Origin: Sinomonas atrocyanea
GTDB lineage: Bacteria; Actinomycetota; Actinomycetes; Actinomycetales; Micrococcaceae
DNA: 64,000 nt
Assembly: GCF_030811715.1 (NCBI RefSeq)
Contig: NZ_JAUSRH010000011.1
Coordinates: 1-64,000 of the forward strand
Direction of reading: 5' to 3'
Shown: positions 1-64,000 of the stretch, piece by piece
Layout: every line of letters begins with the position of its first letter
Position numbering within the stretch: position 1 is the stretch's first letter
The notes under the pieces: model-generated
What the model was told of the DNA's origin: nothing
The model's input: only the letters and a program-made list of their open reading frames with translations
Database searches by the model: none
Made by a program: the position numbers and the translations under genes

Positions 1-95
1 GATCAACGCCCAGTCCTCCAAAGTGATCACTCTCCAATCGTCGAGTGTTCACTTTTCGAGCGCCGCTACTGCCCAGTTTTCGAGCGCCGACGACA

Positions 96-126
96 CGGGC
101 GGCCCACCATGTGGGCGGGCCGCCCG
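96..126 (-). terminator. GC-rich stem-loop after ktrA
   Basis: A 10-bp perfect stem (CGGGCGGCCC pairing with GGGCCGCCCG) with an 11-base loop lies about 17 bases past the ktrA stop on the minus strand. No T-run follows, as is common for actinobacterial terminators. The first 95 bases hold no gene I can support, only a 13-bp direct repeat TTTTCGAGCGCCG at 53-65 and 77-89. Confidence 0.5.
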
Positions 127-142
127 GCCGGAGCACTCAGAT

Positions 143-841
143 CTAGGGGCGCGCCGCGAACCGCTCGAGCAGGTCCACGTGGCCGGAGACGATGAGCATG
201 TCCCGGCTCGTGACCTTGGTGTGCGGCTGGGCGTAGGTGAAGTCCTCACCGGGGCTCTTGACCCCCACGATGGTGACGCCGTACTTGGAGCGGACCGCCG
301 ACTCGGCGAGGGTGAACCCCTGGGTCTCCTTGGGCGGGTACATCTTCACGATCGCGAAGTCGTCGTCGAACTCGATGAAGTCCAGCATGCGCCCGCTGAC
401 GAGGTGCGCGGCGCGCACCCCGGCGTCGGCCTCGGGGTAGATCACGTGGTTCGCGCCGATGCGGGTGAGGATCTTGCCATGCGAAGGGGTGATCGCCTTG
501 ACCCACAGGTGCTCGATCCCGAGGTCCACGAGGTTGGCGGTGATGAGCACCGAGGACTCGATCGAGGTGCCCACGCCCACCACCGCGGACTGGAACTCCT
601 GCGCGCCGAGCTGGCGGAGGGCATCGATGTTCGTCGCGTCCGCCTGGACGACGTGGGTGAGGGTCCCCGACCACTTCTGGACGAGGGTGATGTCCCGCTC
701 GATCGCGAGGACCTCGCGGCCCTGCTTGACGAGCTGCTCCGCGGTGGCGGCGCCGAAGCGGCCGAGGCCGATGACGAGGACGGGAGCCGAGGGGTTGGGC
801 CGCCGGCTGGTGCCCGTGGTGCTGGGCGTGGGATTAGCCAA
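143..841 (-). CDS. ktrA: Potassium uptake regulatory subunit, TrkA/KtrA type (RCK domains)
   Basis: A 232-residue cytoplasmic gating subunit for the potassium channel encoded just upstream. A Rossmann nucleotide-binding motif GLGRFG lies at residues 25-30 after a short Pro/Ser-rich N-terminus. An acidic residue ends the second strand (AIERD), and an RCK_C-like ligand-binding half fills about residues 150-225. The length fits single-RCK KtrA proteins (about 220) rather than the 450-residue tandem TrkA. The start codon overlaps the end of ktrB by 8 bases, so the two are co-transcribed and translationally coupled. Nucleotide binding (ATP/ADP or NAD) opening and closing KtrB is family knowledge. 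Confidence 0.9.
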   Translation of the reverse strand: MANPTPSTTGTSRRPNPSAPVLVIGLGRFGAATAEQLVKQGREVLAIERDITLVQKWSGTLTHVVQADATNIDALRQLGAQEFQSAVVGVGTSIESSVLITANLVDLGIEHLWVKAITPSHGKILTRIGANHVIYPEADAGVRAAHLVSGRMLDFIEFDDDFAIVKMYPPKETQGFTLAESAVRSKYGVTIVGVKSPGEDFTYAQPHTKVTSRDMLIVSGHVDLLERFAARP

Positions 842-2246
842 TGATCGGCCTCTCTTCCGGGTAGTGGTACAGCTGGATGCGCTGGCGGACCGCGAGGGCG
901 GAGGCGAGCGTGATCGTGCCGACGCGGCCGGCGACCATCAGGGCAGTCAGGACGTACATGCCGGCCGGGGGAGACTCCGCGCTCAGCCCGGAGCTCAGCC
1001 CGCAGGTCGCGAAGGCGGAGATCACCTCGAACAGGACGCGGTCCAGGGACTGCTGGGTGATGGCGGACATCAGGAACGAGCCGACGAGGACGAGCGTTGC
1101 CCCGGCGACGATCACCGAGATGGCCACCCGCAGCGCGCTCTGGGGGATGGTGCGCCCGTACACCTTCACGTCGCTGTCGCCGCGCCCCTCCGCGACGATG
1201 GCGAGGAACAGCACGGCGATCGTCGTGACCTTGATGCCGCCCGCCGTGGACGCGGAGCCGCCGCCGGCGAACATGAGCGCGTCCGTGAGCAGCCGGGTGG
1301 TGCCCTCGAGCTGGTTCTGGTCCACGAGGTTGAAGCCGCACGAGCGGGTCATGATCGAGGCGAAGACGGCGTGGATGATCTTCTCGGCCACCCCCATGCT
1401 GCCGATCGTGCGGGGGTTGTCCCATTCCATCCAGCCCCACAGGACGCTGCCGACTCCCACGAGGATCGCCGAGACCTGGATGGTCAGCTTGACGTGCAGG
1501 CTCCACCGCCGCCAGCGGAAGCCGGCCTGGCGCAGTCCGAGGATCACCGGGAAGCCGAGGGAGCCGACGAACGCGCCGAGGGCGAGCGGGACGAGGATCC
1601 ACAGGTCCTCCTCGTACGGCACGATCCCGTCCGAGTGGGGCGTGAATCCGGCGTTGTTGAAGGCCGAGATCGAGTAGAAGATGCCGTGCCACAGCGCCGT
1701 CCACCAGCCCTCGCCGAGGGCCAGGAAGCGCCCGGTGAGCACCACGGCCAGGGAGCCCTCGATCACGATCGAGGTCATGATGACGATCCGCAGCAGCTCG
1801 CCGACCTCCCCGAGCCGGCTCGAGTTGTTCAGCGCCTCCTGCGCAATCAGCTTGCTGCGCAGCCCGAGCCGCCGGCTCACCATGAGCGTCAGGAGCGAGG
1901 CGATCGTGAGCGTGCCGAGGCCTCCCACGAAGATGCCGAGCAGGATCACGAACTGGCCGAAGAACGTCCAGTGCGCGGCCGTCGAGACCACGGTCAGGCC
2001 GGTCACGCACACGGCGGACGCTGCGGTGAAGAGCGCCTCGTGCAGGGGCGTGGCGTGGCCGTCCGCGGAGGAGACGGGCAGGGAGAGCAGGAGCGTGAAG
2101 ACGATGATGACCGCGGCGAACGCGAGCATCGCGAGCCGTGCGGGCGACGACGCGGCGAGGCGGTCCACGAAGTCCCGCAGGCCCGTGAGGGGACCGAGGC
2201 CCTCGCGCTGCGGCATGGGCTGCCATGTCGGCTTCGTCTGGGCCAT
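834..2246 (-). CDS. ktrB: Potassium channel-like transporter, TrkH/KtrB family
   Basis: A 470-residue polytopic membrane protein that carries potassium inward with the RCK subunit ktrA. The four pseudo-repeat pore loops are visible through their filter glycines: VCVTGLTVV, FNNAGFTPH, TRSCGFNLV and ATCGLSSGL. This is the layout of the SKT superfamily. The start ATG (MAQTKPTW) is preferred because the longer upstream frame is Arg/Pro-rich out-of-frame sequence. Length matches KtrB (about 450) better than TrkH (about 480-500), but the two are hard to separate by eye. It is divergent from acuC, with a 21-bp palindrome between them. Confidence 0.9.
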   Translation of the reverse strand: MAQTKPTWQPMPQREGLGPLTGLRDFVDRLAASSPARLAMLAFAAVIIVFTLLLSLPVSSADGHATPLHEALFTAASAVCVTGLTVVSTAAHWTFFGQFVILLGIFVGGLGTLTIASLLTLMVSRRLGLRSKLIAQEALNNSSRLGEVGELLRIVIMTSIVIEGSLAVVLTGRFLALGEGWWTALWHGIFYSISAFNNAGFTPHSDGIVPYEEDLWILVPLALGAFVGSLGFPVILGLRQAGFRWRRWSLHVKLTIQVSAILVGVGSVLWGWMEWDNPRTIGSMGVAEKIIHAVFASIMTRSCGFNLVDQNQLEGTTRLLTDALMFAGGGSASTAGGIKVTTIAVLFLAIVAEGRGDSDVKVYGRTIPQSALRVAISVIVAGATLVLVGSFLMSAITQQSLDRVLFEVISAFATCGLSSGLSAESPPAGMYVLTALMVAGRVGTITLASALAVRQRIQLYHYPEERPIIG

Positions 2247-2272
2247 GGAGAGCGTGTCCTGTGTGCGTCCTG

Positions 2273-2293
2273 GCCGCCCGGGGCCCGGGCGGC
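2273..2293. promoter_or_regulatory. Palindrome between ktrB and acuC
   Basis: GCCGCCCGGG and CCCGGGCGGC are perfect reverse complements separated by one base, in the 120-bp divergent region. It could be an operator or a hairpin in the ktrB leader. No known regulator site is recognised. Confidence 0.35.
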
Positions 2294-2354
2294 GGCTTCG
2301 TGTCACAGTAAACCACCAACGGCCCCCGAGGGCCGCACGCGAAGGGGTGTCCGG

Positions 2355-2360
2355 TAGCCT
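2355..2360 (+). promoter_or_regulatory. -10 element of a leaderless acuC transcript
   Basis: TAGCCT is followed by exactly 6 bases and then the acuC ATG, so the transcript should begin at or next to the start codon. There is no Shine-Dalgarno sequence before the ATG, which agrees. No good -35 box is seen. Confidence 0.6.
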
Positions 2361-2366
2361 AGGCGC

Positions 2367-3605
2367 ATGTCCGACGGCGCAGCGCAGCAGGCCAGCGGCC
2401 CCGCCAGCGCCGTCCGCCGGGTCGAGTACCCCACCCTCGTCGCCTGGAGCGAGGACCTCCTCGCCTACGACTTCGGCCCGCATCACCCCATGAGCCCGGC
2501 GCGCCTGGACCTGACGGCGCGGCTGTGCGAGGACCTCGGGCTGTTCGGGCTGCCCGTCGTGCATGTCGTCGAGCCGCATGTGGCCACCGACGACGAGCTC
2601 GCCACCGTCCACACCCGCGACTACATCGCCGCCGTCCGCCGCGTAAGCGAGAACCCGGCCGAGCCCGAGCCGGGCCGCGGGCTGGGGACCGAGGACGATC
2701 CCGCCTTCGCAGGCATGCACGAGGCGAGCGCCCGGATCGTCGGCGGTTCGCTCGCCGCGGCCGACGCCGTCCTCGACGGCTCCGCGCTGCACGCCGTCAA
2801 CTTCGCCGGGGGCATGCACCACGCTGCTGCCGACCGCGGCAGCGGCTTCTGCATCTACAACGATGCCGCGGCCGCGATCCGGCGGCTCCTGGACCGGGGC
2901 GTGGAGCGTGTGGCGTACATCGACACGGACGCGCACCACGGCGACGGCACGGAGCGCATCTTCTGGGACGAGCCGCGCGTCCTGACCATCTCGCTCCACG
3001 AGAGCGGTCTCACACTCTTCCCCGGCTCGGGCTTCCCGAACGAGGTGGGCGGCCCGCACGCGGAGGGCGCCGCGGTCAACGTCGCCCTGCCGGCCGGCAC
3101 CCGGGACGCGGGCTGGCTCCGGGCCTTCCACGCCGTGGTCCCGCAGCTCGTCGAGGCGTTCCGGCCCGAGGTGCTCGTGAGCCAGCACGGCTGCGACTCC
3201 CACCACCTCGACCCGCTCACCAACCTCAAGGTCACCGTGGACGCCCAGCGCGAGGCCGCGTTGTCCATCTCGGCGCTCGCCCGCCGGTTCTGCGGGGGCC
3301 GCTGGATCGCCACGGGAGGGGGCGGCTACGAGGTCGTCCAGGTGGTCCCGCGCGCGTGGGCCCACCTGGTCGGGATCGCGGCGGGGCACCCCGTGAACCT
3401 CCGCACCCCGACCCCCCAGCCGTGGCGCGACTACGTGCACGAGAAGTACGGCAGGAACGCCCCGGCGCTCATGGGGGAGGACGCCGACACCTGGTGGCGC
3501 TCGTGGGAGATCGGCTTCAACCCCAACGATCCGGTGGACCGCGCCGTCATGGCCACGCGCAAGGAGATCTTCCCCCTGCACGGCCTGGACCCGTGGTTCG
3601 ACTGA
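2367..3605 (+). CDS. acuC: Histone deacetylase-family protein, AcuC type
   Basis: A 412-residue cytoplasmic zinc-dependent amidohydrolase of the arginase/deacetylase fold. Visible family motifs are HPMSPARL near residue 40, the active-site stretch FAGGMHHA near 145-152, the metal-binding DTDAHHGDG near 187-195, and LFPGSGF after the second metal ligand. In bacilli and some actinobacteria AcuC removes acetyl groups from acetyl-CoA synthetase or other lysine-acetylated proteins; the substrate here is an inference. The start follows a TAGCCT -10 box by 6 bases and has no ribosome-binding site, so it is read as leaderless. An ArsR gene follows 36 bases downstream with its own leaderless promoter. 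Confidence 0.88.
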   Translation: MSDGAAQQASGPASAVRRVEYPTLVAWSEDLLAYDFGPHHPMSPARLDLTARLCEDLGLFGLPVVHVVEPHVATDDELATVHTRDYIAAVRRVSENPAEPEPGRGLGTEDDPAFAGMHEASARIVGGSLAAADAVLDGSALHAVNFAGGMHHAAADRGSGFCIYNDAAAAIRRLLDRGVERVAYIDTDAHHGDGTERIFWDEPRVLTISLHESGLTLFPGSGFPNEVGGPHAEGAAVNVALPAGTRDAGWLRAFHAVVPQLVEAFRPEVLVSQHGCDSHHLDPLTNLKVTVDAQREAALSISALARRFCGGRWIATGGGGYEVVQVVPRAWAHLVGIAAGHPVNLRTPTPQPWRDYVHEKYGRNAPALMGEDADTWWRSWEIGFNPNDPVDRAVMATRKEIFPLHGLDPWFD

Positions 3606-3629
3606 GTCCGCGGCCCTCGCAGGGATGGG

Positions 3630-3635
3630 TAGGCT
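3630..3635 (+). promoter_or_regulatory. -10 element of a leaderless arsR-type transcript
   Basis: TAGGCT with 6 bases to the ATG of the ArsR-family gene, the same geometry as at acuC. No ribosome-binding site precedes the start. Confidence 0.6.
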
Positions 3636-3641
3636 GGAAGC

Positions 3642-4190
3642 ATGGTGACTGACATCTTCGCCGTCATCGCTGACCGCACGCGGAGGGACATCCTCGATAC
3701 GCTGCGGACCGGTGACAAGGCTGTGGGCGAACTCGTCGAGGCCCTCGCCGCGAGCCAGCCGACGGTGTCCAAGCACCTCAAGGTCCTCCGCGACGCGGGA
3801 CTCGTGAGCACCCGCGCCCAGGGACAGAAGCGCTTCTACGCGCTCCGGCTCGAGCCGCTCGACGAGGTCGGCGGCTGGCTCGCCGGGCTGCGCACGACGG
3901 CGCCGTCCCCGGCCCCCGCCGCTGCCCCGCCGGCCGCTGGGGAACAGGCGGCCGCCGCGGCCGCCCCGGTGCAGGACGAGACGCCTCCGGCCCTCCCCGC
4001 CGCGCCCAGCCCGCGCTCCGGCGAGGAGGCCGCGCTGGTGCCGGCCGCCGTCGTGCCCGGACCGGCCGAGCGGCTCGAGGCGAGGCCCGAGGGGAGCCGC
4101 CCGGCACAGATCCAGCGCACGGTCGAGCGGGCTGCCGCGCGGGCCACGGAGCTCATGGCCAACCTGCCCAAGTTCGGGCGCCGCAAGTAG
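3642..4190 (+). CDS. ArsR-family winged-helix regulator with Ala/Pro-rich tail
   Basis: 182 residues. The first 80 form a winged helix: IFAVIADRTRRDILDTLRTG, then the recognition helix region ASQPTVSKHLKVLRDAGLVS and a wing ending in QKRFYAL. This is the ArsR/SmtB fold. No cysteine-rich metal site such as CxCxxC is present, so it is probably not an arsenic or zinc sensor. The closest look is to regulators that pair with metabolic or SRPBCC genes. Residues 85-150 are low-complexity Ala/Pro/Glu, an unusual extension for a family usually near 100-120 residues. It ends 10 bases before the convergent cyclase-fold gene. Target unknown. Confidence 0.82.
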   Translation: MVTDIFAVIADRTRRDILDTLRTGDKAVGELVEALAASQPTVSKHLKVLRDAGLVSTRAQGQKRFYALRLEPLDEVGGWLAGLRTTAPSPAPAAAPPAAGEQAAAAAAPVQDETPPALPAAPSPRSGEEAALVPAAVVPGPAERLEARPEGSRPAQIQRTVERAAARATELMANLPKFGRRK

Positions 4191-4200
4191 CCTGCGGCGC

Positions 4201-5181
4201 TCAGGCGCGGCCGTCCCACCAGACGAGCACCCGGGCGGCGTAGAACGTGAGCCACTTCGAGGGCTCCCCGGGAGGGACATCGACGTCGAACCACGTCCGC
4301 CCGGGGTACCGGTGCTCCTGGACCCACGTGCCGTCGGTCCGTCGCCTGCCGCGGACGAGCTCGACGGCCTCCTCGAGCCGCGGGTCCGGGTCAGTGCCGT
4401 CGTGGAGCGCGGCAGCGCGGAAGTAGTCCAGCGCACGGAGCGCCGTGTAGTGCCAGCGGAAGGGGTACGCGAGCACCTGGAACCCCGGCCGCACCAGTGC
4501 GCCGGTGGTCGCCCGGTAGAGCAGGCGGCGCGCGAGGAGGTACTCCTCGCCGGCCTTGCGGGCCTCGTGCAGCCCCTCCGTGGCTGCCGAGACGCCCTGA
4601 TCGGACTGTTCGTAGGCGAGGATGCCGCGCAGCGAGCTCAAGGTCGAGTCGAAGGACGAGCGGACCGAGCCGTTGACCCATTCGCAGTTCCAGCCGCCCT
4701 CGGCCATCTGGTGGTCGACGAACCACTGCGCGAGCGCTCCGACGTCGGCGCCGAGCCACGCGCCGTTGGCGAGCGTTGCGGCGTTGATGCACGCATCGAC
4801 CTCGCCGCCCCAATAGGGCAGGTCGTCGTACTCCCAGCGGCTGTTGGCCGCGAGCTTCTCGGCGGTCCCGGCCAGGGCCGCGGCGTCGAGGCCCCATTCG
4901 CGCAGGGTCGTGAGCGTCCACGTCGTCGCCGTCCAGGGCTGGCCCGCGTCCGGGGCCGCCTCGGGGCCGCGGAAGTCGAAGTCCGCGGGGAAGAACGCTC
5001 CTCCGGCCCACTGCCCGTCGGGGTCCTGGAGAGCGAGCAGGCGGGCGCCGTGGCCCTCGGTGGCCACCCTGGCCCGGGTGGCCTGCCACACCGCGGGCTC
5101 GGCCCCGGCGAGATCGTGTTCGACCTGCCAGCGCAGGGCGGGATCGGCGTCGAGGAGCCAACCGGTGAGATCGTCCCCCAT
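4201..5181 (-). CDS. Prenyltransferase/squalene-oxidase-repeat (alpha/alpha barrel) protein
   Basis: 326 residues rich in Trp, Ala and Gly with repeated motifs of the terpene-cyclase alpha/alpha-barrel type: DGQWAGGAFF, GGWNCEW and RTDGTWVQE resemble the QxxDGSW repeats of squalene cyclases. It is about half the size of a real squalene-hopene cyclase (about 630) and lacks an obvious DxDD catalytic motif, so cyclase activity is doubtful. Such short proteins are usually annotated as squalene cyclase-like or hypothetical. The start MGDD is chosen because a TAGCCT box on the minus strand lies 7 bases upstream; the longer open frame reads through the hydrolase promoter region. Divergent from the alpha/beta hydrolase. 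Confidence 0.7.
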   Translation of the reverse strand: MGDDLTGWLLDADPALRWQVEHDLAGAEPAVWQATRARVATEGHGARLLALQDPDGQWAGGAFFPADFDFRGPEAAPDAGQPWTATTWTLTTLREWGLDAAALAGTAEKLAANSRWEYDDLPYWGGEVDACINAATLANGAWLGADVGALAQWFVDHQMAEGGWNCEWVNGSVRSSFDSTLSSLRGILAYEQSDQGVSAATEGLHEARKAGEEYLLARRLLYRATTGALVRPGFQVLAYPFRWHYTALRALDYFRAAALHDGTDPDPRLEEAVELVRGRRRTDGTWVQEHRYPGRTWFDVDVPPGEPSKWLTFYAARVLVWWDGRA

Positions 5182-5188
5182 GGGGGCT

Positions 5189-5194
5189 AGGCTA
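5189..5194 (-). promoter_or_regulatory. -10 element of leaderless cyclase-fold gene
   Basis: TAGCCT on the minus strand with 7 bases to the ATG at 5181. This decides the start codon of the downstream gene, since no Shine-Dalgarno sequence is present. Confidence 0.5.
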
Positions 5195-5263
5195 CTCGCA
5201 CCATGTGGGGCGGCAAGCCCCCCACGGGACCTTTCACGGCGGGGGTTCGAGGAGGAGACCGAC

Positions 5264-6001
5264 ATGCTGCAGTACATGGATTCGGCGCCGGCGGGCGCCG
5301 CGGGCAGGCGTCCGTTCCGGATCGGGGACAGCACCACGGGGGTGCTCTGGGGCACGGACGACGGCGCGGCGCGGCCCCTCGTGCTCCTGGGCCACGGGGG
5401 AGGGCAGAGCACCCAGGCGCCCGGGGTACGGGCAAGGGCCGAGCTCCTCGTCCGCCAGGGCTACGCGGTGGCGGCCTTGGACGCGCCGGGCCATGGCGGC
5501 CGCCCCAGGACCGCGGAGCTCGAGCGGCGGATCGAGCGCATGCGGGACGCCCAGGGCAGTCCGGACTTCGGCGCGGCCGTGGCGGACCTCAACGCTGCGG
5601 TGGCCCGTGATGCGGTACCCGAATGGGGCCTGCTGCTGGACGCCCTCGAGACGGAAGGCCTGGCCGGCGCAGCCCGCGCGGGGTACTGGGGCTACTCCCT
5701 CGGAGCGGCCATCGGCTTCCCGCTCGTCGCCGCCGAAGCGCGCATCCGGGCCGCCGTGCTGGGCCTGATCGGCGAGACGGTGGCCGAGAGTGCCGCGGCG
5801 ATCCGGGTGCCCGTCCAGTTCGTCATGCAGTGGGACGACCCGCTCGTCTCCCGCCTCAGCGCGCTGCGTCTGTTCGACATGGTCGGCTCGAAGGACAAGA
5901 CGCTGCACGCCAACCCCGGTGCCCACGGGGACGTCCCCGACCACGAGGACGCGAGCTCGGTGGCGTTCTTCGCGCGGCACCTCGGCCGCGAGGCGGCCTG
6001 A
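5264..6001 (+). CDS. Alpha/beta-hydrolase (dienelactone hydrolase/peptidase S9-like)
   Basis: 245 residues. The strand and oxyanion region LVLLGHGGGQS, the nucleophile elbow YWGYSLGAA (Ser in G-Y-S-L-G), a late acid region QWDDPLVS and a C-terminal HGDVPDHE histidine give a complete alpha/beta-hydrolase triad. No lid domain is evident, so it is a small single-domain esterase-like enzyme of unknown substrate. The ATG has a strong GGAGGAG 7 bases upstream; the longer open frame is a shadow of the divergent gene. It is followed tail-to-tail by the IclR gene. Confidence 0.75.
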   Translation: MLQYMDSAPAGAAGRRPFRIGDSTTGVLWGTDDGAARPLVLLGHGGGQSTQAPGVRARAELLVRQGYAVAALDAPGHGGRPRTAELERRIERMRDAQGSPDFGAAVADLNAAVARDAVPEWGLLLDALETEGLAGAARAGYWGYSLGAAIGFPLVAAEARIRAAVLGLIGETVAESAAAIRVPVQFVMQWDDPLVSRLSALRLFDMVGSKDKTLHANPGAHGDVPDHEDASSVAFFARHLGREAA

Positions 6002-6020
6002 GCCCACCGTGCGGAATGCG

Positions 6021-6797
6021 TCACGGCCGCGGCGAGGCGATCGCGGTCGAGAGCCGGTGGGCCTCGGCGAGGAGCTGCTGGCCGAGCTCCTCGCGCCGCC
6101 CCGGCCGGAAGCGCGGCTCGATGCCCGTGAGCGAGAGTGCCCATGCCGGCCGCCCGGAGGGGTCGAACACCGCGGCGCCGAGCCCGTAGGACCCCTCGAC
6201 CACGAGCCCCGGGTTCACCGAGTAGCCCAGCTCGCGGGTCTCCGCCAGCCGCTCCCGCAGGGGGCCGGCGGCGTGGGTGGGGCCGTACTCCGCGGTGCGC
6301 TCGCCGTCGTCCGCGATGATCGGCCCGGCCTCGTCGCCGGGGAGGAAGGCGAGGATCGCGATCCCGGCGGAGGCGACGCCGAGCGGGAACCGCTTGCCCT
6401 CGTAGAGCACGAAAGAGCGCACCGGGAAGCTGCCCTCCTCGCGGGCGAGGCACACCGTCTCGTCGCCGCGGCGGATCGAGAGGAATGCGGACTCGCCTGT
6501 CGCCTCGGCAAGCCGGCGGAGGGCGGGGCGGGCGAGGTGCTCGACGGCGAACCGGCCCGCCGCGACCGCGCCCATGACGTACAGCTCCGGGCCGAGGTGC
6601 CAGCGCGCGGCGGCCTCGTCGAAGTCCAGGAGCCCGTCAGCGGCGAGGGCCTTGAGCAGCCGGTGGACCGTGGGACGTGTGAGGCCGGAGGCGCGCACGA
6701 TCCCGGCGAGCGACAGGCCGGCACCGCCGGTGCGCGCGATGACCCGGAGGACGAGGGCCACACGGCCCACGACCTGGGTGCCCTGGATCCCGGACAT
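6021..6797 (-). CDS. IclR-family regulator of the scoAB-thiolase operon
   Basis: 258 residues from the chosen start. The N-terminal winged helix includes SLAGIVRASGLTRPTVHRLLKAL; the rest is the GAF-like effector domain with family features such as GVASAGIAIL and LGYSVN. An ATG further upstream at 6833 is less likely: it has no ribosome-binding site and would put a perfect palindrome inside the coding region, while the ATG at 6797 is preceded by GAGGAGG. It diverges from scoA. IclR proteins of the PcaR/PobR group control aromatic and short-acid catabolism, so it is probably the local regulator of the CoA-transferase operon and of itself. Confidence 0.85.
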   Translation of the reverse strand: MSGIQGTQVVGRVALVLRVIARTGGAGLSLAGIVRASGLTRPTVHRLLKALAADGLLDFDEAAARWHLGPELYVMGAVAAGRFAVEHLARPALRRLAEATGESAFLSIRRGDETVCLAREEGSFPVRSFVLYEGKRFPLGVASAGIAILAFLPGDEAGPIIADDGERTAEYGPTHAAGPLRERLAETRELGYSVNPGLVVEGSYGLGAAVFDPSGRPAWALSLTGIEPRFRPGRREELGQQLLAEAHRLSTAIASPRP

Positions 6798-6817
6798 GGC
6801 CTCCTCAGCAGAAATAC

Positions 6818-6831
6818 GCCACAATGTGGAC
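6818..6831. promoter_or_regulatory. Candidate IclR operator 1
   Basis: Contains CCACA-A-TGTGG, a perfect 5+1+5 inverted repeat, just upstream of the IclR start. A near copy lies about 105 bp away, close to scoA, in the same divergent region. Confidence 0.55.
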
Positions 6832-6922
6832 ATTCTAGGCGACCCATGCCACCACGTGAACGGGACGGGATGGGTTCTCTTGTGACGCGGGCAACACGTC
6901 CCTAGGCTCGCTGACCAGAACA

Positions 6923-6935
6923 GTCCACAACGTGG
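6923..6935. promoter_or_regulatory. Candidate IclR operator 2
   Basis: GTCCACAACGTGG matches operator 1 (GNCCACAAYGTGG), with one mismatch in the right half-site, about 42 bases before the scoA start. The pair suggests one regulator acting on both divergent promoters. Confidence 0.5.
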
Positions 6936-6976
6936 CCCACGGGGCCGCGGGACGCCGCCAGCTCGAGGAGGAGCCC

Positions 6977-7693
6977 ATGCCCACCATGTACACCGACGCC
7001 GCCGAGGCCCTCGCAGGGTCGCTCGCCGACGGCATGATCCTGGCGGTCGGCGGCTTCGGCCTCAGCGGCATCCCCGCAGACCTCATCGACGCCGTGCGCG
7101 ACTCCGGGGTGACGGGGCTGACCGTGGTCTCGAACAACATGGGCGTGGACGGCAAGGGCCTCGGCGTGCTCATCGAGGCGGGGCAGGTCGCCAAGGTGAT
7201 CGCGAGCTACGTCGGTGAGAACAAGCTCTTCGCCGAGCAGTACCTCGCCGGCCGGCTCGAGGTCGAGTTCACCCCGCAGGGCACCCTCGCCGAGCGGCTC
7301 CGCGCCGGCGGCGCAGGCATCCCCGCGTTCTACACGAAGACCGGGGTGGGGACGCTCGTCGCCGAGGGCAAGCCGCACGAGACGTTCGACGGCGAGCTGT
7401 ACGTCCAGGAGCGGGGGATCGTGGCCGACGTCGCGCTCGTGCACGCCCACACCGCGGACACCGCCGGGAACCTCGTCTACCGGTACACGGCGCGGAACTT
7501 CAACCCGGTCGTCGCCACGGCCGGCAGGATCACCGTCGCGGAGGCCGAGCACATCGTCCCCGCCGGAGCGCTCGATCCCAACCACATCGTGACCCCGGGG
7601 GTGTACGTCCAGCGGCTCCTCCAGGCGACGGACAGGGTGAAGCACATCGAGCAGGCCACCACCCGGCCCCGCCCGGCTGCGATCGCCGGCTGA
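6977..7693 (+). CDS. scoA: 3-oxoacid CoA-transferase, subunit A
   Basis: 238 residues, the usual length of the alpha subunit of class I CoA-transferases (SCOT/PcaI). The family motif GGFGLSGIP is at residues 25-33, the CoA-contact region ELYVQERGIVADVALV in the middle, and ARNFNPVVATAGR with EHIVPAGALDPNHIVTPG near the end. With scoB it moves CoA, usually from succinyl-CoA, to a 3-oxoacid. Acetoacetate and 3-oxoadipate enzymes cannot be told apart by eye; the nearby ketone carboxylase favours acetoacetate or a related 3-oxoacid. A strong GAGGAGGAG precedes the ATG. First gene of a three-gene operon. Confidence 0.88.
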   Translation: MPTMYTDAAEALAGSLADGMILAVGGFGLSGIPADLIDAVRDSGVTGLTVVSNNMGVDGKGLGVLIEAGQVAKVIASYVGENKLFAEQYLAGRLEVEFTPQGTLAERLRAGGAGIPAFYTKTGVGTLVAEGKPHETFDGELYVQERGIVADVALVHAHTADTAGNLVYRYTARNFNPVVATAGRITVAEAEHIVPAGALDPNHIVTPGVYVQRLLQATDRVKHIEQATTRPRPAAIAG

Positions 7694-7753
7694 CCCCAAA
7701 CCCCCACTCAGAACGTCACCCCCAGAACCTGACTTCCAGAAGGAGGGCCTCCC

Positions 7754-8455
7754 ATGGCCTGGACCCGCGACGAGATGGCGGCCATCGCCGCCACCGAGCT
7801 CAGCGACGGCGACTATGTCAACCTCGGGATCGGCATCCCGACCCTCGTGGCCAACCACCTCCCCGACGGCGTGACCGTGCACCTGCAGAGCGAGAACGGG
7901 CTGCTCGGCATGGGCCCGTTCCCGTATGAGGGCGACGAGGACGCCGACCTCATCAACGCCGGCAAGCAGACGGTCACCGTCCTGCCGGGCGGCTCGATCT
8001 TCGATTCGGCGACGAGCTTCGGCATGATCCGCGGCGGCCACGTCAAGGTCGCGATCCTCGGCGCCATGCAGGTCGCGGGCAACGGCGACCTCGCGAACTG
8101 GCAGATCCCCGGAAAGATGGTCAAGGGCATGGGCGGGGCGATGGACCTCGTCGCGGGGACGCCGCGCGTCGTCGTCCTCACCGAGCACGTGGCCAAGGAC
8201 GGGACCCCCAAGATCGTCGCCGAGTGCACGCTCCCGCTCACCGGGGTCGGGGTCGTGGACCGGATCGTGACGGACCTCGCCGTCTTCGACGTGGTGAAGG
8301 CGGCCGACGGCGGCCGGCGGCTAACGCTCGTACGGCGAGCCCCCGGCGTCGGCGTCGAGGAGCTGCGGCAGAAGACGGGCGCGGAGTTCGACGTGGCCCC
8401 CGAGGCGCCGCGTGCGGACTCGGTGGACGAGAAGCTCGCGGAGGCGGTGCTCTGA
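7754..8455 (+). CDS. scoB: 3-oxoacid CoA-transferase, subunit B
   Basis: 233 residues. The catalytic glutamate lies in the conserved SENGLLGMG motif (E47), which forms the glutamyl-CoA intermediate in this family. [15 protein letters not shown] and GGAMDLV are further family hallmarks. It lies 60 bases after scoA behind AGAAGGAGGG, and its stop overlaps the thiolase start by one base (TGATG), so the next gene is coupled to it. The pair should form the usual alpha2beta2 enzyme. Confidence 0.9.
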
Positions 8456-9645
8456 TGGCGCTCAAAGACCAGTTCGGCACCGACGTCCTGCTGACGGGCT
8501 GGGGCCACACGCGCTTCGGCAAGCTCGAGGACCAGACGCTCGAGTCGCTCATCGTGGCCGCGGCCTCCGAGGCCATCGGCAACTCCGGCCTCGAGCCCGG
8601 CCAGATCGACGAGATCTACGTGGGCAACTACAACGCCGGCATGGTGCCGCTCGCGTTCACGTCCTCGCTCGCGCTCCAGGTTTCCGACGAGCTCGCGAAC
8701 GTCCCCGCGACTCGGGTCGAGAACGCGTGCGCCTCCGGCTCCGCCGCGTTCCAGCAGGGCGTCAAGGCGCTCTTGGCCGGAACGGCCCGCAACGTCCTCG
8801 TCATCGGGGCCGAGAAGATGACTGCCGCCGGGGCGGACACCGTCGGCGCCGCGCTCCTCGCCGCCGGCTACGAGTCCGCCGGGCACCCCTCGCGCACCGG
8901 CTTCACGGGCCTGTTCGCCGAGGTCGCCCGTGCCTACGAGGACCGCTACGGGGCGGTGTCCGACGTGCTCGGCTCGATCGCGGCCAAGAACCACCACAAC
9001 GGCATGGCCAACCCGTACGCCCAGATGCACCGCGACTTCGGCGTCGACTTCTGCAGGACGGTGTCCGAGAAGAACCCGATGGTCGACGCCCCGCTGCGCC
9101 GCACCGACTGCTCCCCGGTGTCCGATGGCGCCGCCGCCGTCGTGCTCTCGGCCAGCCACGCGCCGTCGGGCGCCGCGGCCGCACCCGTGCGCCTGGCCGG
9201 CTTCGGCCACGCGAACGACTTCCTCCCGGCCGCCAAGCGGGACCCGCTCGAGTTCGCCGGCAGCCGCGCAGCCTGGTCCCGGGCGCTCGGCATGGCCGGG
9301 GTGGGGCTCGCGGACCTGGACCTCGCCGAGGTCCACGACTGCTTCACGATCGCCGAGCTCGTCATGTACGAGGTCATGGGCCTGGCCGAGCGCGGCAAGG
9401 GCAGCGTGGCCATCGAGGACGGCTCGGTGTTCCGCGGCGGCCGACTGCCCGTGAACCTCTCGGGCGGCCTCAAGGCCAAGGGCCACCCGGTGGGCGCGAC
9501 CGGGGTCTCGCAGCACGTCATCGCGGCCATGCAGCTGGCGGGGACCGCAGGGGAGATGCAGCTGCCCGGCGCCCGCCGCGCCGCGGTGCACAACATGGGC
9601 GGCCTCGCGATCGCCAACTATGTGAGCGTGCTCGAGGCCGTCTGA
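8455..9645 (+). CDS. Thiolase, SCP-x/non-canonical type
   Basis: 396 residues. The acyl-accepting cysteine is C92 in ENACASGSAAF, and the histidine motif GHPVGATG lies near residue 343. The C-terminal CxG cysteine of classical degradative thiolases is missing (the end reads HNMGGLAIAN). That places it in the SCP-x/lipid-transfer-like thiolase group, whose members may cleave branched or unusual 3-oxoacyl-CoAs. Coupled to scoB by a one-base overlap. In context it is the likely last step, splitting the 3-oxoacyl-CoA made by scoAB into acetyl-CoA and a second acyl-CoA. Chain preference is unknown. Confidence 0.85.
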   Translation: MALKDQFGTDVLLTGWGHTRFGKLEDQTLESLIVAAASEAIGNSGLEPGQIDEIYVGNYNAGMVPLAFTSSLALQVSDELANVPATRVENACASGSAAFQQGVKALLAGTARNVLVIGAEKMTAAGADTVGAALLAAGYESAGHPSRTGFTGLFAEVARAYEDRYGAVSDVLGSIAAKNHHNGMANPYAQMHRDFGVDFCRTVSEKNPMVDAPLRRTDCSPVSDGAAAVVLSASHAPSGAAAAPVRLAGFGHANDFLPAAKRDPLEFAGSRAAWSRALGMAGVGLADLDLAEVHDCFTIAELVMYEVMGLAERGKGSVAIEDGSVFRGGRLPVNLSGGLKAKGHPVGATGVSQHVIAAMQLAGTAGEMQLPGARRAAVHNMGGLAIANYVSVLEAV

Positions 9646-9663
9646 GCCAGCCCTGAATCGGGA

Positions 9664-9701
9664 GAGCCCTCCCGGTCCCGTCCGCGGGGCCGGGAGGGCT
9701 C
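9664..9701. terminator. Bidirectional terminator between thiolase and regulator
   Basis: GAGCCCTCCCGG (9664-9675) pairs perfectly with CCGGGAGGGCTC (9690-9701), and the stem extends inward with one wobble. It lies between convergent genes and should stop transcription from both. Confidence 0.8.
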
Positions 9702-9736
9702 ATCTCTGCCGGTGAGAGCAGAGGGGCCATCGGAGG

Positions 9737-11575
9737 CTAGAGGGTCGTGATGGCGAACCGCTCGATCTTCCGGTAGAGCGAGGACCTCGACATGCCAAGG
9801 AATTCGGCGGCCTTGACCCGGTTCCCCTCGGTGGTCTGGAGTGCCGACACGATCGTGTCGCGTTCGGCCTGCTCCATGGTGGTGAGCTGGCGCCGGGGAT
9901 GGCTGTAGCAGTAGGCGGGGAGGTCCTCCCGCGTGATCGTGCCGGCTGGCCGCCGGCCGACAGCGTGGGCGAGGGCCTCGCGCAGCTGGACGAGGTTGCG
10001 CGGCCACGGGTATCGCCTGATGACCGCCATGGCTGCCGCATCCACGCGGAGCTCGCGGTCGGGGGCCAGGGCATGGAGGATCTCGGACACGAGCGCGGGG
10101 ATGTCCTCCGCACGGAAGCGGATCGGCGGCACCGTCACCGCGGCCTTGAAGTGCGCCAGCACCTGCCGGAACGGGAGCCCGCTGCCTACCGCGGCGTCCG
10201 AGAGCGTGGCGGCGATCTGCACGTTCCGGCCCGACCCCCGCAGACGCGTCAGGAGCTCGTCGAGACGCTGGGCGCCCTCGGTGCTCAACTCGTCGATGTT
10301 GCGGAAGACGCAGAGCGTCTCCTCGGCGGCGAGGAGGACATCGAGGTCGGCGTCCTCATAGGCCTTTGCGTCGAAGGAGCCGGCATCGAAGGACAGGCTC
10401 CGTCCCGTGCAGCGGACTCCATGGAACTGCTCCAGGACGAGCGTGAACTTGCCCGTGCCCGTCTCACCTTGGACGAGCACCGGGTGCCGTTCGCGCACGC
10501 TCGACCGGACGTCGTCGGCCGCCCGGCACCAGGCGGCCGTGCGGGCGCGGCCCGCGCGGAACGGCGGGGCGGCGAGCCCCGTGCGGTGCGCCCCCGAGTC
10601 CAGGGGCGCCGAGGGGGAGGGCAGGACCCGGTCGGTGATCTCCGGGGTCGGCGCGAGGCCCGTGCCGGCCTTGACCTCGGCCACGACGACAATGCCGGCG
10701 ATGTCGGTCCCGACGACGATCCGGGTGCCGTGCAGCCTGACGACCTTGCCCGACTCGAGGACGAGGTTCTCGCTGGCCTTGTGCCGGTTGGCGAAGACGA
10801 AGCGCGCGTGGTCGCCGATGACGCTGCGCTCCTGCGGTGTGAAGGCGAGCTGGGCGGCAGCGTTGGCCATCTCGATGGACGCGCCGAACGCGAGCACTGC
10901 GTGGCGCGTGCGCGCATCCGCCCTGACGTAGGTCTCGAAGAGCGCCTGCTGGCTTTGGCTCCGGTCGATCAGCAGGTTCCGGGAGATGTCGTGCGCGGCC
11001 GTCCGCACGAGGGAGTGCAGCACCGGATTCCAGTGGCGGCTGAGCAGGCTCAGGTCCAAGACCCCCTCGATGCGCCCCGAGACGGGGTCCAGGATGGGGG
11101 CCCCGGTGCAGGCGAAACGTTGGAGCTGCTCGTGGAAGTGCTCGGTTCCCACGACGCTCACCGGCTGCCCCGACTCGAGGGTCGAGCCGACGCCGTTGGT
11201 TCCGAGCACCCCTTCCGCGTACTCGAAGCCGGGAGCCAGATGGACGCCATCGAATAGGGTCCCGGCCTGGGACGAGGTGTCGACGCGGGCGAGGATCCGG
11301 GCCCGGTTGTCGGTCAGGGCGATGACGAGCGCGAGGTCCGACGTCTCCCCGTGCAGCCGGTCGATGACGGGCTGGGCGCAGCGGGCGAGGCGCGACGCGG
11401 TGTCGATGTCCGCATGGAAGCTGACGGACAGCGCCCCGGTGTCGACCCCGGCTGAGACGCTCCGCCGCCAGGACGCGGCGACCACCTCTGAGACCGCGCT
11501 CGTGTCCGCACGGGTGTTGTGGAGCAGCTGTTCGCGGGCCACGGCAATCTGGACCTGACGCTCCAAGCGGTCCAT
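9737..11575 (-). CDS. acxR: Fis/AAA+ activator of the AcoR/AcxR/MimR group without GAFTGA loop
   Basis: 612 residues. The N-terminal half is a GAF-type sensor carrying the group's phrases GFEYAEGVLGTNGVGSTLESGQPV and DLSLLSRHWNP. Then comes an AAA+ module with Walker A GETGTGK near residue 370, and a C-terminal Fis helix-turn-helix (NRVKAAEFLGMSRSSLYRKIERF). The AAA+ module is short, and the GAFTGA sigma54-contact loop is absent, as expected in actinobacteria that lack sigma54. Mycobacterial MimR, an acetone-responsive regulator, is a known relative. It diverges from the carboxylase operon, with two matching palindromes between. The ATG follows AAGGAGGTG. The gene symbol is by analogy. Confidence 0.82.
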   Translation of the reverse strand: MDRLERQVQIAVAREQLLHNTRADTSAVSEVVAASWRRSVSAGVDTGALSVSFHADIDTASRLARCAQPVIDRLHGETSDLALVIALTDNRARILARVDTSSQAGTLFDGVHLAPGFEYAEGVLGTNGVGSTLESGQPVSVVGTEHFHEQLQRFACTGAPILDPVSGRIEGVLDLSLLSRHWNPVLHSLVRTAAHDISRNLLIDRSQSQQALFETYVRADARTRHAVLAFGASIEMANAAAQLAFTPQERSVIGDHARFVFANRHKASENLVLESGKVVRLHGTRIVVGTDIAGIVVVAEVKAGTGLAPTPEITDRVLPSPSAPLDSGAHRTGLAAPPFRAGRARTAAWCRAADDVRSSVRERHPVLVQGETGTGKFTLVLEQFHGVRCTGRSLSFDAGSFDAKAYEDADLDVLLAAEETLCVFRNIDELSTEGAQRLDELLTRLRGSGRNVQIAATLSDAAVGSGLPFRQVLAHFKAAVTVPPIRFRAEDIPALVSEILHALAPDRELRVDAAAMAVIRRYPWPRNLVQLREALAHAVGRRPAGTITREDLPAYCYSHPRRQLTTMEQAERDTIVSALQTTEGNRVKAAEFLGMSRSSLYRKIERFAITTL

Positions 11576-11660
11576 GCACCACCTCCTTGTGATCCATGCC
11601 TGCTGCGATCCATCCATTTTCGCATCTGTGACCGCCGTCTCAGGACGGGGATCCGGTGAA

Positions 11661-11677
11661 TGTCCCAATCTGGGACA
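11661..11677. promoter_or_regulatory. Operator palindrome 1, carboxylase promoter
   Basis: TGTCCCA-ATC-TGGGACA is a perfect 7+3+7 inverted repeat. An identical pair of arms recurs 60 bp downstream, and an isolated TGTCCCA half-site lies between at 11689-11695. Likely binding site of the Fis-type regulator. Confidence 0.75.
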
Positions 11678-11720
11678 CCTCGGCGCCGTGTCCCACGCGA
11701 GCCGGGGGAGCGCGCGCAGG

Positions 11721-11737
11721 TGTCCCAGAGTGGGACA
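11721..11737. promoter_or_regulatory. Operator palindrome 2, carboxylase promoter
   Basis: TGTCCCA-GAG-TGGGACA, with the same arms as palindrome 1, lies 81 bases before the first carboxylase gene. Tandem upstream sites are typical of Fis/AAA+ activators. Confidence 0.75.
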
Positions 11738-11742
11738 GCGCC

Positions 11743-11756
11743 GTGATCTGGATCAC
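11743..11756. promoter_or_regulatory. CRP/GlxR-like site
   Basis: GTGA-TCTGGA-TCAC is a perfect inverted repeat with the 6-base spacer of CRP-family sites (TGTGA-N6-TCACA). It directly follows operator 2, so carbon-source control of the ketone operon is plausible. Confidence 0.5.
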
Positions 11757-11818
11757 TCGAATGATGGATCCAGGCGGGCAGAGCTGCCGCCCCCACACCC
11801 TTCGATGCAAGGAAAGCA

Positions 11819-13735
11819 ATGGAGCACCTCATCAACATCGACAATGGCGGGACGCTGACCGACATCTGTGTCTGGGATGGCTCGTCGTTCTCGTTCACCA
11901 AGACCCTGACCACGCCCTACGACCTGTCGGAGTGCCTCTTCGACGGGATCTCCAAGGCTTCCAAGGCGCTCTACGGCGAGACAGACCTCGAGCGCCTCCT
12001 CCACCACACCGCCCACATCCGCTACTCGACCACCCAGGGCACGAACGCCCTCGTCGAACGGAAGGGCCCCGTGATCGGCCTCATCGTCGAGGAGCCGGGC
12101 GTGGTCGACGAGATGCGCTCAGGTTCCGACAGTGCGAGGGCCCTCTTCGACGACCTCGTGGGCACCCGCGTGGAGAGGGTCGACACGTCGCTGGAGGCCG
12201 ACACGCTCGAGAGGTCGCTCGTGCAGAAGGTCAACGCCCTCACGACGAACGGGGCGGCACGGATCGTGGTGATCGGCGACACCCCCGAGGCCGAGGCCGC
12301 CATCAGGACCGTCCTCCTGCGCACGTTCCCGCGCCACCTGCTGGGATCCGTGCCGTTCCTGTACAGCTGGGAGTTTGTGCCCGACCGGCTTCGCGCCCGC
12401 CGTGGCTGGTCCTCCGTGATCAACACGTTCCTCCACCCGGTCATGGAGGGCTTCCTCTTCCAGGCCCAGGCGCGGCTGCGGGAGCACAAGGTCAGCAACC
12501 CGCTCCTCGTGTACCGCAACGACGGGGCGTCGTCGCGTGTCGCGAAGGCCGTGGCCCTCAAGACCTACTCGTCCGGTCCCCGCGGCGGCCTCGAGGGGAC
12601 GCGGGCCCTCGCCGAGAGCTATGGCCTCGAGCACGTGCTGATGATGGATGTCGGGGGGACCACGACCGACGTCGGCCTCGTCGAGGACGGCGTCATCCGG
12701 ACCACGCGCCGTGGGGCCGTCGAGGGCGCCCCGACCTCATTCGCCATGAGCGACGTCCATTCCTCCGGTGTCGGGGGAAGCTCGATCATCGCCGTGCGCG
12801 ATGGAGCGATCACCGTCGGCCCACGCTCCGTCGGCGCGGCCCCGGGTCCGGCATGCTTCGGCCTCGGGGGCAAGGAGGCTACGATCACCGACGTCAACCT
12901 CCTGCTCGGAGTCCTCGATCCCGCCAGCTACCTCGGTGGCCAGATGAGCCTCGACGCCGCACGCTCGGAGGCCGTCATCCGCTCGACGATCGCCGAGCCC
13001 CTCGGGATCTCCCTCGAGGAGGCCCTCGTTCGGATGGAACAGGCCTACTACGCGACCATGGCCGGTGCCGTCGGGCACCTCGCAGAGGACCGCACGACGC
13101 TCGCGGCCTTCGGGGGAGCCGGCCCGATGAGCGCGTGCGGGGCGGCGGAGCTGGCCGGCGTGAAGACCGTCCTCGTCCCCCGCATGGCAGCCGTCTTCTC
13201 GGCATTCGGCATCAGCTTCTCGGACATCGGCAAGACGTACGAGGCGGCTGTCGAGGATCGTAGCGCCCCGGGGCTCGCGTCCCTGGCCGACCAGCTCGCA
13301 TCGCGTGCCGAGCGGGACATGTTCCAGGAGGGCTACGCGCTTGAGGGGTGCACGCTCCAGTGGACGCTCGTGGGCGAGGACGCCCGCGGCGAGGCCGTCG
13401 ACGACGCACCCTACGCCCGGGGCGAGGCCCCGGCCGTCTCGGGGGAGCAGCTCTCACTGCGCCTCGAGGTGAACGCCAACCTGCCGCATTCCCCGCTGGC
13501 AGACCACTCGGCAGCGGTACGCCAGGCCGCCATCAGCGCGGGCAGCCGCTCGGTGCGGATGTCCGCCACCCTGTGTGCGGAGCTTCCTGTCTACGTCCTC
13601 GACGACCAGCCGCATGGTGCGCACGCCGAGGGCCCGGCCATTGTCGAGGGCCCCTTCTTCACGGCGCGGGTCTCGGCCGGATGGGAGCTGGACGTGACGT
13701 CCAACGGCGACCTCATCCTCACCGACCCCCGCTGA
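11819..13735 (+). CDS. Hydantoinase A-type ATPase subunit of a ketone carboxylase (short paralogue)
   Basis: 638 residues of the hydantoinase/oxoprolinase HyuA family. The N-terminal phosphate-binding motif DNGGTLTD is at residues 8-15, TTQGTNALVERKGP follows, and the second actin-like ATPase motif MDVGGTTTDVG lies in the middle, with GGAGPMSACG after it. It is about 70 residues shorter than the second HyuA-type subunit encoded two genes later, and differs from it throughout. Two unequal HyuA subunits in one operon are typical of acetophenone carboxylase-type enzymes, not three-subunit acetone carboxylase. It should use ATP to activate the ketone or bicarbonate. AAGGAAAGCA precedes the ATG. 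Confidence 0.82.
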   Translation: MEHLINIDNGGTLTDICVWDGSSFSFTKTLTTPYDLSECLFDGISKASKALYGETDLERLLHHTAHIRYSTTQGTNALVERKGPVIGLIVEEPGVVDEMRSGSDSARALFDDLVGTRVERVDTSLEADTLERSLVQKVNALTTNGAARIVVIGDTPEAEAAIRTVLLRTFPRHLLGSVPFLYSWEFVPDRLRARRGWSSVINTFLHPVMEGFLFQAQARLREHKVSNPLLVYRNDGASSRVAKAVALKTYSSGPRGGLEGTRALAESYGLEHVLMMDVGGTTTDVGLVEDGVIRTTRRGAVEGAPTSFAMSDVHSSGVGGSSIIAVRDGAITVGPRSVGAAPGPACFGLGGKEATITDVNLLLGVLDPASYLGGQMSLDAARSEAVIRSTIAEPLGISLEEALVRMEQAYYATMAGAVGHLAEDRTTLAAFGGAGPMSACGAAELAGVKTVLVPRMAAVFSAFGISFSDIGKTYEAAVEDRSAPGLASLADQLASRAERDMFQEGYALEGCTLQWTLVGEDARGEAVDDAPYARGEAPAVSGEQLSLRLEVNANLPHSPLADHSAAVRQAAISAGSRSVRMSATLCAELPVYVLDDQPHGAHAEGPAIVEGPFFTARVSAGWELDVTSNGDLILTDPR

Positions 13736-13763
13736 CCCACCACTGACGAAAGGACACCCGACG

Positions 13764-14192
13764 ATGCGAGTCCCCATGACCGAGTACCTGCTGATCGACC
13801 TCGACAGCGAGCGCTGGACCTGCCGCGTGTGCGGCCACGATCTCGGCGACGCCAACGGCAACTACAAGCCGGGGTGCCTCGTCTACGATCGCGACCCGCG
13901 GGAGATCCACCAGCCGATCATCGACCCAGAGCGGTACGAGTACACCTTCAGCCCCGATCCGTCGTACTGCCGGATCCTCGAGTTCTACTGCCCCGGGTGC
14001 GCGACCCAGCTCGAGACCGAGTACGTGCCGCCGGGCCATCCGCCGACAGCTGACATGGTGTGGGACCTCCCTGCCCTGCGCCAACAGTGGGCGGCGCGCG
14101 GCGTCGACCCGGAGGAGGCCTTCACCTATGGTCCGGGCGAGGACGCCCAGAAGTACGCGGCGCAGCTCAAGGCCGCACGCCAGGCCCGCTGA
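13764..14192 (+). CDS. Ketone (acetone/acetophenone) carboxylase gamma subunit, zinc protein
   Basis: 142 residues with two CxxC pairs, C20-x2-C23 and C76-x2-C79 (SERWTCRVCGHDLG, then EFYCPGCATQLETEY), which should hold one zinc. This is the acetone carboxylase gamma family; the Xanthobacter gamma subunit is somewhat longer (about 168 residues). It lies 28 bases after the first HyuA gene and 33 before the second, each gap carrying a good ribosome-binding site. It probably acts as a structural bridge within the carboxylase core. Confidence 0.85.
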   Translation: MRVPMTEYLLIDLDSERWTCRVCGHDLGDANGNYKPGCLVYDRDPREIHQPIIDPERYEYTFSPDPSYCRILEFYCPGCATQLETEYVPPGHPPTADMVWDLPALRQQWAARGVDPEEAFTYGPGEDAQKYAAQLKAARQAR

Positions 14193-14225
14193 GAGCCCCC
14201 GACACGTCAAAGGAGACACCGAACC

Positions 14226-16352
14226 ATGAAGCGCATTTCCGTCGACATCGGCGGCACATTCACCGACTGCTTCTTCGTCTGGGAAGACAACTACGTCGAG
14301 GCGAAGGCACTGACGACCCACCACAACCTTGCCCTCGGCTTCAATGAGGCCCTGGACCTGGCCTGTTCCCGTGCTGGCCTCGACAGGAACACCGTGCTTT
14401 CCGAGGTCGATTCCGTCCGGTATGCGACCACGCTCGGGACGAATGCCCTCATTGAGCGCAAGGGCCCGAAGGTCGCGGCCATCGTCACGCACGGATTCGA
14501 GGACACAATCCCCCTCTCCCGCGGCCGCGGCTACGGCGAGGGGCTCGGCTACGAGATGCAGCAGAACCTCCCTGCCGCGGAGCGCCCCGTGCCACTCGTT
14601 CCGCGGGCCCTCATCCGGTCCGTCAAGGAGAGGGTCAACTCCGCCGGGAAGGTCGTGGCCGCGCTCCAGGAGGACGACGTCCGCAGCGTCGTCCGCGAGC
14701 TCGTGGACGCCGGCGCCGAGGCGATTGTCGTCTCGTTGACCAATGCGACCGAGAACCCCGAGCACGAGCTGCAGATCCAGGAGATCATCCTCGACGAGTA
14801 CCCCGCCCACGAGCTCGGCGCGATCCCTGTGCTCCTGGGACACCAGGTGTCCGGCCGCAAGGGCGAGTACGTCCGGGCGACCTCGACGATCGTCGACGCG
14901 TTCCTGCACGCGACGATGTTCCACGCACTCTCCCAGCTCTCCAACAACCTGCGCGACGCTGGCTACACCAAGCCCATGCTGGTCAACCACAATTCGGGCG
15001 GCATGGCCCAGATGAACTCGACGGACGCACTGCAGACCATCCACTCGGGCCCGATCGCAGGAGTGGGGGCGGCCCAGCACCTCTCCGACGCGACCGGCCT
15101 CGGCAACGTGATCTCCACCGACATGGGGGGCACGTCCTTCGACATCGGCCTCGTTCCTGCCGGGGGCGTCAAGCACTACGACTTCCAGCCGACCATCGAC
15201 CGCTGGCTCGTCTCGGTGCCCATGGTCCACCTCGACACCCTCGGTGCCGGCGGCGGATCGATCGCAAGCTACGACCGGATCCACCACAGCGTCCGGATCG
15301 GGCCCGAGTCCGCCGGCTCCAACCCGGGTCCGGCCTGCTACGACCGGGGCGGCCTCCGCCCCACGGTGACGGACGCCGATCTCCTCCTGGGCTACCTGGA
15401 CCCCGAGAACTACGCCAACGGCTACATCAAGCTCAACCCAAAGCGCTCCTACTTCGCGATCGAGGAGACGCTCAGCGATGAACTCGACCTCAATGTCCTC
15501 GAGATCGCCAAGATCATCAAGCGCAGCGTCGACGAGCAGATGGCGATCGGGATCGGCAAGGAGCTCCGCGTCCGCGGCTACCTGCCGGAGGACTTCACCA
15601 TGCTCGCCTACGGCGGCAACGGCCCACTGCATGCGTGCGGCATCGCCAAGCATGCAGGCATCAGGAAGGTCCTCGCCCCGCCCTTCAGCTCGGTGTTCTC
15701 GGCCTGCGGCGCGGGGAACGTGGAGCAGCTCCACTTCCACGAGCGTGGCGCGCACATCGTCATGTACAACGCGACGACCCGGGCACTGTTCGACGAGTAT
15801 GACGAGTTCAACGCCATCGTCGAGGAACTCGAGGCGCGCGGCCGCGAGGACCTCGTGCGCCAGGGCTTCGCCCCTCAGGACGTCCGGTATCGGCTCGAGC
15901 TCGACATGCGCTACGGCAACCAGCTCCTCACCCAGGCGGTCCCGCTCGACATCACGAGGATGACCGGTGTCGGCGACGTCCTGCACATGATCAAGACGTT
16001 CGGCGACGTCTACAGCCACCGTTTCGGAGCCTCGTGCGCCGCCCCCGAGGCGGGAATCCGGGTCGGCACCGTACGGGTGGCCGCGTACGTCGAGGGCGAC
16101 AAGGTCGCCTTCGACTCGCTCGAGCACGGCGGCGAGCGCTCCGTGCCTGCAGCGGTGGGCAGCCGGCGCGTCCACTTCGTCGACGAGCCGCAGCCGCTCG
16201 AGACCCCGGTCTACGACCAGACCGCACTGACTGGCGAAGCCGTCATCCCGGGCCCCGCGATCGTCACCACGGAGACCACCACTTTCCTCGTCGAGCCGGG
16301 CTGGCGGCTCGAACCCACCGCGCAGGGTGCCGTCTGGTTCCTGCAGGACTGA
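14226..16352 (+). CDS. Ketone carboxylase, hydantoinase A-type subunit (acetone carboxylase beta-like)
   Basis: 708 residues, the length of AcxA-type beta subunits (about 717). Motifs are SVDIGGTFTDC at residues 5-15, TTLGTNALIERKGPKVA, STDMGGTSFDIG in the second ATPase lobe, GGNGPLHACGIAKHAG, and a C-terminal hydantoinase A tail. In acetone carboxylase this subunit binds ATP and makes the enol-phosphate or carboxyphosphate intermediate. It follows the zinc subunit and precedes the HyuB subunit by 25 bases. Confidence 0.88.
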   Translation: MKRISVDIGGTFTDCFFVWEDNYVEAKALTTHHNLALGFNEALDLACSRAGLDRNTVLSEVDSVRYATTLGTNALIERKGPKVAAIVTHGFEDTIPLSRGRGYGEGLGYEMQQNLPAAERPVPLVPRALIRSVKERVNSAGKVVAALQEDDVRSVVRELVDAGAEAIVVSLTNATENPEHELQIQEIILDEYPAHELGAIPVLLGHQVSGRKGEYVRATSTIVDAFLHATMFHALSQLSNNLRDAGYTKPMLVNHNSGGMAQMNSTDALQTIHSGPIAGVGAAQHLSDATGLGNVISTDMGGTSFDIGLVPAGGVKHYDFQPTIDRWLVSVPMVHLDTLGAGGGSIASYDRIHHSVRIGPESAGSNPGPACYDRGGLRPTVTDADLLLGYLDPENYANGYIKLNPKRSYFAIEETLSDELDLNVLEIAKIIKRSVDEQMAIGIGKELRVRGYLPEDFTMLAYGGNGPLHACGIAKHAGIRKVLAPPFSSVFSACGAGNVEQLHFHERGAHIVMYNATTRALFDEYDEFNAIVEELEARGREDLVRQGFAPQDVRYRLELDMRYGNQLLTQAVPLDITRMTGVGDVLHMIKTFGDVYSHRFGASCAAPEAGIRVGTVRVAAYVEGDKVAFDSLEHGGERSVPAAVGSRRVHFVDEPQPLETPVYDQTALTGEAVIPGPAIVTTETTTFLVEPGWRLEPTAQGAVWFLQD

Positions 16353-16377
16353 CTGACGTACGACCAGGAGAGCAATC

Positions 16378-18702
16378 ATGACCATCGTCAACGACGACCG
16401 CACCGACGCGGTCAGCACCACCAAGGCCGCCCTCACCCCGCAGGAGCAGGAGTGGGTCGAGAAGTTCATGGACGACACCACCCTCTTCCTCGGCCCCGAC
16501 CCGGAGATCATGAGGTCGCACAGCATCGCGGAGCGCTCGCCCTACGAGGAGGCGTGCATCGCCCAGGGCGTGGACCGGCTCGAGGCCGAGCGCATCCGCA
16601 AGCGGATAGCGGGTGCCCTCGACGAGGGCTACGAGATGTGCGAGGCCCAGGGCGCGGCCCCGGGCGCGAAATGGGGCGACCTCACGACGGCGATCTACAC
16701 CGCTGCCGGCGACGTCTCCTACCTCTCGTGCCACGGTGTCATCGCCTTCAGCGCGATCCTCCACCACCCGATCCGGTACATCATGAAGTACTGGAAGGAC
16801 GAGCCGACCGTGGGCGTCAACCCGGGCGACGGGTTCATCCACAACGACGCCCGCTACGGGAATGTCCACAACACCGATCAGTCGATGATCATGCCCATCA
16901 TCCGCGATGACCAGATCATCGCTTGGGTGGCCGCGACGATCCACGAGGGCGAGAACGGTGCCTGCGAGCCGGGCGGCATGCCCTCCGGCTCCGAGACCGC
17001 CTTCGACGACGGCCTCCGCATGAGCCCCTTCAAGATCGTCGAAGGGGGACACCTCCGCCGCGATCTCCTCACGTTCCTCCAGCACTCGGTCCGCGACCCC
17101 AAGCTCCAGCTCGCCGACCTCAAGGTCAAGATGGGCGCCGTCAACCGCATCATGGACCGCATCAACACGCTCATCGACGAGGTGGGGGTCGAGACGTTCG
17201 TGGCTGCCCTCCGCATGACGGTCGAGGATGTCGACGTGGAGGTGCGCCGCCGCATCTCCGAGCTCCCCGACGGGACGGTGAGCTTCAACCAGTTCATGGA
17301 CAGCACGCTGAAGGAGAACATCCTCATCAAGCTGGCCTGCAAGATCACCGTCAAGGGCGACCACATGACGATCGACCTGCGCGGCACCGGGCCGGAGATC
17401 TTCAACCGCGCCATCAACTCACCGCTGTGTTCCGTCAAGTCGATGATGATGCAGGCCATCCTCGCCTTCTGGTGGCCCGATCTCCCGCGATGCACCTCGG
17501 CCATGAGCTGCATCGAGATCATCTCCGACGAGGGGACCTGGGCCGACGCCGGCTACGACGCCCCGATGGGCCAGTCGCTGCAGGCGAGCTTCCGCGGGTT
17601 CTCGGCGCTCCAGGCATCTTTCGGGAAGCTGCAGTTCTCCAACCACATCAAGTACTCCAACGTGGTGGCCAACTGGTTCAACCAGATCAACACGTTCCTC
17701 TGGGGCGGCGAGACGCAGCATGGGGACCAGGTGGGCAACCTGTGCGCCGACCTCAACGGCATGCCGGGCGGCGCCAAGCCGTTCAAGGACGGCGAGGACT
17801 CGGTGTCCCCGCTCTTCTGCGCCATGGCGGACACCGCGGAGCAGGAGGTCATGGAGGAGGAGGTGCCGTTCATGCAGCTCGTCTCGAAGCGCCTCGTCAA
17901 GGACAACATGGGCTTCGGCAAGTTCACCGGTGGAATGGGCTACGAGATGATCGTGGCCTCGGAGGGCACCCCGCACTGGGGCTTCATGACGGTGACCTCG
18001 GGCGCGAAGTTCAGCTCGGTCTACGGCATGTTCGGCGGATACGGCTGCGGGACGTACCCGCTGGCGATGGTCAAGGGCGTCAACGCCTACGAGCACTTCC
18101 GCCGCGACCCAAAGACGTTCGACCTCTCGATGGAGAAGGTCATGAACGAGCAGCCCTTCGAGGGCGCGAAGTACACGACCGCGCACATGGGCCTCCAGTT
18201 CGACGTTGCCAAGGACGGCGAGCTCTACATGATCAGCCAAGGCGCCGGCGGCGGCTACGGCGATCCCCTCGAGCGCGACCCGGAGTCCGTGGTGCGCGAC
18301 GCCGAACTCGGCCGCGTTTCGGCGAAGGTCGCCCGTGACATCTTCTGCGTGGCGTACGACGAGGAGCACTTCCGCCTCGACGCCGAGGGCACCGAGCGCC
18401 TCCGCGCGGCACAGCGCGGGCGCCGGCTGGCGCAGGGCAAGCCGTACGCCGAGTTCATCAAGGACTTCGTCACCGAGGAGCCGCCCGCGGACCTCCTCTA
18501 CTACGGGTCCTGGGGCGACGACACGGAGGAGCTGACCGCGACCGTCTTCACCGTGAACGGCCCGGAGCGCGTGACGAAGACAATCGACGAGATGCCGATC
18601 ATCATGATCCCGGACCGCCGGGAAGTGAAGATCTCCAAGCTCGAGCAGCGGATCCTCGAGCTCGAGACGAAGTACAACGACCGCCAGCCGGTCAAGTCCT
18701 AG
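16378..18702 (+). CDS. Ketone carboxylase, hydantoinase B-type subunit (acetone carboxylase alpha-like)
   Basis: 774 residues, matching AcxB-type alpha subunits (about 776). HyuB family marks are visible: GFIHNDARYGNVHNTDQ (metal and substrate region), EGGHLRRDLL, MTIDLRGTGPEIFNRAINSP, and the Gly-rich end SQGAGGGYGDPLERDPE. This subunit carries the active site where the activated ketone and CO2 join in known enzymes, with Mn in acetone carboxylase. It ends 146 bases before the last gene of the operon; that gap shows no clear terminator. Confidence 0.88.
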   Translation: MTIVNDDRTDAVSTTKAALTPQEQEWVEKFMDDTTLFLGPDPEIMRSHSIAERSPYEEACIAQGVDRLEAERIRKRIAGALDEGYEMCEAQGAAPGAKWGDLTTAIYTAAGDVSYLSCHGVIAFSAILHHPIRYIMKYWKDEPTVGVNPGDGFIHNDARYGNVHNTDQSMIMPIIRDDQIIAWVAATIHEGENGACEPGGMPSGSETAFDDGLRMSPFKIVEGGHLRRDLLTFLQHSVRDPKLQLADLKVKMGAVNRIMDRINTLIDEVGVETFVAALRMTVEDVDVEVRRRISELPDGTVSFNQFMDSTLKENILIKLACKITVKGDHMTIDLRGTGPEIFNRAINSPLCSVKSMMMQAILAFWWPDLPRCTSAMSCIEIISDEGTWADAGYDAPMGQSLQASFRGFSALQASFGKLQFSNHIKYSNVVANWFNQINTFLWGGETQHGDQVGNLCADLNGMPGGAKPFKDGEDSVSPLFCAMADTAEQEVMEEEVPFMQLVSKRLVKDNMGFGKFTGGMGYEMIVASEGTPHWGFMTVTSGAKFSSVYGMFGGYGCGTYPLAMVKGVNAYEHFRRDPKTFDLSMEKVMNEQPFEGAKYTTAHMGLQFDVAKDGELYMISQGAGGGYGDPLERDPESVVRDAELGRVSAKVARDIFCVAYDEEHFRLDAEGTERLRAAQRGRRLAQGKPYAEFIKDFVTEEPPADLLYYGSWGDDTEELTATVFTVNGPERVTKTIDEMPIIMIPDRREVKISKLEQRILELETKYNDRQPVKS

Positions 18703-18848
18703 CCGGGACGCCGTACTCCACCCGCCTGCGGGGTCGCGCCGCCAGCGGCCGGCCCCGCAGGCCACCCCCCAGCCCCCACACCCCCGAAACCCAGGGCGAG
18801 CCTCGCAGCCTCGGTGCGCGCCCGGCGTCGTCCATCCCAAGGAGAGCC

Positions 18849-19667
18849 ATGTCCACCGCCCTCGACGACCTGCTGGCGCCCCGCGGCGCCGCCGCCCCAC
18901 CCGCGATCTTCATCGACCACACGGCGTTCGGCGCAGGCCGGATCCTCCGGGCACCCCTGCCCTGGACTGACGCCCCCGAGGTCGCGGCCTACTACGGCAA
19001 GGCTCAGGCCCTGCTCGGCTCGGACGCGACCGTCGTGCCAGTCGCGCCGCTGGTCGAGGCCGTCCTCGCGGAGCACCCCTCGCTCGTCGAGGACATGGCC
19101 GCGCGCTCGCGGACCGGCTACGCCCTGCGCACGCTGCTCGCCTCGGACACGGTCGGCGAGGCGTTGAGCCGGGCCCTGGCCGCGATTCCGCACATGAGCC
19201 GCGCCCCGCTCGCGCTCCTGGCCCCCTCGCCGCTCGTGTGGCTCGCGATGGCCCAGAGAGCCGCCGGCAACCCGGACCTCTCGGCGGTCACCCCCGACCA
19301 CGGGGAATCCGCAGCGATGTACGTCTCGGACTGGCTGCGGCGGTACGCGGACAGGCCGATCACCTGCCTGGTCCTCGACGGCCGCCATGAGGGGTTGGAG
19401 GGCCAAGGCAGCTCGCGCGTGCTGCCTGCCGAGGACCTCGCAGCCTACAGCCCGGTGGTCAACGCCGCGGAGCACTACCGATGGGGTGTGCTCCACATGA
19501 CCGAGGAGGGGGTCGGCGTGGCCGGGGAGGCCCGCACGGCCGCACGGCTGCCTGACGGGTTCTGGACCGACGGTGCGCCGGCGCCCGAGGCGGAGCTCCT
19601 CCTCACCGCGGTCCCTGCCGCCGCCGACCCCGACACCGTCCTCGCACGTCTCGCATCCCTGCGCTGA
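18849..19667 (+). CDS. Unrecognised protein, possible fifth carboxylase subunit
   Basis: 272 residues (about 28 kDa), on the same strand after the HyuB gene with AAGGAGAG before its ATG. I recognise no catalytic motif. It is soluble, Ala/Leu-rich, without signal peptide or membrane segment, and holds short blocks FIDHTAFGAGRIL, ITCLVLDGRHEGLEG and YRWGVLHMTEEGVG. Its place and size recall the fifth, separately bound small subunit (about 34 kDa) of acetophenone carboxylase, but that equation rests on position only. An accessory or maturation factor for the carboxylase is the alternative. Confidence 0.6.
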   Translation: MSTALDDLLAPRGAAAPPAIFIDHTAFGAGRILRAPLPWTDAPEVAAYYGKAQALLGSDATVVPVAPLVEAVLAEHPSLVEDMAARSRTGYALRTLLASDTVGEALSRALAAIPHMSRAPLALLAPSPLVWLAMAQRAAGNPDLSAVTPDHGESAAMYVSDWLRRYADRPITCLVLDGRHEGLEGQGSSRVLPAEDLAAYSPVVNAAEHYRWGVLHMTEEGVGVAGEARTAARLPDGFWTDGAPAPEAELLLTAVPAAADPDTVLARLASLR

Positions 19668-19682
19668 GGACGGGCCCGCCTG

Positions 19683-20738
19683 TTACTCTGCGCTGATGAC
19701 CACCTTGAGGGCGTGCTCCGAGGCGGCATTGGCGAACGTGTCGTAGGCCTGGATGATCTGGCTGAACACGAACCGGTGGGTGACGAACTTCGCGGGGTCG
19801 ATCTCGCCGGAGGTGATCTTGGCGAGCAGCTCCGGCGCTGTCGTCGCGTTCACGAGGCCCGTGGTGACGGTGATGTTGTTGATCCAGTCGCGGTCGAGGG
19901 GGAACTCGACCGGCTTGCCGTGCACGCCGACGTTCGCGACCCTGCCTCCCGGGCGGATCGAGTCGAGCGCCGCGGCGAAGGTCGCCGGGATGCCCACGGC
20001 CTCGATCGCGACGTCCACGCCGAGCCCGTCGCGGCTGAGCCGCTTGATCTCTCCGGCGACGTCGACGCCCTCGCCTGCCCGCAGCGTGTCCGTCGCGCCG
20101 AACGTCCTGGCCTGCTCGAGCCGGTATTCGTTGCCGTCAACGGCGATGACCTTCGATGCGCCGGCGGGACCCGCCGTCATGATCGACGCGAGGCCCACCG
20201 GACCAGAGCCGACCACCGCGACCTCGTCGCCCGGGCCCACCTTGCCGTAGAGAACACCGATCTCATAGCCGGTGGGCAGGATGTCGCTGAGCATCGCGCC
20301 CTGCTCGGCAGTGACGCCGTCGGGGAGCGGGATGAGGCCGTTGTCCGCGAAGGGCACCCGCACGTACTCGGCCTGGGTGCCGTCGATGAGATGGCCGAAG
20401 ATCCACCCGATGCCACCGAGGGTGCGGCAGTGCGACGTGAGGCCGGCGGAACAGAAGTCGCATTCCATGCACTTGCTGATGCAGGAGATGATCACGCGGT
20501 CGCCCACCTTGACGCGGGTGCACTCCGGGCCGGTTTCGGTGACGACGCCGACGCCCTCGTGACCGAGGATCCGCCCGTCGGTGACTGCCGGGACGTCGCC
20601 CTTGAGGATGTGCAGGTCAGTGCCGCAGATCGTGGTGGTCTCCACCTTGACGATCGCATCCGTCGGATCCTTGAGCACGGGGTCGGGGACGTCTTCCCAG
20701 GCCTTCTGGCCCGGGCCGTGGTAGACGAGCGCCTTCAT
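19683..20738 (-). CDS. Zinc-dependent alcohol dehydrogenase (probable secondary-alcohol type)
   Basis: 351 residues of the medium-chain dehydrogenase family. Catalytic zinc ligands lie in ICGTDLH and GHEGVG; a structural-zinc lobe CISKCMECDFCSAGLTSHC follows; the coenzyme fold has VGSGPVGLAS and then AVDGNEYRLEQA, with an acidic residue at the second strand end that favours NAD. It resembles secondary alcohol dehydrogenases that oxidise 2-propanol. Convergent with the carboxylase operon (15 bases apart), so it has its own promoter. In context it would make the ketone used by the carboxylase. The ATG is chosen for GAGGAGG 8 bases upstream. Confidence 0.8.
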   Translation of the reverse strand: MKALVYHGPGQKAWEDVPDPVLKDPTDAIVKVETTTICGTDLHILKGDVPAVTDGRILGHEGVGVVTETGPECTRVKVGDRVIISCISKCMECDFCSAGLTSHCRTLGGIGWIFGHLIDGTQAEYVRVPFADNGLIPLPDGVTAEQGAMLSDILPTGYEIGVLYGKVGPGDEVAVVGSGPVGLASIMTAGPAGASKVIAVDGNEYRLEQARTFGATDTLRAGEGVDVAGEIKRLSRDGLGVDVAIEAVGIPATFAAALDSIRPGGRVANVGVHGKPVEFPLDRDWINNITVTTGLVNATTAPELLAKITSGEIDPAKFVTHRFVFSQIIQAYDTFANAASEHALKVVISAE

Positions 20739-20850
20739 GGTGGAACCTCCTCGACGGGCTGGCGCAGCGGATCCGCGCCGGGGCGGAGAGCCCCTACCGC
20801 CCGACGCTAGCGGCCGTCCCCGGACCGGGGTACGGGCAAAGGGCCTTCGT

Positions 20851-20900
20851 CGCTCACGCGGATCGTTCACTCACGCGGAGCGTTCACTCACGCGGAGCGG
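20851..20900. repeat. Three 17-bp tandem repeats
   Basis: Units close to TCACTCACGCGGAGCGT start at about 20851 (degenerate), 20867 and 20884. They lie between the alcohol dehydrogenase promoter and the end of the small gene at 20888, and run into its last codons. Confidence 0.6.
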
Positions 20901-21193
20901 CCGAGCCACTGCGGCTCGAGGTGCCGACGCCTCACCTGGTCGGCCCCGACCCAGAACTCGCGCGCGCCCCGGTAGTAGGACATGCCCCAGAGCACCTGCA
21001 CGAGCACCTGCTGCTCGCTCCAGCCCAGCGCGAAGCCCTTCTCGGTGCGGTCCGGGCGCCCGTCGTCGAACGTCAGCCGCACCCACACGGGAAGGGGACT
21101 GTGCGCGCGGACCGCCCGCTCCCGGAGGGCGTCTCCGACAGGTGCCACGACCGGGTCCGGCTCGGGCTCGCCGATCTTGTTCAGCTCACTCAT
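20888..21193 (-). CDS. Conserved small hypothetical protein
   Basis: 101 residues. The middle, VWVRLTFDDGRPDRTEKGFALGWSEQQVLVQVLWGMSY, alternates hydrophobic and polar residues like a small beta-sheet domain with conserved tryptophans and an aromatic end (WVGADQVRRRHLEPQW). No function recognised. Third-position base use is typical of real genes here. The start has only a weak ribosome-binding site. It may be transcribed with the alcohol dehydrogenase, whose start lies about 150 bases downstream on the same strand. Confidence 0.55.
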   Translation of the reverse strand: MSELNKIGEPEPDPVVAPVGDALRERAVRAHSPLPVWVRLTFDDGRPDRTEKGFALGWSEQQVLVQVLWGMSYYRGAREFWVGADQVRRRHLEPQWLGRSA

Positions 21194-21307
21194 GGCTGGA
21201 TCATGCCCGGGGCCTCCGACATCCGGGCCGGTCGGCGACGGGACCAGGCGGCGACGGGCGCTGGGACGGCGACGTCCACCTCGCGTGCGGGGTCTGGCGG
21301 GCGACCC

Positions 21308-21898
21308 CTAGCCGCGGGACCCCGACCGGGAGACGTGCCCGTGGCGCGGGCGCGGGCGGAGACCGCCATCGGAAGAGCCTGCGCTCGCGCCCGAAGGCCT
21401 CGAACCGGGGGCGAGGAAGGCCTCGAGGGCCGCGAAGGCCTGTCCGGTCCGCTCGAATGCGGGGTGGGGCCGCTGCAGGCGCTGGAGGAGCTCGCCGTTG
21501 TGCTGGAGGCGGAGGCGCGCCTTCGCGACGGCCTTGCGCGCGGCCGGCAGGTCGCCCGGCCGCAGGGTCAGGGGCTGGAGGACTCCGCGGACGGACTGGA
21601 GGGCGAGCGCGAACGCCCGGGCGTCCTCGCGCTGGGCCGCGGCACGGTGCTCGCGGAGCTGGTCCGCGGCCTCGGACCAGAGCTCTCCAGCGGCGATGCG
21701 CGCCACCTCGGTCCAGGCCTGCTCCTCATCGAGCCCGGCGCGGACCAAGGTGGCGTGCAGACGGTTCCACCGGCCGGCCAGTTCCTCCTCGGTCGCCGGG
21801 CGCGGCGGGACCGTGGGAACGTGGCTCGAGGGGTGGGCGTACAGCGCCGCTTCTGCGGTGCGGGTGCGGTAGTGTGCGAGTGCTGGGGCTCTCTTCAT
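21308..21898 (-). CDS. Helical protein of unknown function, paralogue of the 23.3 kb gene
   Basis: 196 residues from the ATG at 21898. Residues about 45-165 are predicted mostly helical: GRWNRLHATLVRAGLDEE, then an AxxTE..A..A..LW block, ALALQSVRGVLQPLTLRPGD, AARKAV and AFERTGQAFAALEAFL. The same order of motifs occurs in the 142-residue protein at 23313-23741, so the two are divergent paralogues. The tail is Gly/Ser/Arg-rich. Three DosR-like boxes 160-210 bases upstream suggest control by the neighbouring LuxR-type regulator. No known family recognised. Confidence 0.6.
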   Translation of the reverse strand: MKRAPALAHYRTRTAEAALYAHPSSHVPTVPPRPATEEELAGRWNRLHATLVRAGLDEEQAWTEVARIAAGELWSEAADQLREHRAAAQREDARAFALALQSVRGVLQPLTLRPGDLPAARKAVAKARLRLQHNGELLQRLQRPHPAFERTGQAFAALEAFLAPGSRPSGASAGSSDGGLRPRPRHGHVSRSGSRG

Positions 21899-22057
21899 CG
21901 TTTTCCGCTCAGGTGGCCAGCCCGCGCCAGCAGTGCTGGGAGGAGGGGCTGGGTCGGGACGTGGTGCAGCGGCCGCGGCTCGTCGGCCCCGATGTTGTGG
22001 GGACCCGGATCGCTGCGGCTCCTTTCCAGAGTCCAAGAAGGACCCCGGATCCTTGGA

Positions 22058-22109
22058 GGGCCAAAAGTCCCGGGTCCTGCTAAAAGTCCTTCGTTTTGCC
22101 AAAAGGTCC
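22058..22109. promoter_or_regulatory. Three phased DosR/DevR-like boxes
   Basis: On the minus strand: GGGACTTTTGGCCC (22071-22058), AGGACTTTTAGC (22090-22079) and GGACCTTTTGGC (22109-22098). Their GGAC starts are 19 and 20 bp apart, about two helical turns. They resemble the DosR core GGGACTWWAGTCCC. Together with the box at 22163 they fill the otherwise gene-free stretch 21899-22255. Confidence 0.65.
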
Positions 22110-22162
22110 TCGTCTCCCCGCCGCGCCGTGCGCCCCGGCAGCGCAGCTGCCCCCGCCGTCAG

Positions 22163-22175
22163 TGACCTTTTCCCC
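22163..22175 (+). promoter_or_regulatory. DosR-like box before the LuxR-type regulator
   Basis: TGACCTTTTCCCC, 80 bases before the regulator start. The 14-mer GACCTTTTCCCCTG occurs again, unchanged, at 22975. Confidence 0.55.
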
Positions 22176-22255
22176 TGACCCTCCTCGAGCGCACAGACCT
22201 ACCATGTCCACGGCTGCAGCAAGGACGTTGCGGCCGCGGCGAGACGGGGGGCAGC

Positions 22256-22963
22256 ATGGAGCGCCGTGAGTCCCACACCGAGGGCGTCAGCCCGGCGGGC
22301 GGCCCTGTCCGCGTGTTCATCCTGGACCGACACGAGGTGGTCCGCCTCGGCCTGCGGGGCCTGCTCGAGGGCGCCGGGATGACGGTGGTCGGGGAAGCGG
22401 GATCGGTCCGCGACAGCCTCGCCCAAGTCCCGCGGCTGGAGCCGCACGTGGCGGTCCTCGGGACGCTGCTCACGGACGGGGGCGGCATCGAGGTGTGCCG
22501 CCGCCTCCGGTCCGCGGCACCGGCCGTGCAGTGCATCATCCTCAACGACGCCCACGACGACCAGGCTGTCCTCGAAGCGGTGCTCGCAGGTGCTGCCGGC
22601 TACTTCCCGAAGGACACACCGGCCGCCACGCTCGTGGAGGCGATCGGGCATGCGGCGGCGGGGGAGACGCTCTTCGAACCGGGAGCCGAGGCGCGGGCGA
22701 AGGCCCGGCTCACGTCCGCCGAGCCCAGAGATCCGCTGGTCGACTCGCTGACCCCCCAGGAGCACAGGGTGCTGGACCTCATCGCCGAAGGGCTCACCAA
22801 CAGGCAGATCGCGCGCGAGCTCGACCTTGCGGAGAAGACGGCGAAGAACTACGTCTCCTCGGTCCTCACCAAGCTCGGGCTCAAGCACCGGACCCAGGCC
22901 GCGCTCCACGTCGCCGCCCGGAACGGGGACGGCCAGCCCGGCACGACTCCTCGCGCGCGTTGA
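22256..22963 (+). CDS. DosR/DevR-like NarL-family regulator with degenerate receiver
   Basis: 235 residues. The receiver aligns well with DosR (GEAGSVRDSLAQVPRLEP, DGGGIEVCRRLRS, LAGAAGYFPKD), but key residues are lost: the acidic pair reads DR (D24-R25), the phospho-acceptor position is glycine (G69 in VAVLGTLL), and the conserved Thr is N97; K119 remains. The C-terminal LuxR helix-turn-helix is intact (EGLTNRQIARELDLAEKTAKNYVSSVL) and keeps the Lys, Lys and Asn of the EKTxKNYVS recognition helix that read DNA in DosR. It should bind DosR-like boxes without needing phosphorylation. Boxes lie before this gene and its neighbours. No sensor kinase is nearby. Confidence 0.85.
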   Translation: MERRESHTEGVSPAGGPVRVFILDRHEVVRLGLRGLLEGAGMTVVGEAGSVRDSLAQVPRLEPHVAVLGTLLTDGGGIEVCRRLRSAAPAVQCIILNDAHDDQAVLEAVLAGAAGYFPKDTPAATLVEAIGHAAAGETLFEPGAEARAKARLTSAEPRDPLVDSLTPQEHRVLDLIAEGLTNRQIARELDLAEKTAKNYVSSVLTKLGLKHRTQAALHVAARNGDGQPGTTPRAR

Positions 22964-22972
22964 GCAGCGGCT

Positions 22973-22986
22973 GGGACCTTTTCCCC
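22973..22986 (+). promoter_or_regulatory. DosR-like box before the 87-residue gene
   Basis: GGGACCTTTTCCCC is a near palindrome, 67 bases before the ATG at 23053 and just after the regulator gene. Confidence 0.6.
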
Positions 22987-23052
22987 TGTGGGCCTTCCAC
23001 GCCCGCCAGAGATGCTGGATAAAAGCCCGCACGTGCACGAGGAGAGCCAACG

Positions 23053-23316
23053 ATGCCGCACTACGAGCTCACGTTCATCAATCCCGCGTCCCGCAGGTCG
23101 CACCCCGTCCAGTTCCGGGCAGCGTCGCCCGAGTCCGCCCGCATCCTCGCCTCGCAGCTGATCGTCAACCAGCTCCAGGGAAGCCGCGTCGCAGAAGCTG
23201 TGCTCTCGACGGCGGGCACAGCCGCCTCCGAGTCGCTCCACTGGAAGGACGGCATCTGGGAGAGGGAGGCCGAAGAACCGGCCCGGCTGGACGCGGAGGG
23301 AGGGAAGCGCCCATGA
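23053..23316 (+). CDS. Small hypothetical protein of the DosR-like cluster
   Basis: 87 residues: MPHYELTFINPASRRSHPVQF, a helical middle (ESARILASQLIVNQLQ) and an aromatic stretch LHWKDGIWERE. It looks like a small alpha/beta domain with a basic, then acidic, tail. No family recognised. A good GAGGAGAG precedes the ATG, and the stop overlaps the next start (ATGA), so the two genes are coupled. A DosR-like box lies upstream. Confidence 0.6.
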   Translation: MPHYELTFINPASRRSHPVQFRAASPESARILASQLIVNQLQGSRVAEAVLSTAGTAASESLHWKDGIWEREAEEPARLDAEGGKRP

Positions 23317-23741
23317 CGGTCTCGCCCATGACCCCGCGCGGCCGCCGGGGCCTCCTGGCCCGCTGGGAGAGCGTCCGCACCCTGCTGGTCCTCGAGGGCG
23401 CCCCGGACGACCGCGCCCGCACGGAGGCCGCGTGCCTCGGCGCGCTCGAGGCGTGGGACCTGATCAACCTCCGCCGCCGGCACGCGCGGGACCGGGGCAA
23501 TGGAAGCGAGGCCAAGGCCCTCGAGGCGGCGCTGCGGCCGCTGCAGAGCGTGGTGGTCAGCCTCCTGCGCCATCCGGGGGACACGGATGCGGCCCGCTCC
23601 ACCGTCCGAGCTGCCCAGCGCCGCTTCGAGCGCGATGCACAGGTCGGCTCGGCCCCGCACGCGGCGGGCACCCGGGTGGCCTATGAGGCCTTCACCTCGC
23701 TCGACGCCCTGCTCGCCTCCGGGATGCGCAGGGCGGGCTGA
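23313..23741 (+). CDS. Helical protein of unknown function, paralogue of the 21.3 kb gene
   Basis: 142 residues, almost all helical. It shares the motif order of the 196-residue protein at 21308-21898: ARWESVRTLLVLEGAPDD against GRWNRLHATLVRAGLDEE, LRPLQSVVVSLLRHPGD against LQSVRGVLQPLTLRPGD, AARSTV against AARKAV, and YEAFTSLDALLA against QAFAALEAFLA. It starts inside the stop of the 87-residue gene. It ends before a GC-rich gap and the convergent ANTAR gene. Function unknown; a role under the local DosR-like regulator is inferred. Confidence 0.6.
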   Translation: MTVSPMTPRGRRGLLARWESVRTLLVLEGAPDDRARTEAACLGALEAWDLINLRRRHARDRGNGSEAKALEAALRPLQSVVVSLLRHPGDTDAARSTVRAAQRRFERDAQVGSAPHAAGTRVAYEAFTSLDALLASGMRRAG

Positions 23742-23807
23742 GGCGGGCGGCAGGACCGGTGCCGATCGGCCTGGGCGGCTGAGCCCGACGGGCCGGGCCC
23801 GGGCCGC

Positions 23808-24530
23808 TCAGTCCACGAAGGCCGTCTGCGGCAGCGCCGGATGGATGCGCTGGACGAGCTCAGCCGCGACGGTGTGCAGCTTGACGTTGCGGTTGTTCGA
23901 CGCCCTGCGCAGGACGTCGAAGGCCTCGTCCGCCGAGCAGCGGCTCTGGGCCATGATCACGCCGATGGCGACGTCGATCACCGTCCGGTTCTGCATCGCC
24001 TGCGCCCGGTGCTCGGCGAGGTCGGTCTCGTCCGCGAGCCGCACGGCCATCCGCAGAGCCCACGAGGCCTGATTCCGCACGCGGCCCAGCAGGGCGAGGG
24101 CGGCCCGCCGCTCCATCCGCTCCGCGGGCGCCGTGCCCACGAGGACGAGCGCCGCCGTGGCGGACGGCCCGGCGGGGACGGGCACCACGAGCAGGGCCGC
24201 GTCGACGCCCCAGGCGATCCCGGACGCCCAGGCCTCGGGCAGCCGCTCCTCGGACGCCGACCGGGAGTGCTCGAGCGCGGAGGCGAGGTACGCGTCGTCG
24301 TCCGCGAGGCGCTCCTGGGTGAGCCGGACGAGCGAAGGCGAGCCCCCGGCCGTCAGCACCGGCCGGTTGCGGCGGTAGAGGGCCAGTGCGGTGTCCGGCC
24401 GTCCCAGCGGGGCGAGGCGGCGGGCGGTGCGGTCGGCCAGGGCGGGGAGGAAGGCATCGAGCCCGGAGTGCGCCAGCAGCAGGTGGAGCAGATCGTGCGA
24501 GGCGGGAAATGGCTCAGGCCGGGCGGCCAT
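23808..24530 (-). CDS. GAF-ANTAR RNA-binding antiterminator-like regulator
   Basis: 240 residues. Residues 20-165 form a GAF-like sensor (VDAALLVVPVPAGPSATAALVLVG); residues 170-235 form an ANTAR domain with its typical pattern: AMQNRTVIDVAIGVIMAQSRCSADEAFDVLRRASNNRNVKLHTVAAELV. ANTAR proteins bind dual hexaloop hairpins in RNA and prevent termination. The start is the ATG preceded by GAAGGAG; the longer frame is Arg/Pro-rich noise. A GGCCCTTTTCC element 61 bases upstream links it loosely to the neighbouring DosR-like cluster. No RNA target recognised in the window. Confidence 0.85.
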   Translation of the reverse strand: MAARPEPFPASHDLLHLLLAHSGLDAFLPALADRTARRLAPLGRPDTALALYRRNRPVLTAGGSPSLVRLTQERLADDDAYLASALEHSRSASEERLPEAWASGIAWGVDAALLVVPVPAGPSATAALVLVGTAPAERMERRAALALLGRVRNQASWALRMAVRLADETDLAEHRAQAMQNRTVIDVAIGVIMAQSRCSADEAFDVLRRASNNRNVKLHTVAAELVQRIHPALPQTAFVD

Positions 24531-26188
<1,658 letters not shown>

Positions 26189-26201
26189 CCCCTCGCAGGA
26201 A

Positions 26202-26247
26202 GCCGCCCGCACGCACCGGATCCTGTCCAGCATGCGGGCGGCCTTTT
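26202..26247 (+). terminator. gdhA terminator
   Basis: GCCGCCCGCA (26202-26211) pairs perfectly with TGCGGGCGGC (26233-26242), followed by CTTTT. The T-run overlaps the -35 box of the next promoter. Confidence 0.85.
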
Positions 26248-26274
26248 GCGCTCCGGACGGACGGGCGATACCGT
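26246..26274 (+). promoter_or_regulatory. Promoter of the DAHP synthase leader
   Basis: TTGCGC (26246-26251), a 17-base spacer and TACCGT (26269-26274). The transcript would start about 26281, next to the leader peptide ATG at 26282, so the leader itself would be leaderless. Confidence 0.6.
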
Positions 26275-26281
26275 GGGCCGC

Positions 26282-26335
26282 ATGTTCAAGCGTTGGTATG
26301 CGTATTTTGCGTTGGCTCTGGAGGGCCAGGCGTAG
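26282..26335 (+). CDS. Aromatic leader peptide of the DAHP synthase gene
   Basis: A 17-codon open frame reading MFKRWYAYFALALEGQA then TAG. Five of its first nine residues are aromatic (F2, W5, Y6, Y8, F9), covering all three end products of the shikimate pathway. It sits between a promoter and a set of alternative RNA stems, 117 bases before the DAHP synthase start. This is the classic layout of a ribosome-stalling attenuation leader. No Shine-Dalgarno is needed if the transcript starts at the ATG. Aromatic leaders before shikimate or trp genes are known in bacteria; whether this exact one has been described I cannot say. Confidence 0.75.
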   Translation: MFKRWYAYFALALEGQA

Positions 26336-26406
26336 AGTTTCGCGTACCGACTTCCAGAGCCAACAGGGCAGGGACCTCACGGTCCTTGCCCTTTGCCATA
26401 CCAACG
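26291..26406 (+). promoter_or_regulatory. Attenuator-like RNA folds before DAHP synthase
   Basis: Three pairings are visible. The Arg-Trp-Tyr codons CGTTGGTATG (26291-26300) pair perfectly with CATACCAACG (26397-26406). 26311-26324 pairs with 26351-26364 (14 bp, one wobble). GGGCAGGGACC (26366-26376) pairs with GGTCCTTGCCC (26381-26391), with one wobble and a TTT after it, as a terminator-like hairpin. GGCTCTGGA recurs at 26410-26418 and could compete for 26353-26361. Ribosomes on the Trp/Tyr codons would break the first stem. The exact switch is not resolved. Confidence 0.65.
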
Positions 26407-26452
26407 GCAGGCTCTGGACCCCGCGGGGCCTGCAGATGAAGGACAGGACCCC

Positions 26453-27598
<1,146 letters not shown>

Positions 27599-27608
27599 AG
27601 TATTTTGT

Positions 27609-27818
27609 ATGTCTGCGATGGATTTCTCCTCCTCGCGATTCCTCACAGTTGCAGAGGTCGCCGAGATGATGCGGGTGTCGAAGATGACGGTCTACCGTCT
27701 GGTGCACTCGGGGGAGATGCCTGCCGTGCGCTTCGGCCGCTCCTACCGGGTTCCCGAGGCCGCGGTCGAGCAGTACCTGAAGAACTCCGTCGTGGACGGC
27801 AGGACCGAGTCGGCCTGA
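27609..27818 (+). CDS. bldC: BldC-family MerR-like DNA-binding protein
   Basis: 69 residues, the same size as Streptomyces BldC (68). The single MerR/excisionase-type winged helix reads FLTVAEVAEMMRVSKMTVYRLVHSGEMPAVRFGRSYRVPEAAVEQYL. BldC binds head-to-tail on direct repeats and controls development in Streptomyces; in non-sporulating relatives its role is open. It lies 10 bases after the DAHP synthase gene and before bS22, an arrangement I recall as common in actinobacteria. Confidence 0.88.
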   Translation: MSAMDFSSSRFLTVAEVAEMMRVSKMTVYRLVHSGEMPAVRFGRSYRVPEAAVEQYLKNSVVDGRTESA

Positions 27819-27864
27819 CGCGTACGGTATCCTGTTCAGGAACGTTTTACGTCACGTCACCAGC

Positions 27865-27920
27865 AGTTGGTTGAACGGCGCCCTTGTGCGCGACCCGGCC
27901 AGCAGCCCGGGGCACCAACT
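27865..27920 (+). promoter_or_regulatory. Possible hairpin in the bS22 leader
   Basis: AGTTGGT (27865-27871) and ACCAACT (27914-27920) are perfect complements just before the AAGGA ribosome-binding site. A TATCCT box further upstream could be the promoter. The 120-base gap to bldC holds nothing else recognised. Confidence 0.3.
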
Positions 27921-27938
27921 ACCGGTAAGGAACTTTCT

Positions 27939-28037
27939 ATGGGTTCGGTTATCAAGAAGCGCCGCAAGCGTATGGCCAAGAAGAAGCACCGCAAGCTGCT
28001 TCGCAAGACCCGTCACCAGCGCCGCAACAAGAAGTAG
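27939..28037 (+). CDS. Small ribosomal protein bS22 (AURKAIP1/COX24 domain)
   Basis: 32 residues, more than half Lys and Arg: it begins MGSVIKKRRKRMAKKKHRK and ends RHQRRNKK. This matches the very small basic protein found on the mycobacterial 30S subunit (bS22, about 33 residues) and its COX24-like relatives. AAGGA lies 7 bases before the ATG. Ribosome-bound RNA contact is family knowledge. A strong terminator follows within 30 bases. Too short for usual gene finders. Confidence 0.88.
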   Translation: MGSVIKKRRKRMAKKKHRKLLRKTRHQRRNKK

Positions 28038-28066
28038 GCGCGCTGCCCCTGAAGGGGCGATGGTGG

Positions 28067-28101
28067 GTGAGGCCCGTTCCCTGCGTGGGAGCGGGCCTCA
28101 C
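28067..28101 (+). terminator. bS22 terminator
   Basis: A 15-bp stem, 28067-28081 with 28087-28101 (GTGAGGCCCG pairing with CGGGCCTCAC, then five more pairs with one wobble) and a 5-base loop. A smaller GCCCC/GGGGC hairpin precedes it at 28045-28058. Confidence 0.8.
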
Positions 28102-28127
28102 GTGCGTCCGGGCACCCTCCTTCCGCC

Positions 28128-28201
28128 GAGGTCACCCCGCGGCGGCGCGAGATCACCCCTTGGCGGCGCGAGATCACCCCGTGGGGGCGCGAGGTCACCT
28201 C
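28128..28201 (-). repeat. 21-bp repeat array A, left arm (4 units)
   Basis: Four units with the core GAG(G/A)TCACC(C/T)C start at 28128, 28149, 28170 and 28191, exactly 21 bp apart. On the minus strand the core reads GGGGTGATCTCGCGC. The unit recurs in opposite orientation at 28335-28448. The stretch 28102-28484 holds no gene. Confidence 0.85.
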
Positions 28202-28334
28202 GTGGGTCGGGCCCGCTGCCGGGAAGTGCCGCTCTCGACGGGGAGCGCCGAGAACGAGGACTTCTCGTGGAGGCCGGCACTCTTCCTGGGGGCTGCGCAC
28301 GACGGCGACCGGAGCCTCCCGCTGTCGCCGCACG

Positions 28335-28448
28335 GGGGTGACGTGGCGCGCCTCTGGGGTGACGTCGGGGGTCCCCTGGGGTGACCTCGCGCGCCTCTGG
28401 GGTGACGTCGGGGTCCCACGGGGTGACCTCGCGCGCCTCTGGGGTGAC
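28335..28448 (+). repeat. 21-bp repeat array A, right arm (6 units)
   Basis: GGGGTGAC starts at 28335, 28356, 28378, 28399, 28420 and 28441 (steps of 21 or 22). Longer units read GGGGTGACCTCGCGCGCCTC. The arm is the reverse complement of the left arm, so the two can fold on each other around a 133-base loop. It ends 37 bases before the stop of the HAD gene. Confidence 0.85.
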
Positions 28449-28484
28449 GTGGGCGGGCGGGGAAGAGGGGCTGGCCGGGTGCGC

Positions 28485-29294
28485 CTAGCGGCGGAAGCGG
28501 GCGTAGCCTCGCCACAGCCCGTACAGCGCGCCGCCGACGGTGGCCGCCTTGAGCCCGAGCGTCGCGGCCCGGCGTCCGGCACGGAAGTCGTAGATCGGCC
28601 AGTTGTGCGCATTCGCGTGCGAGCGTAGGCGCGCATCGGGGTTGATCGCCACGGGATGGCCCACGAGGGTCAGCAGCGGGATGTCGTTGTGCGAATCCGA
28701 GTAGGCCCAGCAGCGGTCGAGGTCGAGGCCCTCCCGCTCGGCGAGCTCGGAGGCAGCAGTGGCCTTGGCCTTCCCGTGCAGGATCTCGCCCACGAGGCGG
28801 CCGGTGTAGGCGCCGTCCTCGATCTCGCCCACAGTCCCGAGCGCCCCGGTGAGGCCGAGCCTGTCGGCGATGACGGAGGCGACCTCGATCGGCGTCGCCG
28901 TCACGAGCCACACCCGCCGGCCCACCCGCAGGTGCTGCTCCGCGAGGGCCTTGGTGCCGGGCCAGATGCGCGACTCGATGAACTCGTCGTAGACCTCGTG
29001 CCCGATGGTCTCGACGTCGACCGCGAGGATCCCGGCGCCGAGGGCGAGCGCGGAGGCCTCGATGGAACGGACGTCCTCGAGCTTCTCCCCGCGGAACAGG
29101 AAGGCCACGTGCTTCCAGGCGAAGCCGGCGGCGTCCCGGAGGGTGAAGGCGCCGCGCTCGTACAGCTTGCGCGCCACGTGGAAGAGGCTGGCGCCCTTCA
29201 TGAGGGTGTTGTCCACGTCGAAGAAGGCGGCCTCACCCGGGCGCCCCACGGGCGCTGGGCGCACTGGATCCAGCGCCTTGTTCTCTGCGGGCAT
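28485..29294 (-). CDS. HAD-superfamily IB hydrolase (phosphoserine phosphatase-like)
   Basis: 269 residues. HAD motif I is FFDVDNTLMKG, motif II lies in VWLVTATP, a lysine in HGKAKA, and motif IV AYSDSHNDIPLL. Motif spacing and the helical cap place it in the HAD-IB group, whose members dephosphorylate phosphoserine, lysophosphatidic acid or glycerol phosphates. A hydrophobic C-terminus near residues 240-260 may touch the membrane, as in the PlsC-linked relatives. The ATG follows TAGACT by 6 bases on the minus strand, so it is leaderless. Divergent from the glutaredoxin gene. Confidence 0.82.
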   Translation of the reverse strand: MPAENKALDPVRPAPVGRPGEAAFFDVDNTLMKGASLFHVARKLYERGAFTLRDAAGFAWKHVAFLFRGEKLEDVRSIEASALALGAGILAVDVETIGHEVYDEFIESRIWPGTKALAEQHLRVGRRVWLVTATPIEVASVIADRLGLTGALGTVGEIEDGAYTGRLVGEILHGKAKATAASELAEREGLDLDRCWAYSDSHNDIPLLTLVGHPVAINPDARLRSHANAHNWPIYDFRAGRRAATLGLKAATVGGALYGLWRGYARFRR

Positions 29295-29300
29295 GGTCCG

Positions 29301-29306
29301 AGTCTA
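29301..29306 (-). promoter_or_regulatory. -10 element of leaderless HAD gene
   Basis: TAGACT on the minus strand, 6 bases before the ATG at 29294. Confidence 0.6.
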
Positions 29307-29336
29307 GCGATTCACAGCCCGGCCACAGGCGCGCGC

Positions 29337-29342
29337 TACCGT
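29337..29342 (+). promoter_or_regulatory. -10 element of leaderless glutaredoxin gene
   Basis: TACCGT with 6 bases to the ATG at 29349; it lies about 30 bp from the divergent HAD -10 box. Confidence 0.55.
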
Positions 29343-29348
29343 GGAGGC

Positions 29349-29603
29349 ATGCGCATCCCCGAGATCGTCCTCGTGACGAAGAGCCAGTGCCACCTCTGTG
29401 AGGCGGCGAGGGACGTGGTCGACCGTGTCGCCTCGGAGGCCGGCCTCGGTTGGGAGGAGCGCAGCATCGACGACGACGCCGCCCTGCAGGACCGGTTCGC
29501 CGAGGAGGTGCCCGTGGTGCTCGTCGACGGGGTCCAACGCGACTTCTGGCGGATCAACGAGGCGCGCCTGCGCCGCACTGTCGAGGCGGCCCGTCGGGGC
29601 TGA
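29349..29603 (+). CDS. Glutaredoxin-family thiol-redox protein
   Basis: 84 residues of the thioredoxin fold. The redox pair is C14-H-L-C17 in TKSQCHLCEAA, followed by a helix, an EERSIDDD strand and the cis-proline region EEVPVVLVDG. It belongs to the short DUF836/glutaredoxin-like group found before rex in many actinobacteria. It may keep thiols reduced or act in a heme-related path (hemABCD often follows rex elsewhere, but not here). The start is leaderless. Confidence 0.82.
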   Translation: MRIPEIVLVTKSQCHLCEAARDVVDRVASEAGLGWEERSIDDDAALQDRFAEEVPVVLVDGVQRDFWRINEARLRRTVEAARRG

Positions 29604-29628
29604 GCCCGGCGCCGGGGCGAGGGGCCGC

Positions 29629-29640
29629 GGTCCTTTTGGC
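29629..29640 (+). promoter_or_regulatory. Possible DosR-like box before rex
   Basis: GGTCCTTTTGGC, about 96 bases before the rex start, resembles the GGACCTTTTGGC boxes of the 22-kb cluster. A single weak match. Confidence 0.3.
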
Positions 29641-29735
29641 GGCCGCCCCGCCGCGGTCCTAGAGTGAATGGGGCCGCCGCGACGGCGGCTTCCGAGCGCA
29701 CGGCGCGCAAGAGCAAGGCCCGCGAAGGGAATGAG

Positions 29736-30494
29736 GTGGCAGTGGCAGGACGGTCCCAGTCGGGGAGCCGAGGCGCCGCGCCCGCGCCCGACGGGAAGCA
29801 GCTTCCGCCCGCGGTCGTCTCCCGCCTGACCGTCTACCTGCGCGCGCTCAACTCGTTCCTGGCGGACGGCGTCGACCGGGTCTCCTCCGACGCGCTCGCC
29901 GAGGCCTCCGGCGTCAGCTCCGCGACGCTGCGCAAGGACCTCTCCCAGCTCGGCTCCTACGGGACCCGTGGCGTGGGGTACGAGGTCGAGAACCTCCGCC
30001 AGCACCTCTCCGTGGCCCTCGGCCTGACCCGCGACTGGCGCGTCGCGATCGTGGGCGCCGGCAACCTCGGCCGCGCCCTGGCCCGGTACGGCGGCTTCGG
30101 CACGCGGGGCTTCGACGTCGTCGCGCTGCTCGACACCGACCCGCAGATCATCGGCAACGAGATCGGCTGGCTGCGCATCTCCGACGCAGCCAACCTCGAG
30201 GCGGTCTTCCAGCGCACCCGCGCGAACATGGCGGTCCTCGCCCTTCCGGCGTCGGTGGCCCAGGCGGTGTGCGATCGTGTCGTGGCCGTCGGCGTCCGCA
30301 GCATCCTCAGCTTCGCGCCCACGATCCTTCAGGTCCCGCCCGGGGTGACGCTGCGGAAGGTGGACATGGCCACCGAGCTCCAGATCCTCGCCTACCACGC
30401 CCAGCGCGGGGAGGCCGGCGGGGAGACGGGTGCCTCTTCGGACCCCGATACGACGTACGACGACGCCACTCACCCGGGCGGCCAGCCCGCCTGA
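29736..30494 (+). CDS. rex: Redox-sensing repressor Rex
   Basis: 252 residues. An N-terminal winged helix (VVSRLTVYLRALNSFLADG, then SSDALAEASGVSSATLRKDLSQLGSYGTRGVGY) is followed by a Rossmann domain with VGAGNLGRALARYGGF near residue 105-120. Rex senses the NADH/NAD ratio and represses respiratory and fermentative genes; a Rex box (TTGTGAAN4TTCACAA) was not found near it. The GTG start follows GAAGG by 7 bases; the longer frame from 29664 has no such site. The tail is Asp/Thr-rich and non-conserved. Confidence 0.9.
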   Translation: MAVAGRSQSGSRGAAPAPDGKQLPPAVVSRLTVYLRALNSFLADGVDRVSSDALAEASGVSSATLRKDLSQLGSYGTRGVGYEVENLRQHLSVALGLTRDWRVAIVGAGNLGRALARYGGFGTRGFDVVALLDTDPQIIGNEIGWLRISDAANLEAVFQRTRANMAVLALPASVAQAVCDRVVAVGVRSILSFAPTILQVPPGVTLRKVDMATELQILAYHAQRGEAGGETGASSDPDTTYDDATHPGGQPA

Positions 30495-30571
30495 GGTGGG
30501 ACCCGCCTGAGGTGGGACCGCATGAGGCGGGGGGACGGCGTCGTGCGCCGAGGTCCTCCGGGCCCCGAAGC

Positions 30572-31267
30572 TCAGCGGAGGTAGCCGCCGCCGAGCTTCG
30601 CTGCCCGCCGGGCGGCGATGTACTGGCTCGAGGGGCGCAGCCACGTGAGCACGGCCGCGGCGATGTACAGCGCTCCGGAGAGGAACGACAGGACGTAGAC
30701 GAAGGCCGGCATCGGGAACGTGCCTGCTGTGGGCAGCACCGCGGCGAGCGCGAGGTTGCTCACGTAGCCGATGACGGAGAGGCCGGCGAAGACTGTGAGC
30801 AGGATGCGCACCCAGTTCATCCCCGCCCGGATCCCCAGTGCGAGCAGAACGGTGACAGCCACGCCGATGAGCGCGGAGATCCACACCACCGGGGTCATGA
30901 TGGCGGTGAACTGGCTGGCGAAGGCGGCCGCGTTGGCCGCGCTGGCCCGGCTCGACCGGGCGGTGGCCTGCAACAGGCTGGTGTGCATGTACGTGCCCAT
31001 CCAGTCGAGGATCGCCGGGATCCCCGCCAGCGGCGCGATGGAGCTCGCGATGAGGAACCAGGCCGCGAGCGTGATGGTGAGCGGGCGTGCGATCCCGACG
31101 GCGGGCATCCCGGGAAAGGACCCGCTGGGCAGCTGGCTCGGCCACGGCCCCTGGTACGAGCCCTGGGGCGGGGGAGGACCGTAGGCGGGCGTGCCCCCGG
31201 GATCCGGCGCGGGCTGGTACGCCGGCGGCCCGGGCTGGTACGGGGGCGGCGAGGGCTGCTGGCTCAT
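30572..31267 (-). CDS. Pro-rich multi-span membrane protein
   Basis: 231 residues. The first 55 are Pro/Gln/Tyr/Gly-rich (repeats like PPYQPGPPAYQPAP) and cytoplasmic; four hydrophobic segments follow (about 60-85, 115-145, 150-175 and 180-210). No enzymatic motif. It lies 4 bases after the next upstream gene and repeats its design, so the two are an operon of related membrane proteins. Pro/Tyr-rich cytoplasmic tails of this type occur in many actinobacterial envelope proteins. Function unknown. Confidence 0.7.
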   Translation of the reverse strand: MSQQPSPPPYQPGPPAYQPAPDPGGTPAYGPPPPQGSYQGPWPSQLPSGSFPGMPAVGIARPLTITLAAWFLIASSIAPLAGIPAILDWMGTYMHTSLLQATARSSRASAANAAAFASQFTAIMTPVVWISALIGVAVTVLLALGIRAGMNWVRILLTVFAGLSVIGYVSNLALAAVLPTAGTFPMPAFVYVLSFLSGALYIAAAVLTWLRPSSQYIAARRAAKLGGGYLR

Positions 31268-31271
31268 GGCG

Positions 31272-32306
31272 TCACTGTCCGTAGGGGTTGCCGAAGGTTG
31301 GTCCCTTCGGGGTGGTGTAGGGATTGGCGAACTGGTTCTGGGCGGTCAGGAATGCTGTCACCTCGGGCCGGAACAGGAGGACGATCGAGGCGATCGCGAG
31401 CCCGATCGTGATGAGGGAGAACACCCCGCCCGCGAGGAAGGCGCCGAGCGTGAGGCAGAGGAAGACGGTGCCGAGGATGCGGGCCCAGCGCCGGCCCCGC
31501 ACGAGGAAGACCCCGCACAGCACGAGCACCACGGCGTTGACCACCACCCCGGCCATGGCGAGCCACACGAAGGTGCTGATGATCTGGCGGAACTGCTCGA
31601 AGGTGATGCCCGACGAGGCCCCGCCGGCGTCGTTGAAGAGGCTCCGGAGGGCGGACGTGGGGGTGTTCAGCGTGACGAGCGTGGCGAAGAAGCCGATGAC
31701 GACCTCGGCGGCTGCCGTGATGAAGACCATCAGGGACGCGCGGCGGACCGCCTTGCGCTGCGCTTCGGGCCCGGGAGCGCCGTAGCCGGGCGCACCGTAG
31801 CCCGGGGCGCCATAGCCGGGCGCGCCGTACCCCTGGGTGCCGGGCTGCTGCCACGCCTGCCCGTAGGCGGGCGGCTGCTGCTGGCCATAGGCCGGGGGCT
31901 GCTGCTGGCCGGGTGCGCCGTACCCCTGGGCACCGTAGCCGGGCGCGCCGGGCGGCTGCCACGGCTGCCCGTAGGCAGGGGGCTGCTGGCCGTGGGGCGG
32001 AGGCTGCTGCTGAGCATCCCCGTATCCGGGGGCATACTGCCCATACCGGGGGGCGGGCCGCCCGGCCGGACCGCCGTGGCTCCCTGGCCCCGCAGGGGGC
32101 GTCTGACCTGCGTTCTGCTGATCTGGGTTCTGCTGGCCCGGCTCCTGCTGGGCCGACTCCTGCTGGCCCGACTCCTGCTGGGCAGGCGGCTGCTCGGGCC
32201 ATCCGTGCTCGGGCCGCGCCTGTCCGGGGCGGGCTCCCTCGGGCCCGGGCTCCTGATCCCCGTGGTGCTGCTCGGCGCCGTTCGGCGGGACAGGGGGCGT
32301 GCTCAT
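31272..32306 (-). CDS. Gly/Tyr/Gln-rich multi-span membrane protein
   Basis: 344 residues. Residues 1-185 are low complexity: Gln/Pro blocks (PAQQESGQQESAQQEPGQQN), then PPAYGQ repeats and four GYGAP units. Four hydrophobic segments fill residues 195-320. The end NPYTTPKGPTFGNPYGQ is polar. It shares layout with the following gene. The long disordered part could drive clustering at the membrane, but that is speculation. The ATG is at MSTPPVPPNG; upstream sequence is in a different compositional style. Confidence 0.7.
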   Translation of the reverse strand: MSTPPVPPNGAEQHHGDQEPGPEGARPGQARPEHGWPEQPPAQQESGQQESAQQEPGQQNPDQQNAGQTPPAGPGSHGGPAGRPAPRYGQYAPGYGDAQQQPPPHGQQPPAYGQPWQPPGAPGYGAQGYGAPGQQQPPAYGQQQPPAYGQAWQQPGTQGYGAPGYGAPGYGAPGYGAPGPEAQRKAVRRASLMVFITAAAEVVIGFFATLVTLNTPTSALRSLFNDAGGASSGITFEQFRQIISTFVWLAMAGVVVNAVVLVLCGVFLVRGRRWARILGTVFLCLTLGAFLAGGVFSLITIGLAIASIVLLFRPEVTAFLTAQNQFANPYTTPKGPTFGNPYGQ

Positions 32307-32474
32307 GCGGGTCCAATCGTTGAAGGTGGCCCGACGGGGGAGCGGCACGCGCCCCCGCCGCGTTGACCCCACTGTAGCGCCAGAGGGCACCGGCCCGGCA
32401 CCCCTCCTGTCCTCAGTGTGGGCGTGCCGCGCGCGGCGGCCGCACTGCGTCGGCCGCCCCCTCCGGGACCGCCC

Positions 32475-32651
32475 TCAGCCGGCGGGTTCGTCCACCGTTG
32501 CCGCCGCGATGACGGCAAGGCTTTCCGCGATGCTCAACAGCGCCGTAGTGCGGGACTGCTCGAGGCATCCTGCGATCTCGGCGGAACTGGTGCCCTCCCT
32601 CTGGGACGCTTCGAAGAAGGCGAAGGCCAATTCGAGCGGCTCGTGTGCCAT
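32475..32651 (-). CDS. Small hypothetical protein
   Basis: 58 residues starting MAHEPLELAFAFFEASQREG and ending in an Ala-rich helix. GAAGGGAAC precedes the ATG. It is probably all helical and soluble; no family recognised. It stands alone between the membrane protein pair and the reductase-like gene. Confidence 0.45.
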   Translation of the reverse strand: MAHEPLELAFAFFEASQREGTSSAEIAGCLEQSRTTALLSIAESLAVIAAATVDEPAG

Positions 32652-32806
32652 GGTCAGGTTCCCTTCATCTGCGTCGGTGAACCCCCCGGGCTCCTCACCC
32701 GGGGATACCCACCTCACCTACCCGCCGGCGCAAGTCTCAACCGTTCGCGCAGCGAGCGAGATGCGGGAGGCCCGCCCGGATCAGGGGGCGCCCCGCAGGC
32801 GACCGG

Positions 32807-33451
32807 CTAGGGGAAGATGCGCAGGGCGGTGTCCCAGTTGAAGTTCTCGTGCGCCGGGCTGACCTGGAGCCCGAAGACCAGGAGCATGAAGGCCTCCAGT
32901 TCACGAGATCGGCGCAGCGGCCCTGCGTCGATCGGACGCATCCCGGACTTGGCGACCAAGGCACTCACTTTCTCTTTGGCCGTCTCGGAGTCGCCCGCGA
33001 CGAAGACATCCAGGTGCTGGCCTCCCACCGAGCCGGCTTCCAAGGGCGCGGCGAAGACCGTGTTGAAGGCCTTCACCACGTCGGCCCGGCCCCGCACCAT
33101 CGCGGCGACCTCTTCCGCCGAAGATGTCCCGGCTGGCGTGAGCAGGCGGTCGAAGGTCGACACGTCCACGGGGTTCGCGATGTCCACCACCACTCGCCCG
33201 TCCACACCGTCGCCCAGCTCGCGCACCACGTTCGCCACTTCCCTGTACGGGACAGCGAGGATGACGATGCCGCCCTCGACGGGCGCGCCGACGATCCCGC
33301 CGCTCGCGCCCGCGCCGAGGGACTCGACGAGATCGCGGGTCTGGCTGCCATCGCGGCCCAGGATCTGGACCGCGCGGCCGCCCCGCAGCGCCATCTGCGC
33401 CAGCCCCCGTGCCATCCGCCCGCTGCCGATGATCGTGACCTCAGCGCTCAC
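32807..33451 (-). CDS. NAD(P)-binding F420-reductase/ketopantoate-like oxidoreductase
   Basis: 214 residues. The N-terminal Rossmann motif is VTIIGSGRMARGLA; IVILAVPYREVANVV, ANPVD and VKAFNTVFA match the NADPH-dependent F420 reductase (Npd/FNO-like) group. These move hydride between NADPH and F420 or act on unknown substrates. The start is GTG with GAGGAGG 6 bases upstream. Usual FNO proteins are about 220 residues, so it is complete. It stands alone on the minus strand, divergent from the SDR gene. Confidence 0.78.
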   Translation of the reverse strand: MSAEVTIIGSGRMARGLAQMALRGGRAVQILGRDGSQTRDLVESLGAGASGGIVGAPVEGGIVILAVPYREVANVVRELGDGVDGRVVVDIANPVDVSTFDRLLTPAGTSSAEEVAAMVRGRADVVKAFNTVFAAPLEAGSVGGQHLDVFVAGDSETAKEKVSALVAKSGMRPIDAGPLRRSRELEAFMLLVFGLQVSPAHENFNWDTALRIFP

Positions 33452-33694
33452 GTCTGCCTCCTCGATCGCTGGCCTGATGCCACCGAGGGTAGGTCCGCCC
33501 CGCCGCGCCAGATAGGGCCATAGGCCACTCCGACGCAGACCCGCTCGGACGCAGGCCACTCGCGCGCAGACCCCCTCGGACGCAGGCCTGCCGGCTGCGG
33601 CCGGGGCGGCCATGGGGCCCTTCGCCTCTGGCCCGCCTCTGAAGCCGGCCCGAGAGTGGGATCCGGGGGATCCCGGCGCCATAAGGAGCGGATC

Positions 33695-34477
33695 ATGCCT
33701 CGGACAGCAGTGGTGACGGGGTCGGCGTCGGGCATCGGCGGGGCAACCCAGGAGCTGCTCGGGCAGCGGGGCGAGAACGTGATAGGCGTGGACATCCATG
33801 ACGCCGACGTGGTCGCAGACCTCTCGGGAGCCGAAGGCCGCGCCGCGCTGGTCGAGGGCGTGCGCCGGCTCAGCGGCGGCCGGGTCGACGCCGTGTACGC
33901 CGTCGCCGGGTTGGCGGCCCGCACGCCGGCCACCGTCGCCGTCAACTTCTTCGGAGCCCTCGCCACGCTCGAGGGACTCCGCCCCCTGCTGGCCGGCTCG
34001 CCGTCGCCGCGGGCCGTGCTGGTCTCCTCGATGGCAGCGCTCCTGCCGAGCGACGCGGAACTGGTCTCGCTGCTCACGGCCGGCGACGAGCCGGCAGCAC
34101 TGGCGCGGGCAGAAGTCCTCGCCAAGGCCCCTGAGACCACGGGCGGCCTGATCTACTCCTCGACCAAGCTCGCGCTCTCGCGCTGGGTCCGCCGGCAGGC
34201 GGCCTCCGCAGAGTGGGCCGGTGCCGGGATCCCGCTCAACGCCGTTGCCCCCGGAATCATCGCCACTCCCATGACGGCCGGCATGATCTCCACGGCCGAG
34301 CAGCGCCAGGCGCTGCTCGAGCGGATCCCGATGCCCCTGAACGGCATCGCCGAGCCGGTCGTCGTGGCCCGCGCGCTGGCGTGGCTCGGCGGCGAGGAGA
34401 ACACCCATCTGTGCGGTCAGATCGTCTACGTCGACGGCGGCAGCGACGCCGTCCTCCGCGGCGACGCCGTCTGGTGA
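33695..34477 (+). CDS. Short-chain dehydrogenase/reductase
   Basis: 260 residues of the classical SDR family. Cofactor motif TGSASGIGGATQ (TGxxxGIG); the active-site tyrosine and lysine in YSSTKLALSRW (YxxxK); AVAPGIIATPM after it; CGQIVYVDGG at the end. The usual NNAG motif is replaced (AVAGLAA), and the acidic VDIHDADV suggests NAD(H). Similar to 3-alpha-hydroxysteroid dehydrogenase-like SDRs. AAGGAG precedes the ATG. A small SPW gene follows 79 bases downstream. Confidence 0.85.
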   Translation: MPRTAVVTGSASGIGGATQELLGQRGENVIGVDIHDADVVADLSGAEGRAALVEGVRRLSGGRVDAVYAVAGLAARTPATVAVNFFGALATLEGLRPLLAGSPSPRAVLVSSMAALLPSDAELVSLLTAGDEPAALARAEVLAKAPETTGGLIYSSTKLALSRWVRRQAASAEWAGAGIPLNAVAPGIIATPMTAGMISTAEQRQALLERIPMPLNGIAEPVVVARALAWLGGEENTHLCGQIVYVDGGSDAVLRGDAVW

Positions 34478-34556
34478 GCCACGAGCATCTGCCCGAGAAC
34501 CGCGGGCAGATCCCGAGGGGCCCCGCCCCGGGAAGGAAGAAGGGAAAGGAAGAGCA

Positions 34557-34913
34557 ATGAACAGATGGACGCGGTGGGAAGACTACGTCGCGGGCGTCTG
34601 CGGCCTCTACGCCGCGGTGGCGGTCCTATGGACCGCGCAGACGTCCATGTCGAGGACCCTCATGCTGGTCTTCGGCATCCTGCTGGTGGCTGCGGCCGTG
34701 CTGAACCTCTCGATGCCCGGCACCCCGTGGCTCGAGTACGCGCAGTGTGCGGTGGGCGTGCTGCTCTTCGCCTCGCCCTGGATGGGTGGCTACTCCGACC
34801 ACATCGGTGCGGCCTGGACGTCCTGGATCGCCGGGATCATCGCCGCCGGCGTGACGGCGGCGGCAGTCCGGCCGGCCATGGAGGCCCACCACCGGGCGAT
34901 GCCCTCGCACTGA
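34557..34913 (+). CDS. SPW-repeat membrane protein
   Basis: 118 residues with four membrane segments arranged as two pairs. The second pair has the SPW signature (LLFASPWMGGYSDHIGAAWTSWIAG), and the first carries a degenerate counterpart (AVLWTAQTS). SPW proteins are small, common in soil bacteria, and of unknown job. GGAAAGGAAGAG precedes the ATG. It may be co-transcribed with the SDR genes around it. Confidence 0.82.
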   Translation: MNRWTRWEDYVAGVCGLYAAVAVLWTAQTSMSRTLMLVFGILLVAAAVLNLSMPGTPWLEYAQCAVGVLLFASPWMGGYSDHIGAAWTSWIAGIIAAGVTAAAVRPAMEAHHRAMPSH

Positions 34914-35029
34914 GGGCACATCGGAGCCCGGGGCGGCCGCCCGCCCGCCTGCGGTCTGGACGCCGCAGGGCCGGGCACGGCGGCCGCAGCCGGGGGAATC
35001 CTTCCCCGGCGCGGGAGGATGGAGGAAGC

Positions 35030-35875
35030 GTGGGCGCTCGGGCCGACCTGCAGGGACGCGTGGCCGTGGTGACGGGATCGACCCGGGGCCTCGGACTCGC
35101 GATGGCCCGGATGCTGGGCCGCCATGGCGCCACCGTGGTGCTCTCGTCCAGATCGGACGCCCACGTCGGGGCCGCCGTCGAGCTCCTCCACAGGGAGGGC
35201 CTGGCCGTGTACGGCTGCCGGTGCGACACCGGCACCATGGCAGAGGTCGAGGCCCTGCGGGATGAGGCCCTCGCCCACGGCACGCTGGACATCTGGGTGA
35301 ACAACGCCGGCACCGCGGGCGTCTACGGGCCTACGGCCTCCACCCCGCCGGAGGACTTCGAGCGCGTGGTCCGCACCAACATCCTCGGGACCTTCCACGG
35401 GGCCCGGACCGCCCTGCCGGTGTTCCTCGCCCAGGGGCACGGCGACCTCGTCAACCTCTACGGGCAGGGCGACCGCGGGCCGGTGGCGCTGCAGAACGCG
35501 TACGCGTCGAGCAAGCGCTGGGTCCGACAGTTCACCGAGACGCTGCAGCTGGAGACCAAGGGCACTGGGGTCCGGGTCCACGGGCTGAATCCAGGCCTCG
35601 TCATGACGGACCTGCTGGGCCGCGTCGCCTCCCAGCGGGGCTACGAGCGGCGCCTGGGGGCGCTGCCGGTCGTCGTCGGCCTGTGGGGACAGGCCGCCGA
35701 CGACGCCGCGCGCCCCCTGCTCCGCCTCGTCACCACGGAGGCCGCGGAGTTCCGCGACCTCCGTGGGCCGACGCTGGTGGCCCGCGGACTGCGCAGCCTT
35801 GTGTCCGGGCGCGTCCGCAGGGGCCGCCGCATGCCGCTGGAGGTCACTGTCGTGGACAGCGGCCCCCGGGCCTGA
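35030..35875 (+). CDS. Short-chain dehydrogenase/reductase
   Basis: 281 residues. Cofactor motif TGSTRGLGLAMA, NNAG in WVNNAGTAG, active-site YASSKRWV (YxxxK). The basic SSRSD after the second strand favours NADP(H). An Arg-rich C-terminus (VSGRVRRGRRMPL) follows the core. The usual catalytic serine position reads LYGQG, so the Ser of the Ser-Tyr-Lys triad seems lost, an oddity. The GTG start has GGAGG 4 bases upstream. Not close to the other SDR gene in sequence. Confidence 0.82.
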   Translation: MGARADLQGRVAVVTGSTRGLGLAMARMLGRHGATVVLSSRSDAHVGAAVELLHREGLAVYGCRCDTGTMAEVEALRDEALAHGTLDIWVNNAGTAGVYGPTASTPPEDFERVVRTNILGTFHGARTALPVFLAQGHGDLVNLYGQGDRGPVALQNAYASSKRWVRQFTETLQLETKGTGVRVHGLNPGLVMTDLLGRVASQRGYERRLGALPVVVGLWGQAADDAARPLLRLVTTEAAEFRDLRGPTLVARGLRSLVSGRVRRGRRMPLEVTVVDSGPRA

Positions 35876-35923
35876 CTGCCCCGGGCGCATCCCGCCTGGC
35901 CAGCGGTTCCCGAGGCCAGAGGG

Positions 35924-36472
35924 TCAGGCCTGGGGGGCGACGAACGCGAGGTCGAGGGAGATCACGACCTTGTCCGAGACGAGGACGCCGCCGGCCTCGA
36001 GGACCGCGTTCCAGGTCAGGCCGAAGTCCTTGCGCGAGATGGTCGTCTCGCCGGAGAGGCCCGCGCGGGTGGCGCCGAACGGGTCGACGGCAACGCCGTT
36101 GAACTCCGTCTCGAGGGTGACGGGCCGGGTGACGCCCTTGATGGTGAGGTTGCCGGTGACGTCGAACTCGTCGCCCTTCGCCTCGATGGAGGTGGCCTCG
36201 AAGGTCATCTCCGGGAACTTCTCGACGTCGAAGAAGTCCGGGCCCTTCACGTGGGCATCGCGGTTGGCGTCGCCCGAGTCGAAAGAGGCGGTCTTCACGA
36301 CTGCGGTGGCCGTGGTGTCCGCGGCGGTCGAGCCGACGGACACAGTGGCGCTGGCCTCGTTGAAGCGCCCGCGCACCTTGGAGATGCCGGCGTGGCGGAC
36401 GGTGAAGCCGATCTCGCTGTGCGAGCCGTCGAGGGTCCAGGTTCCGGGGGTGAGGCCGTGGGGGAGAGTCAC
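35924..36472 (-). CDS. YceI-family lipid-binding protein (cytoplasmic form)
   Basis: 182 residues with the YceI barrel signature: PGTWTLDGSHSEIGFTVRHAGISKVRGRFNE, then DVTGNLTIKGVTRPVTLETEFNG. No signal peptide, so it is cytoplasmic, unlike the E. coli protein. YceI proteins bind polyisoprenoids or other long lipids. The GTG start is chosen because GGAGG lies 6 bases before it and would otherwise fall inside the coding region. Upstream, TTGATT and AATCAA form an inverted repeat (36497-36526) that may be a MarR-type operator. Confidence 0.85.
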   Translation of the reverse strand: MTLPHGLTPGTWTLDGSHSEIGFTVRHAGISKVRGRFNEASATVSVGSTAADTTATAVVKTASFDSGDANRDAHVKGPDFFDVEKFPEMTFEATSIEAKGDEFDVTGNLTIKGVTRPVTLETEFNGVAVDPFGATRAGLSGETTISRKDFGLTWNAVLEAGGVLVSDKVVISLDLAFVAPQA

Positions 36473-36682
36473 TGTGGTTCCTCCTGAGTGGGGTTTTGAT
36501 TGAAGCGTCAACTAACCGCTGAATCAATGGAAACATGCATCTGCATGGACTGCAACCCCCTGTGGCGCACGTTACACAGGGAACTCTAGGGTGGGCGTGA
36601 TAGTTCTACCCTTTGTAGAATCGCGGGCAGGGCCGTCACCTGCGATTTCACGGCCGCCCACCACGTTTGAGAAACTGGAGCC

Positions 36683-37351
36683 ATGCCCTCTTCGACCGTC
36701 CATCTGCTGCGCCACGGCGAGGTCTACAACCCCGCCGGCGTGCTCTACGGCCGGCTGCCGGACTTCCACCTGTCCGAGCGCGGCCGCCAGATGGCCAACA
36801 CGGTCGCCTCGCACTTCGCCCAGCGCGCGCTCGACGGCGCGCGGGTGGTCCTGCTCGCGGCCTCGCCGCTGACCCGGGCCCAGGAGACGGCCGAGCCGAG
36901 CGCCAAGGTCCTCAACCTCGTGGTCCGGACCGAGCCGCGCATCATCGAGGCGGAGAACCACTTCGAGGGGCTCAAGGTCACCCCGCGCGAACTCCTCAAG
37001 CCCAAGCACTGGCCCTACCTCGTGAATCCGCTCCGTCCCTCCTGGGGCGAGCCCTACGAAGCCCAGGCGGCCCGGGTCCTCGAGGCCGCGCGGGACGCCG
37101 CGCGCCGGGCCGCCGAGCTGGGCGGCGACGGGGCGGAGGCCATCCTGGTGGCGCACCAGCTGCCGATCTGGCTCGCCCGCCTCAAGGCGGAGGGCAGGCC
37201 CCTGCCGCACGACCCGCGCAAGCGCGAGTGCACGCTCGCCTCGCTCACGTCTCTCACGATCGACACCCTTACGGGCGCGGTCACGTCCGTCCGCTACACC
37301 GAGCCCGCCGCCCGCCTCCTGCCGGGCGCGGCCACGACCCCGGGGGCCTGA
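36683..37351 (+). CDS. Histidine phosphatase-family protein
   Basis: 222 residues of the phosphoglycerate mutase-like superfamily. The phosphohistidine motif is LLRHGEVYNP; SPLTRAQETA and VAHQLPIW supply the other conserved residues, although the second catalytic His here is AHQ rather than GHG. It is the first gene of the cytochrome c maturation operon, a link I recall from many actinobacteria, but its job there is unknown. Its stop is followed at once by the TlpA frame. Confidence 0.85.
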   Translation: MPSSTVHLLRHGEVYNPAGVLYGRLPDFHLSERGRQMANTVASHFAQRALDGARVVLLAASPLTRAQETAEPSAKVLNLVVRTEPRIIEAENHFEGLKVTPRELLKPKHWPYLVNPLRPSWGEPYEAQAARVLEAARDAARRAAELGGDGAEAILVAHQLPIWLARLKAEGRPLPHDPRKRECTLASLTSLTIDTLTGAVTSVRYTEPAARLLPGAATTPGA

Positions 37352-37369
37352 ATGCCCCAGGAGCACCAG

Positions 37370-38017
37370 ATGTCCCGTACCGAGCTGCCCCGCGGAGCCG
37401 CCCCCGCCGCACCCCTCCGTCCGACCCGCCGCCGGCTGCTCGCCGCGGCGGGCGCCGCGGCCGCCCTCGGGCTGGCCGCAGCGCTCTCGGGCTGCGCGGC
37501 GTCCGACCCGCTCGCCCAGCAGGCCCGCGCGGGAGACAACAAGAACTACGTGGCCGGCGACGGCTCGGTGACCGAGTACGCGAAGGACTCCCGAAAGCCC
37601 CCGGTGGCCTTCAGCGGCACGCTCTACGACGGCACGAAGGTCAACTCCAAGGACTTCGCGGGCCGCGTGACGGTGCTGAACTTCTGGTTCGCGGCGTGCG
37701 CCCCGTGCCGCCTCGAGGCCCCCGAGCTTGAGGCGCTGCACGCCGAATTCAAGCCGCAGGGCGTCGCGTTCTACGGCGTCAACCTCCGCGACGAGCAGGG
37801 CACTGCGCAGGCGTTCGAGCAGAGCTTCAAGCTGACCTACCCGAGCTTCGACGACAAGGACGGCCAGGTGCTCCTGGCGATGTCCGGCGCCGTCCCGCCG
37901 GGGGCCGTTCCCACCACGATCGTGCTCGACAAGCAGGGGCGCGTGGCTTCGCGCGTGCTCGGCCAGCTCGACAAGAGCACGCTCAAGGCCCTCATCACGT
38001 CCGCGGCGGCCGAGTAG
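37370..38017 (+). CDS. resA: TlpA/ResA-type thiol-disulfide lipoprotein
   Basis: 215 residues. Twin-arginine-like start (TRRRLLAAAG), a hydrophobic stretch and the lipobox LSGC near residue 42 make it a membrane-anchored, outward-facing lipoprotein. The thioredoxin active site is C109-A-P-C112 in WFAACAPCRLEAPELE, with the cis-proline in AVPPGAVPTT. It reduces the apocytochrome c CxxCH cysteines with electrons from CcdA. AGGAG precedes the ATG at 37370; an ATG 18 bases earlier lacks a site. Its stop overlaps ccdA. Confidence 0.88.
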   Translation: MSRTELPRGAAPAAPLRPTRRRLLAAAGAAAALGLAAALSGCAASDPLAQQARAGDNKNYVAGDGSVTEYAKDSRKPPVAFSGTLYDGTKVNSKDFAGRVTVLNFWFAACAPCRLEAPELEALHAEFKPQGVAFYGVNLRDEQGTAQAFEQSFKLTYPSFDDKDGQVLLAMSGAVPPGAVPTTIVLDKQGRVASRVLGQLDKSTLKALITSAAAE

Positions 38018-38766
38018 TGGGCGGGATCTTCAGCGACACCGTCCTCAACGGCTCCCTCCTGCTCGCGCTGCCGGTCGCCCTGCTCGCGGGCTTCGTCTCG
38101 TTCCTCTCGCCGTGCGTGCTGCCGCTCGTGCCGGGCTACCTCGGGTACGTGACCGGGCTGACCGGCGTGGACCTGGCCAAGCAGCGCCGGGGCCGCATGG
38201 TCGCCGGCATCGGGCTGTTCGTCCTCGGCTTCACCGTGGTGTTCGTCGCGACCGGTGCGGTGTTCGGCCAGCTCGGCTCGTGGCTCGCGATCTCCTCCGG
38301 CTGGCTCACTCGGGTGCTCGGAATCGTCGTCGTGCTCATGGGGATCGTGTTCATGGGCGGCCTCGGCATCTTCCAGCGGGAGGCGCGCGTCCACGCCCGC
38401 CCCCCAGCCGGCCTCTGGGGCGCCCCGCTCCTCGGCATCACGTTCGGCCTCGGCTGGGTGCCCTGCATCGGCCCGACCCTCGCGGCCGTGCAGGTCCTCG
38501 CGTTCTCGGACGGCCCCACCGCGTACAAGGGCGCCCTGCTGACGTTCGTCTACTGCCTCGGGCTCGGGGTGCCGTTCCTGCTCATTGCCCTGGGGCTGCG
38601 CCGTGGCCTCGGGGCCATGGCGTTCTTCAAGAAGCACCGCCGCGCCCTGCAGGGGGCCGGCGGCGGCCTGCTGATCCTCGTCGGAGTCCTCATGGTCTCC
38701 GGGGTGTGGACCTACTGGATCAGCCAGCTGCAGATCTGGATCGGAACCGTGGAGCTGCCCGTCTGA
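38017..38766 (+). CDS. ccdA: Cytochrome c biogenesis protein CcdA
   Basis: 249 residues, six membrane segments. The two redox cysteines are C33 (LSPCVLPLVPGYLGYVTG) and C149 (GWVPCIGPTLAAV), each in a proline-rich turn, as in all CcdA proteins. It carries electrons from cytoplasmic thioredoxin to ResA. The GTG start overlaps the resA stop by one base, and its own stop overlaps resB (TGATG). Confidence 0.93.
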   Translation: MGGIFSDTVLNGSLLLALPVALLAGFVSFLSPCVLPLVPGYLGYVTGLTGVDLAKQRRGRMVAGIGLFVLGFTVVFVATGAVFGQLGSWLAISSGWLTRVLGIVVVLMGIVFMGGLGIFQREARVHARPPAGLWGAPLLGITFGLGWVPCIGPTLAAVQVLAFSDGPTAYKGALLTFVYCLGLGVPFLLIALGLRRGLGAMAFFKKHRRALQGAGGGLLILVGVLMVSGVWTYWISQLQIWIGTVELPV

Positions 38767-40610
38767 TGAGTGAGACGAAGTCAAAGCCTGAGACCCAGGA
38801 CCAGAAGAGGCCCAAGCCCGGCAAGGGCCGCAAGGGCCGGCAGGCGGCGCGCGCCGACGTCGCGCTGCCCGCCCTGGGGGTGGTCGGCATGCTCCGCTGG
38901 GCCTGGACCCAGCTGACGAGCATGCGGACGGCGCTCTTCCTCCTCCTGCTCCTCGCCGTCGCGGCCGTTCCCGGCTCGCTGTTCCCCCAGCGGCCCACGA
39001 ACCCGGCGGTCGTGACCCAGTACCTCAAGGACCACGCGGACTACGGCCCCCTCCTGGACAAGCTCCAGATGTTCGACGTCTACTCGTCCGTCTGGTTCTC
39101 CGCCGTCTACCTGCTGCTGTTCATCTCGCTGATCGGCTGCGTCGTCCCGCGGGCCATTGCCCACTGGAAGTCTTGGCGTTCGAAGCCTCCGCGCACCCCC
39201 GCCCGGCTGTCCCGCCTGCCGGTCTACGGCACGCTCGTGGTGCCGGCCGACCGGGGCCTCGCCGCCGCGGACGCCGCCGAGCAGGCCGCAGCGCTCCTGA
39301 AGAAGCGCGGCTACCGCGTCGACCTCCGCCCTGCCGCGCCCGAGACAGAGGCGACGGACGCGCACGACGGCGCCGCCCGCCGTCGTGCGTCAGCCTTCGC
39401 TTCCGTGGGGGCCGAGAAGGGCTACCTCAAGGAGCTCGGCAACCTCTGCTTCCACTCCGGCCTCGTCGGTGTACTCGTCTCGGTCGCGATCGGCGGCCTG
39501 TTCGGCTACAGCGGCCAGCGCACCCTGATCGAGGGCGAGACCTTCGTGAACACCCTCGTCGGCTACGACACGTTCAACCCCGGCACCGACTTCCAGTCGA
39601 GCTGGCTCGCGCCGTACTCGCTGCGCCTGGACAAGTTCGACGTCCGCTACGACCGCGAGTCGGTCAAGCAGTTCGGCCAGCCGCTCGACTTCACCGCGCA
39701 CGTGACCACGAGGGACTCGCCCCAGGACCCCGAGCGCCAGCAGGACCTCAAGGTCAACGACCCGATCTCGATCGGGGCCACGGATGTCTACCTGGTCGGC
39801 AACGGCTACGCGCCTGTGGTGACGGTCCGCGGCGGAGACGGCAAGGTGGCCTTCCAGGGCCCGGTCCCGGCCATCCCGACCGACTCCGTCTACACCTCGA
39901 CGGTCGTCATCAAGGTCCCCGACGCCAGGCCGACCCAGCTCGGCTTCGTGGGATTCTTCCTTCCCACGGCCGAGAAGGGCGCCAACAACGTCGCCTTCAG
40001 CGCCGACCCCGATCCGCTCAACGTCCAGCTCAACCTGAACTCCTACGTGGGCGACCTCGGGCTGGACAAGGGCAAGCCCCAGAATGTCTACGCGCTCGAT
40101 GTCGCCAAGCTGACCCAGGTCAACGGGCGCGACAAGCCCGCCGGGGGCATCGTGCTGGGCGCCGGCCAGTCCTACAAGCTGCCCAACGGGCAGGGCTCGA
40201 TCAGCTTCGACGGCCTCAAGCGCTACGTGGCCCTCGACATCCACCACAACCCGGGACAGGAATGGGCCCTCGGGTTCGCCCTGTTCTCCCTTGCCGGGCT
40301 CATCTGCTCCCTCTTCCTGACCCGGCGGCGTCTGTGGGTGCGCGTGGGCCAGCACGAGGACGGGCGCACGATGGTCGAGTACGGCCTCCTCACCCGCGGC
40401 GAGGACCACGGCGGGCTGGCCGCCGAGGGCCGGGCCGTGCGCGCAGCGCTCGCCAAGGCCTGGGACGTGCCGGGAGAGGACCCCTCCTCCGGGAGCCCGA
40501 CGGCGCAGACTAGGAACGCGAAGAATACGTCGGCCAGCACCACCACATCGGCCAGTACCACCACATCGGCCAGCACCACAACATCGGCCAGTACTCAGAA
40601 GGACGCCTGA
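38766..40610 (+). CDS. resB: Cytochrome c biogenesis protein ResB
   Basis: 614 residues. A Lys-rich cytoplasmic start, three N-terminal hydrophobic segments (one with SMRTALFLLLLLAVAAVPGSLFPQR, typical of ResB), a large outward domain and a last segment near residue 500. With CcsB it moves heme out and attaches it to apocytochrome c (system II). The extreme C-terminus carries degenerate six-residue SASTTT repeats (four in a row), encoded by 18-bp DNA repeats at about 40531-40600, not conserved in the family. Coupled by one-base overlaps at both ends. Confidence 0.92.
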   Translation: MSETKSKPETQDQKRPKPGKGRKGRQAARADVALPALGVVGMLRWAWTQLTSMRTALFLLLLLAVAAVPGSLFPQRPTNPAVVTQYLKDHADYGPLLDKLQMFDVYSSVWFSAVYLLLFISLIGCVVPRAIAHWKSWRSKPPRTPARLSRLPVYGTLVVPADRGLAAADAAEQAAALLKKRGYRVDLRPAAPETEATDAHDGAARRRASAFASVGAEKGYLKELGNLCFHSGLVGVLVSVAIGGLFGYSGQRTLIEGETFVNTLVGYDTFNPGTDFQSSWLAPYSLRLDKFDVRYDRESVKQFGQPLDFTAHVTTRDSPQDPERQQDLKVNDPISIGATDVYLVGNGYAPVVTVRGGDGKVAFQGPVPAIPTDSVYTSTVVIKVPDARPTQLGFVGFFLPTAEKGANNVAFSADPDPLNVQLNLNSYVGDLGLDKGKPQNVYALDVAKLTQVNGRDKPAGGIVLGAGQSYKLPNGQGSISFDGLKRYVALDIHHNPGQEWALGFALFSLAGLICSLFLTRRRLWVRVGQHEDGRTMVEYGLLTRGEDHGGLAAEGRAVRAALAKAWDVPGEDPSSGSPTAQTRNAKNTSASTTTSASTTTSASTTTSASTQKDA

Positions 40611-41686
40611 TGCCGCAGATCAATTTCACTCTCGGTGCGTACAGCGAGCTGTTCATGCTGCTTGCCGCCGGAACGTACGTCGTCGCGTTCCTCGCCTTCG
40701 CGTGGGACATGGCCACGAGCGGCAAGGTGGGCCAGCGTGACGCCGCCCTTCTGGCCGGCCAGAAGGCGCAGGCCGCCGCGAAGTCCGAGGCGAAGCAGGC
40801 CGTTCTCGCCGGAGCGGGTGGCGGGGCCTCGGCGGGCGGCGGCGCCGGCGCTGCGCCGACGAAGGGCGCGGGTTCCGGCGCGGTGGAGGTGGCCGATGCC
40901 GACCTCAAGTACCGCTCGCGCCGCAAGGGCGCCCGCGTCGGCGTCGCGCTGAGCATCCTCGGCCTGGCCATCCACGCGGCGGGCGTGCTGAGCCGCGGGA
41001 TCGCGGCCGGCCGAGTGCCGTGGGGCAACATGTACGAGTTCTGCACCACGGGTGCGTTCCTGGTCGTCGCGGTGTTCCTCGTGGTGCTCATCCGCCGCGA
41101 CCTGCGCTTCCTCGGCACGTTCGTGCTCGGCCTCGCGGTGGTCATGATGGTCGCCGCGGCGGTTGCGTTCTACATCCCGGTGGGCCACCTCGTCCCCGCG
41201 CTGCAGAGCTACTGGCTCGTCATCCACGTCTCGATCGCAGTGCTCTCCTCGGCGCTGTTCACGCTGACGTTCTCGATGGCCGTCCTCCAGCTCCTGCAGA
41301 GCAGACGCGAGGCCAAGATCGCCGCCGGCGGCCTCGACACCGGGTCCTTCATGCGCCTCGTGCCGAGCTCGCTGACTCTCGAGGCCCTGTCCTACCGCAT
41401 CAACACCATCGCCTTCGTGGGCTGGACGCTGACCGTGATGTTCGGCTCGATCTGGGCCGAGAAGGCATGGGGCAGGTTCTGGGGCTGGGACACCAAGGAG
41501 GTCTGGAGCTTCGTCATCTGGGTCGTCTACGCGGCCTACCTCCACGCCCGGGCGACCCGCGGCTGGACCGGCGCCCGTGCGGCCTGGCTCTCGATCGTCG
41601 GCTACCTGTGCGTGATCTTCAACTTCACCGTCGTGAACATCTACTTCTCCGGCCTGCACTCCTACGGCGGCGTCAGCGCCGGCTGA
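40610..41686 (+). CDS. ccsB: Cytochrome c biogenesis protein CcsB (CcsA family)
   Basis: 358 residues. The tryptophan-rich heme-handling motif WGWDTKEVWSFVIW lies near residue 290-303, with membrane helices around it and conserved histidines in IHVSIAV and YLHARATRGW. An Ala/Gly-rich cytoplasmic loop (about residues 50-90) is inserted after the first helix, longer than in Bacillus. It completes the system II pair with ResB. Starts in the resB stop (TGATG). Confidence 0.93.
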   Translation: MPQINFTLGAYSELFMLLAAGTYVVAFLAFAWDMATSGKVGQRDAALLAGQKAQAAAKSEAKQAVLAGAGGGASAGGGAGAAPTKGAGSGAVEVADADLKYRSRRKGARVGVALSILGLAIHAAGVLSRGIAAGRVPWGNMYEFCTTGAFLVVAVFLVVLIRRDLRFLGTFVLGLAVVMMVAAAVAFYIPVGHLVPALQSYWLVIHVSIAVLSSALFTLTFSMAVLQLLQSRREAKIAAGGLDTGSFMRLVPSSLTLEALSYRINTIAFVGWTLTVMFGSIWAEKAWGRFWGWDTKEVWSFVIWVVYAAYLHARATRGWTGARAAWLSIVGYLCVIFNFTVVNIYFSGLHSYGGVSAG

Positions 41687-41708
41687 CGGCCGGGGGAGCG
41701 GACGCGGC

Positions 41709-41741
41709 GCTCAGAGCTCGCTCAGAGTCCGCTCAGAGTCC
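41709..41741. repeat. Three 11-bp tandem repeats
   Basis: GCTCAGAGCTC, GCTCAGAGTCC and GCTCAGAGTCC in a row at the convergent ends of ccsB and the next gene, running into the last codons of the latter. Confidence 0.6.
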
Positions 41742-41996
41742 GCGGAGGAAGTCAGGGTCGTCGTCCGGTGCCATCGGGCGGCGGCCCTTTCCGTCCCTGC
41801 CGCGCGGCGGGGTGGTGCCGCGCGGGCGTCCGAACACGAACCAGAGGACGGTGCCCACGGCGGGGAGGACCGAGATGAGGAACCAGAGCGTCTTCGAGAA
41901 GCCGCCCCGGACAGCGCGGCGGTCGCTCAGCGCGCAGTCGACCATGCCGTACAGCCATGCGACCAGAACGATGAGCCAGGGCAGGACGCGGATCAT
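41733..41996 (-). CDS. PLDc_N-domain small membrane protein
   Basis: 87 residues. Two membrane helices carry the phospholipase D N-terminal-like signature: VAWLYGMVDCALSDRRAVRGGFSKTLWFLISVLPAVGTVLWFVFGRPRG. The tail is Arg/Pro/Asp-rich and cytoplasmic. It has no catalytic part. Members are common in actinobacteria with unknown roles. The ATG follows a minus-strand TAAAAT by 6 bases (leaderless), one base from the -10 box of the divergent gene. Confidence 0.82.
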   Translation of the reverse strand: MIRVLPWLIVLVAWLYGMVDCALSDRRAVRGGFSKTLWFLISVLPAVGTVLWFVFGRPRGTTPPRGRDGKGRRPMAPDDDPDFLRGL

Positions 41997-42002
41997 AGGA
42001 CC

Positions 42003-42015
42003 ATTTTAGTAAACT
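42003..42015. promoter_or_regulatory. Back-to-back -10 boxes of two leaderless genes
   Basis: Minus strand TAAAAT (42008-42003), 6 bases before the ATG at 41996; plus strand TAAACT (42010-42015), 6 bases before the GTG at 42022. The boxes are separated by one base, so polymerase cannot occupy both. Confidence 0.6.
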
Positions 42016-42021
42016 CGTCCA

Positions 42022-42483
42022 GTGGCCTCCCTCAAGTACTTCCTGCTCCGCGCCGTCCTGTTCGTTGTGCCGTTCGCGGTGTTCATGGTGCTGCGCATCG
42101 GAGTCGTCCTCTCGGCCATCTACGCCGTGCTCATCGCCTTCGCGATCAACTTCCTCTTCCTGACCCGCCAGCGCAATGCCGCCGCCAGCGAGGTCCGCGA
42201 CGTCTTCGGCGGCCGCAAGCAGGTGCGCTCCAAGCGCGAGCTCGCAGACGCCGAGGTGGAGGACGCGCTCGACGACGCACAGCGCGCCGAGGAGGACGCC
42301 CAGTACGAGGACGCCCAGTTCGAGGACGCCGAGGATGGGGCAGCCGGAGCCGGCGCCGTCGGGCCCGGCCGCGCCGACGAGGATGTCTCCGGCGCGAAGG
42401 CTGCCGACGACCCTGAGCGCGAAGACCGCACGCCGCGGGACCGGAAGGCGCAGGCGCCTCGCGAGGAGGGCACGACCTCGTAG
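42022..42483 (+). CDS. DUF4229 membrane protein
   Basis: 153 residues. Two membrane helices (YFLLRAVLFVVPFAVFMVLRIG and VLSAIYAVLIAFAINFLFL), then a charged tail very rich in Asp, Glu and Ala. The layout and the motif FLTRQRNAAASEV fit the DUF4229 family of actinobacteria, found next to menaquinone genes in many genomes. Function unknown. GTG start, leaderless. Convergent with the HNH gene. Confidence 0.82.
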   Translation: MASLKYFLLRAVLFVVPFAVFMVLRIGVVLSAIYAVLIAFAINFLFLTRQRNAAASEVRDVFGGRKQVRSKRELADAEVEDALDDAQRAEEDAQYEDAQFEDAEDGAAGAGAVGPGRADEDVSGAKAADDPEREDRTPRDRKAQAPREEGTTS

Positions 42484-42504
42484 CCAGGAATTCCTGCTCC
42501 TGCG

Positions 42505-43809
42505 CTAGAACGGTGGCGGTGGGTCGCCTTCGGGGTAGGTGACGTGGCGCCTGCCGGTTGGAGAGGTCCATTCGATCGTTCCGGGCGGGGCCGTGGGGCG
42601 CGGCCCGGGCGGTGGTTCCGCAGTGGAGCGGTGCGCCTCGTCTGGGCCGGCCGCCGGGCGCCCGATCTGCCGCGCCTTCCAGTAGCCCTCGCTCTTGAGC
42701 CGATGGTGCTCCCGGCAGAGGAGGGCGAGGTTCTCTGGGTTTGTCTCGCCGCCGCTCGCCCATGCCGTAGTGTGGTCGGCTTCGGTCGCTGTGGCCGGGC
42801 GGTCGCATCCGGGGAAGCGGCACACCCTGTCCCGGGCGCCGAGCTGCCGGCGCATCGCGGCGCTCGGCCGGTAGCGTGTGCGCCCCAGCGCCAGCGGTGC
42901 GCCCGTTCGCTCGTCCACCCAGAGCCGGGTCCAGCTGGGGGCCCGCGCGGCCAAGAGCCGGGCCGCCTCCGGATCGAGGGGACCGTAGCCGAGGATCTCA
43001 CCCGCTCCCTCGCCCGAGCCGTCGAGGGTGCTCGCCGGGATGGTGGCGATGATCTCGGCCCGCGGGCCCGCCGAGGAGCCTTCAGGCTGGCCTGAACCGG
43101 CGAGGAGGTCCGTGAAGACGTCTGCCCGCAGCTGGGGGAGGGTGCGGGCCTCGGAGGGGCCCTGAAGGGAATGGGCAATGCTCTCGAGGCGCGTGTCGAT
43201 GGCCGCGGCGTCCTCGAGGGGCAGGTAGGCGGTGAGCCAGCACATCGCGTCCCCGGCGGCCTCGATGTCCACGCGGCGGTGCTCACGGGCCTTCGCCTTG
43301 CGGAGCGCGAGGGGCTCGGCGGCATGTTTCTCGGCCATGCGCCTGAGCCGGCGTCCCAGCGTCGCGGGGCTTGGGATCCGGTCGGAGTCCGGGCCGCCCT
43401 CAGGACCGACCGGTGCGGCGACGGAGACTGCCTCGGCAACAAAGGCCCCGAGCCGTTCGTGGGGCACCGGTGCCGCGGCGTCCAAGATCGTCCGCGCCCG
43501 GCGATGGGGGAGGAGCCCTGCATACATGGCATCGAGGAGCGGACGCCAGGCGGGCCGGGACAGCTCGAGCGCCTCGGCGACCATGGCCTTTGCGGTGCGG
43601 GGGGACAGCTTCAGGGCGGCCGAGACCTCGGAGGCCGCGATGGAGGGCGCGCCGAGACGCCGGAACGGATCGTCCGAGGAGCCGCCTACCGCTCGCGCGA
43701 GCGAGGCCAGCGCGACGATGCGTTCGGCTGCGCGCGAGGCCTCGTCGCGGTCGAGGCGCTCCAGCCGGGCGATCAGGAGATGGGCGGCCTCGGCCCCAAT
43801 GTCGGCCAT
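42505..43809 (-). CDS. DUF222/HNH endonuclease-family protein (13E12-like), start uncertain
   Basis: 434 residues from the first ATG in frame. A DUF222 domain fills the first 280 residues; the HNH site is at the end: RDRVCRFPGCDRPATATEADHTTAWASGGETNPENLALLCREHHRLK. These multi-copy actinobacterial proteins have no proven job. The frame stays open upstream for hundreds of bases with gene-like sequence just before (PDPELLALIADDLASG), but no in-frame ATG/GTG with a ribosome-binding site. A well-placed ATG with GGAGG upstream exists at 43966 in another frame and stops after 15 codons, so a frameshift near 43.93 kb is possible. Confidence 0.75.
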   Translation of the reverse strand: MADIGAEAAHLLIARLERLDRDEASRAAERIVALASLARAVGGSSDDPFRRLGAPSIAASEVSAALKLSPRTAKAMVAEALELSRPAWRPLLDAMYAGLLPHRRARTILDAAAPVPHERLGAFVAEAVSVAAPVGPEGGPDSDRIPSPATLGRRLRRMAEKHAAEPLALRKAKAREHRRVDIEAAGDAMCWLTAYLPLEDAAAIDTRLESIAHSLQGPSEARTLPQLRADVFTDLLAGSGQPEGSSAGPRAEIIATIPASTLDGSGEGAGEILGYGPLDPEAARLLAARAPSWTRLWVDERTGAPLALGRTRYRPSAAMRRQLGARDRVCRFPGCDRPATATEADHTTAWASGGETNPENLALLCREHHRLKSEGYWKARQIGRPAAGPDEAHRSTAEPPPGPRPTAPPGTIEWTSPTGRRHVTYPEGDPPPPF

Positions 43810-44003
43810 GATCGCCGCGGCGGAAGGGAGGCCCTCGTCGGGGACGGTGCGCTGGTCCCCGTGCGCGCGGGCGGCGGTCGCCGTTGCCGGGTCCGCTGCT
43901 GCGCCCGACGCGAGGTCGTCAGCGATGAGCGCCAGCAGCTCGGGATCGGGACGCGGCGGTCGACATTCCTCGCCGCCTCCCGACGCCCTGCAGCATGCCC
44001 GGC

Positions 44004-44885
44004 CTAGAACGAGGCCCTGAGCACCACCGCGACCGTGAACAGCACTGCGTAGCCGAGGTTGATGAACCCGGTCTGCTGGAGGACCGGGATGAGGCGGGGC
44101 CCCTTCTTCCCGCCGAGCATGAGCCACGACGGGGTGAGGCACGCGGGAACCAGCAGCAGCATGATGAGCATCCAGGGGTTCCACGGCGCCAGCAGGAGGG
44201 GGCCGAGGACCGCGATCCCGAGCATCCACACGTAGGCGCGGCGGGCCCGGTAGTCGCCAAGACGCACCGCGAGGGTCCGCTTGCCCGCCGTCTCGTCGGT
44301 CGGGATGTCGCGGACGTTGTTGGCCATGAGGAGCCCGTCCGCGATGAGGCCCGTGCCGATCGCCCCGATCCAGGACGCTGCGCTGAGGGTCCCCGCCTGG
44401 GTGTATGTGGTGCCGAGCGTGGCCACGAGGCCGAAGAAGACGAAGACGAACACGTCGCCGAGCCCGAGATAGCCGTAGGGGTTCTTGCCGCCCGTGTAGC
44501 CCCAGGCCGCCGCGACGCATCCGGCGCCGACGAGCAGCAGCCACCACGTCTGGGAGATCACCACGAGGACGAGCCCGAACACCATCGCGGCGCCGAACGC
44601 GATGAAGGCGGCGCGCTTGACCTGGGCGGGCGCGGCGGCCTTGGAGCCCGTGAGCCGGAAGGGTCCCACGCGGTCATCGTCGGTGCCACGGATCCCGTCG
44701 GAGTAGTCGTTCGCGTAGTTCACGCCGATCTGGAGCAGGACTGCAACGAGCGCGGCCAGCACCGCGTTGACCGGCTTGAACGCCCCCAGGCCGTACGCGG
44801 CGGCGGTGCCGATCACCACGGGCGCGACGGCCATCGGCAGGGTGCGCGGCCGGGAGCCGGAGATCCATTGGGCGGGTGTTGCCAC
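44004..44885 (-). CDS. menA: 1,4-dihydroxy-2-naphthoate polyprenyltransferase
   Basis: 293 residues, eight or nine membrane helices. The prenyl diphosphate-binding Asp motifs are NDYSDGIRGTDDDRVGP and NNVRDIPTDETAGKRTLAVRLG, the UbiA/MenA hallmark. It attaches the isoprenoid tail in menaquinone synthesis at the membrane. The GTG start has AGAGGAA 7 bases upstream; the longer open frame is noise. It lies 53 bases after menE on the same strand. Confidence 0.92.
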   Translation of the reverse strand: MATPAQWISGSRPRTLPMAVAPVVIGTAAAYGLGAFKPVNAVLAALVAVLLQIGVNYANDYSDGIRGTDDDRVGPFRLTGSKAAAPAQVKRAAFIAFGAAMVFGLVLVVISQTWWLLLVGAGCVAAAWGYTGGKNPYGYLGLGDVFVFVFFGLVATLGTTYTQAGTLSAASWIGAIGTGLIADGLLMANNVRDIPTDETAGKRTLAVRLGDYRARRAYVWMLGIAVLGPLLLAPWNPWMLIMLLLVPACLTPSWLMLGGKKGPRLIPVLQQTGFINLGYAVLFTVAVVLRASF

Positions 44886-44938
44886 GGGCTGATTCCTCTG
44901 AAGCTGGTGGGTGGGTGAAGGCTGAGGCGGCGGCCGCG

Positions 44939-46081
44939 CTAGGACCTGCGGTGCCTGGCGGCCAGGAGCTGCGTGAGGGCCCGGCGGTCCGGCTTGCCGT
45001 TCGGCAGGAGCGGGAGCGACTCGAGGGCCAGCCAGGACTTGGGCGCGAGCCGGCCTAGCCGCTCGGCGGCCGCCGCCCTGACGTCCTCCGGCACCGTATC
45101 CCCTCGCCCCCCGGCCGGTGCTTCCGGAGCCGCGAGGACCACGGCGGCGACGAGCGCCTGCCCCCACTCCGGGTCGTCGACGCCGGCCACGAACGCCTCA
45201 CGCACCCCCGGCAGGGCCTCGACAGCTGCCGCCACCCGGGCGGCGGAGGCCTTGACGCCGCCGGTGATGACGACGTCGTCCGCCCGCCCCAGGATGCGAA
45301 GACGGCCGTCCGGCTCGAACTCGCCCACGTCGGAGCTGAGGTACCACCGGCGGCCGTCCCCGTCGGTGCGGAAGTGCTCGGCGGTGCGCTCCGGGTCGCC
45401 GACGTACCCGGCGGCCACGACGTCTCCGCCGAGCCACACCCGGCCGTCCACGAGCTCGACCTCGACGCCGTCCAGCGGCACGCCGTCGTACACGCAGCCG
45501 CCGCAGGTCTCGGCGGAGCCGTAGGTCGTGATGACGCGCACTCCGGCCTCGTGGGCTCGGTCGAGGAGGTCCTGGGGCATCGCGGCGCCGCCCAGCAGCA
45601 CGGCATTGAAGCGGGCGAGCGCCGCAAGCACGCGGGGGGAGCCGTCGTCGAGCAGGCGGCGCAGCTGGGTGGGCACGAGGGACGTGAAGCGGACCGGGTC
45701 GGTGAGGGCCTCCGCTGCCTCGGCGAAGGCCTCGGGCGTGAAGCCGCCCGAGAGGTCCATGGCCCAGGGCCGGGTTCCTGCGAACAGGGAGCGGACCAGG
45801 ACCTGCACCCCTGCGACGTAGTCGAGGGGCAGCGCGAGCAGCCACTGCCCCTCGCCCCTGAGCCTCATCGCCGTGGCCGCCGAGGACGCCGCGAGGGCGT
45901 CGACGGTGAGGGCGGTCGCCTTGGGTGCCCCGGTCGAGCCCGAGGTGCGGACCACGACCGCTGTGCCCTCGGGCAGCGCGCGCCCGTCCGCGGACCCGTT
46001 CCCGCCGGGCCCGAACTCGACGGCCGGACCCTCGCCCGCCAGTGCGGCGGCGAGGGCTGAGAGCACGGGGTCCAGGTTCAC
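44939..46081 (-). CDS. menE: o-succinylbenzoate-CoA ligase
   Basis: 380 residues, short for the ANL ligase superfamily, as is usual for actinobacterial MenE. Motifs: RTSGSTGAPKATAL (P-loop), TTYGSAETCGGCVYDG, SSDVGEFEPDGRLRILGRADDVV and PNGKPDRRALT with the catalytic C-terminal lysine. It adenylates o-succinylbenzoate and loads CoA for menB. GTG start. Between menA and menB on the same strand; menB ends 50 bases before it in the direction of reading. Confidence 0.9.
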   Translation of the reverse strand: MNLDPVLSALAAALAGEGPAVEFGPGGNGSADGRALPEGTAVVVRTSGSTGAPKATALTVDALAASSAATAMRLRGEGQWLLALPLDYVAGVQVLVRSLFAGTRPWAMDLSGGFTPEAFAEAAEALTDPVRFTSLVPTQLRRLLDDGSPRVLAALARFNAVLLGGAAMPQDLLDRAHEAGVRVITTYGSAETCGGCVYDGVPLDGVEVELVDGRVWLGGDVVAAGYVGDPERTAEHFRTDGDGRRWYLSSDVGEFEPDGRLRILGRADDVVITGGVKASAARVAAAVEALPGVREAFVAGVDDPEWGQALVAAVVLAAPEAPAGGRGDTVPEDVRAAAAERLGRLAPKSWLALESLPLLPNGKPDRRALTQLLAARHRRS

Positions 46082-46130
46082 GATGTGGGTGCGCCTCTCG
46101 TTGGGGAGTCAGGTCCGTCGGGGTGGGGAA

Positions 46131-47102
46131 TCAGAAGTAGTACGGGAACGCTGACCAGTCCGGGTCGCGCTTCTGCAGGAAGGCGTCGCGGCCCTCCACG
46201 GCCTCGTCCGTCATGTACGCCAGCCGGGTGGCCTCGCCCGCGAACACCTGCTGGCCGGCGAGGCCGTCGTCGGCGAGGTTGAACGCGAACTTGAGCATGC
46301 GGACGGCCTGCGGGGACTGGCGGGCGATGTCCTCGGCGTACTCGAGCGCGACCTCCTCGAGCCGCGCGTGCTCCACGGCCTCGTTGACCGCGCCCATCGT
46401 CACCATGTCCTCCGCCGAGTACTCGCGGGCCAGGAAGAAGATCTCCCGCGCCCGCTTCTGCCCGATCTGGCGCGCCAGCAGCGCCGAGCCATAACCGGCG
46501 TCGAACGAGCCGACCGTCGCGTCGGTCTGCTTGAACTTCCCGTGCTCGCGGGAGGCGATGGTCAGGTCGGAGACCACGTGGAGGGAGTGGCCGCCGCCGG
46601 CCGCCCAGCCGTTGACCACGGCGATGACCACCTTCGGCATGGTGCGCATGAGCCGCTGCACCTCGAGGATGTGGAGGCGGCCCGCGCGGGCGGGGTCGAT
46701 CGTCTCGGCCGTCTCGCCGGATGCGTACTGGTAGCCCGCGCGCCCGCGGATGCGCTGGTCGCCGCCGGAGCAGAACGCATGGCCGCCGTCCTTGGGGGAG
46801 GGGCCGTTGCCGGTGAGGAGCACGGTGGCAACGTCCGGCGTCATCCGCGCGTGGTCCATCGCGCGGTAGAGCTCGTCGACCGTGCCGGGGCGGAACGCGT
46901 TGCGGACCTCGGGCCGGTTGAAGGCGATCCGCACCGTGGGCAGGTCGCGGACGACGGCGCCGCTCGAGTCCCGCTCGACCTGCCGGTGGTAGGTCAGATC
47001 CTCGAAATCGAAGCCTCCGACCACCCGCCAGCGCGTGGGGTCGAAGATGTCGGAGACCTTCTCAGGCAGGGCCGGCTGCTCATTCGCGGAAGTGGTGGTC
47101 AC
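46131..47102 (-). CDS. menB: 1,4-dihydroxy-2-naphthoyl-CoA synthase
   Basis: 323 residues of the crotonase family, the long actinobacterial form (about 310-320). Typical MenB stretches: FNRPEVRNAFRPGTVDEL, HAFCSGGDQRIRG with the oxyanion-hole glycines, GWAAGGGHSLHVV and SFDAGYGSALLARQIG. It closes the naphthoate ring. The GTG start lies 8 bases after a minus-strand TAGACT box (47116-47111). First gene of menB-menE-menA; menaquinone fits an aerobic Gram-positive respiratory chain. Confidence 0.93.
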   Translation of the reverse strand: MTTTSANEQPALPEKVSDIFDPTRWRVVGGFDFEDLTYHRQVERDSSGAVVRDLPTVRIAFNRPEVRNAFRPGTVDELYRAMDHARMTPDVATVLLTGNGPSPKDGGHAFCSGGDQRIRGRAGYQYASGETAETIDPARAGRLHILEVQRLMRTMPKVVIAVVNGWAAGGGHSLHVVSDLTIASREHGKFKQTDATVGSFDAGYGSALLARQIGQKRAREIFFLAREYSAEDMVTMGAVNEAVEHARLEEVALEYAEDIARQSPQAVRMLKFAFNLADDGLAGQQVFAGEATRLAYMTDEAVEGRDAFLQKRDPDWSAFPYYF

Positions 47103-47192
47103 GTGGAAAGAGTCTAGTCGTCGGCGCGCGCAGGGGGAGCCGGGCGTGACGGTGCCGGGCTGCGCCCCTTGAGCCTGCGTGCGGCGTGCGCC

Positions 47193-48269
47193 CTAAGCCG
47201 TGGGTGTCCTCTCTCCTGAGCCTACCGAGGCCCGTTCGACGAGGTGGGCCTTGAGCGGCAACTGCTCGGCAGGGACCCTGTGGCCGAGCCTGCGCAGCAG
47301 GGCCCGTGCGGCCTCGCGCCCCATGTCGTAGACCGGCTGCGACACGACGGTCAGAGGCGGATCGACCAACTCGGTCCAGGGGAAATCGTCGTAGGCAACG
47401 ACCGAGACATCCTCGGGGATCCGAAGCCCCCGGCGCTTGATCTGGCCGAGCACTCCGAGCGCAATGCGGCTGTCCGAGCAGACGATGGCAGTTGCGGGGT
47501 CACGGCGGTCGAGCAGGTCAGCGCACGCAGCGGCCAGCGCGTCGTCGGACGCCGCGTTGAGCTTCACGAGGCTCCGGTCCCACTCCGCTCCGGCCTCGCC
47601 GAAGGCCCGCTCGATCCCGCCCACCCGGTCTGCGACCGGGGAGAGGCCAAGGTCCATGCCCAGCTCGTAGGGTCCCTCCGCGCGGAGGCTCGAGACGTAG
47701 CCGACGCGCCGATGCCCGGCATCCAGGAGGAGCCGACCCACGTGGAGGGCGGCTTCCGCGAAGTCGACTCGGACGGTGTCGAGGCTCCACCCACGGACGC
47801 CGCGGTCGAAGAGGACGACAGCCCGGTTGTGGTCGTGGGCGGACTCGAGGTGAGCCGTCTCGGTGCTCGAGCACGGCGCGATGATGAGGCCGGCCACTCG
47901 CTGCTGCAGCAGTTCCTGGACCGCGCCCACCTCGGCACCGAGGTCCTCGTCGGTGTTGACGAGGACCACGGTGTACCCAGCGTCGCGAACCTCATCGGAA
48001 ATGCCGCGGAGCGCCAGCCCGAAGTGGGCGTTCTCGATGTCCCCGACCACCACACCGACCGAGGTGGAGCGGCCGGTCGTCATGCTCCTGGCGAGCTGGT
48101 TCGGCCTGTAGCCGAGTTCCTCGGCCGCCGCGAGGACGAGGGAGAGCACCTGCTCGCTGACGGAGCCGTAGCCGCCGAGCGCCCGCGCGGCCTGGGCCTT
48201 CGACACTCCTGCGGCCTTCGCCACGTCTGCCACCGTCGCCTCGCGGCCTCCGGACTCGCGCTTCGTCAT
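47193..48269 (-). CDS. LacI-family repressor of the ABC importer operon
   Basis: 358 residues. The N-terminal helix-turn-helix reads ATVADVAKAAGVSKAQAARALGGYGSVSE, the hinge PNQLARSMTTGRS, then a periplasmic-binding-protein-like effector domain (VVVGDIENAHFGLALRGI, AIVCSDSRIALGVL). The ATG (MTKRES) is chosen to start just before the DNA-binding domain. It is divergent from a five-gene import and oxidation operon whose promoter carries two LacI-type palindromes. Effector unknown; the operon content suggests an amino-acid-like compound rather than a simple sugar. Confidence 0.88.
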   Translation of the reverse strand: MTKRESGGREATVADVAKAAGVSKAQAARALGGYGSVSEQVLSLVLAAAEELGYRPNQLARSMTTGRSTSVGVVVGDIENAHFGLALRGISDEVRDAGYTVVLVNTDEDLGAEVGAVQELLQQRVAGLIIAPCSSTETAHLESAHDHNRAVVLFDRGVRGWSLDTVRVDFAEAALHVGRLLLDAGHRRVGYVSSLRAEGPYELGMDLGLSPVADRVGGIERAFGEAGAEWDRSLVKLNAASDDALAAACADLLDRRDPATAIVCSDSRIALGVLGQIKRRGLRIPEDVSVVAYDDFPWTELVDPPLTVVSQPVYDMGREAARALLRRLGHRVPAEQLPLKAHLVERASVGSGERTPTA

Positions 48270-48294
48270 ATGCCCCCCTCGTCCAAAAAAGAGA

Positions 48295-48323
48295 TTGACG
48301 CCACACCGTGGCGTAAGTACAGT
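48295..48323 (+). promoter_or_regulatory. Promoter of the ABC importer operon
   Basis: TTGACG (48295-48300), 17-base spacer, TACAGT (48318-48323). The spacer holds another inverted repeat, CGCCAC-ACC-GTGGCG (48299-48313), which may bind a second factor. Confidence 0.75.
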
Positions 48324-48339
48324 CACATCATCCCCGAAG

Positions 48340-48355
48340 TTGAGACCGGTCTCAA
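48340..48355. promoter_or_regulatory. LacI-type operator 1
   Basis: TTGAGACCGGTCTCAA, a perfect 16-bp palindrome centred just after the predicted transcription start. Confidence 0.85.
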
Positions 48356-48364
48356 CCCCAGCGA

Positions 48365-48380
48365 TTGAGACCGGTCTCAC
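48365..48380. promoter_or_regulatory. LacI-type operator 2
   Basis: TTGAGACCGGTCTCAC, identical to operator 1 except for the last base, 25 bp downstream and 21 bases before the first gene. Both lie in the untranslated leader, so repression would block elongation or open-complex formation. Confidence 0.85.
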
Positions 48381-48401
48381 TGACAGAACGGAAGTCATCC
48401 C

Positions 48402-49229
48402 ATGCGGAGCATCAAGGCAGCGGCACTCGCGGCAGCAGCCGCCCTCGCCCTCTCCCTGTCAGCCTGCGGCGGCTCGAGCAGCGCCTCGTCGACGGCGGCA
48501 GACAATCCCTACGGACTCATCACGCCCGGGCAGTTCCGGGTCGCCAGCGTCGGCGACTCGAAGCCCTACACCTTCACCGATTCGGCAGGAAAGTTCACCG
48601 GCTTCGACGTCGAGCTCTTCACCGATGTGGCCCACCGGGCCGGGATCGACAACGTCGTCTTCACGGGCCAGGACTTCTCGGCGATCCTTCCCGCAGTCGC
48701 CAACGGGCAGTTCGATGTGGGCGTCGCGGCCATCGGCATCACCGACAAGCGCAAGCAGACGGTCGACTTCTCGGACGGCTACCTCGCCGGCTACCTGACG
48801 GTGCTCACGACGAAGGCGTCGGGAGTCACGGGGGCCGACGGCGTCAAGGGCAAGCGCCTCGGCGTCGTGCAGGGCACCCTGCAGGAGACCTACGCCGTGA
48901 AGAACTTCCCTGATGCGAACCTGGTCCGCTTCCCGGACAACAACGCTGCCGTCTCCGCCCTCAACTCGGGCACGATCGACGCCCACTTCCTCGACTACGA
49001 GGCCGCCAAGGACTACGTCTCGAAGTTCGGCCTCGTCGACGCCGCGGACATCCCGTCCTTCGACGCCCCGGCCGGCTTCGCCGTCGCCAAGAACAAGCCG
49101 GCCCTCAAGGACGCTCTGAACAAGGCGCTCAAGGCCGCCATGGCCGACGGCACATGGAAGCGCCTCTACCAGAAGTGGTTCCCGGGCTCGCCCATGCCGA
49201 AGCAGTACCTGCCCGCGTCAGACCAGTAG
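48402..49229 (+). CDS. ABC importer substrate-binding lipoprotein, family 3
   Basis: 275 residues. Signal peptide with lipobox LSACGG, so it is tethered outside the membrane. The family 3 (polar amino acid) fold shows in [63 protein letters not shown] and [11 protein letters not shown]. The ligand is probably an amino acid or derivative; the usual arginine carboxylate clamp seems shifted (ITDKRKQ). First gene behind the two operators. Confidence 0.88.
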
Positions 49230-49248
49230 CCGAGCTGAAAGCACCGTC

Positions 49249-50037
49249 ATGGATCTGTTCGACAACCTCGCCAAGACGTTCTTCGACGTCCAGGCCATGG
49301 CCGATGTCCTGCCACAGCTGCTGCAGGTCGGCCTCGTCAACACCCTCGTCATCTCGATCGCGGCCACCGTCATCGGCTGCTTCGTCGGGATGTTCGTGGC
49401 CCTCCTCGGCATCTCGCCCTCACCGTGGCTGCGGTGGCCGGCCCGTGTCTACACCGACCTGTTCCGCGGGCTCCCCGCCATCCTGACTATCCTGCTCATC
49501 GGCCAGGGCTTCGCCCGTCTGAGCCAGCAGGTCTTCGGACCCAGCCCCTACCCCCTCGGCATCATCGCCCTGAGCCTGATTTCGAGCGCCTACATCGGGG
49601 AGATCTTCCGCGCCGGCATCCAGGCCGTCGACAAGGGCCAGCTCGAGGCCTGCCGGGCCCTCGGGATGGGCTACGGGGCGGCCATGCGACTCGTCGTTGT
49701 GCCCCAGGGCATCCGACGCGTCCTCCCCGCGCTCGTGAACCAGTTCATCTCGATCGTCAAGGACTCCAGCCTCGTCTACTTCCTCGGGCTTCTCGTCTCC
49801 GAGCGCGAGCTCTTCCGCGTCGGCCAGGACGCCGCGGTCCTGAGCGGAAACCTGTCCCCGCTCGTCCTCGCCGGCCTCTTCTACCTCATCGTCACCGTCC
49901 CGCTCACCCACCTCGTGAACTTCATCGACCAGCGCTTCCGCACCGGGCGGCGCAAAGCCGCCCCGCCCGTCTCCGGGCTCCGAGAGGTCGCCGAGCTCGA
50001 GACCGTCGGCGCGCCAGCACAGGACGCACGACCATGA
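49249..50037 (+). CDS. ABC importer permease, polar amino acid type
   Basis: 262 residues with about five membrane helices. The coupling (EAA) loop is [34 protein letters not shown], typical of His/Glu/Gln/Arg/opine transporters. An Arg-rich C-terminal tail extends past the last helix. It starts 19 bases after the binding protein, and its stop overlaps the ATPase start (ATGA). Only one permease gene is present, so the channel is likely a homodimer. Confidence 0.9.
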
Positions 50038-50864
50038 CCAGCCCCGCGGCCATCCGCCCACGGACCAGGGACATCACCATGAACACTGAATCATCGCCAT
50101 CGCCCACCGAGACCGCCGCCGTCCCGCCCCCCGCCTATCGGGGCGCCGGGCTCGACCTCCGGGACCTGACACTCGCCTATGGCGACATCGACGTGGTCCG
50201 GAGCATCAGCCTCCGCGTCGAACCGGGGACGACGACCTGCGTGATCGGGCCCTCGGGCTCGGGGAAGTCCACGCTCCTGCGCGGCATCAACCGCCTGCAC
50301 GAGCCGAAGTCGGGGGACGTGCTCCTCGACGGGAACTCCACCCTCGGCCAGCACCCGGACCAGCTGCGCCGGAAGATCGGCATGGTCTTCCAGCATTTCA
50401 ACCTCTTCCCGGACCACACCGCGCTCGAGAACGTGGCGCTCTCGCCGTGGAAGGTCAAGCGGCTTCCGAAGCGGGAGGCGGTCGATCTCGCCCGGGCGCG
50501 CTTGGACGAAGTGGGGCTGCGGGACCGTGCCGACCACAAGCCCAGAGACCTTTCGGGCGGCCAGCAGCAGCGTGTCGCCATCGCCCGGGCGCTCGCCATG
50601 GAACCCCAGGTGATGCTCTTCGACGAGGCGACTTCCGCGCTCGACCCCGAACTCGTCAACGGCGTGCTCAACCTCATGGCAAGCCTCAGCAGGCGCGGCA
50701 TGACGATGGTCGTCGTCACCCACGAGATGGGGTTCGCCCGCAGGGCCGCGAACCAGGTGGTCTTCATGGACGAGGGACAGGTCGTCGAGACCGGCTCCCC
50801 GGAGGACATCTTCGACCGCCCGCGTTCAGCCCGCCTGCAGCGCTTCCTCTCGGAGGTGCTGTGA
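50034..50864 (+). CDS. ABC importer ATPase, polar amino acid type
   Basis: 276 residues. Walker [11 protein letters not shown]-loop [12 protein letters not shown], signature [16 protein letters not shown], Walker [16 protein letters not shown]-loop VVTHEMGFA. The first 40 residues before [11 protein letters not shown] are a non-conserved extension; a second ATG at 50079 (MNTESS) is possible, but the ATGA overlap favours 50034. The stop overlaps the next gene (GTGA). Confidence 0.92.
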
Positions 50865-51943
50865 TCGGCCAGCTCGCCCCGGCGAATCGGATCAGAACGG
50901 CAATCGTCGGCTTCGGCGTCTCCGGAGGCGTGTTCCACGGACCCCTCCTCGCGGCCAACCCGCTGTTCAGCGTGGAGGCAATCGTGACCGGAAACCCGGC
51001 GAGGACAGCGTCGGCCCGCGAGCGTTTCCCCCGGGCCCTGGTCGTGTCCGACTACGCCGGCCTCCTCGGGAGGATTGACGACGGCAGCCTCGAGCTCGAC
51101 CTCGTAGTCCTCGGCACGCCGCCCGCGCTCCATCGGGACCAAGCGATCGCCGCCGCGGGCCGCGGCCTCCATGTCGTGGTCGACAAGCCGTTCGCGCCGT
51201 CGGTCGAGGACGCCCAAGCGATGGTGGACGCCGCAGCCGCCGCCGGCGTGGTCCTGACGGTGTTCCAGAACCGGCGCTGGGACGGGGACTTCCTGACTGT
51301 CGCCGACCTCATCGGCTCAGGCCGTCTCGGGGAGGTCCATACCTTCGAGTCCCGCTTCGAGTGGTGGCGTCCCGAAGGCTTCGGCAACTGGCGCGACACT
51401 GCCGGGGTGGAGGACGGCGGAGGGCTGCTCGCAGACCTCGGCAGCCACCTCATCGACCAGGCGGTCCGGCTCTTCGGTCCCGTCGACGCGGCGCGGGCGT
51501 ACCTCAGGCGGCACTCCGACGGCGCCGGCGGCGACGAGGACAGCTTCGTGGAACTGAGGCACGCCTCCGGCGTTGTGGCCCGCCTCTGGATGAATGGCCT
51601 CGCGCCGGCCACGGGCCCGCGGTTCCACATCCTCGGCTCCCGGGCGGGGTTCACCTCGTGGGGTCTGGACGGGCAGGAAGCCGCGCTCGCGGCGGGAGCC
51701 GACCCAGCCAGGCCAGGCTACGGAGCTGTCCCGTCACGGGAGCCCGCCCGGCTCTCGGACGGCGCCACGACTGTCGACGTCGGCCTCGCCCCCGGCGACT
51801 ACCCCGCCTTCTACCGCCTGCTCGCCGACGCCCTGCACCGCGGCGCACCCCTCCCGGTCGAACCGACCGAAGCCCTCGAGACCCTGCGGATCATCCGGGA
51901 GCTCCACGCGGGCGCCCCCATCCGCTCGCTCGCCCACATCTGA
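50861..51943 (+). CDS. Gfo/Idh/MocA-family oxidoreductase
   Basis: 360 residues. N-terminal Rossmann motif [14 protein letters not shown], the family motif [13 protein letters not shown] (DKPF for the usual EKP) and a C-terminal alpha/beta domain with [21 protein letters not shown] carrying the DxGxHxxD signature. Members act with NAD(P) on sugars, inositols and similar compounds. GTG start coupled to the ATPase gene. In this operon it probably acts on the imported compound after, or together with, the FAD oxidase. Confidence 0.87.
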
Positions 51944-51967
51944 GACACGAGACCAGAGGAAGAACAC

Positions 51968-53092
51968 ATGCCTGAGAACCAGAACCCCCGCCACGTCGCG
52001 GTCATCGGCGGCGGCGTCATCGGGGTCTCCACCGCCGTCCACCTGCTCCGTTCCGGCGCAGAAGTCACCCTCATCACCGAGGGAGGACTCGCCTCCGGCG
52101 CCTCGGGCCGCTCGCTCTCCTGGCTCAACTCGGCCGGGACCAGGAGCGACGAGTACCACGCGCTGCGCATGGCGGGCATCGACCGCTACCGCACCCTCTT
52201 CGCGCAGGACCCCCCTCGCGAGTGGCTCCAGTTCGGCGGCGGAGTCTACTGGGACAGCGACGGCGACGGGGCTTCAGCCACGGCACGCCACGAGCACGAG
52301 CGCTCCCACGCCTACGACTCGCACCTCGTCAGCCCCGACACCATCGGCGGGATCACCCCCGGGCTCAATGCCGAGGCCCTTGCCGAGACCTCCGTGTACA
52401 ACCCGGGCGAGGGCTGGGTGAGCCTCCCGCACCTCATCGATCACCTCATGGCCGAGTTCGCGCGCCGCGGCGGCGTGCTCCGGGCCCACGCCGGCCGCGC
52501 CGAGGTCATCGTCGAGGAGGGCCGCGCCGCCGGTGTGACGGCCCCGGCCCTCGGCACCGTCCGGGCGGACGCCGTGATTGTGGCCTGCGGTGCGCAGACG
52601 CCGGACGTCGTGGCGCCGCTCGGAGTGCGGATCGACAATGGCTCGCCGGTGTCGATGCTGGTCGTGACCGAGCCGTTCGACAATGATGTCCGGGCCGTCC
52701 TCAATACGCCCCGGGCCGCGATCCGACCCAACCCGGGCGGCACCATCGCGATCGACCACGACTGGTACGAGGAGCACATCGTGCGCGACGCAGCCGGGGA
52801 TTACTCCATTCCCGAGCCCGTGGTCGACGAGCTGCTCGAGGAGGCCTCGCGGCTCCTGGCGGGAACTCCGAAGCTGAAGGCGGGCTCGTGGAAGCTGGGG
52901 CTCAAGCCGATTCCGGGCGACGGCGAGCCCGTGTTCGGGGAACTCCGGAAGGTCCCGGGGTGCTACACGGCCTTCACCCACTCTGGCGCCACGCTGGCCC
53001 TCATTGCCGGTGAACTGGTTGCCGATGAGGTCATTACCGGCCGCCCGCATCCGATGCTGGCGACGTTCAGGCCGGAGCGGTTCGAAGCCTGA
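51968..53092 (+). CDS. FAD-dependent oxidoreductase, D-amino acid oxidase/dehydrogenase-like
   Basis: 374 residues. N-terminal FAD fold VAVIGGGVIGVSTAVHLLRSGAEVTLI, then GGLASGASGRSLSWLNSAG (DAO signature), and the end IPGDGEPVFGELRKVPGCYTAFTHSGATLA closing the FAD site. The family oxidises amines of amino acids, sarcosine, opines and the like. With an amino-acid-type importer it suggests use of a modified amino acid or opine-like compound. Ends 13 bases before a clear terminator. Confidence 0.87.
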   Translation: MPENQNPRHVAVIGGGVIGVSTAVHLLRSGAEVTLITEGGLASGASGRSLSWLNSAGTRSDEYHALRMAGIDRYRTLFAQDPPREWLQFGGGVYWDSDGDGASATARHEHERSHAYDSHLVSPDTIGGITPGLNAEALAETSVYNPGEGWVSLPHLIDHLMAEFARRGGVLRAHAGRAEVIVEEGRAAGVTAPALGTVRADAVIVACGAQTPDVVAPLGVRIDNGSPVSMLVVTEPFDNDVRAVLNTPRAAIRPNPGGTIAIDHDWYEEHIVRDAAGDYSIPEPVVDELLEEASRLLAGTPKLKAGSWKLGLKPIPGDGEPVFGELRKVPGCYTAFTHSGATLALIAGELVADEVITGRPHPMLATFRPERFEA

Positions 53093-53104
53093 CGCGGCCC
53101 GCAC

Positions 53105-53139
53105 GCCTCTCCGCCCTGTCGATGAGGGCGGAGAGGCTT
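53105..53139 (+). terminator. Terminator of the ABC importer operon
   Basis: GCCTCTCCGCCCT (53105-53117) pairs perfectly with AGGGCGGAGAGGC (53125-53137), followed by TT. It ends the five-gene operon before ldh. Confidence 0.85.
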
Positions 53140-53173
53140 GCACTCTCGCGCCGGCGTGGCATAGGAAGAACCC

Positions 53174-54127
53174 ATGGCGGCTCAGGCAGGCAAGCTCGTG
53201 GTGGTCGGCGCCGGCGCTGTAGGTAGCTCGGTGGCCTACGCCGCCCTCATCCGCGGCTCGGCGCGCGAGGTGGTCCTCTACGACATCGACCAGGCCAAGG
53301 TCGAGGCCGAGGTCCTCGACCTCGCGCACGGAACCCAGTTCACCGGGGCCTCGAGCATCACGGGCGGGACGGACCTGGCGCTCGCGGCGGACGCCGACAT
53401 CGTGGTGATCACCGCCGGAGCGAAGCAGCGGCCCGGCCAGACCCGGCTCGAGCTCGCCGGGACCAACGCCCGCATCCTCGAGGCCCTCATGCCGCGGCTG
53501 GTCGAGCGGGCCCCGGATGCGGTCTACGTGCTCGTCACCAACCCGTGCGACGTGCTGACGGTCATCGCCCAGCGGATTTCCGGCCTCCCGGCGGCCCGCG
53601 TGTTCGCCTCGGGCACCGTCCTCGACACCTCCCGCCTACGCTGGCTTCTCGGCGAGCGCGTCGGGGTGTCCCGCTCCTCCGTCCACGCCTACATCGTGGG
53701 CGAGCACGGCGACACCGAGTTCCCGCTCTGGACCTGCGCCACGATCGGCGGCGTCCCGCTGCGGGACTGGACGGCCGACGACGGCTCCCGGGCGTTCACG
53801 CCGGAGTCCCTCGAGGCGCTCGCGCACAACGTCCGCACGGCTGCCTACCGCGTGATCGAGGGCAAGGGCGCCACCAACTACGCGATCGGGCTCTCCGCCG
53901 CCCGCATCGTCGAAGCAGTCCTGGGCCGAGAGGACGCCGTGCTGCCGGTCTCCTCGGTGCTGTCCGGTCAGCACGGCATCCACAGCGTCGCCCTCAGCCT
54001 GCCCTCCGTGGTCGGCGTCGGTGGGGTTCGGCGCGTCCTCGAGGTTCCGATGGACGACGGCGAGCTGGCGCGGCTCGGGCGCTCGGCCGAGGCCCTGCGC
54101 GCCTCGGCCCAGTCGCTCGGGTACTAG
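53174..54127 (+). CDS. ldh: L-lactate dehydrogenase
   Basis: 317 residues, the normal length. NAD fold [26 protein letters not shown], substrate arginine and loop in [18 protein letters not shown], the [15 protein letters not shown] helix and the catalytic histidine in [11 protein letters not shown] near residue 178. It reduces pyruvate to lactate at the cost of NADH. AGGAAG precedes the ATG. A malate-type specificity is unlikely because the loop has Gln (KQRPGQT), as in lactate enzymes. Stands alone after the terminator. Confidence 0.9.
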
Positions 54128-54171
54128 CCGCCCGGGTATTGGCCGCCCGGGCTCCGGGGCGCCCGGGCCGC

Positions 54172-54609
54172 TCACGTGATGCAGAACTCGTTCCCCTCCG
54201 GATCGGCCATCGTGTACCACCCGTGCGGGCCCTCATGGGCCTCCCACAGGAACGTCGCCCCGCGGGCCTCGAGCCGTGCCCGGACCTCGTCCTTGTCATC
54301 GCCCCGGAGGCGGACGTCCCAGTGCACCCGGTTCTTGACGGTCTTGCCCTCGGGCACCGCTTGGAAGAGGAACCGCTGCCGGCCCCTGTCCCCGACCTGG
54401 TCGGGCGGGCAGATGGCCTGCGCGGAGGCCCAGACGAGGACACCGCGGTGCGTCGTCGTCTCCTCCTCGCGCGCGTAGCCCTCGGCGACCATGCGCCGGA
54501 TGAAGTCCTCGTCGCTCGGTTCGACGGTCCAGCCGAGGGTTTCGGCCCACCAGTCGGCCTGGGCATGCGGGTCTCGGCTGTCGATGACCACTTGGAAGGA
54601 ATACGCCAT
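54172..54609 (-). CDS. VOC/glyoxalase-like protein
   Basis: 145 residues. Two beta-alpha-beta-beta-beta units of the vicinal oxygen chelate fold: FQVVIDSRDPHAQADWWAETLGWTVE and a second ending HGWYTMADPEGNEFCIT, the typical VOC end. One of the usual metal residues (E in GNEFC) is present; the first metal histidine is not obvious, so it may bind rather than convert its ligand. Single gene, convergent with ldh. Confidence 0.8.
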   Translation of the reverse strand: MAYSFQVVIDSRDPHAQADWWAETLGWTVEPSDEDFIRRMVAEGYAREEETTTHRGVLVWASAQAICPPDQVGDRGRQRFLFQAVPEGKTVKNRVHWDVRLRGDDKDEVRARLEARGATFLWEAHEGPHGWYTMADPEGNEFCIT

Positions 54610-54770
54610 GGCCCCACGCTAGGCAGCGCGGTCCAGCAGCGGAAGGAGCGCGGACAGCGAAGCGGACAGGACGTGTCCGCTCGCCCCCGGCGGCCCTCGG
54701 GGCGAATTCCTCTAGGCGGCGGTGCGAGGCGCCGTCACGCTGGAAGCCCCCGGCCGGTGAGGAGCCCACG

Positions 54771-56219
54771 ATGTCACGACGACGCGGGATGCGAATCCTT
54801 CCCCACTGGCTGCATGGAGCACACCGCCTGAGCCGCGTGGCCGTCGTCGCGATGGTGGCACTTGCCGCCGCAGGATGCTCTTCCAGCGCCTCCGCGCCCT
54901 CGGCCACGCAGCCCGCGTCGGCCGCCCACTCGTCACCGACGTCCGCACCCGCGGACCAGCCGACCCGGGTCTTCACGGACGACGAGCTCATGGCGATCGT
55001 CAACGCGGTGACGGTGCGCCCCTTCGGGGCCTCCGACTCGCGCAGCTTCCGGATCGGGGCAACGGCCAACTCGTGGCCGGCGATCACGTCCACGGCTGCG
55101 CCCGCCGAATGCCAGCCCTTCGCGGCCAGGAACCCTTTCGACATCGCCCGGGACGCGAACGTCGCCTTCGCCCAGGGGGCAATGCCTGCGTTCGGCGACT
55201 CCCCCTCCCAGGCCGCGCCCTCGGCCGCCGCCGGAGGACCGACGACGACGGCGATCGTCATCGCCAGGAGCGCGGGCAAGGACGCGCTCGCCGCGTCCGA
55301 CTTCAACTACACGGACGATCTGGCCTCCCGCTGCAGCCAGTTCACTCTGAGGATCAACCAGGGGACGAGCGCCTCGGCCTACAGCCTCCGGATGCTGCCC
55401 GCTCCGAAGGTGGGGGAGCGGGCGTTCGCGATGCTCCAGAAGACCGTGCCCGGTGGACCGGGCGATCTGGGCGGGACCACTCTGCGCGTGCTGGCCGGCA
55501 CCTTGTCGATTTCCCTCTCGCTCAGCGTCGCACAGGACGCCGACGCCCAGCCCGCGCTGGCGGCCCTGGCCCGGACCGCCCAGAAGATCATCGACCAGGC
55601 CGCCAACCACCCGCCCACCGTGAGCACGCCTGCGCCCAACTCCCGGACGCCGGAGCAGCTGGCCGCGCTGCTCCGGGGCGTGCCCGGCCCTGACGGGAGC
55701 GCACCGCTGGTCAACGCCCAGCTCATCCCAGCACCGGGCACGTCCTCCGCGCGCCCCACCGAGGCGGCGTGCACCTACGACGACGCCGCGTACCTCGGCG
55801 CCCTCGCCGGTTCCTCGATGGCCCAGGCGCAGTACTCGGGGAGCCCGGCCAAGAAGTCGTTCATCACCCTGCTCGCCGTCAGCATGGCCGGTTCCATTGC
55901 GCAGCCCTATCCCTTCGATACGCGTGCCCGGGCGCTTCGGACCTGCCCGTCCATCACGGAAGACGTCATGGGGCTGTCCCAGACCCGCTCCTGGTCCTCG
56001 CTCAGGCCGCTGGCGGCGGTGCCCCGCGGGGATGCAGGCTACGCGGTGGCCTACGAGATCCCGGACGGCACCGGTGAGAGGCACGTGGCGGTCGGCGCGC
56101 GGCGGGGAACGCTCTCCGTCGAGGCGAACGACATCCGCGCGACGGACGCGGACGTCCAGCCAGCGGCCGAGGCGCTGGTGGCGCTCGTCGACCAGGTGTT
56201 CAGCAAGGCCGGCCTCTAG
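54771..56219 (+). CDS. Large lipoprotein with two similar sensor-like halves
   Basis: 482 residues. A lipobox AAAGCSSS ends the signal peptide, then a Ser/Ala/Pro linker. Two parts follow with related pattern: FTDDELMAIVNAVTV then AECQPFAARNPFDIARDANVAFAQG, and RTPEQLAALLRGVPG then EAACTYDDAAYLGALAGSSMAQAQYSG. Each has a short DEL/EQL helix and a later Cys-Xn-A stretch, recalling the external PknH-like sensor fold, though that is a weak likeness. Exported and membrane-tethered; function unknown. The ATG at 54771 has only a weak site; MRILPHW is a possible alternative. Confidence 0.6.
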   Translation: MSRRRGMRILPHWLHGAHRLSRVAVVAMVALAAAGCSSSASAPSATQPASAAHSSPTSAPADQPTRVFTDDELMAIVNAVTVRPFGASDSRSFRIGATANSWPAITSTAAPAECQPFAARNPFDIARDANVAFAQGAMPAFGDSPSQAAPSAAAGGPTTTAIVIARSAGKDALAASDFNYTDDLASRCSQFTLRINQGTSASAYSLRMLPAPKVGERAFAMLQKTVPGGPGDLGGTTLRVLAGTLSISLSLSVAQDADAQPALAALARTAQKIIDQAANHPPTVSTPAPNSRTPEQLAALLRGVPGPDGSAPLVNAQLIPAPGTSSARPTEAACTYDDAAYLGALAGSSMAQAQYSGSPAKKSFITLLAVSMAGSIAQPYPFDTRARALRTCPSITEDVMGLSQTRSWSSLRPLAAVPRGDAGYAVAYEIPDGTGERHVAVGARRGTLSVEANDIRATDADVQPAAEALVALVDQVFSKAGL

Positions 56220-56390
56220 AGGAGGCCCTCCCGCCCCGCAGGAGCACCCCCGGCCGGCGCTCACACCGGCCGCCCTTGACACCCCGGCCGGAGCCCGGGA
56301 CGCTTGGAGGCATGCTCCGCTGATCCTTGCCCCGACCCCCGTCCGCCCGGGCCGCCTCCAGCGCCCGCGAGCCGCGAAGCGAGACAGCCG

Positions 56391-58061
56391 ATGCATGCCC
56401 CCCTCAGCCGATTCCAGAACAGCCGCCCAGAGCTGCGTGCCCACACGGGCGCGGCCCGGCGCCCCACAGTCCATATCGCCCTCAGCGGCGTGAGCCACGG
56501 CTACGGGGACCGGCTCCTCCTCGACCGCGTGGACCTCACCATCACGGACGGGGAGCGGATCGCCGTGGTGGGGGAGAACGGTGCGGGCAAGTCCACGCTC
56601 CTCCGCCTGCTGGCCGGGCAGGAGCGGCCCGAGTCCGGCACTGTCGCCGTCCACGGCCGCCCCGCCCGCCTCGGGCAGACCCAGGATCCCGGCGCGCGCG
56701 TCGGCGCCCTCATGGCCGAGGCCGCGGCGCGGGCCGCGGAGGCGGAGACGCAAGCCGGCCACGGCGGCGAGGAGGCCGACCCGGACGAGGCGGCGAGCGC
56801 CGTCGTGCGCGCCGAGGTCGCGGTCGCGATCGCGCTCGAGCGCCTCGGCGTCGGGCACCTCGCCCGGGAGGGAGGCGACCGGACGCTCGGGAGCCTCTCG
56901 GGCGGCGAAGCCGAGCGCATCGCCCTCGCCCTCGCGCTCGCCGACCCGGCCCCGATCCTGCTCCTCGACGAGCCCACCAACCATCTCGACGCCGAGGCGC
57001 TCGCGTGGCTAGAGGCCGAGATCGCGGCGCGACCCGGGATCGTCGTCGCGGTCTCCCACGATCGCGACTTCCTCCAGCGGTTCGCCCGCGTGGTCCTCGA
57101 GGTCGACGCCGACACCCGCACCGTGCGCCGCTACGGCGCCGGCTACGCGGGATACCGGGCGGAGAAGGCGCGCGAGCGGCGCGAATGGGAGCGCTCGTAC
57201 GCGGCGTGGGTGGGCGCCAAGGAGCACGAACGCGAGAAGGCCGCCGCGGTGGCGGACAGGGTCGCCTACGGGCGCCGCACCGACAACGACAAGTCAGGCT
57301 ACAACTACTTCGGCCAGCGCGTCTCCGCGGCAGTGGAGAGCCAGGTCCGGTCCGCCCGCGAACGGCTGCGCCGCCTGGAGGCCGAGCCGGTGCTTCCGCC
57401 GCCCCGGCCGCTGCACCTCGCGGCCGCCTTCGAGGCCGACGCCGGCACCCCCGTCACGCTGGCCGGCGCCTCGGTGCCGGGTCGGCTCGCGCCGGTGGAC
57501 CTTGACCTCGCGGCCGGCGAGCGGCTCCTCGTCGCGGGGCCCAACGGCGCCGGGAAGACGACCCTGCTCGGCCTGATCGCGAGCACGGCGGAGCCCGGAC
57601 CCGCCGTCGCCCTGCTCCCGCAGGAGATCCCGCCGCCCGCAGATCCCGGCGCGCGGCTGCTCGCGGCCTACGCGTCGGCCCTCCCGGGGGACCTGGACGA
57701 CCACGCCGAGGCGCTCATGCACACAGGGCTGTTCCGCGTGCAGGACTTCTTCGTGCCGGTCGGATCGCTCTCGGCCGGCCAGTACCGGCGCCTGGCCCTC
57801 GCCCGGATCCTCGCCGGGCGGCCCAGGCTGCTGCTGCTCGACGAGCCCACCAACCATCTCGCGCCGCTGCTCGTGGACGAGCTCGAGGAAGCCCTGTCCA
57901 GATACCGCGGCACGCTCGTGATCGCCAGCCACGACAGGGCGCTGTCACGCTGGTTCGAGGGACTGGATGGCGCCGCCGGGGGAGCGGGCAGGCGGCTGGC
58001 GCTCAGCCGGCCTGGGCCAGGTTCACCCGGAACTCGACCCGCGCGTGGTCCTCGACCTTGA
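56391..58061 (+). CDS. ABC-F family ATPase
   Basis: 556 residues, two fused ABC domains and no membrane part. Domain 1: GENGAGKS (61-68), LSGGEAERIALALA, LLLLDEPTNHLD. Domain 2: GPNGAGKT (383-390), LSAGQYRRLALARIL, LLLLDEPTNHLA. The linker between them (about 250-330) is charged. ABC-F proteins act on the ribosome: some assist translation, others (Msr/TlrC/OleB-like) displace antibiotics. A 170-base gene-free leader precedes it. Its last 59 bases run into the convergent YceI gene, so the tail is probably non-conserved or the real stop is affected by drift. Confidence 0.85.
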   Translation: MHAPLSRFQNSRPELRAHTGAARRPTVHIALSGVSHGYGDRLLLDRVDLTITDGERIAVVGENGAGKSTLLRLLAGQERPESGTVAVHGRPARLGQTQDPGARVGALMAEAAARAAEAETQAGHGGEEADPDEAASAVVRAEVAVAIALERLGVGHLAREGGDRTLGSLSGGEAERIALALALADPAPILLLDEPTNHLDAEALAWLEAEIAARPGIVVAVSHDRDFLQRFARVVLEVDADTRTVRRYGAGYAGYRAEKARERREWERSYAAWVGAKEHEREKAAAVADRVAYGRRTDNDKSGYNYFGQRVSAAVESQVRSARERLRRLEAEPVLPPPRPLHLAAAFEADAGTPVTLAGASVPGRLAPVDLDLAAGERLLVAGPNGAGKTTLLGLIASTAEPGPAVALLPQEIPPPADPGARLLAAYASALPGDLDDHAEALMHTGLFRVQDFFVPVGSLSAGQYRRLALARILAGRPRLLLLDEPTNHLAPLLVDELEEALSRYRGTLVIASHDRALSRWFEGLDGAAGGAGRRLALSRPGPGSPGTRPARGPRP

Positions 58062-58692
58062 CGAAACCGAGGTTCGGCGGGTCGATCCCGAAGTCCCTCA
58101 CCGCGATCGGAATGGAGCCGGCGGCGGCGATGCGGTCGCCGTCGCGCACCACCTTCACGTCCGCGCTCACGCTGCGCGTCTCGCCCGCGAGGGAGAGCGT
58201 GCCGGGCACGGTCACCTCCACGGGCCGGCCGCCGAGGTCCGGGAGCGCGACCGGCGCCCCCAGCGTGAACGTGGCCTGCGGGTACTTGCCCGCCGAGATC
58301 ACAGTGAAGCGGAAGTAGTTGTCGCGGCCGGTGTTGTCGGTGGCGATGCTGCCGGCGTCGACGGTGACGGCCCCTGCCGTGAGCTTCCCGCCCGCCACCG
58401 ACGCCGACCCGGTCACCTTGTCGGTGCGGCCCACCACCGCCAGCGCCTTGCCGTTGAGGACCTCGTTGACGGTGTAGCCGGCCTGCGAGCCCGAGGCCAC
58501 GCTCCAGGTGCCGTTCTCCGCGGAGGCCGGGCGCGGCGTCGTGCTCGCTGCGGAACCGGTCGCCGCGGTGACGCTGAACGGGTCCTCCGCCTTCGGCCCG
58601 ACCGCCGCGTACACGAGCGGCCCGCCGATCACCACGGCGGCGATCAAGGCCACGACGATGACGAGGGGGATCAGGAGTCTGCGTCTGTCCAT
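58003..58692 (-). CDS. YceI-family protein with N-terminal membrane anchor
   Basis: 229 residues. An N-terminal helix after MDRRRLL (about 8-32) anchors it, with the YceI barrel outside: GTWSVASGSQAGYTVNEVL, TVDAGSIATDNTGRDNYFRFTVISAGKYPQATF, VPGTLSLAGETRSVSADVKVVRDGD. Unlike the cytoplasmic YceI protein at 35.9 kb it is exported. Probable lipid binder. It overlaps the end of the convergent ABC-F gene by 59 bases and follows the CPBP gene by 4 bases, forming an operon with it. Confidence 0.85.
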   Translation of the reverse strand: MDRRRLLIPLVIVVALIAAVVIGGPLVYAAVGPKAEDPFSVTAATGSAASTTPRPASAENGTWSVASGSQAGYTVNEVLNGKALAVVGRTDKVTGSASVAGGKLTAGAVTVDAGSIATDNTGRDNYFRFTVISAGKYPQATFTLGAPVALPDLGGRPVEVTVPGTLSLAGETRSVSADVKVVRDGDRIAAAGSIPIAVRDFGIDPPNLGFVKVEDHARVEFRVNLAQAG

Positions 58693-58696
58693 AGTC

Positions 58697-59431
58697 CTAG
58701 CGGGTGAGCGAACTGATGTCCACGGTGTACATGAGCACCACGGACAGGAGGTTCTTGAGGGCGTGCAGGGAGTAGCTGAACATGAGGTTGTTGGCCGTCC
58801 ACGCGTACGCGAACACGAGCACGAGGCCCAGCCCGAGGTACGGCGCGAGGGCCTGGAAGGTGATCGCCTCGCGGCCCGCGATGTGCAGCGCTGCGAACAG
58901 TACCACCGATGCCGTGTAGCAGAGCCATCGGTTGATGTACTGGCTCAGCTTCCCGATCAGCAGGTGCCGGAAGATGTACTCCTCGACGAACGGGCCGATC
59001 AGCACGAGCAGGGGAGCCGTGAGGTACCAGGGGACATGGGCCGTCATGTCCTCGAGCCCGGTCTGGTTCACCGACACCTCGACCCCGCCCGCGAGCGAGA
59101 CCACGATCACCGTCACGATGAGCATGGCCACGAGCAGCAGCGGCAGGATCCCCACCGTGAACCACGGCCTGGTTGCGAGGATCCGCGCGTCGCGGACCAC
59201 GTAGTGCCGTGCAGCAGCCATGGCGGCGACGAAGACGGCCGCGTAGAGCGCGAGGTTCAGCAGGTAGGTGCCCAGCAGCGGGTCCTGTGTGAGCCAGCCG
59301 ACGCGATTGAACGGCAGGAACACGAGCGCGAACGGCAGGCCGAGGTAGAGCACGACGGCGAGCGCGTCCGCGGGCGTGTACCGGGTGAAACGCCGCGGCC
59401 TGCTGGGCGACGTGGAGGGCGATTGGAGCAT
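58697..59431 (-). CDS. CPBP-family intramembrane glutamic protease
   Basis: 244 residues with about seven membrane helices. The Abi/CAAX-type active site: GPFVEEYIFRHLLIG (E149, E150, R154), FAALHIAGR (histidine), and the SYSLHALKN helix with the last histidine. Members cleave within membranes or process prenylated or peptide substrates. No bacteriocin gene seen nearby. Start at ATG 59431, preferred over the preceding TTG. Divergent from the thiolase operon. Confidence 0.85.
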   Translation of the reverse strand: MLQSPSTSPSRPRRFTRYTPADALAVVLYLGLPFALVFLPFNRVGWLTQDPLLGTYLLNLALYAAVFVAAMAAARHYVVRDARILATRPWFTVGILPLLLVAMLIVTVIVVSLAGGVEVSVNQTGLEDMTAHVPWYLTAPLLVLIGPFVEEYIFRHLLIGKLSQYINRWLCYTASVVLFAALHIAGREAITFQALAPYLGLGLVLVFAYAWTANNLMFSYSLHALKNLLSVVLMYTVDISSLTR

Positions 59432-59543
59432 CAACTCTCAGAACGAACTCGACCCCTGCACGGTTCCATGCGCCGCAGCGGGGACCCGCACGGCGGGCGG
59501 GAGGTAGGTTGACCCGAGGGTGGCCGGGTGAGAACCTTTATAG

Positions 59544-59557
59544 AACGAACGGTCGGT
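59544..59557. promoter_or_regulatory. TetR/PaaR-like operator over a -10 box
   Basis: AACGAACGGTCGGT matches the palindrome ACCGAACGGTCGGT except for one base. A TATAGA -10-like box (59539-59544) touches it. This form resembles the PaaR-type sites of phenylacetate genes as I recall them. It is 66 bases before the thiolase start. Confidence 0.5.
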
Positions 59558-59622
59558 AACTATTTCGTGGACGGAAGGCTCCCGGCCGGATCCTGCGCGT
59601 AACGAGGCATGAGGGAGTGCAC

Positions 59623-60855
59623 ATGGCTGAGGCTTTTCTGGTCGGTGGGGCGCGGACCCCGGTGGGGCGGTACGGGGGTGCGCTTTCGGCGGTGCGTCCG
59701 GATGATCTGGCGGCGCTGACCGTGCGGGCCGCGGTGGAGCGGGCCGGGATCGATCCCTCGCTCGTGGACGAGGTGATCCTGGGCAACGCGAACGGGGCGG
59801 GCGAGGAGAACCGGAACGTGGCCCGGATGGCGTGGCTGCTGGCCGGCTTCCCGGACGCCGTTCCGGGCATCACGGTGAACCGGCTGTGCGCCTCGGGCCT
59901 GTCCGCGATCATCATGGCCTCGCACATGGTCAAGGCCGGGGCGGCGGACCTCGTGGTGGCCGGCGGGGTCGAGTCGATGTCGCGGGCCCCGTGGGTGATG
60001 GAGAAGCCGGCGACAGGGTTCGCCAAGCCCGGGGCCGTGTTCGACACCTCGATCGGCTGGCGCTTCACCAACCCGGCGTTCCTCTCCGGCGAGCTCTCCC
60101 GGGACGGCAAGGCCACCTACTCGATGCCGGAGACGGCCGAGGAGGTGGCCCGCGTCTTCGACACCTCGCGCGAGGACTGCGACGCGTTCGCGGTCCGCTC
60201 CCACGAGCGGGCCATCGCCGCGATCGAGGCCGGCCGGTTCGCCGATGAGATCGTGCCGGTGACGGTCACGGGCCGCAAGGGCGCCCAGACCGTGGTGGAC
60301 ACCGACGAGGGCCCGCGCCCGGGCACCTCGATGGAGGTCCTCGCGAAGCTGCGGCCCGTCGTGAAGGGCGGCTCCGTGGTGACCGCGGGCAACGCGTCGA
60401 GCCTGAACGACGGGGCGTCGGCGATCGTGGTGGCCTCGGAGGCCGCGGTGGAGCGGTTCGGCCTCGCCCCGCGGGCGCGGATCCTCGACGGCGCCTCGGC
60501 GGGGGTGGCTCCGGAGATCATGGGCATCGGCCCGGTCCCGGCCACCCGCAAGGTCCTCGAGCGGCAGGGGATTTCCGTGGCGGACCTGGGGGCGGTGGAG
60601 CTGAACGAGGCCTTCGCCTCGCAGTCCCTGGCCGTGATGCGCGAGCTGAAGCTGGACGGGGACATCGTCAACGCCGACGGCGGCGCGATCGCCCTCGGCC
60701 ACCCGCTCGGCTCCTCCGGCTCCCGCCTCGTGGTGACGCTGCTGGGCCGGATGGAGCGCGAGCTCGCCGGCGCGGGCGGCGGGCGGAAGCTCGGCCTGGC
60801 AACCATGTGCGTGGGCGTCGGCCAGGGCACGGCCCTGCTGGTCGAGGGGGTCTGA
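59623..60855 (+). CDS. Thiolase, classical (3-oxoadipyl-CoA/acetyl-CoA type)
   Basis: 410 residues. The acyl cysteine is in NRLCASGLSAI, the His motif GGAIALGHPLGSSG and the C-terminal cysteine CVGVGQG; both cysteines are present, unlike the SCP-type thiolase at 8.5 kb. The length suits PaaJ/PcaF-type 3-oxoadipyl-CoA thiolases as well as acetyl-CoA acetyltransferases. GAGGGAG precedes the ATG. First of three genes joined by one-base overlaps. With the two genes after it, it makes a beta-oxidation set. Confidence 0.87.
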   Translation: MAEAFLVGGARTPVGRYGGALSAVRPDDLAALTVRAAVERAGIDPSLVDEVILGNANGAGEENRNVARMAWLLAGFPDAVPGITVNRLCASGLSAIIMASHMVKAGAADLVVAGGVESMSRAPWVMEKPATGFAKPGAVFDTSIGWRFTNPAFLSGELSRDGKATYSMPETAEEVARVFDTSREDCDAFAVRSHERAIAAIEAGRFADEIVPVTVTGRKGAQTVVDTDEGPRPGTSMEVLAKLRPVVKGGSVVTAGNASSLNDGASAIVVASEAAVERFGLAPRARILDGASAGVAPEIMGIGPVPATRKVLERQGISVADLGAVELNEAFASQSLAVMRELKLDGDIVNADGGAIALGHPLGSSGSRLVVTLLGRMERELAGAGGGRKLGLATMCVGVGQGTALLVEGV

Positions 60856-61637
60856 TGGGGCTGGACGCCTCCGGCTTCACGACACTACGGGTCGAGGAGG
60901 CCGCGGACCGGCTGCACGCCAGGCTGCACCGGCCCGAGGTCAGGAACGCGATCGACCAGTCCATGGTGGATGAGCTGCACGCCGTCTGCGCCCACCTCGA
61001 GCAGAACCCGAAGGTGCTGATCCTCTCGGGCACCCCCGCCGACCCGCAGACCGGTGCGAAGGGGGTGTTCGCCTCGGGGGCGGACATCGCCCAGCTGCGC
61101 CAGCGCCGCCGCGATGACGCGCTGGCCGGGATCAACTCGGGCGTCTTCGACCGGATCGCCAAGCTCCCCATGCCCGTCATCGCAGCCCTGGAGGGGTACG
61201 CCCTCGGCGGCGGGGCGGAGCTGGCCTACGCGGCCGACTTCCGGATCGGCACTCCCTCGCTGCGGGTGGGCAACCCGGAGACCGGCCTCGGCATCATGGC
61301 CGCGGCCGGGGCGACGTGGCGGCTGCGCGAGCTCGTCGGCGAGCCGCTGGCGAAGGAGATCCTGCTGGCCGGGAAGGTCCTCACCGGGGCCGAGTGCCTC
61401 GCCGCTGGCCTGGTCACCGAACTCGTGGAGCCGGCGGACCTGGTCCCGGCCGCGCACGCACTGGCGGACCGGATCGGCGCCCAGGACCCGCTGGCCGTGC
61501 GGATCTCCAAGGCCGTCTTCCACAGCCCGAGGGAGGTCCATCCCCTCATCGACACCCTGGCCCAGGGGATGCTGTTCGAGTCCCAGGCCAAGTTCGACCG
61601 CATGCAGGCGTTCCTCGACCGAAAGAAGAAGCACTGA
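60855..61637 (+). CDS. Enoyl-CoA hydratase/isomerase
   Basis: 260 residues of the crotonase family. Oxyanion-hole stretches KGVFASGADIAQL and ALEGYALGGGAELAYAADFRIG, and NPETGLGIMAAAGATWRL with the catalytic glutamate E in NPETGLG; the second usual Glu is in this region or replaced. Similar to PaaF/PaaG-type hydratases. Start and stop overlap both neighbours (TGATG). Confidence 0.87.
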   Translation: MGLDASGFTTLRVEEAADRLHARLHRPEVRNAIDQSMVDELHAVCAHLEQNPKVLILSGTPADPQTGAKGVFASGADIAQLRQRRRDDALAGINSGVFDRIAKLPMPVIAALEGYALGGGAELAYAADFRIGTPSLRVGNPETGLGIMAAAGATWRLRELVGEPLAKEILLAGKVLTGAECLAAGLVTELVEPADLVPAAHALADRIGAQDPLAVRISKAVFHSPREVHPLIDTLAQGMLFESQAKFDRMQAFLDRKKKH

Positions 61638-62506
61638 TGGGAAAGATCAACCTGGCCGACGGCCTCCCCGCCAAGGTCGGGGTCCTCGGCGGCGGGCGCA
61701 TGGGCGCCGGGATCGCGCACGCGTTCCTCATGGGCGGGGCGGACGTGGTCGTCGTCGAGCGCGACGAGCAGGCCGCCCAGGGGGCCCGGGAACGGGTCGA
61801 GGCGTCGGTGGCGAAGTCGATCGAGCGCGGCGCGGCCGAGGGGAACCTGGACGAGATCCTCGAGTCCTTCACTGCGAGCGTGGACTACGCCGACTTCGGC
61901 GGCCGGGACCTCGTGGTCGAGGCCGTGCCCGAGGACCCGGCCCTGAAGACCCAGGCGCTGACCGCGGTCGAGGCCGAGCTCGCCCCGGGCGCGTTCCTGG
62001 CCACCAACACCTCCTCGCTGTCCGTGACGAAGCTGGCCGAGTCCCTGGCCCGGCCCGAGCGGTTCCTGGGCCTGCACTTCTTCAACCCGGTCCCGGCCTC
62101 GACCCTGATCGAGGTCGTCATCGCCGAGAAGACCTCCCCGGAGGCCGAGGCCGCCGCCCGGGCCTGGGTGACCGGGCTCGGCAAGACCGCCGTGGTGGTC
62201 AAGGACGCCCCCGGGTTCGCGTCCTCGCGCCTGGGCGTCGCGATCGCGCTCGAGGCGATGCGCATGGTCGAGGAGGGCGTCGCGTCCGCGGAGGACATCG
62301 ACAACGCCATGGTCCTGGGCTACAAGCACCCCACCGGGCCACTGAAGACCACCGACATCGTGGGCCTGGACGTCCGCCTCGGCATCGCCGAATACCTCCA
62401 CCAGACCCTCGGCGACCGCTTCGCCCCGCCGCAGATCCTGCGCGACAAGGTCGCCGCCGGCGAGCTCGGCCGCAAGACCGGCAAGGGCTTCTACGACTGG
62501 AACTGA
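61637..62506 (+). CDS. 3-hydroxyacyl-CoA dehydrogenase (3-hydroxybutyryl/adipyl type)
   Basis: 289 residues, the single-function form (about 285). NAD motif VGVLGGGRMGAGIAHAFLMGG, VVERD after the second strand, the catalytic His region FLGLHFFNPVPASTLIEVV, KDAPGFASSRLGVAIALEAMRMVEEGVAS and KTGKGFYDWN at the end. It oxidises 3-hydroxyacyl-CoA to the 3-oxo form for the thiolase. PaaH or HbdA cannot be told apart; the PaaR-like operator favours a phenylacetate link, but paaABCDE is not in the window. Confidence 0.9.
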   Translation: MGKINLADGLPAKVGVLGGGRMGAGIAHAFLMGGADVVVVERDEQAAQGARERVEASVAKSIERGAAEGNLDEILESFTASVDYADFGGRDLVVEAVPEDPALKTQALTAVEAELAPGAFLATNTSSLSVTKLAESLARPERFLGLHFFNPVPASTLIEVVIAEKTSPEAEAAARAWVTGLGKTAVVVKDAPGFASSRLGVAIALEAMRMVEEGVASAEDIDNAMVLGYKHPTGPLKTTDIVGLDVRLGIAEYLHQTLGDRFAPPQILRDKVAAGELGRKTGKGFYDWN

Positions 62507-62517
62507 CCCCAGCCCGT

Positions 62518-62724
62518 TGAGGAGCCACGTTCGTCGGATTGAGGAGCCACGTCCGTCGGGTTGAGGAGCCACGTCCGTCGCCATGAGGAGCCACGTCCGT
62601 CGGGTTGAGGAGCCACGTCCGTCGCCATGAGGAGCCACACCCGTCGAGGCGACTCCTCGACGCGACGTGACTGACTCCTCGAGGGCACGGACATGGCTCC
62701 TTGAGGGAACGTAGGTGACTCCTC
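62518..62724. repeat. 22-bp repeat array B, six direct then four inverted units
   Basis: TGAGGAGCCACGTCCGTCG starts at 62518, 62540, 62562, 62584, 62606 and 62628 (exactly 22 bp apart), the first and last slightly changed. Four inverted, more diverged units (ACTCCTC or GCTCCTT core) follow at 62652, 62674, 62696 and 62718, again 22 bp apart. It fills the gap between the beta-oxidation operon and the next gene. As in array A there are ten units in two opposed runs. Confidence 0.9.
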
Positions 62725-62747
62725 AGCGACTGGGGGAGGATGGTTCC

Positions 62748-63437
62748 GTGAGCGCCGAGACCCCCACTGGTCCAGCCGCCGTCCCGGGCATCCCGGCACC
62801 GGGCGGTCTGCGGTTCTTCCTGCCCTGGCTCGGATGGGTCGCGCTCGGGGAGTTCGCCGGCTTCCTCGTGCCGATGTCCGCTGAGGCCCTGATCGTGGCG
62901 TCCGGCCTGGGCGACCTGCCCGGGGCGGGGCTGCTCGTGGTGGCCGGCGCGGGCGAGGGCGCGATCCTCGGCGCTGTCCAAGGCTGGCGGCTGTCCCGCG
63001 CACTGCCGCGTCTGGCCCGCGGACGCTTCACGGGCCTCACCGCCGCCGCCGCGGCCCTCGCCTGGGCCTTCGGGATGCTCCCGGTCGTCACCGTCGGGCT
63101 CTGGATCGAGTGGCCGGTCGCGCTCACGGCCGTCCTCGGGCTCGTGGTGGGCCTGGCCCTCCTGGCAAGCATCGGTGTTGGCCAGTCGTTCGAGCTGCGC
63201 CGCCACCTGACCGGCGGCGGCTGGATCTGGGTGCTCGCCACCGCGGCGGCGTGGTGCGCAGGGCTTGCCGCCTTCTTCTCGATTGCCCCGCCGCTGTGGA
63301 CCGAGGGGCAGTCGCTGCCGCTCGTGCTCGGGATCGGGGCGCTCGGGGCGGCGGCGATGGCCTTGTCCATGGCCGCCATCACCGGTTGGGCCGCGACCTC
63401 CCTCCTGCGGCGGACCGGCGCCGGGAGGGCAGCGTGA
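62748..63437 (+). CDS. Multi-span membrane protein of unknown function
   Basis: 229 residues, six to seven hydrophobic segments rich in Ala, Gly and Trp, a short polar start (AETPTGPAAVPG). No motif recognised. The GTG start has GGAGGA 8 bases upstream; the frame otherwise runs into the repeat array. The stop overlaps the phosphatase start (GTGA), so the two are co-translated. Confidence 0.65.
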   Translation: MSAETPTGPAAVPGIPAPGGLRFFLPWLGWVALGEFAGFLVPMSAEALIVASGLGDLPGAGLLVVAGAGEGAILGAVQGWRLSRALPRLARGRFTGLTAAAAALAWAFGMLPVVTVGLWIEWPVALTAVLGLVVGLALLASIGVGQSFELRRHLTGGGWIWVLATAAAWCAGLAAFFSIAPPLWTEGQSLPLVLGIGALGAAAMALSMAAITGWAATSLLRRTGAGRAA

Positions 63438-64000
63438 GCGGCGCCGTCGCCTGGGAGGGCGCCGTCAACGCCCGGCGCGTCCTCGGCGCTGTCTACCGGA
63501 TGGGCCGGCGCGAGTGGCTCACCGAGCGCGGCTGGCGGCAGATGCACGACGACGGCATCCGCACCGTCATCGACCTGCGGAACCCCGACGAGCAGCGCCG
63601 CCGCCCCACCGATCCCGAAGTGCGGCCCGAGGCCATGGCGGGGATAACAGTCGTGAACACCCCGACCGAGGACCCCGCCCACCCCGAGCATGCCGCGCAG
63701 TTCGCCGCCGAGCTCATCCCCTACCTGAACCACCCCAAGGGCTACCCGGGCACGGTGCGGCTCTTCCCGGACCTGATCGCCGCCGTGTTCCGCGCGATCG
63801 CCGAGGCACCTGCCGGTGTGGTGCTGCACTGCTCCGCCGGCCGCGACCGCACAGGCCTGATCGTCACCATGCTGCTGCAGCTCGCGGACCCGGCCGTGGC
63901 CCCAGAGGCCGTCGCCACGCAGTACGAGGCCAGCGTCCGAGGCATCAACGAATGGCACCGGATCAGCCCGGTGAAGCATCCCTACGAGCGCTGGCACGAC
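63434..64000 (+). CDS. Protein tyrosine phosphatase, partial (3' end outside the window)
   Basis: 189 codons from the GTG to the window end, all open. The active-site loop HCSAGRDRTG has C133 and R139 (Cx5R), the form of the tyrosine/serine phosphatase (Y_phosphatase3, PtpB-like) family. IRTVIDLRNPDEQ is the usual N-terminal match. These are about 240-260 residues, so some 60 residues are missing. It probably dephosphorylates tyrosine or phosphoinositides. Coupled to the membrane protein before it. Confidence 0.85.
   Translation, partial: MSGAVAWEGAVNARRVLGAVYRMGRREWLTERGWRQMHDDGIRTVIDLRNPDEQRRRPTDPEVRPEAMAGITVVNTPTEDPAHPEHAAQFAAELIPYLNHPKGYPGTVRLFPDLIAAVFRAIAEAPAGVVLHCSAGRDRTGLIVTMLLQLADPAVAPEAVATQYEASVRGINEWHRISPVKHPYERWHD

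Follow-up and report, generated by a model that had tools for sequence, protein, structure and literature searches.

A widely conserved candidate leader-peptide attenuator before the DAHP synthase gene aroF of Sinomonas atrocyanea

We analysed a 64,000-nucleotide stretch of the Sinomonas atrocyanea genome (the window; contig NZ_JAUSRH010000011.1, positions 1 to 64,000), in which the gene for 3-deoxy-7-phosphoheptulonate (DAHP) synthase is preceded by a short open reading frame. DAHP synthase opens the synthesis of the aromatic amino acids and catalyses the committed step of the shikimate pathway. The locus comprises:

24848-26188: glutamate dehydrogenase, the gene 5′ of the leader promoter
26246-26274, + strand: promoter-like sequence, -35 TTGCGC (26246-26251), 17-nt spacer, -10 TACCGT (26269-26274)
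26282-26335, + strand: leader ORF of 17 codons, MFKRWYAYFALALEGQA-stop, conserved 5′ of DAHP synthase
26453-27598, + strand: type I DAHP synthase, aroF (NCBIfam TIGR00034 aroFGH, E 7.4e-139, above cut-off)

The ATG of the DAHP synthase gene lies at 26453, with 117 nt of structured RNA between the leader ORF and aroF. The single PF00793 match in the genome is the enzyme of the window, which makes it the sole type I enzyme; a class II DAHP synthase (PF01474) is present in one copy elsewhere in the same genome, and a rough look found no aromatic leader at that gene. On visual inspection, glutamate dehydrogenase is followed by an inverted repeat of high GC content with a T run (26202-26251), which reaches the -35 box of the leader promoter; it is absent from the list of the consensus scan. 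The glutamate dehydrogenase terminator and the aroF leader promoter seem to share bases.

The sequence-only reading had described the 17-codon ORF as an aromatic leader peptide, as MFKRWYAYFALALEGQA carries F, W, Y, Y and F among its first nine residues, and comparison across genera bears this out. The leader could be aligned before DAHP synthase in Arthrobacter, Pseudarthrobacter, Sinomonas, Microbacterium, Brachybacterium and an Avipropionibacterium MAG, and a related leader, e.g. YWRFIEAPGGA, was found in mycobacteria, Dietzia and a Nocardiopsis MAG, while at L024, L025 and other DAHP synthase relatives no such leader was seen. A degenerate RWYAYF pattern, which would miss variants such as L014, gave 111 matches in 295 family genomes: 109 of them are one exact 18-mer, and the remaining two (L135 and L143) are without a start codon. 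Among 64 family genomes searched for both, the leader pattern was present in 24 of 24 with PF00793 and in none of 40 without. In a second family each of the 30 DAHP synthase loci viewed (of 49 matches) has a short aromatic ORF 3′ of a TANNNT box, a count made without a shuffled control. Conservation of the short frame and the stems in relatives had been proposed as a check; it was carried out and did not speak against the proposal. From these comparisons we conclude that the candidate leader-peptide attenuator before aroF is genuine and widely conserved.

For further comparison 113 loci were reduced to 101 distinct leader-to-start sequences and these to 34 representatives (<86% identity); L135 and L143 were excluded, ten start codons were placed by hand and for two the second candidate was used; in L140 and L141, segment 6 and the tail were likewise assigned manually. 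A good promoter had been claimed in front of the leader. TTGCGC and TACCGT at a 17-nt spacing are indeed present, although the consensus scan listed no promoter within 25900-26900. A TANNNT box lies 6-8 nt 5′ of the leader start in 100 of the 101 distinct leaders, against 4.2% in shuffled upstream sequences, and 90 of these 100 have TTG at 16-19 nt spacing. In the window the leader ATG follows 7 nt beyond the box, and an SD-like 4-mer 5′ of the leader start occurs in merely 5 of the 101 leaders; the leader mRNA is therefore probably leaderless, with a transcription start deduced from the promoter. What we find is a short ORF near this presumed start and rich in end-product codons, as in leader-peptide attenuators.

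The RNA up to the aroF start contains the following pairing elements:

26292-26302, + strand: segment 1 (Trp-Tyr codons), 11 bp with segment 1′
26311-26324, + strand: segment 2, 14-bp stem with segment 3
26341-26351, + strand: segment 1′, partner of segment 1
26351-26364, + strand: segment 3, pairs with segment 2 or, through 26353-26361, with segment 6
26365-26392, + strand: hairpin 4, 12 bp, GC-rich, a constant element with a weak U tract
26394-26409, + strand: hairpin 5 (26394-26397:26406-26409), part of the 3:6 three-way junction
26410-26418 in 3:6 (GGCTCTGGA), 26406-26416 in 6:7 (helix 26407-26416:26424-26433), + strand: segment 6
26424-26434, + strand: segment 7, pairs with segment 6 (Shine-Dalgarno free) or, through 26425-26432, with segment 8 (Shine-Dalgarno hidden)
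26444-26452, + strand: segment 8, CAGGACCCC, abuts the aroF start and overlaps the Shine-Dalgarno region 26439-26448

These elements can be linked into a chain in which each helix excludes its neighbour, 1:1′ / 2:3 / 3:6 / 6:7 / 7:8, and the last helix covers the aroF Shine-Dalgarno (SD) sequence. By their coordinates 2:3 shares bases with 3:6, 3:6 with 6:7 and 6:7 with 7:8, and 1:1′ crosses 2:3 with no connecting loop. For the entire leader the minimum free energy structure corresponds to the OFF fold and is composed of 1:1′, 3:6, hairpins 4 and 5 and 7:8; segment 8 is paired with segment 7 in this structure as well as in the duplex prediction. In the window 7:8 consists of GGGGCCUG and CAGGACCCC, and by eye we found GGUGCC:GGCACC in mycobacteria and CGGUCC:GGACCG in L193. 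Helix 1:1′ reached or exceeded the top 5% of shuffles for 31 of the 34 representatives, the exceptions being L017, L021 and L110. The 14-bp stem 26311-26324:26351-26364, noticed before, is present and conserved across genera. The perfect 10-bp helix proposed between the Trp-Tyr codons and a 3′ segment (26291-26300:26397-26406) exists in the window, and it does form in the predicted fold of the window RNA cut at 26410 or 26435, but as a conserved working helix it is not supported. Only the window exceeds 7 bp among the 34 representatives (mean longest match 5.38, compared to 5.30 in shuffles), and we rejected this helix as private to the strain.

In partner-swap tests with all 34 representatives the native combination was best for 2:3, 3:6, 6:7 and 7:8 (0 of 2000 permutations each), and native pairing exceeded its own swapped mean in 29, 28, 24 and 25 of the 34, respectively. 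The controls 6:8 (1186 of 2000) and 3:8 (1900 of 2000) were null; a third control, 2:7, was also below the swapped combinations, more weakly (11 of 2000). Alignment A1 holds 25 of the 34 representatives; the nine omitted from it for long inserts or poor alignment of segments 6-8 (L120, L136, L137, L138, L140, L142, L167, L168 and L171) are included in the partner-swap tests. Pair counts were set against shuffles and slid controls. For 3:6 together with hairpins 4 and 5, 95.5% of cells were paired and 10 of 25 pairs had changed on both sides (0 of 500 shuffles), namely 2 of 9 in 3:6, 6 of 12 in hairpin 4 and 2 of 4 in hairpin 5 (99.0% of cells paired); further pair types were not significant in this set (93 of 500). 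Helix 6:7 was paired in 93.1% of cells with both-side changes in 4 of 7 pairs (7 of 500). Helix 2:3 was paired in 96.4% of cells in alignment A2 with a covariation score reached by 0 of 500 shuffles, while both-side changes were seen in just 2 of 14 pairs, a number reached by 81 of 500 shuffles. The both-side-change evidence is thus thin for single helices, and in 3:6 with hairpins 4 and 5 it comes mostly from hairpin 4; relatedness among the sequences inflates all of these pairing tests. Single loci point both ways: L022 carries the same change in segments 2, 3 and 6 at once, as 2:3 and 3:6 require, and L021 is a counter-example, with a changed segment 2 that segment 3 does not match.

Helix 7:8 was also tested across several families. 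From the 55 loci L172-L226 we took 38, to which 10 mycobacterial loci were added; L190 and L199 were lost for want of an anchor, and the 46 kept and the 34 representatives gave 80 sequences, reduced to 54. The starts of L202 and L206 were set by hand, and L203 and L207 have a poor SD at the chosen start. Native pairing beat swapped pairing (0 of 5000) but exceeded its own swapped mean in just 36 of the 54 sequences, and a control with reversed segment 8 came close (242 of 5000); because the segment boundaries were fixed, the strongest duplex in several rows, including the window, differs from the named 7:8. Taken as sequence evidence, comparison brings out the leader, its codon register and rare codons (see below) and the covariation of 2:3, 3:6, 6:7 and 7:8. 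Exclusive helices that overlap the codons and are kept by compensatory change are found here, as in attenuators, and a conserved 7:8 that covers the SD competes with 6:7, as in translational attenuators. Of the attenuator proposed by the sequence-only reading, the attenuation-like alternative helices stand, whereas the covarying architecture indicates SD sequestration and not a transcription terminator.

In order to describe the codon register we used 154 distinct leaders in which GGCTC, the core of stem 2, is preceded by three or more aromatic codons and which have a TANNNT box and a complementary segment; the following tallies are conditional on this filter. An aromatic codon lies exactly 17 nt 5′ of GGCTC in 150 of the 154 leaders and Phe 8 nt 5′ of it in 148, all in one frame. 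At 20, 14 and 11 nt W, Y and F replace one another within a constant register. Codon choice is just as uniform: the 154 leaders use TAT 247 times and TAC three times, and TTT 150 times and TTC 11 times. In the DAHP synthase fragments of the 101 loci 2 of 160 Phe codons are TTT and 1 of 189 Tyr codons is TAT, and in six ORFs of the window (TTT 1 of 54, TAT 3 of 47) both codons are likewise very rare. What is kept is thus codon and position, with the peptide sequence free, and this is what codon-dependent stalling needs. An arrest of the ribosome by the peptide itself, or binding of a ligand by the nascent peptide, instead of codon-dependent stalling, appears very improbable to us. Such a mechanism would fit the similar C-termini of the leaders (LALEGP, APGGA), but these are alike because stem 2 encodes them (GGCTCYGG). 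In addition, a natural 1-nt insertion in L086 turns the C-terminus into SLCSGGARV with the RNA elements retained, and the exchange of W, Y and F within a fixed register argues in the same direction. The Phe codon of the window (TTT, 26306-26308), 8 nt before stem 2, is near-invariant in relatives, yet a stall there should repress.

We regard as reasonably probable that the element is a ribosome-mediated attenuator with translational output, induced mainly by shortage of Trp or Tyr. Transcription would begin at or adjoining the leader ATG and a ribosome would load immediately. With ample charged tRNA the ribosome would traverse the leader and depart, and 1:1′ would keep segment 2 blocked; as the RNA folds behind the polymerase, the 3:6 three-way junction with hairpins 4 and 5 would then form, leaving segment 7 free to hide the aroF SD in 7:8 (OFF). 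When Trp-tRNA or Tyr-tRNA is scarce, the ribosome would halt at the first aromatic codons, masking segment 1 and exposing segment 2, so that 2:3 could form, segment 6 would be released into 6:7, and segment 8 with the SD would be open (ON). The state with 2:3 and 6:7 is assigned to ON because 7:8 covers the SD, and judged by the sequence comparison the output lies most probably there. Simultaneous sensing of all three aromatic amino acids, as had been suggested, is doubtful in view of the space that a ribosome occupies: halted at Trp or the first Tyr it would leave stem 2 accessible, but halted at Phe, 8 nt 5′ of the stem 2 core, it would mask this stem, which makes Phe a doubtful inducer. The model predicts that Trp and Tyr are sensed and that Phe does not induce.

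We then masked an E. coli-sized ribosome on the RNA of 33 of the 34 representatives (L140 omitted). For RNA ending before the SD, a Trp or first-Tyr stall led to 2:3 and 6:7 and a Phe stall to 3:6, and 6:7 was higher with a Trp stall than with a ribosome at the stop codon in 26 of 33. The values without a ribosome and with one at the stop codon were 0.90 and 0.69 for 2:3, 1.01 and 1.10 for 6:7 and 0.17 and 0.08 for 3:6, respectively. Simple masking did not reproduce the OFF state, as the replete cases likewise favour 2:3 and 6:7. For the complete leader at equilibrium the SD was on average unpaired to 0.406 with a Trp stall, 0.404 with a ribosome at the stop and 0.395 without a ribosome, so that the starved state was no more exposed, and in the window it was unpaired to 0.52 in all six ribosome cases. 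Equilibrium folding does not separate ON from OFF, which speaks against the model; the switch must then depend on folding order, or the output is a different one.

A different output is part of classical transcription attenuation, in which hairpin 4 (or 6:7) would act as an intrinsic or Rho-assisted terminator and pairing near the SD would be secondary; we consider this rather unlikely. Among the long helices hairpin 4 is the most completely paired (99.2% of cells), U-rich sequence follows it in L278, L028, L040, L037 and L274, and transcription attenuation is reported for aroR-aroF of Corynebacterium glutamicum (PMC11802643/PMC4046766). The 12-bp GC-rich hairpin at 26365-26392, previously called terminator-like, is present, but in the window no terminator was listed at hairpin 4, 6:7 or 7:8. 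The only terminator-like site found by the consensus scan in 25900-26900 is at 26279-26302, inside the leader ORF. Behind the hairpin we counted 3-4 T in 8 nt in 32 of the 34 representatives, a count in which the 8-mer of the window was misplaced (read directly, it has 3 T) and others may be too. Moreover, 2:3, 3:6 and 6:7 overlap no part of hairpin 4, so that this pairing does not switch it, and such a mechanism would offer no explanation for the covariation of 7:8 at the SD. L274, L040 and L037 retain the leader and 2:3 as well as hairpin 4, with U-rich tails, and segments 6, 7 and 8 were not seen in them, which suggests a transcriptional output there. Untranslated mRNA is known to couple to Rho termination. 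Both levels might act jointly, SD occlusion halting translation and Rho or a hairpin then ending transcription; this established coupling and the conservation of both hairpin 4 and 7:8 would agree with such a scheme, which we nevertheless hold to be improbable.

For the translational reading that we prefer, the nearest precedent by our comparison is aroR-aroF of C. glutamicum, which is prior art for an aromatic leader before a DAHP synthase gene. Neshat et al. reportedly described this attenuator in 2014. According to PMC11802643 and PMC4046766, an aromatic leader peptide precedes the DAHP synthase gene and acts through ribosome stalling; control is transcriptional, and limitation of Phe induces while limitation of Tyr does not. 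Compared by these descriptions, the aromatic leader before DAHP synthase is common to both systems, whereas the C. glutamicum system is transcriptional and Phe-induced and our reading for Sinomonas is an output at the SD induced by Trp and Tyr. The locus L274 (MRMWRFYFSKAPEAETS) has Phe-Tyr-Phe at 14, 11 and 8 nt and shares the leader, the stem 2 register and hairpin 4 with the Sinomonas element.

Attenuators of the trpL/pheL type consist of a short leader with end-product codons, a protector helix and mutually exclusive helices, all of which are shared by the Sinomonas element. In contrast to that type, a regulated intrinsic terminator with a U tract was not found in the window, the chain comprises five helices up to the SD and the leader is probably leaderless. 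In translational attenuators of the ermC type a stalled ribosome frees a sequestered SD and the signal is an antibiotic. Freeing of the SD through stalling is also what we propose for Sinomonas, but here the signal would be amino acid shortage and the chain of alternatives is longer. In the LEU element before actinobacterial leuA (Seliverstov et al. 2005, PMC1262725), pairing of the leader peptide region likewise extends as far as the SD of the biosynthetic gene. In that element it is the Leu codons that pair with the SD, and a pseudoknot is present, whereas in Sinomonas a relay of helices joins codons and SD. The survey states that conserved RNA structures were not observed upstream of phenylalanine and tyrosine operons in actinobacteria.

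In its widest form our reading is a relay common in actinobacteria, for which we see even chances: a leaderless peptide read in register would drive five exclusive helices, so that access to the aroF SD would depend on where a ribosome stands 150 nt further 5′, and the register would pick the inducing amino acid. As a rule suggested by the sequences, codons 14-20 nt before stem 2 would be inducing and those at 8-11 nt would not. To our knowledge, a leader-peptide attenuator with five alternative helices would be a long one of its kind, and we found no description of an actinobacterial RNA relay before DAHP synthase in the open-access literature, a search in which most subscription journals lie outside. 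If true, a relay ending at the SD would be a translational route, compared to the transcriptional control described for C. glutamicum. Induction by Phe in C. glutamicum would fit the register if Phe-Tyr-Phe stood at 14-11-8 there as in L274; with this proviso the relay would explain why Phe limitation induces and Tyr limitation does not.

No match over the gathering score of Rfam was obtained in the window or in 10 relatives (top match below threshold: BjrC80, 18.7 bits compared to 80). The element is thus a conserved leader without an Rfam match, and its codon register predicts the sensed amino acid, which makes the proposal directly testable. We built an RNA model (R1) from 25 sequences of Micrococcaceae, Microbacterium, Brachybacterium and one Avipropionibacterium MAG, with no Mycobacterium or Dietzia among them. 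It found nine full-length leaders in Mycolicibacterium, Mycobacterium and Dietzia (E 1e-4 to 0.018) and failed to pick up five mycobacterial loci whose leader is similar (L028, L030, L031, L033 and L035); it also gave reverse-strand matches on hairpin 4 and two matches at chance level. An extended model (R2) was run on whole genomes with protein information unused. Of 55 listed loci, many of which belong to lineages used to build R2, 53 precede DAHP synthase: 52 with DAHP synthase motifs and one in front of a DAHP synthase-chorismate mutase fusion. The other two (L219 and L220) are tRNA genes with a hairpin behind. R2 matched in 47 of 297 genomes in the order, 29 of 296 in the class and 19 of 121 in another family; in that family PF00793 was present in 49 of 61, so that R2 is narrower than the leader.

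Further leaders were observed at the edges of this set. In L217 (about 1425-2551) a DAHP synthase-chorismate mutase fusion is preceded by the aromatic leader LQAYFAFTQ and an R2-like element. A further type of leader, QRxYFWF or SATYFWF followed by PAxGGS/P, precedes DAHP synthase in L280, L282, L286, L287, L289 and L291-L296; the downstream arrangement looks different in L280, L282 and L294, the three of these loci that were read. Aromatic short ORFs were also seen before distant DAHP synthases in L037 and L040 (Actinobacteria and Rubrobacter MAGs) and in L055 and L062 (Polyangiaceae and Sorangium MAGs). In this group the ORFs include SFYERFYY and RRFFWFGYWR, and hairpins with U-rich tails follow, as in classical transcription attenuators.
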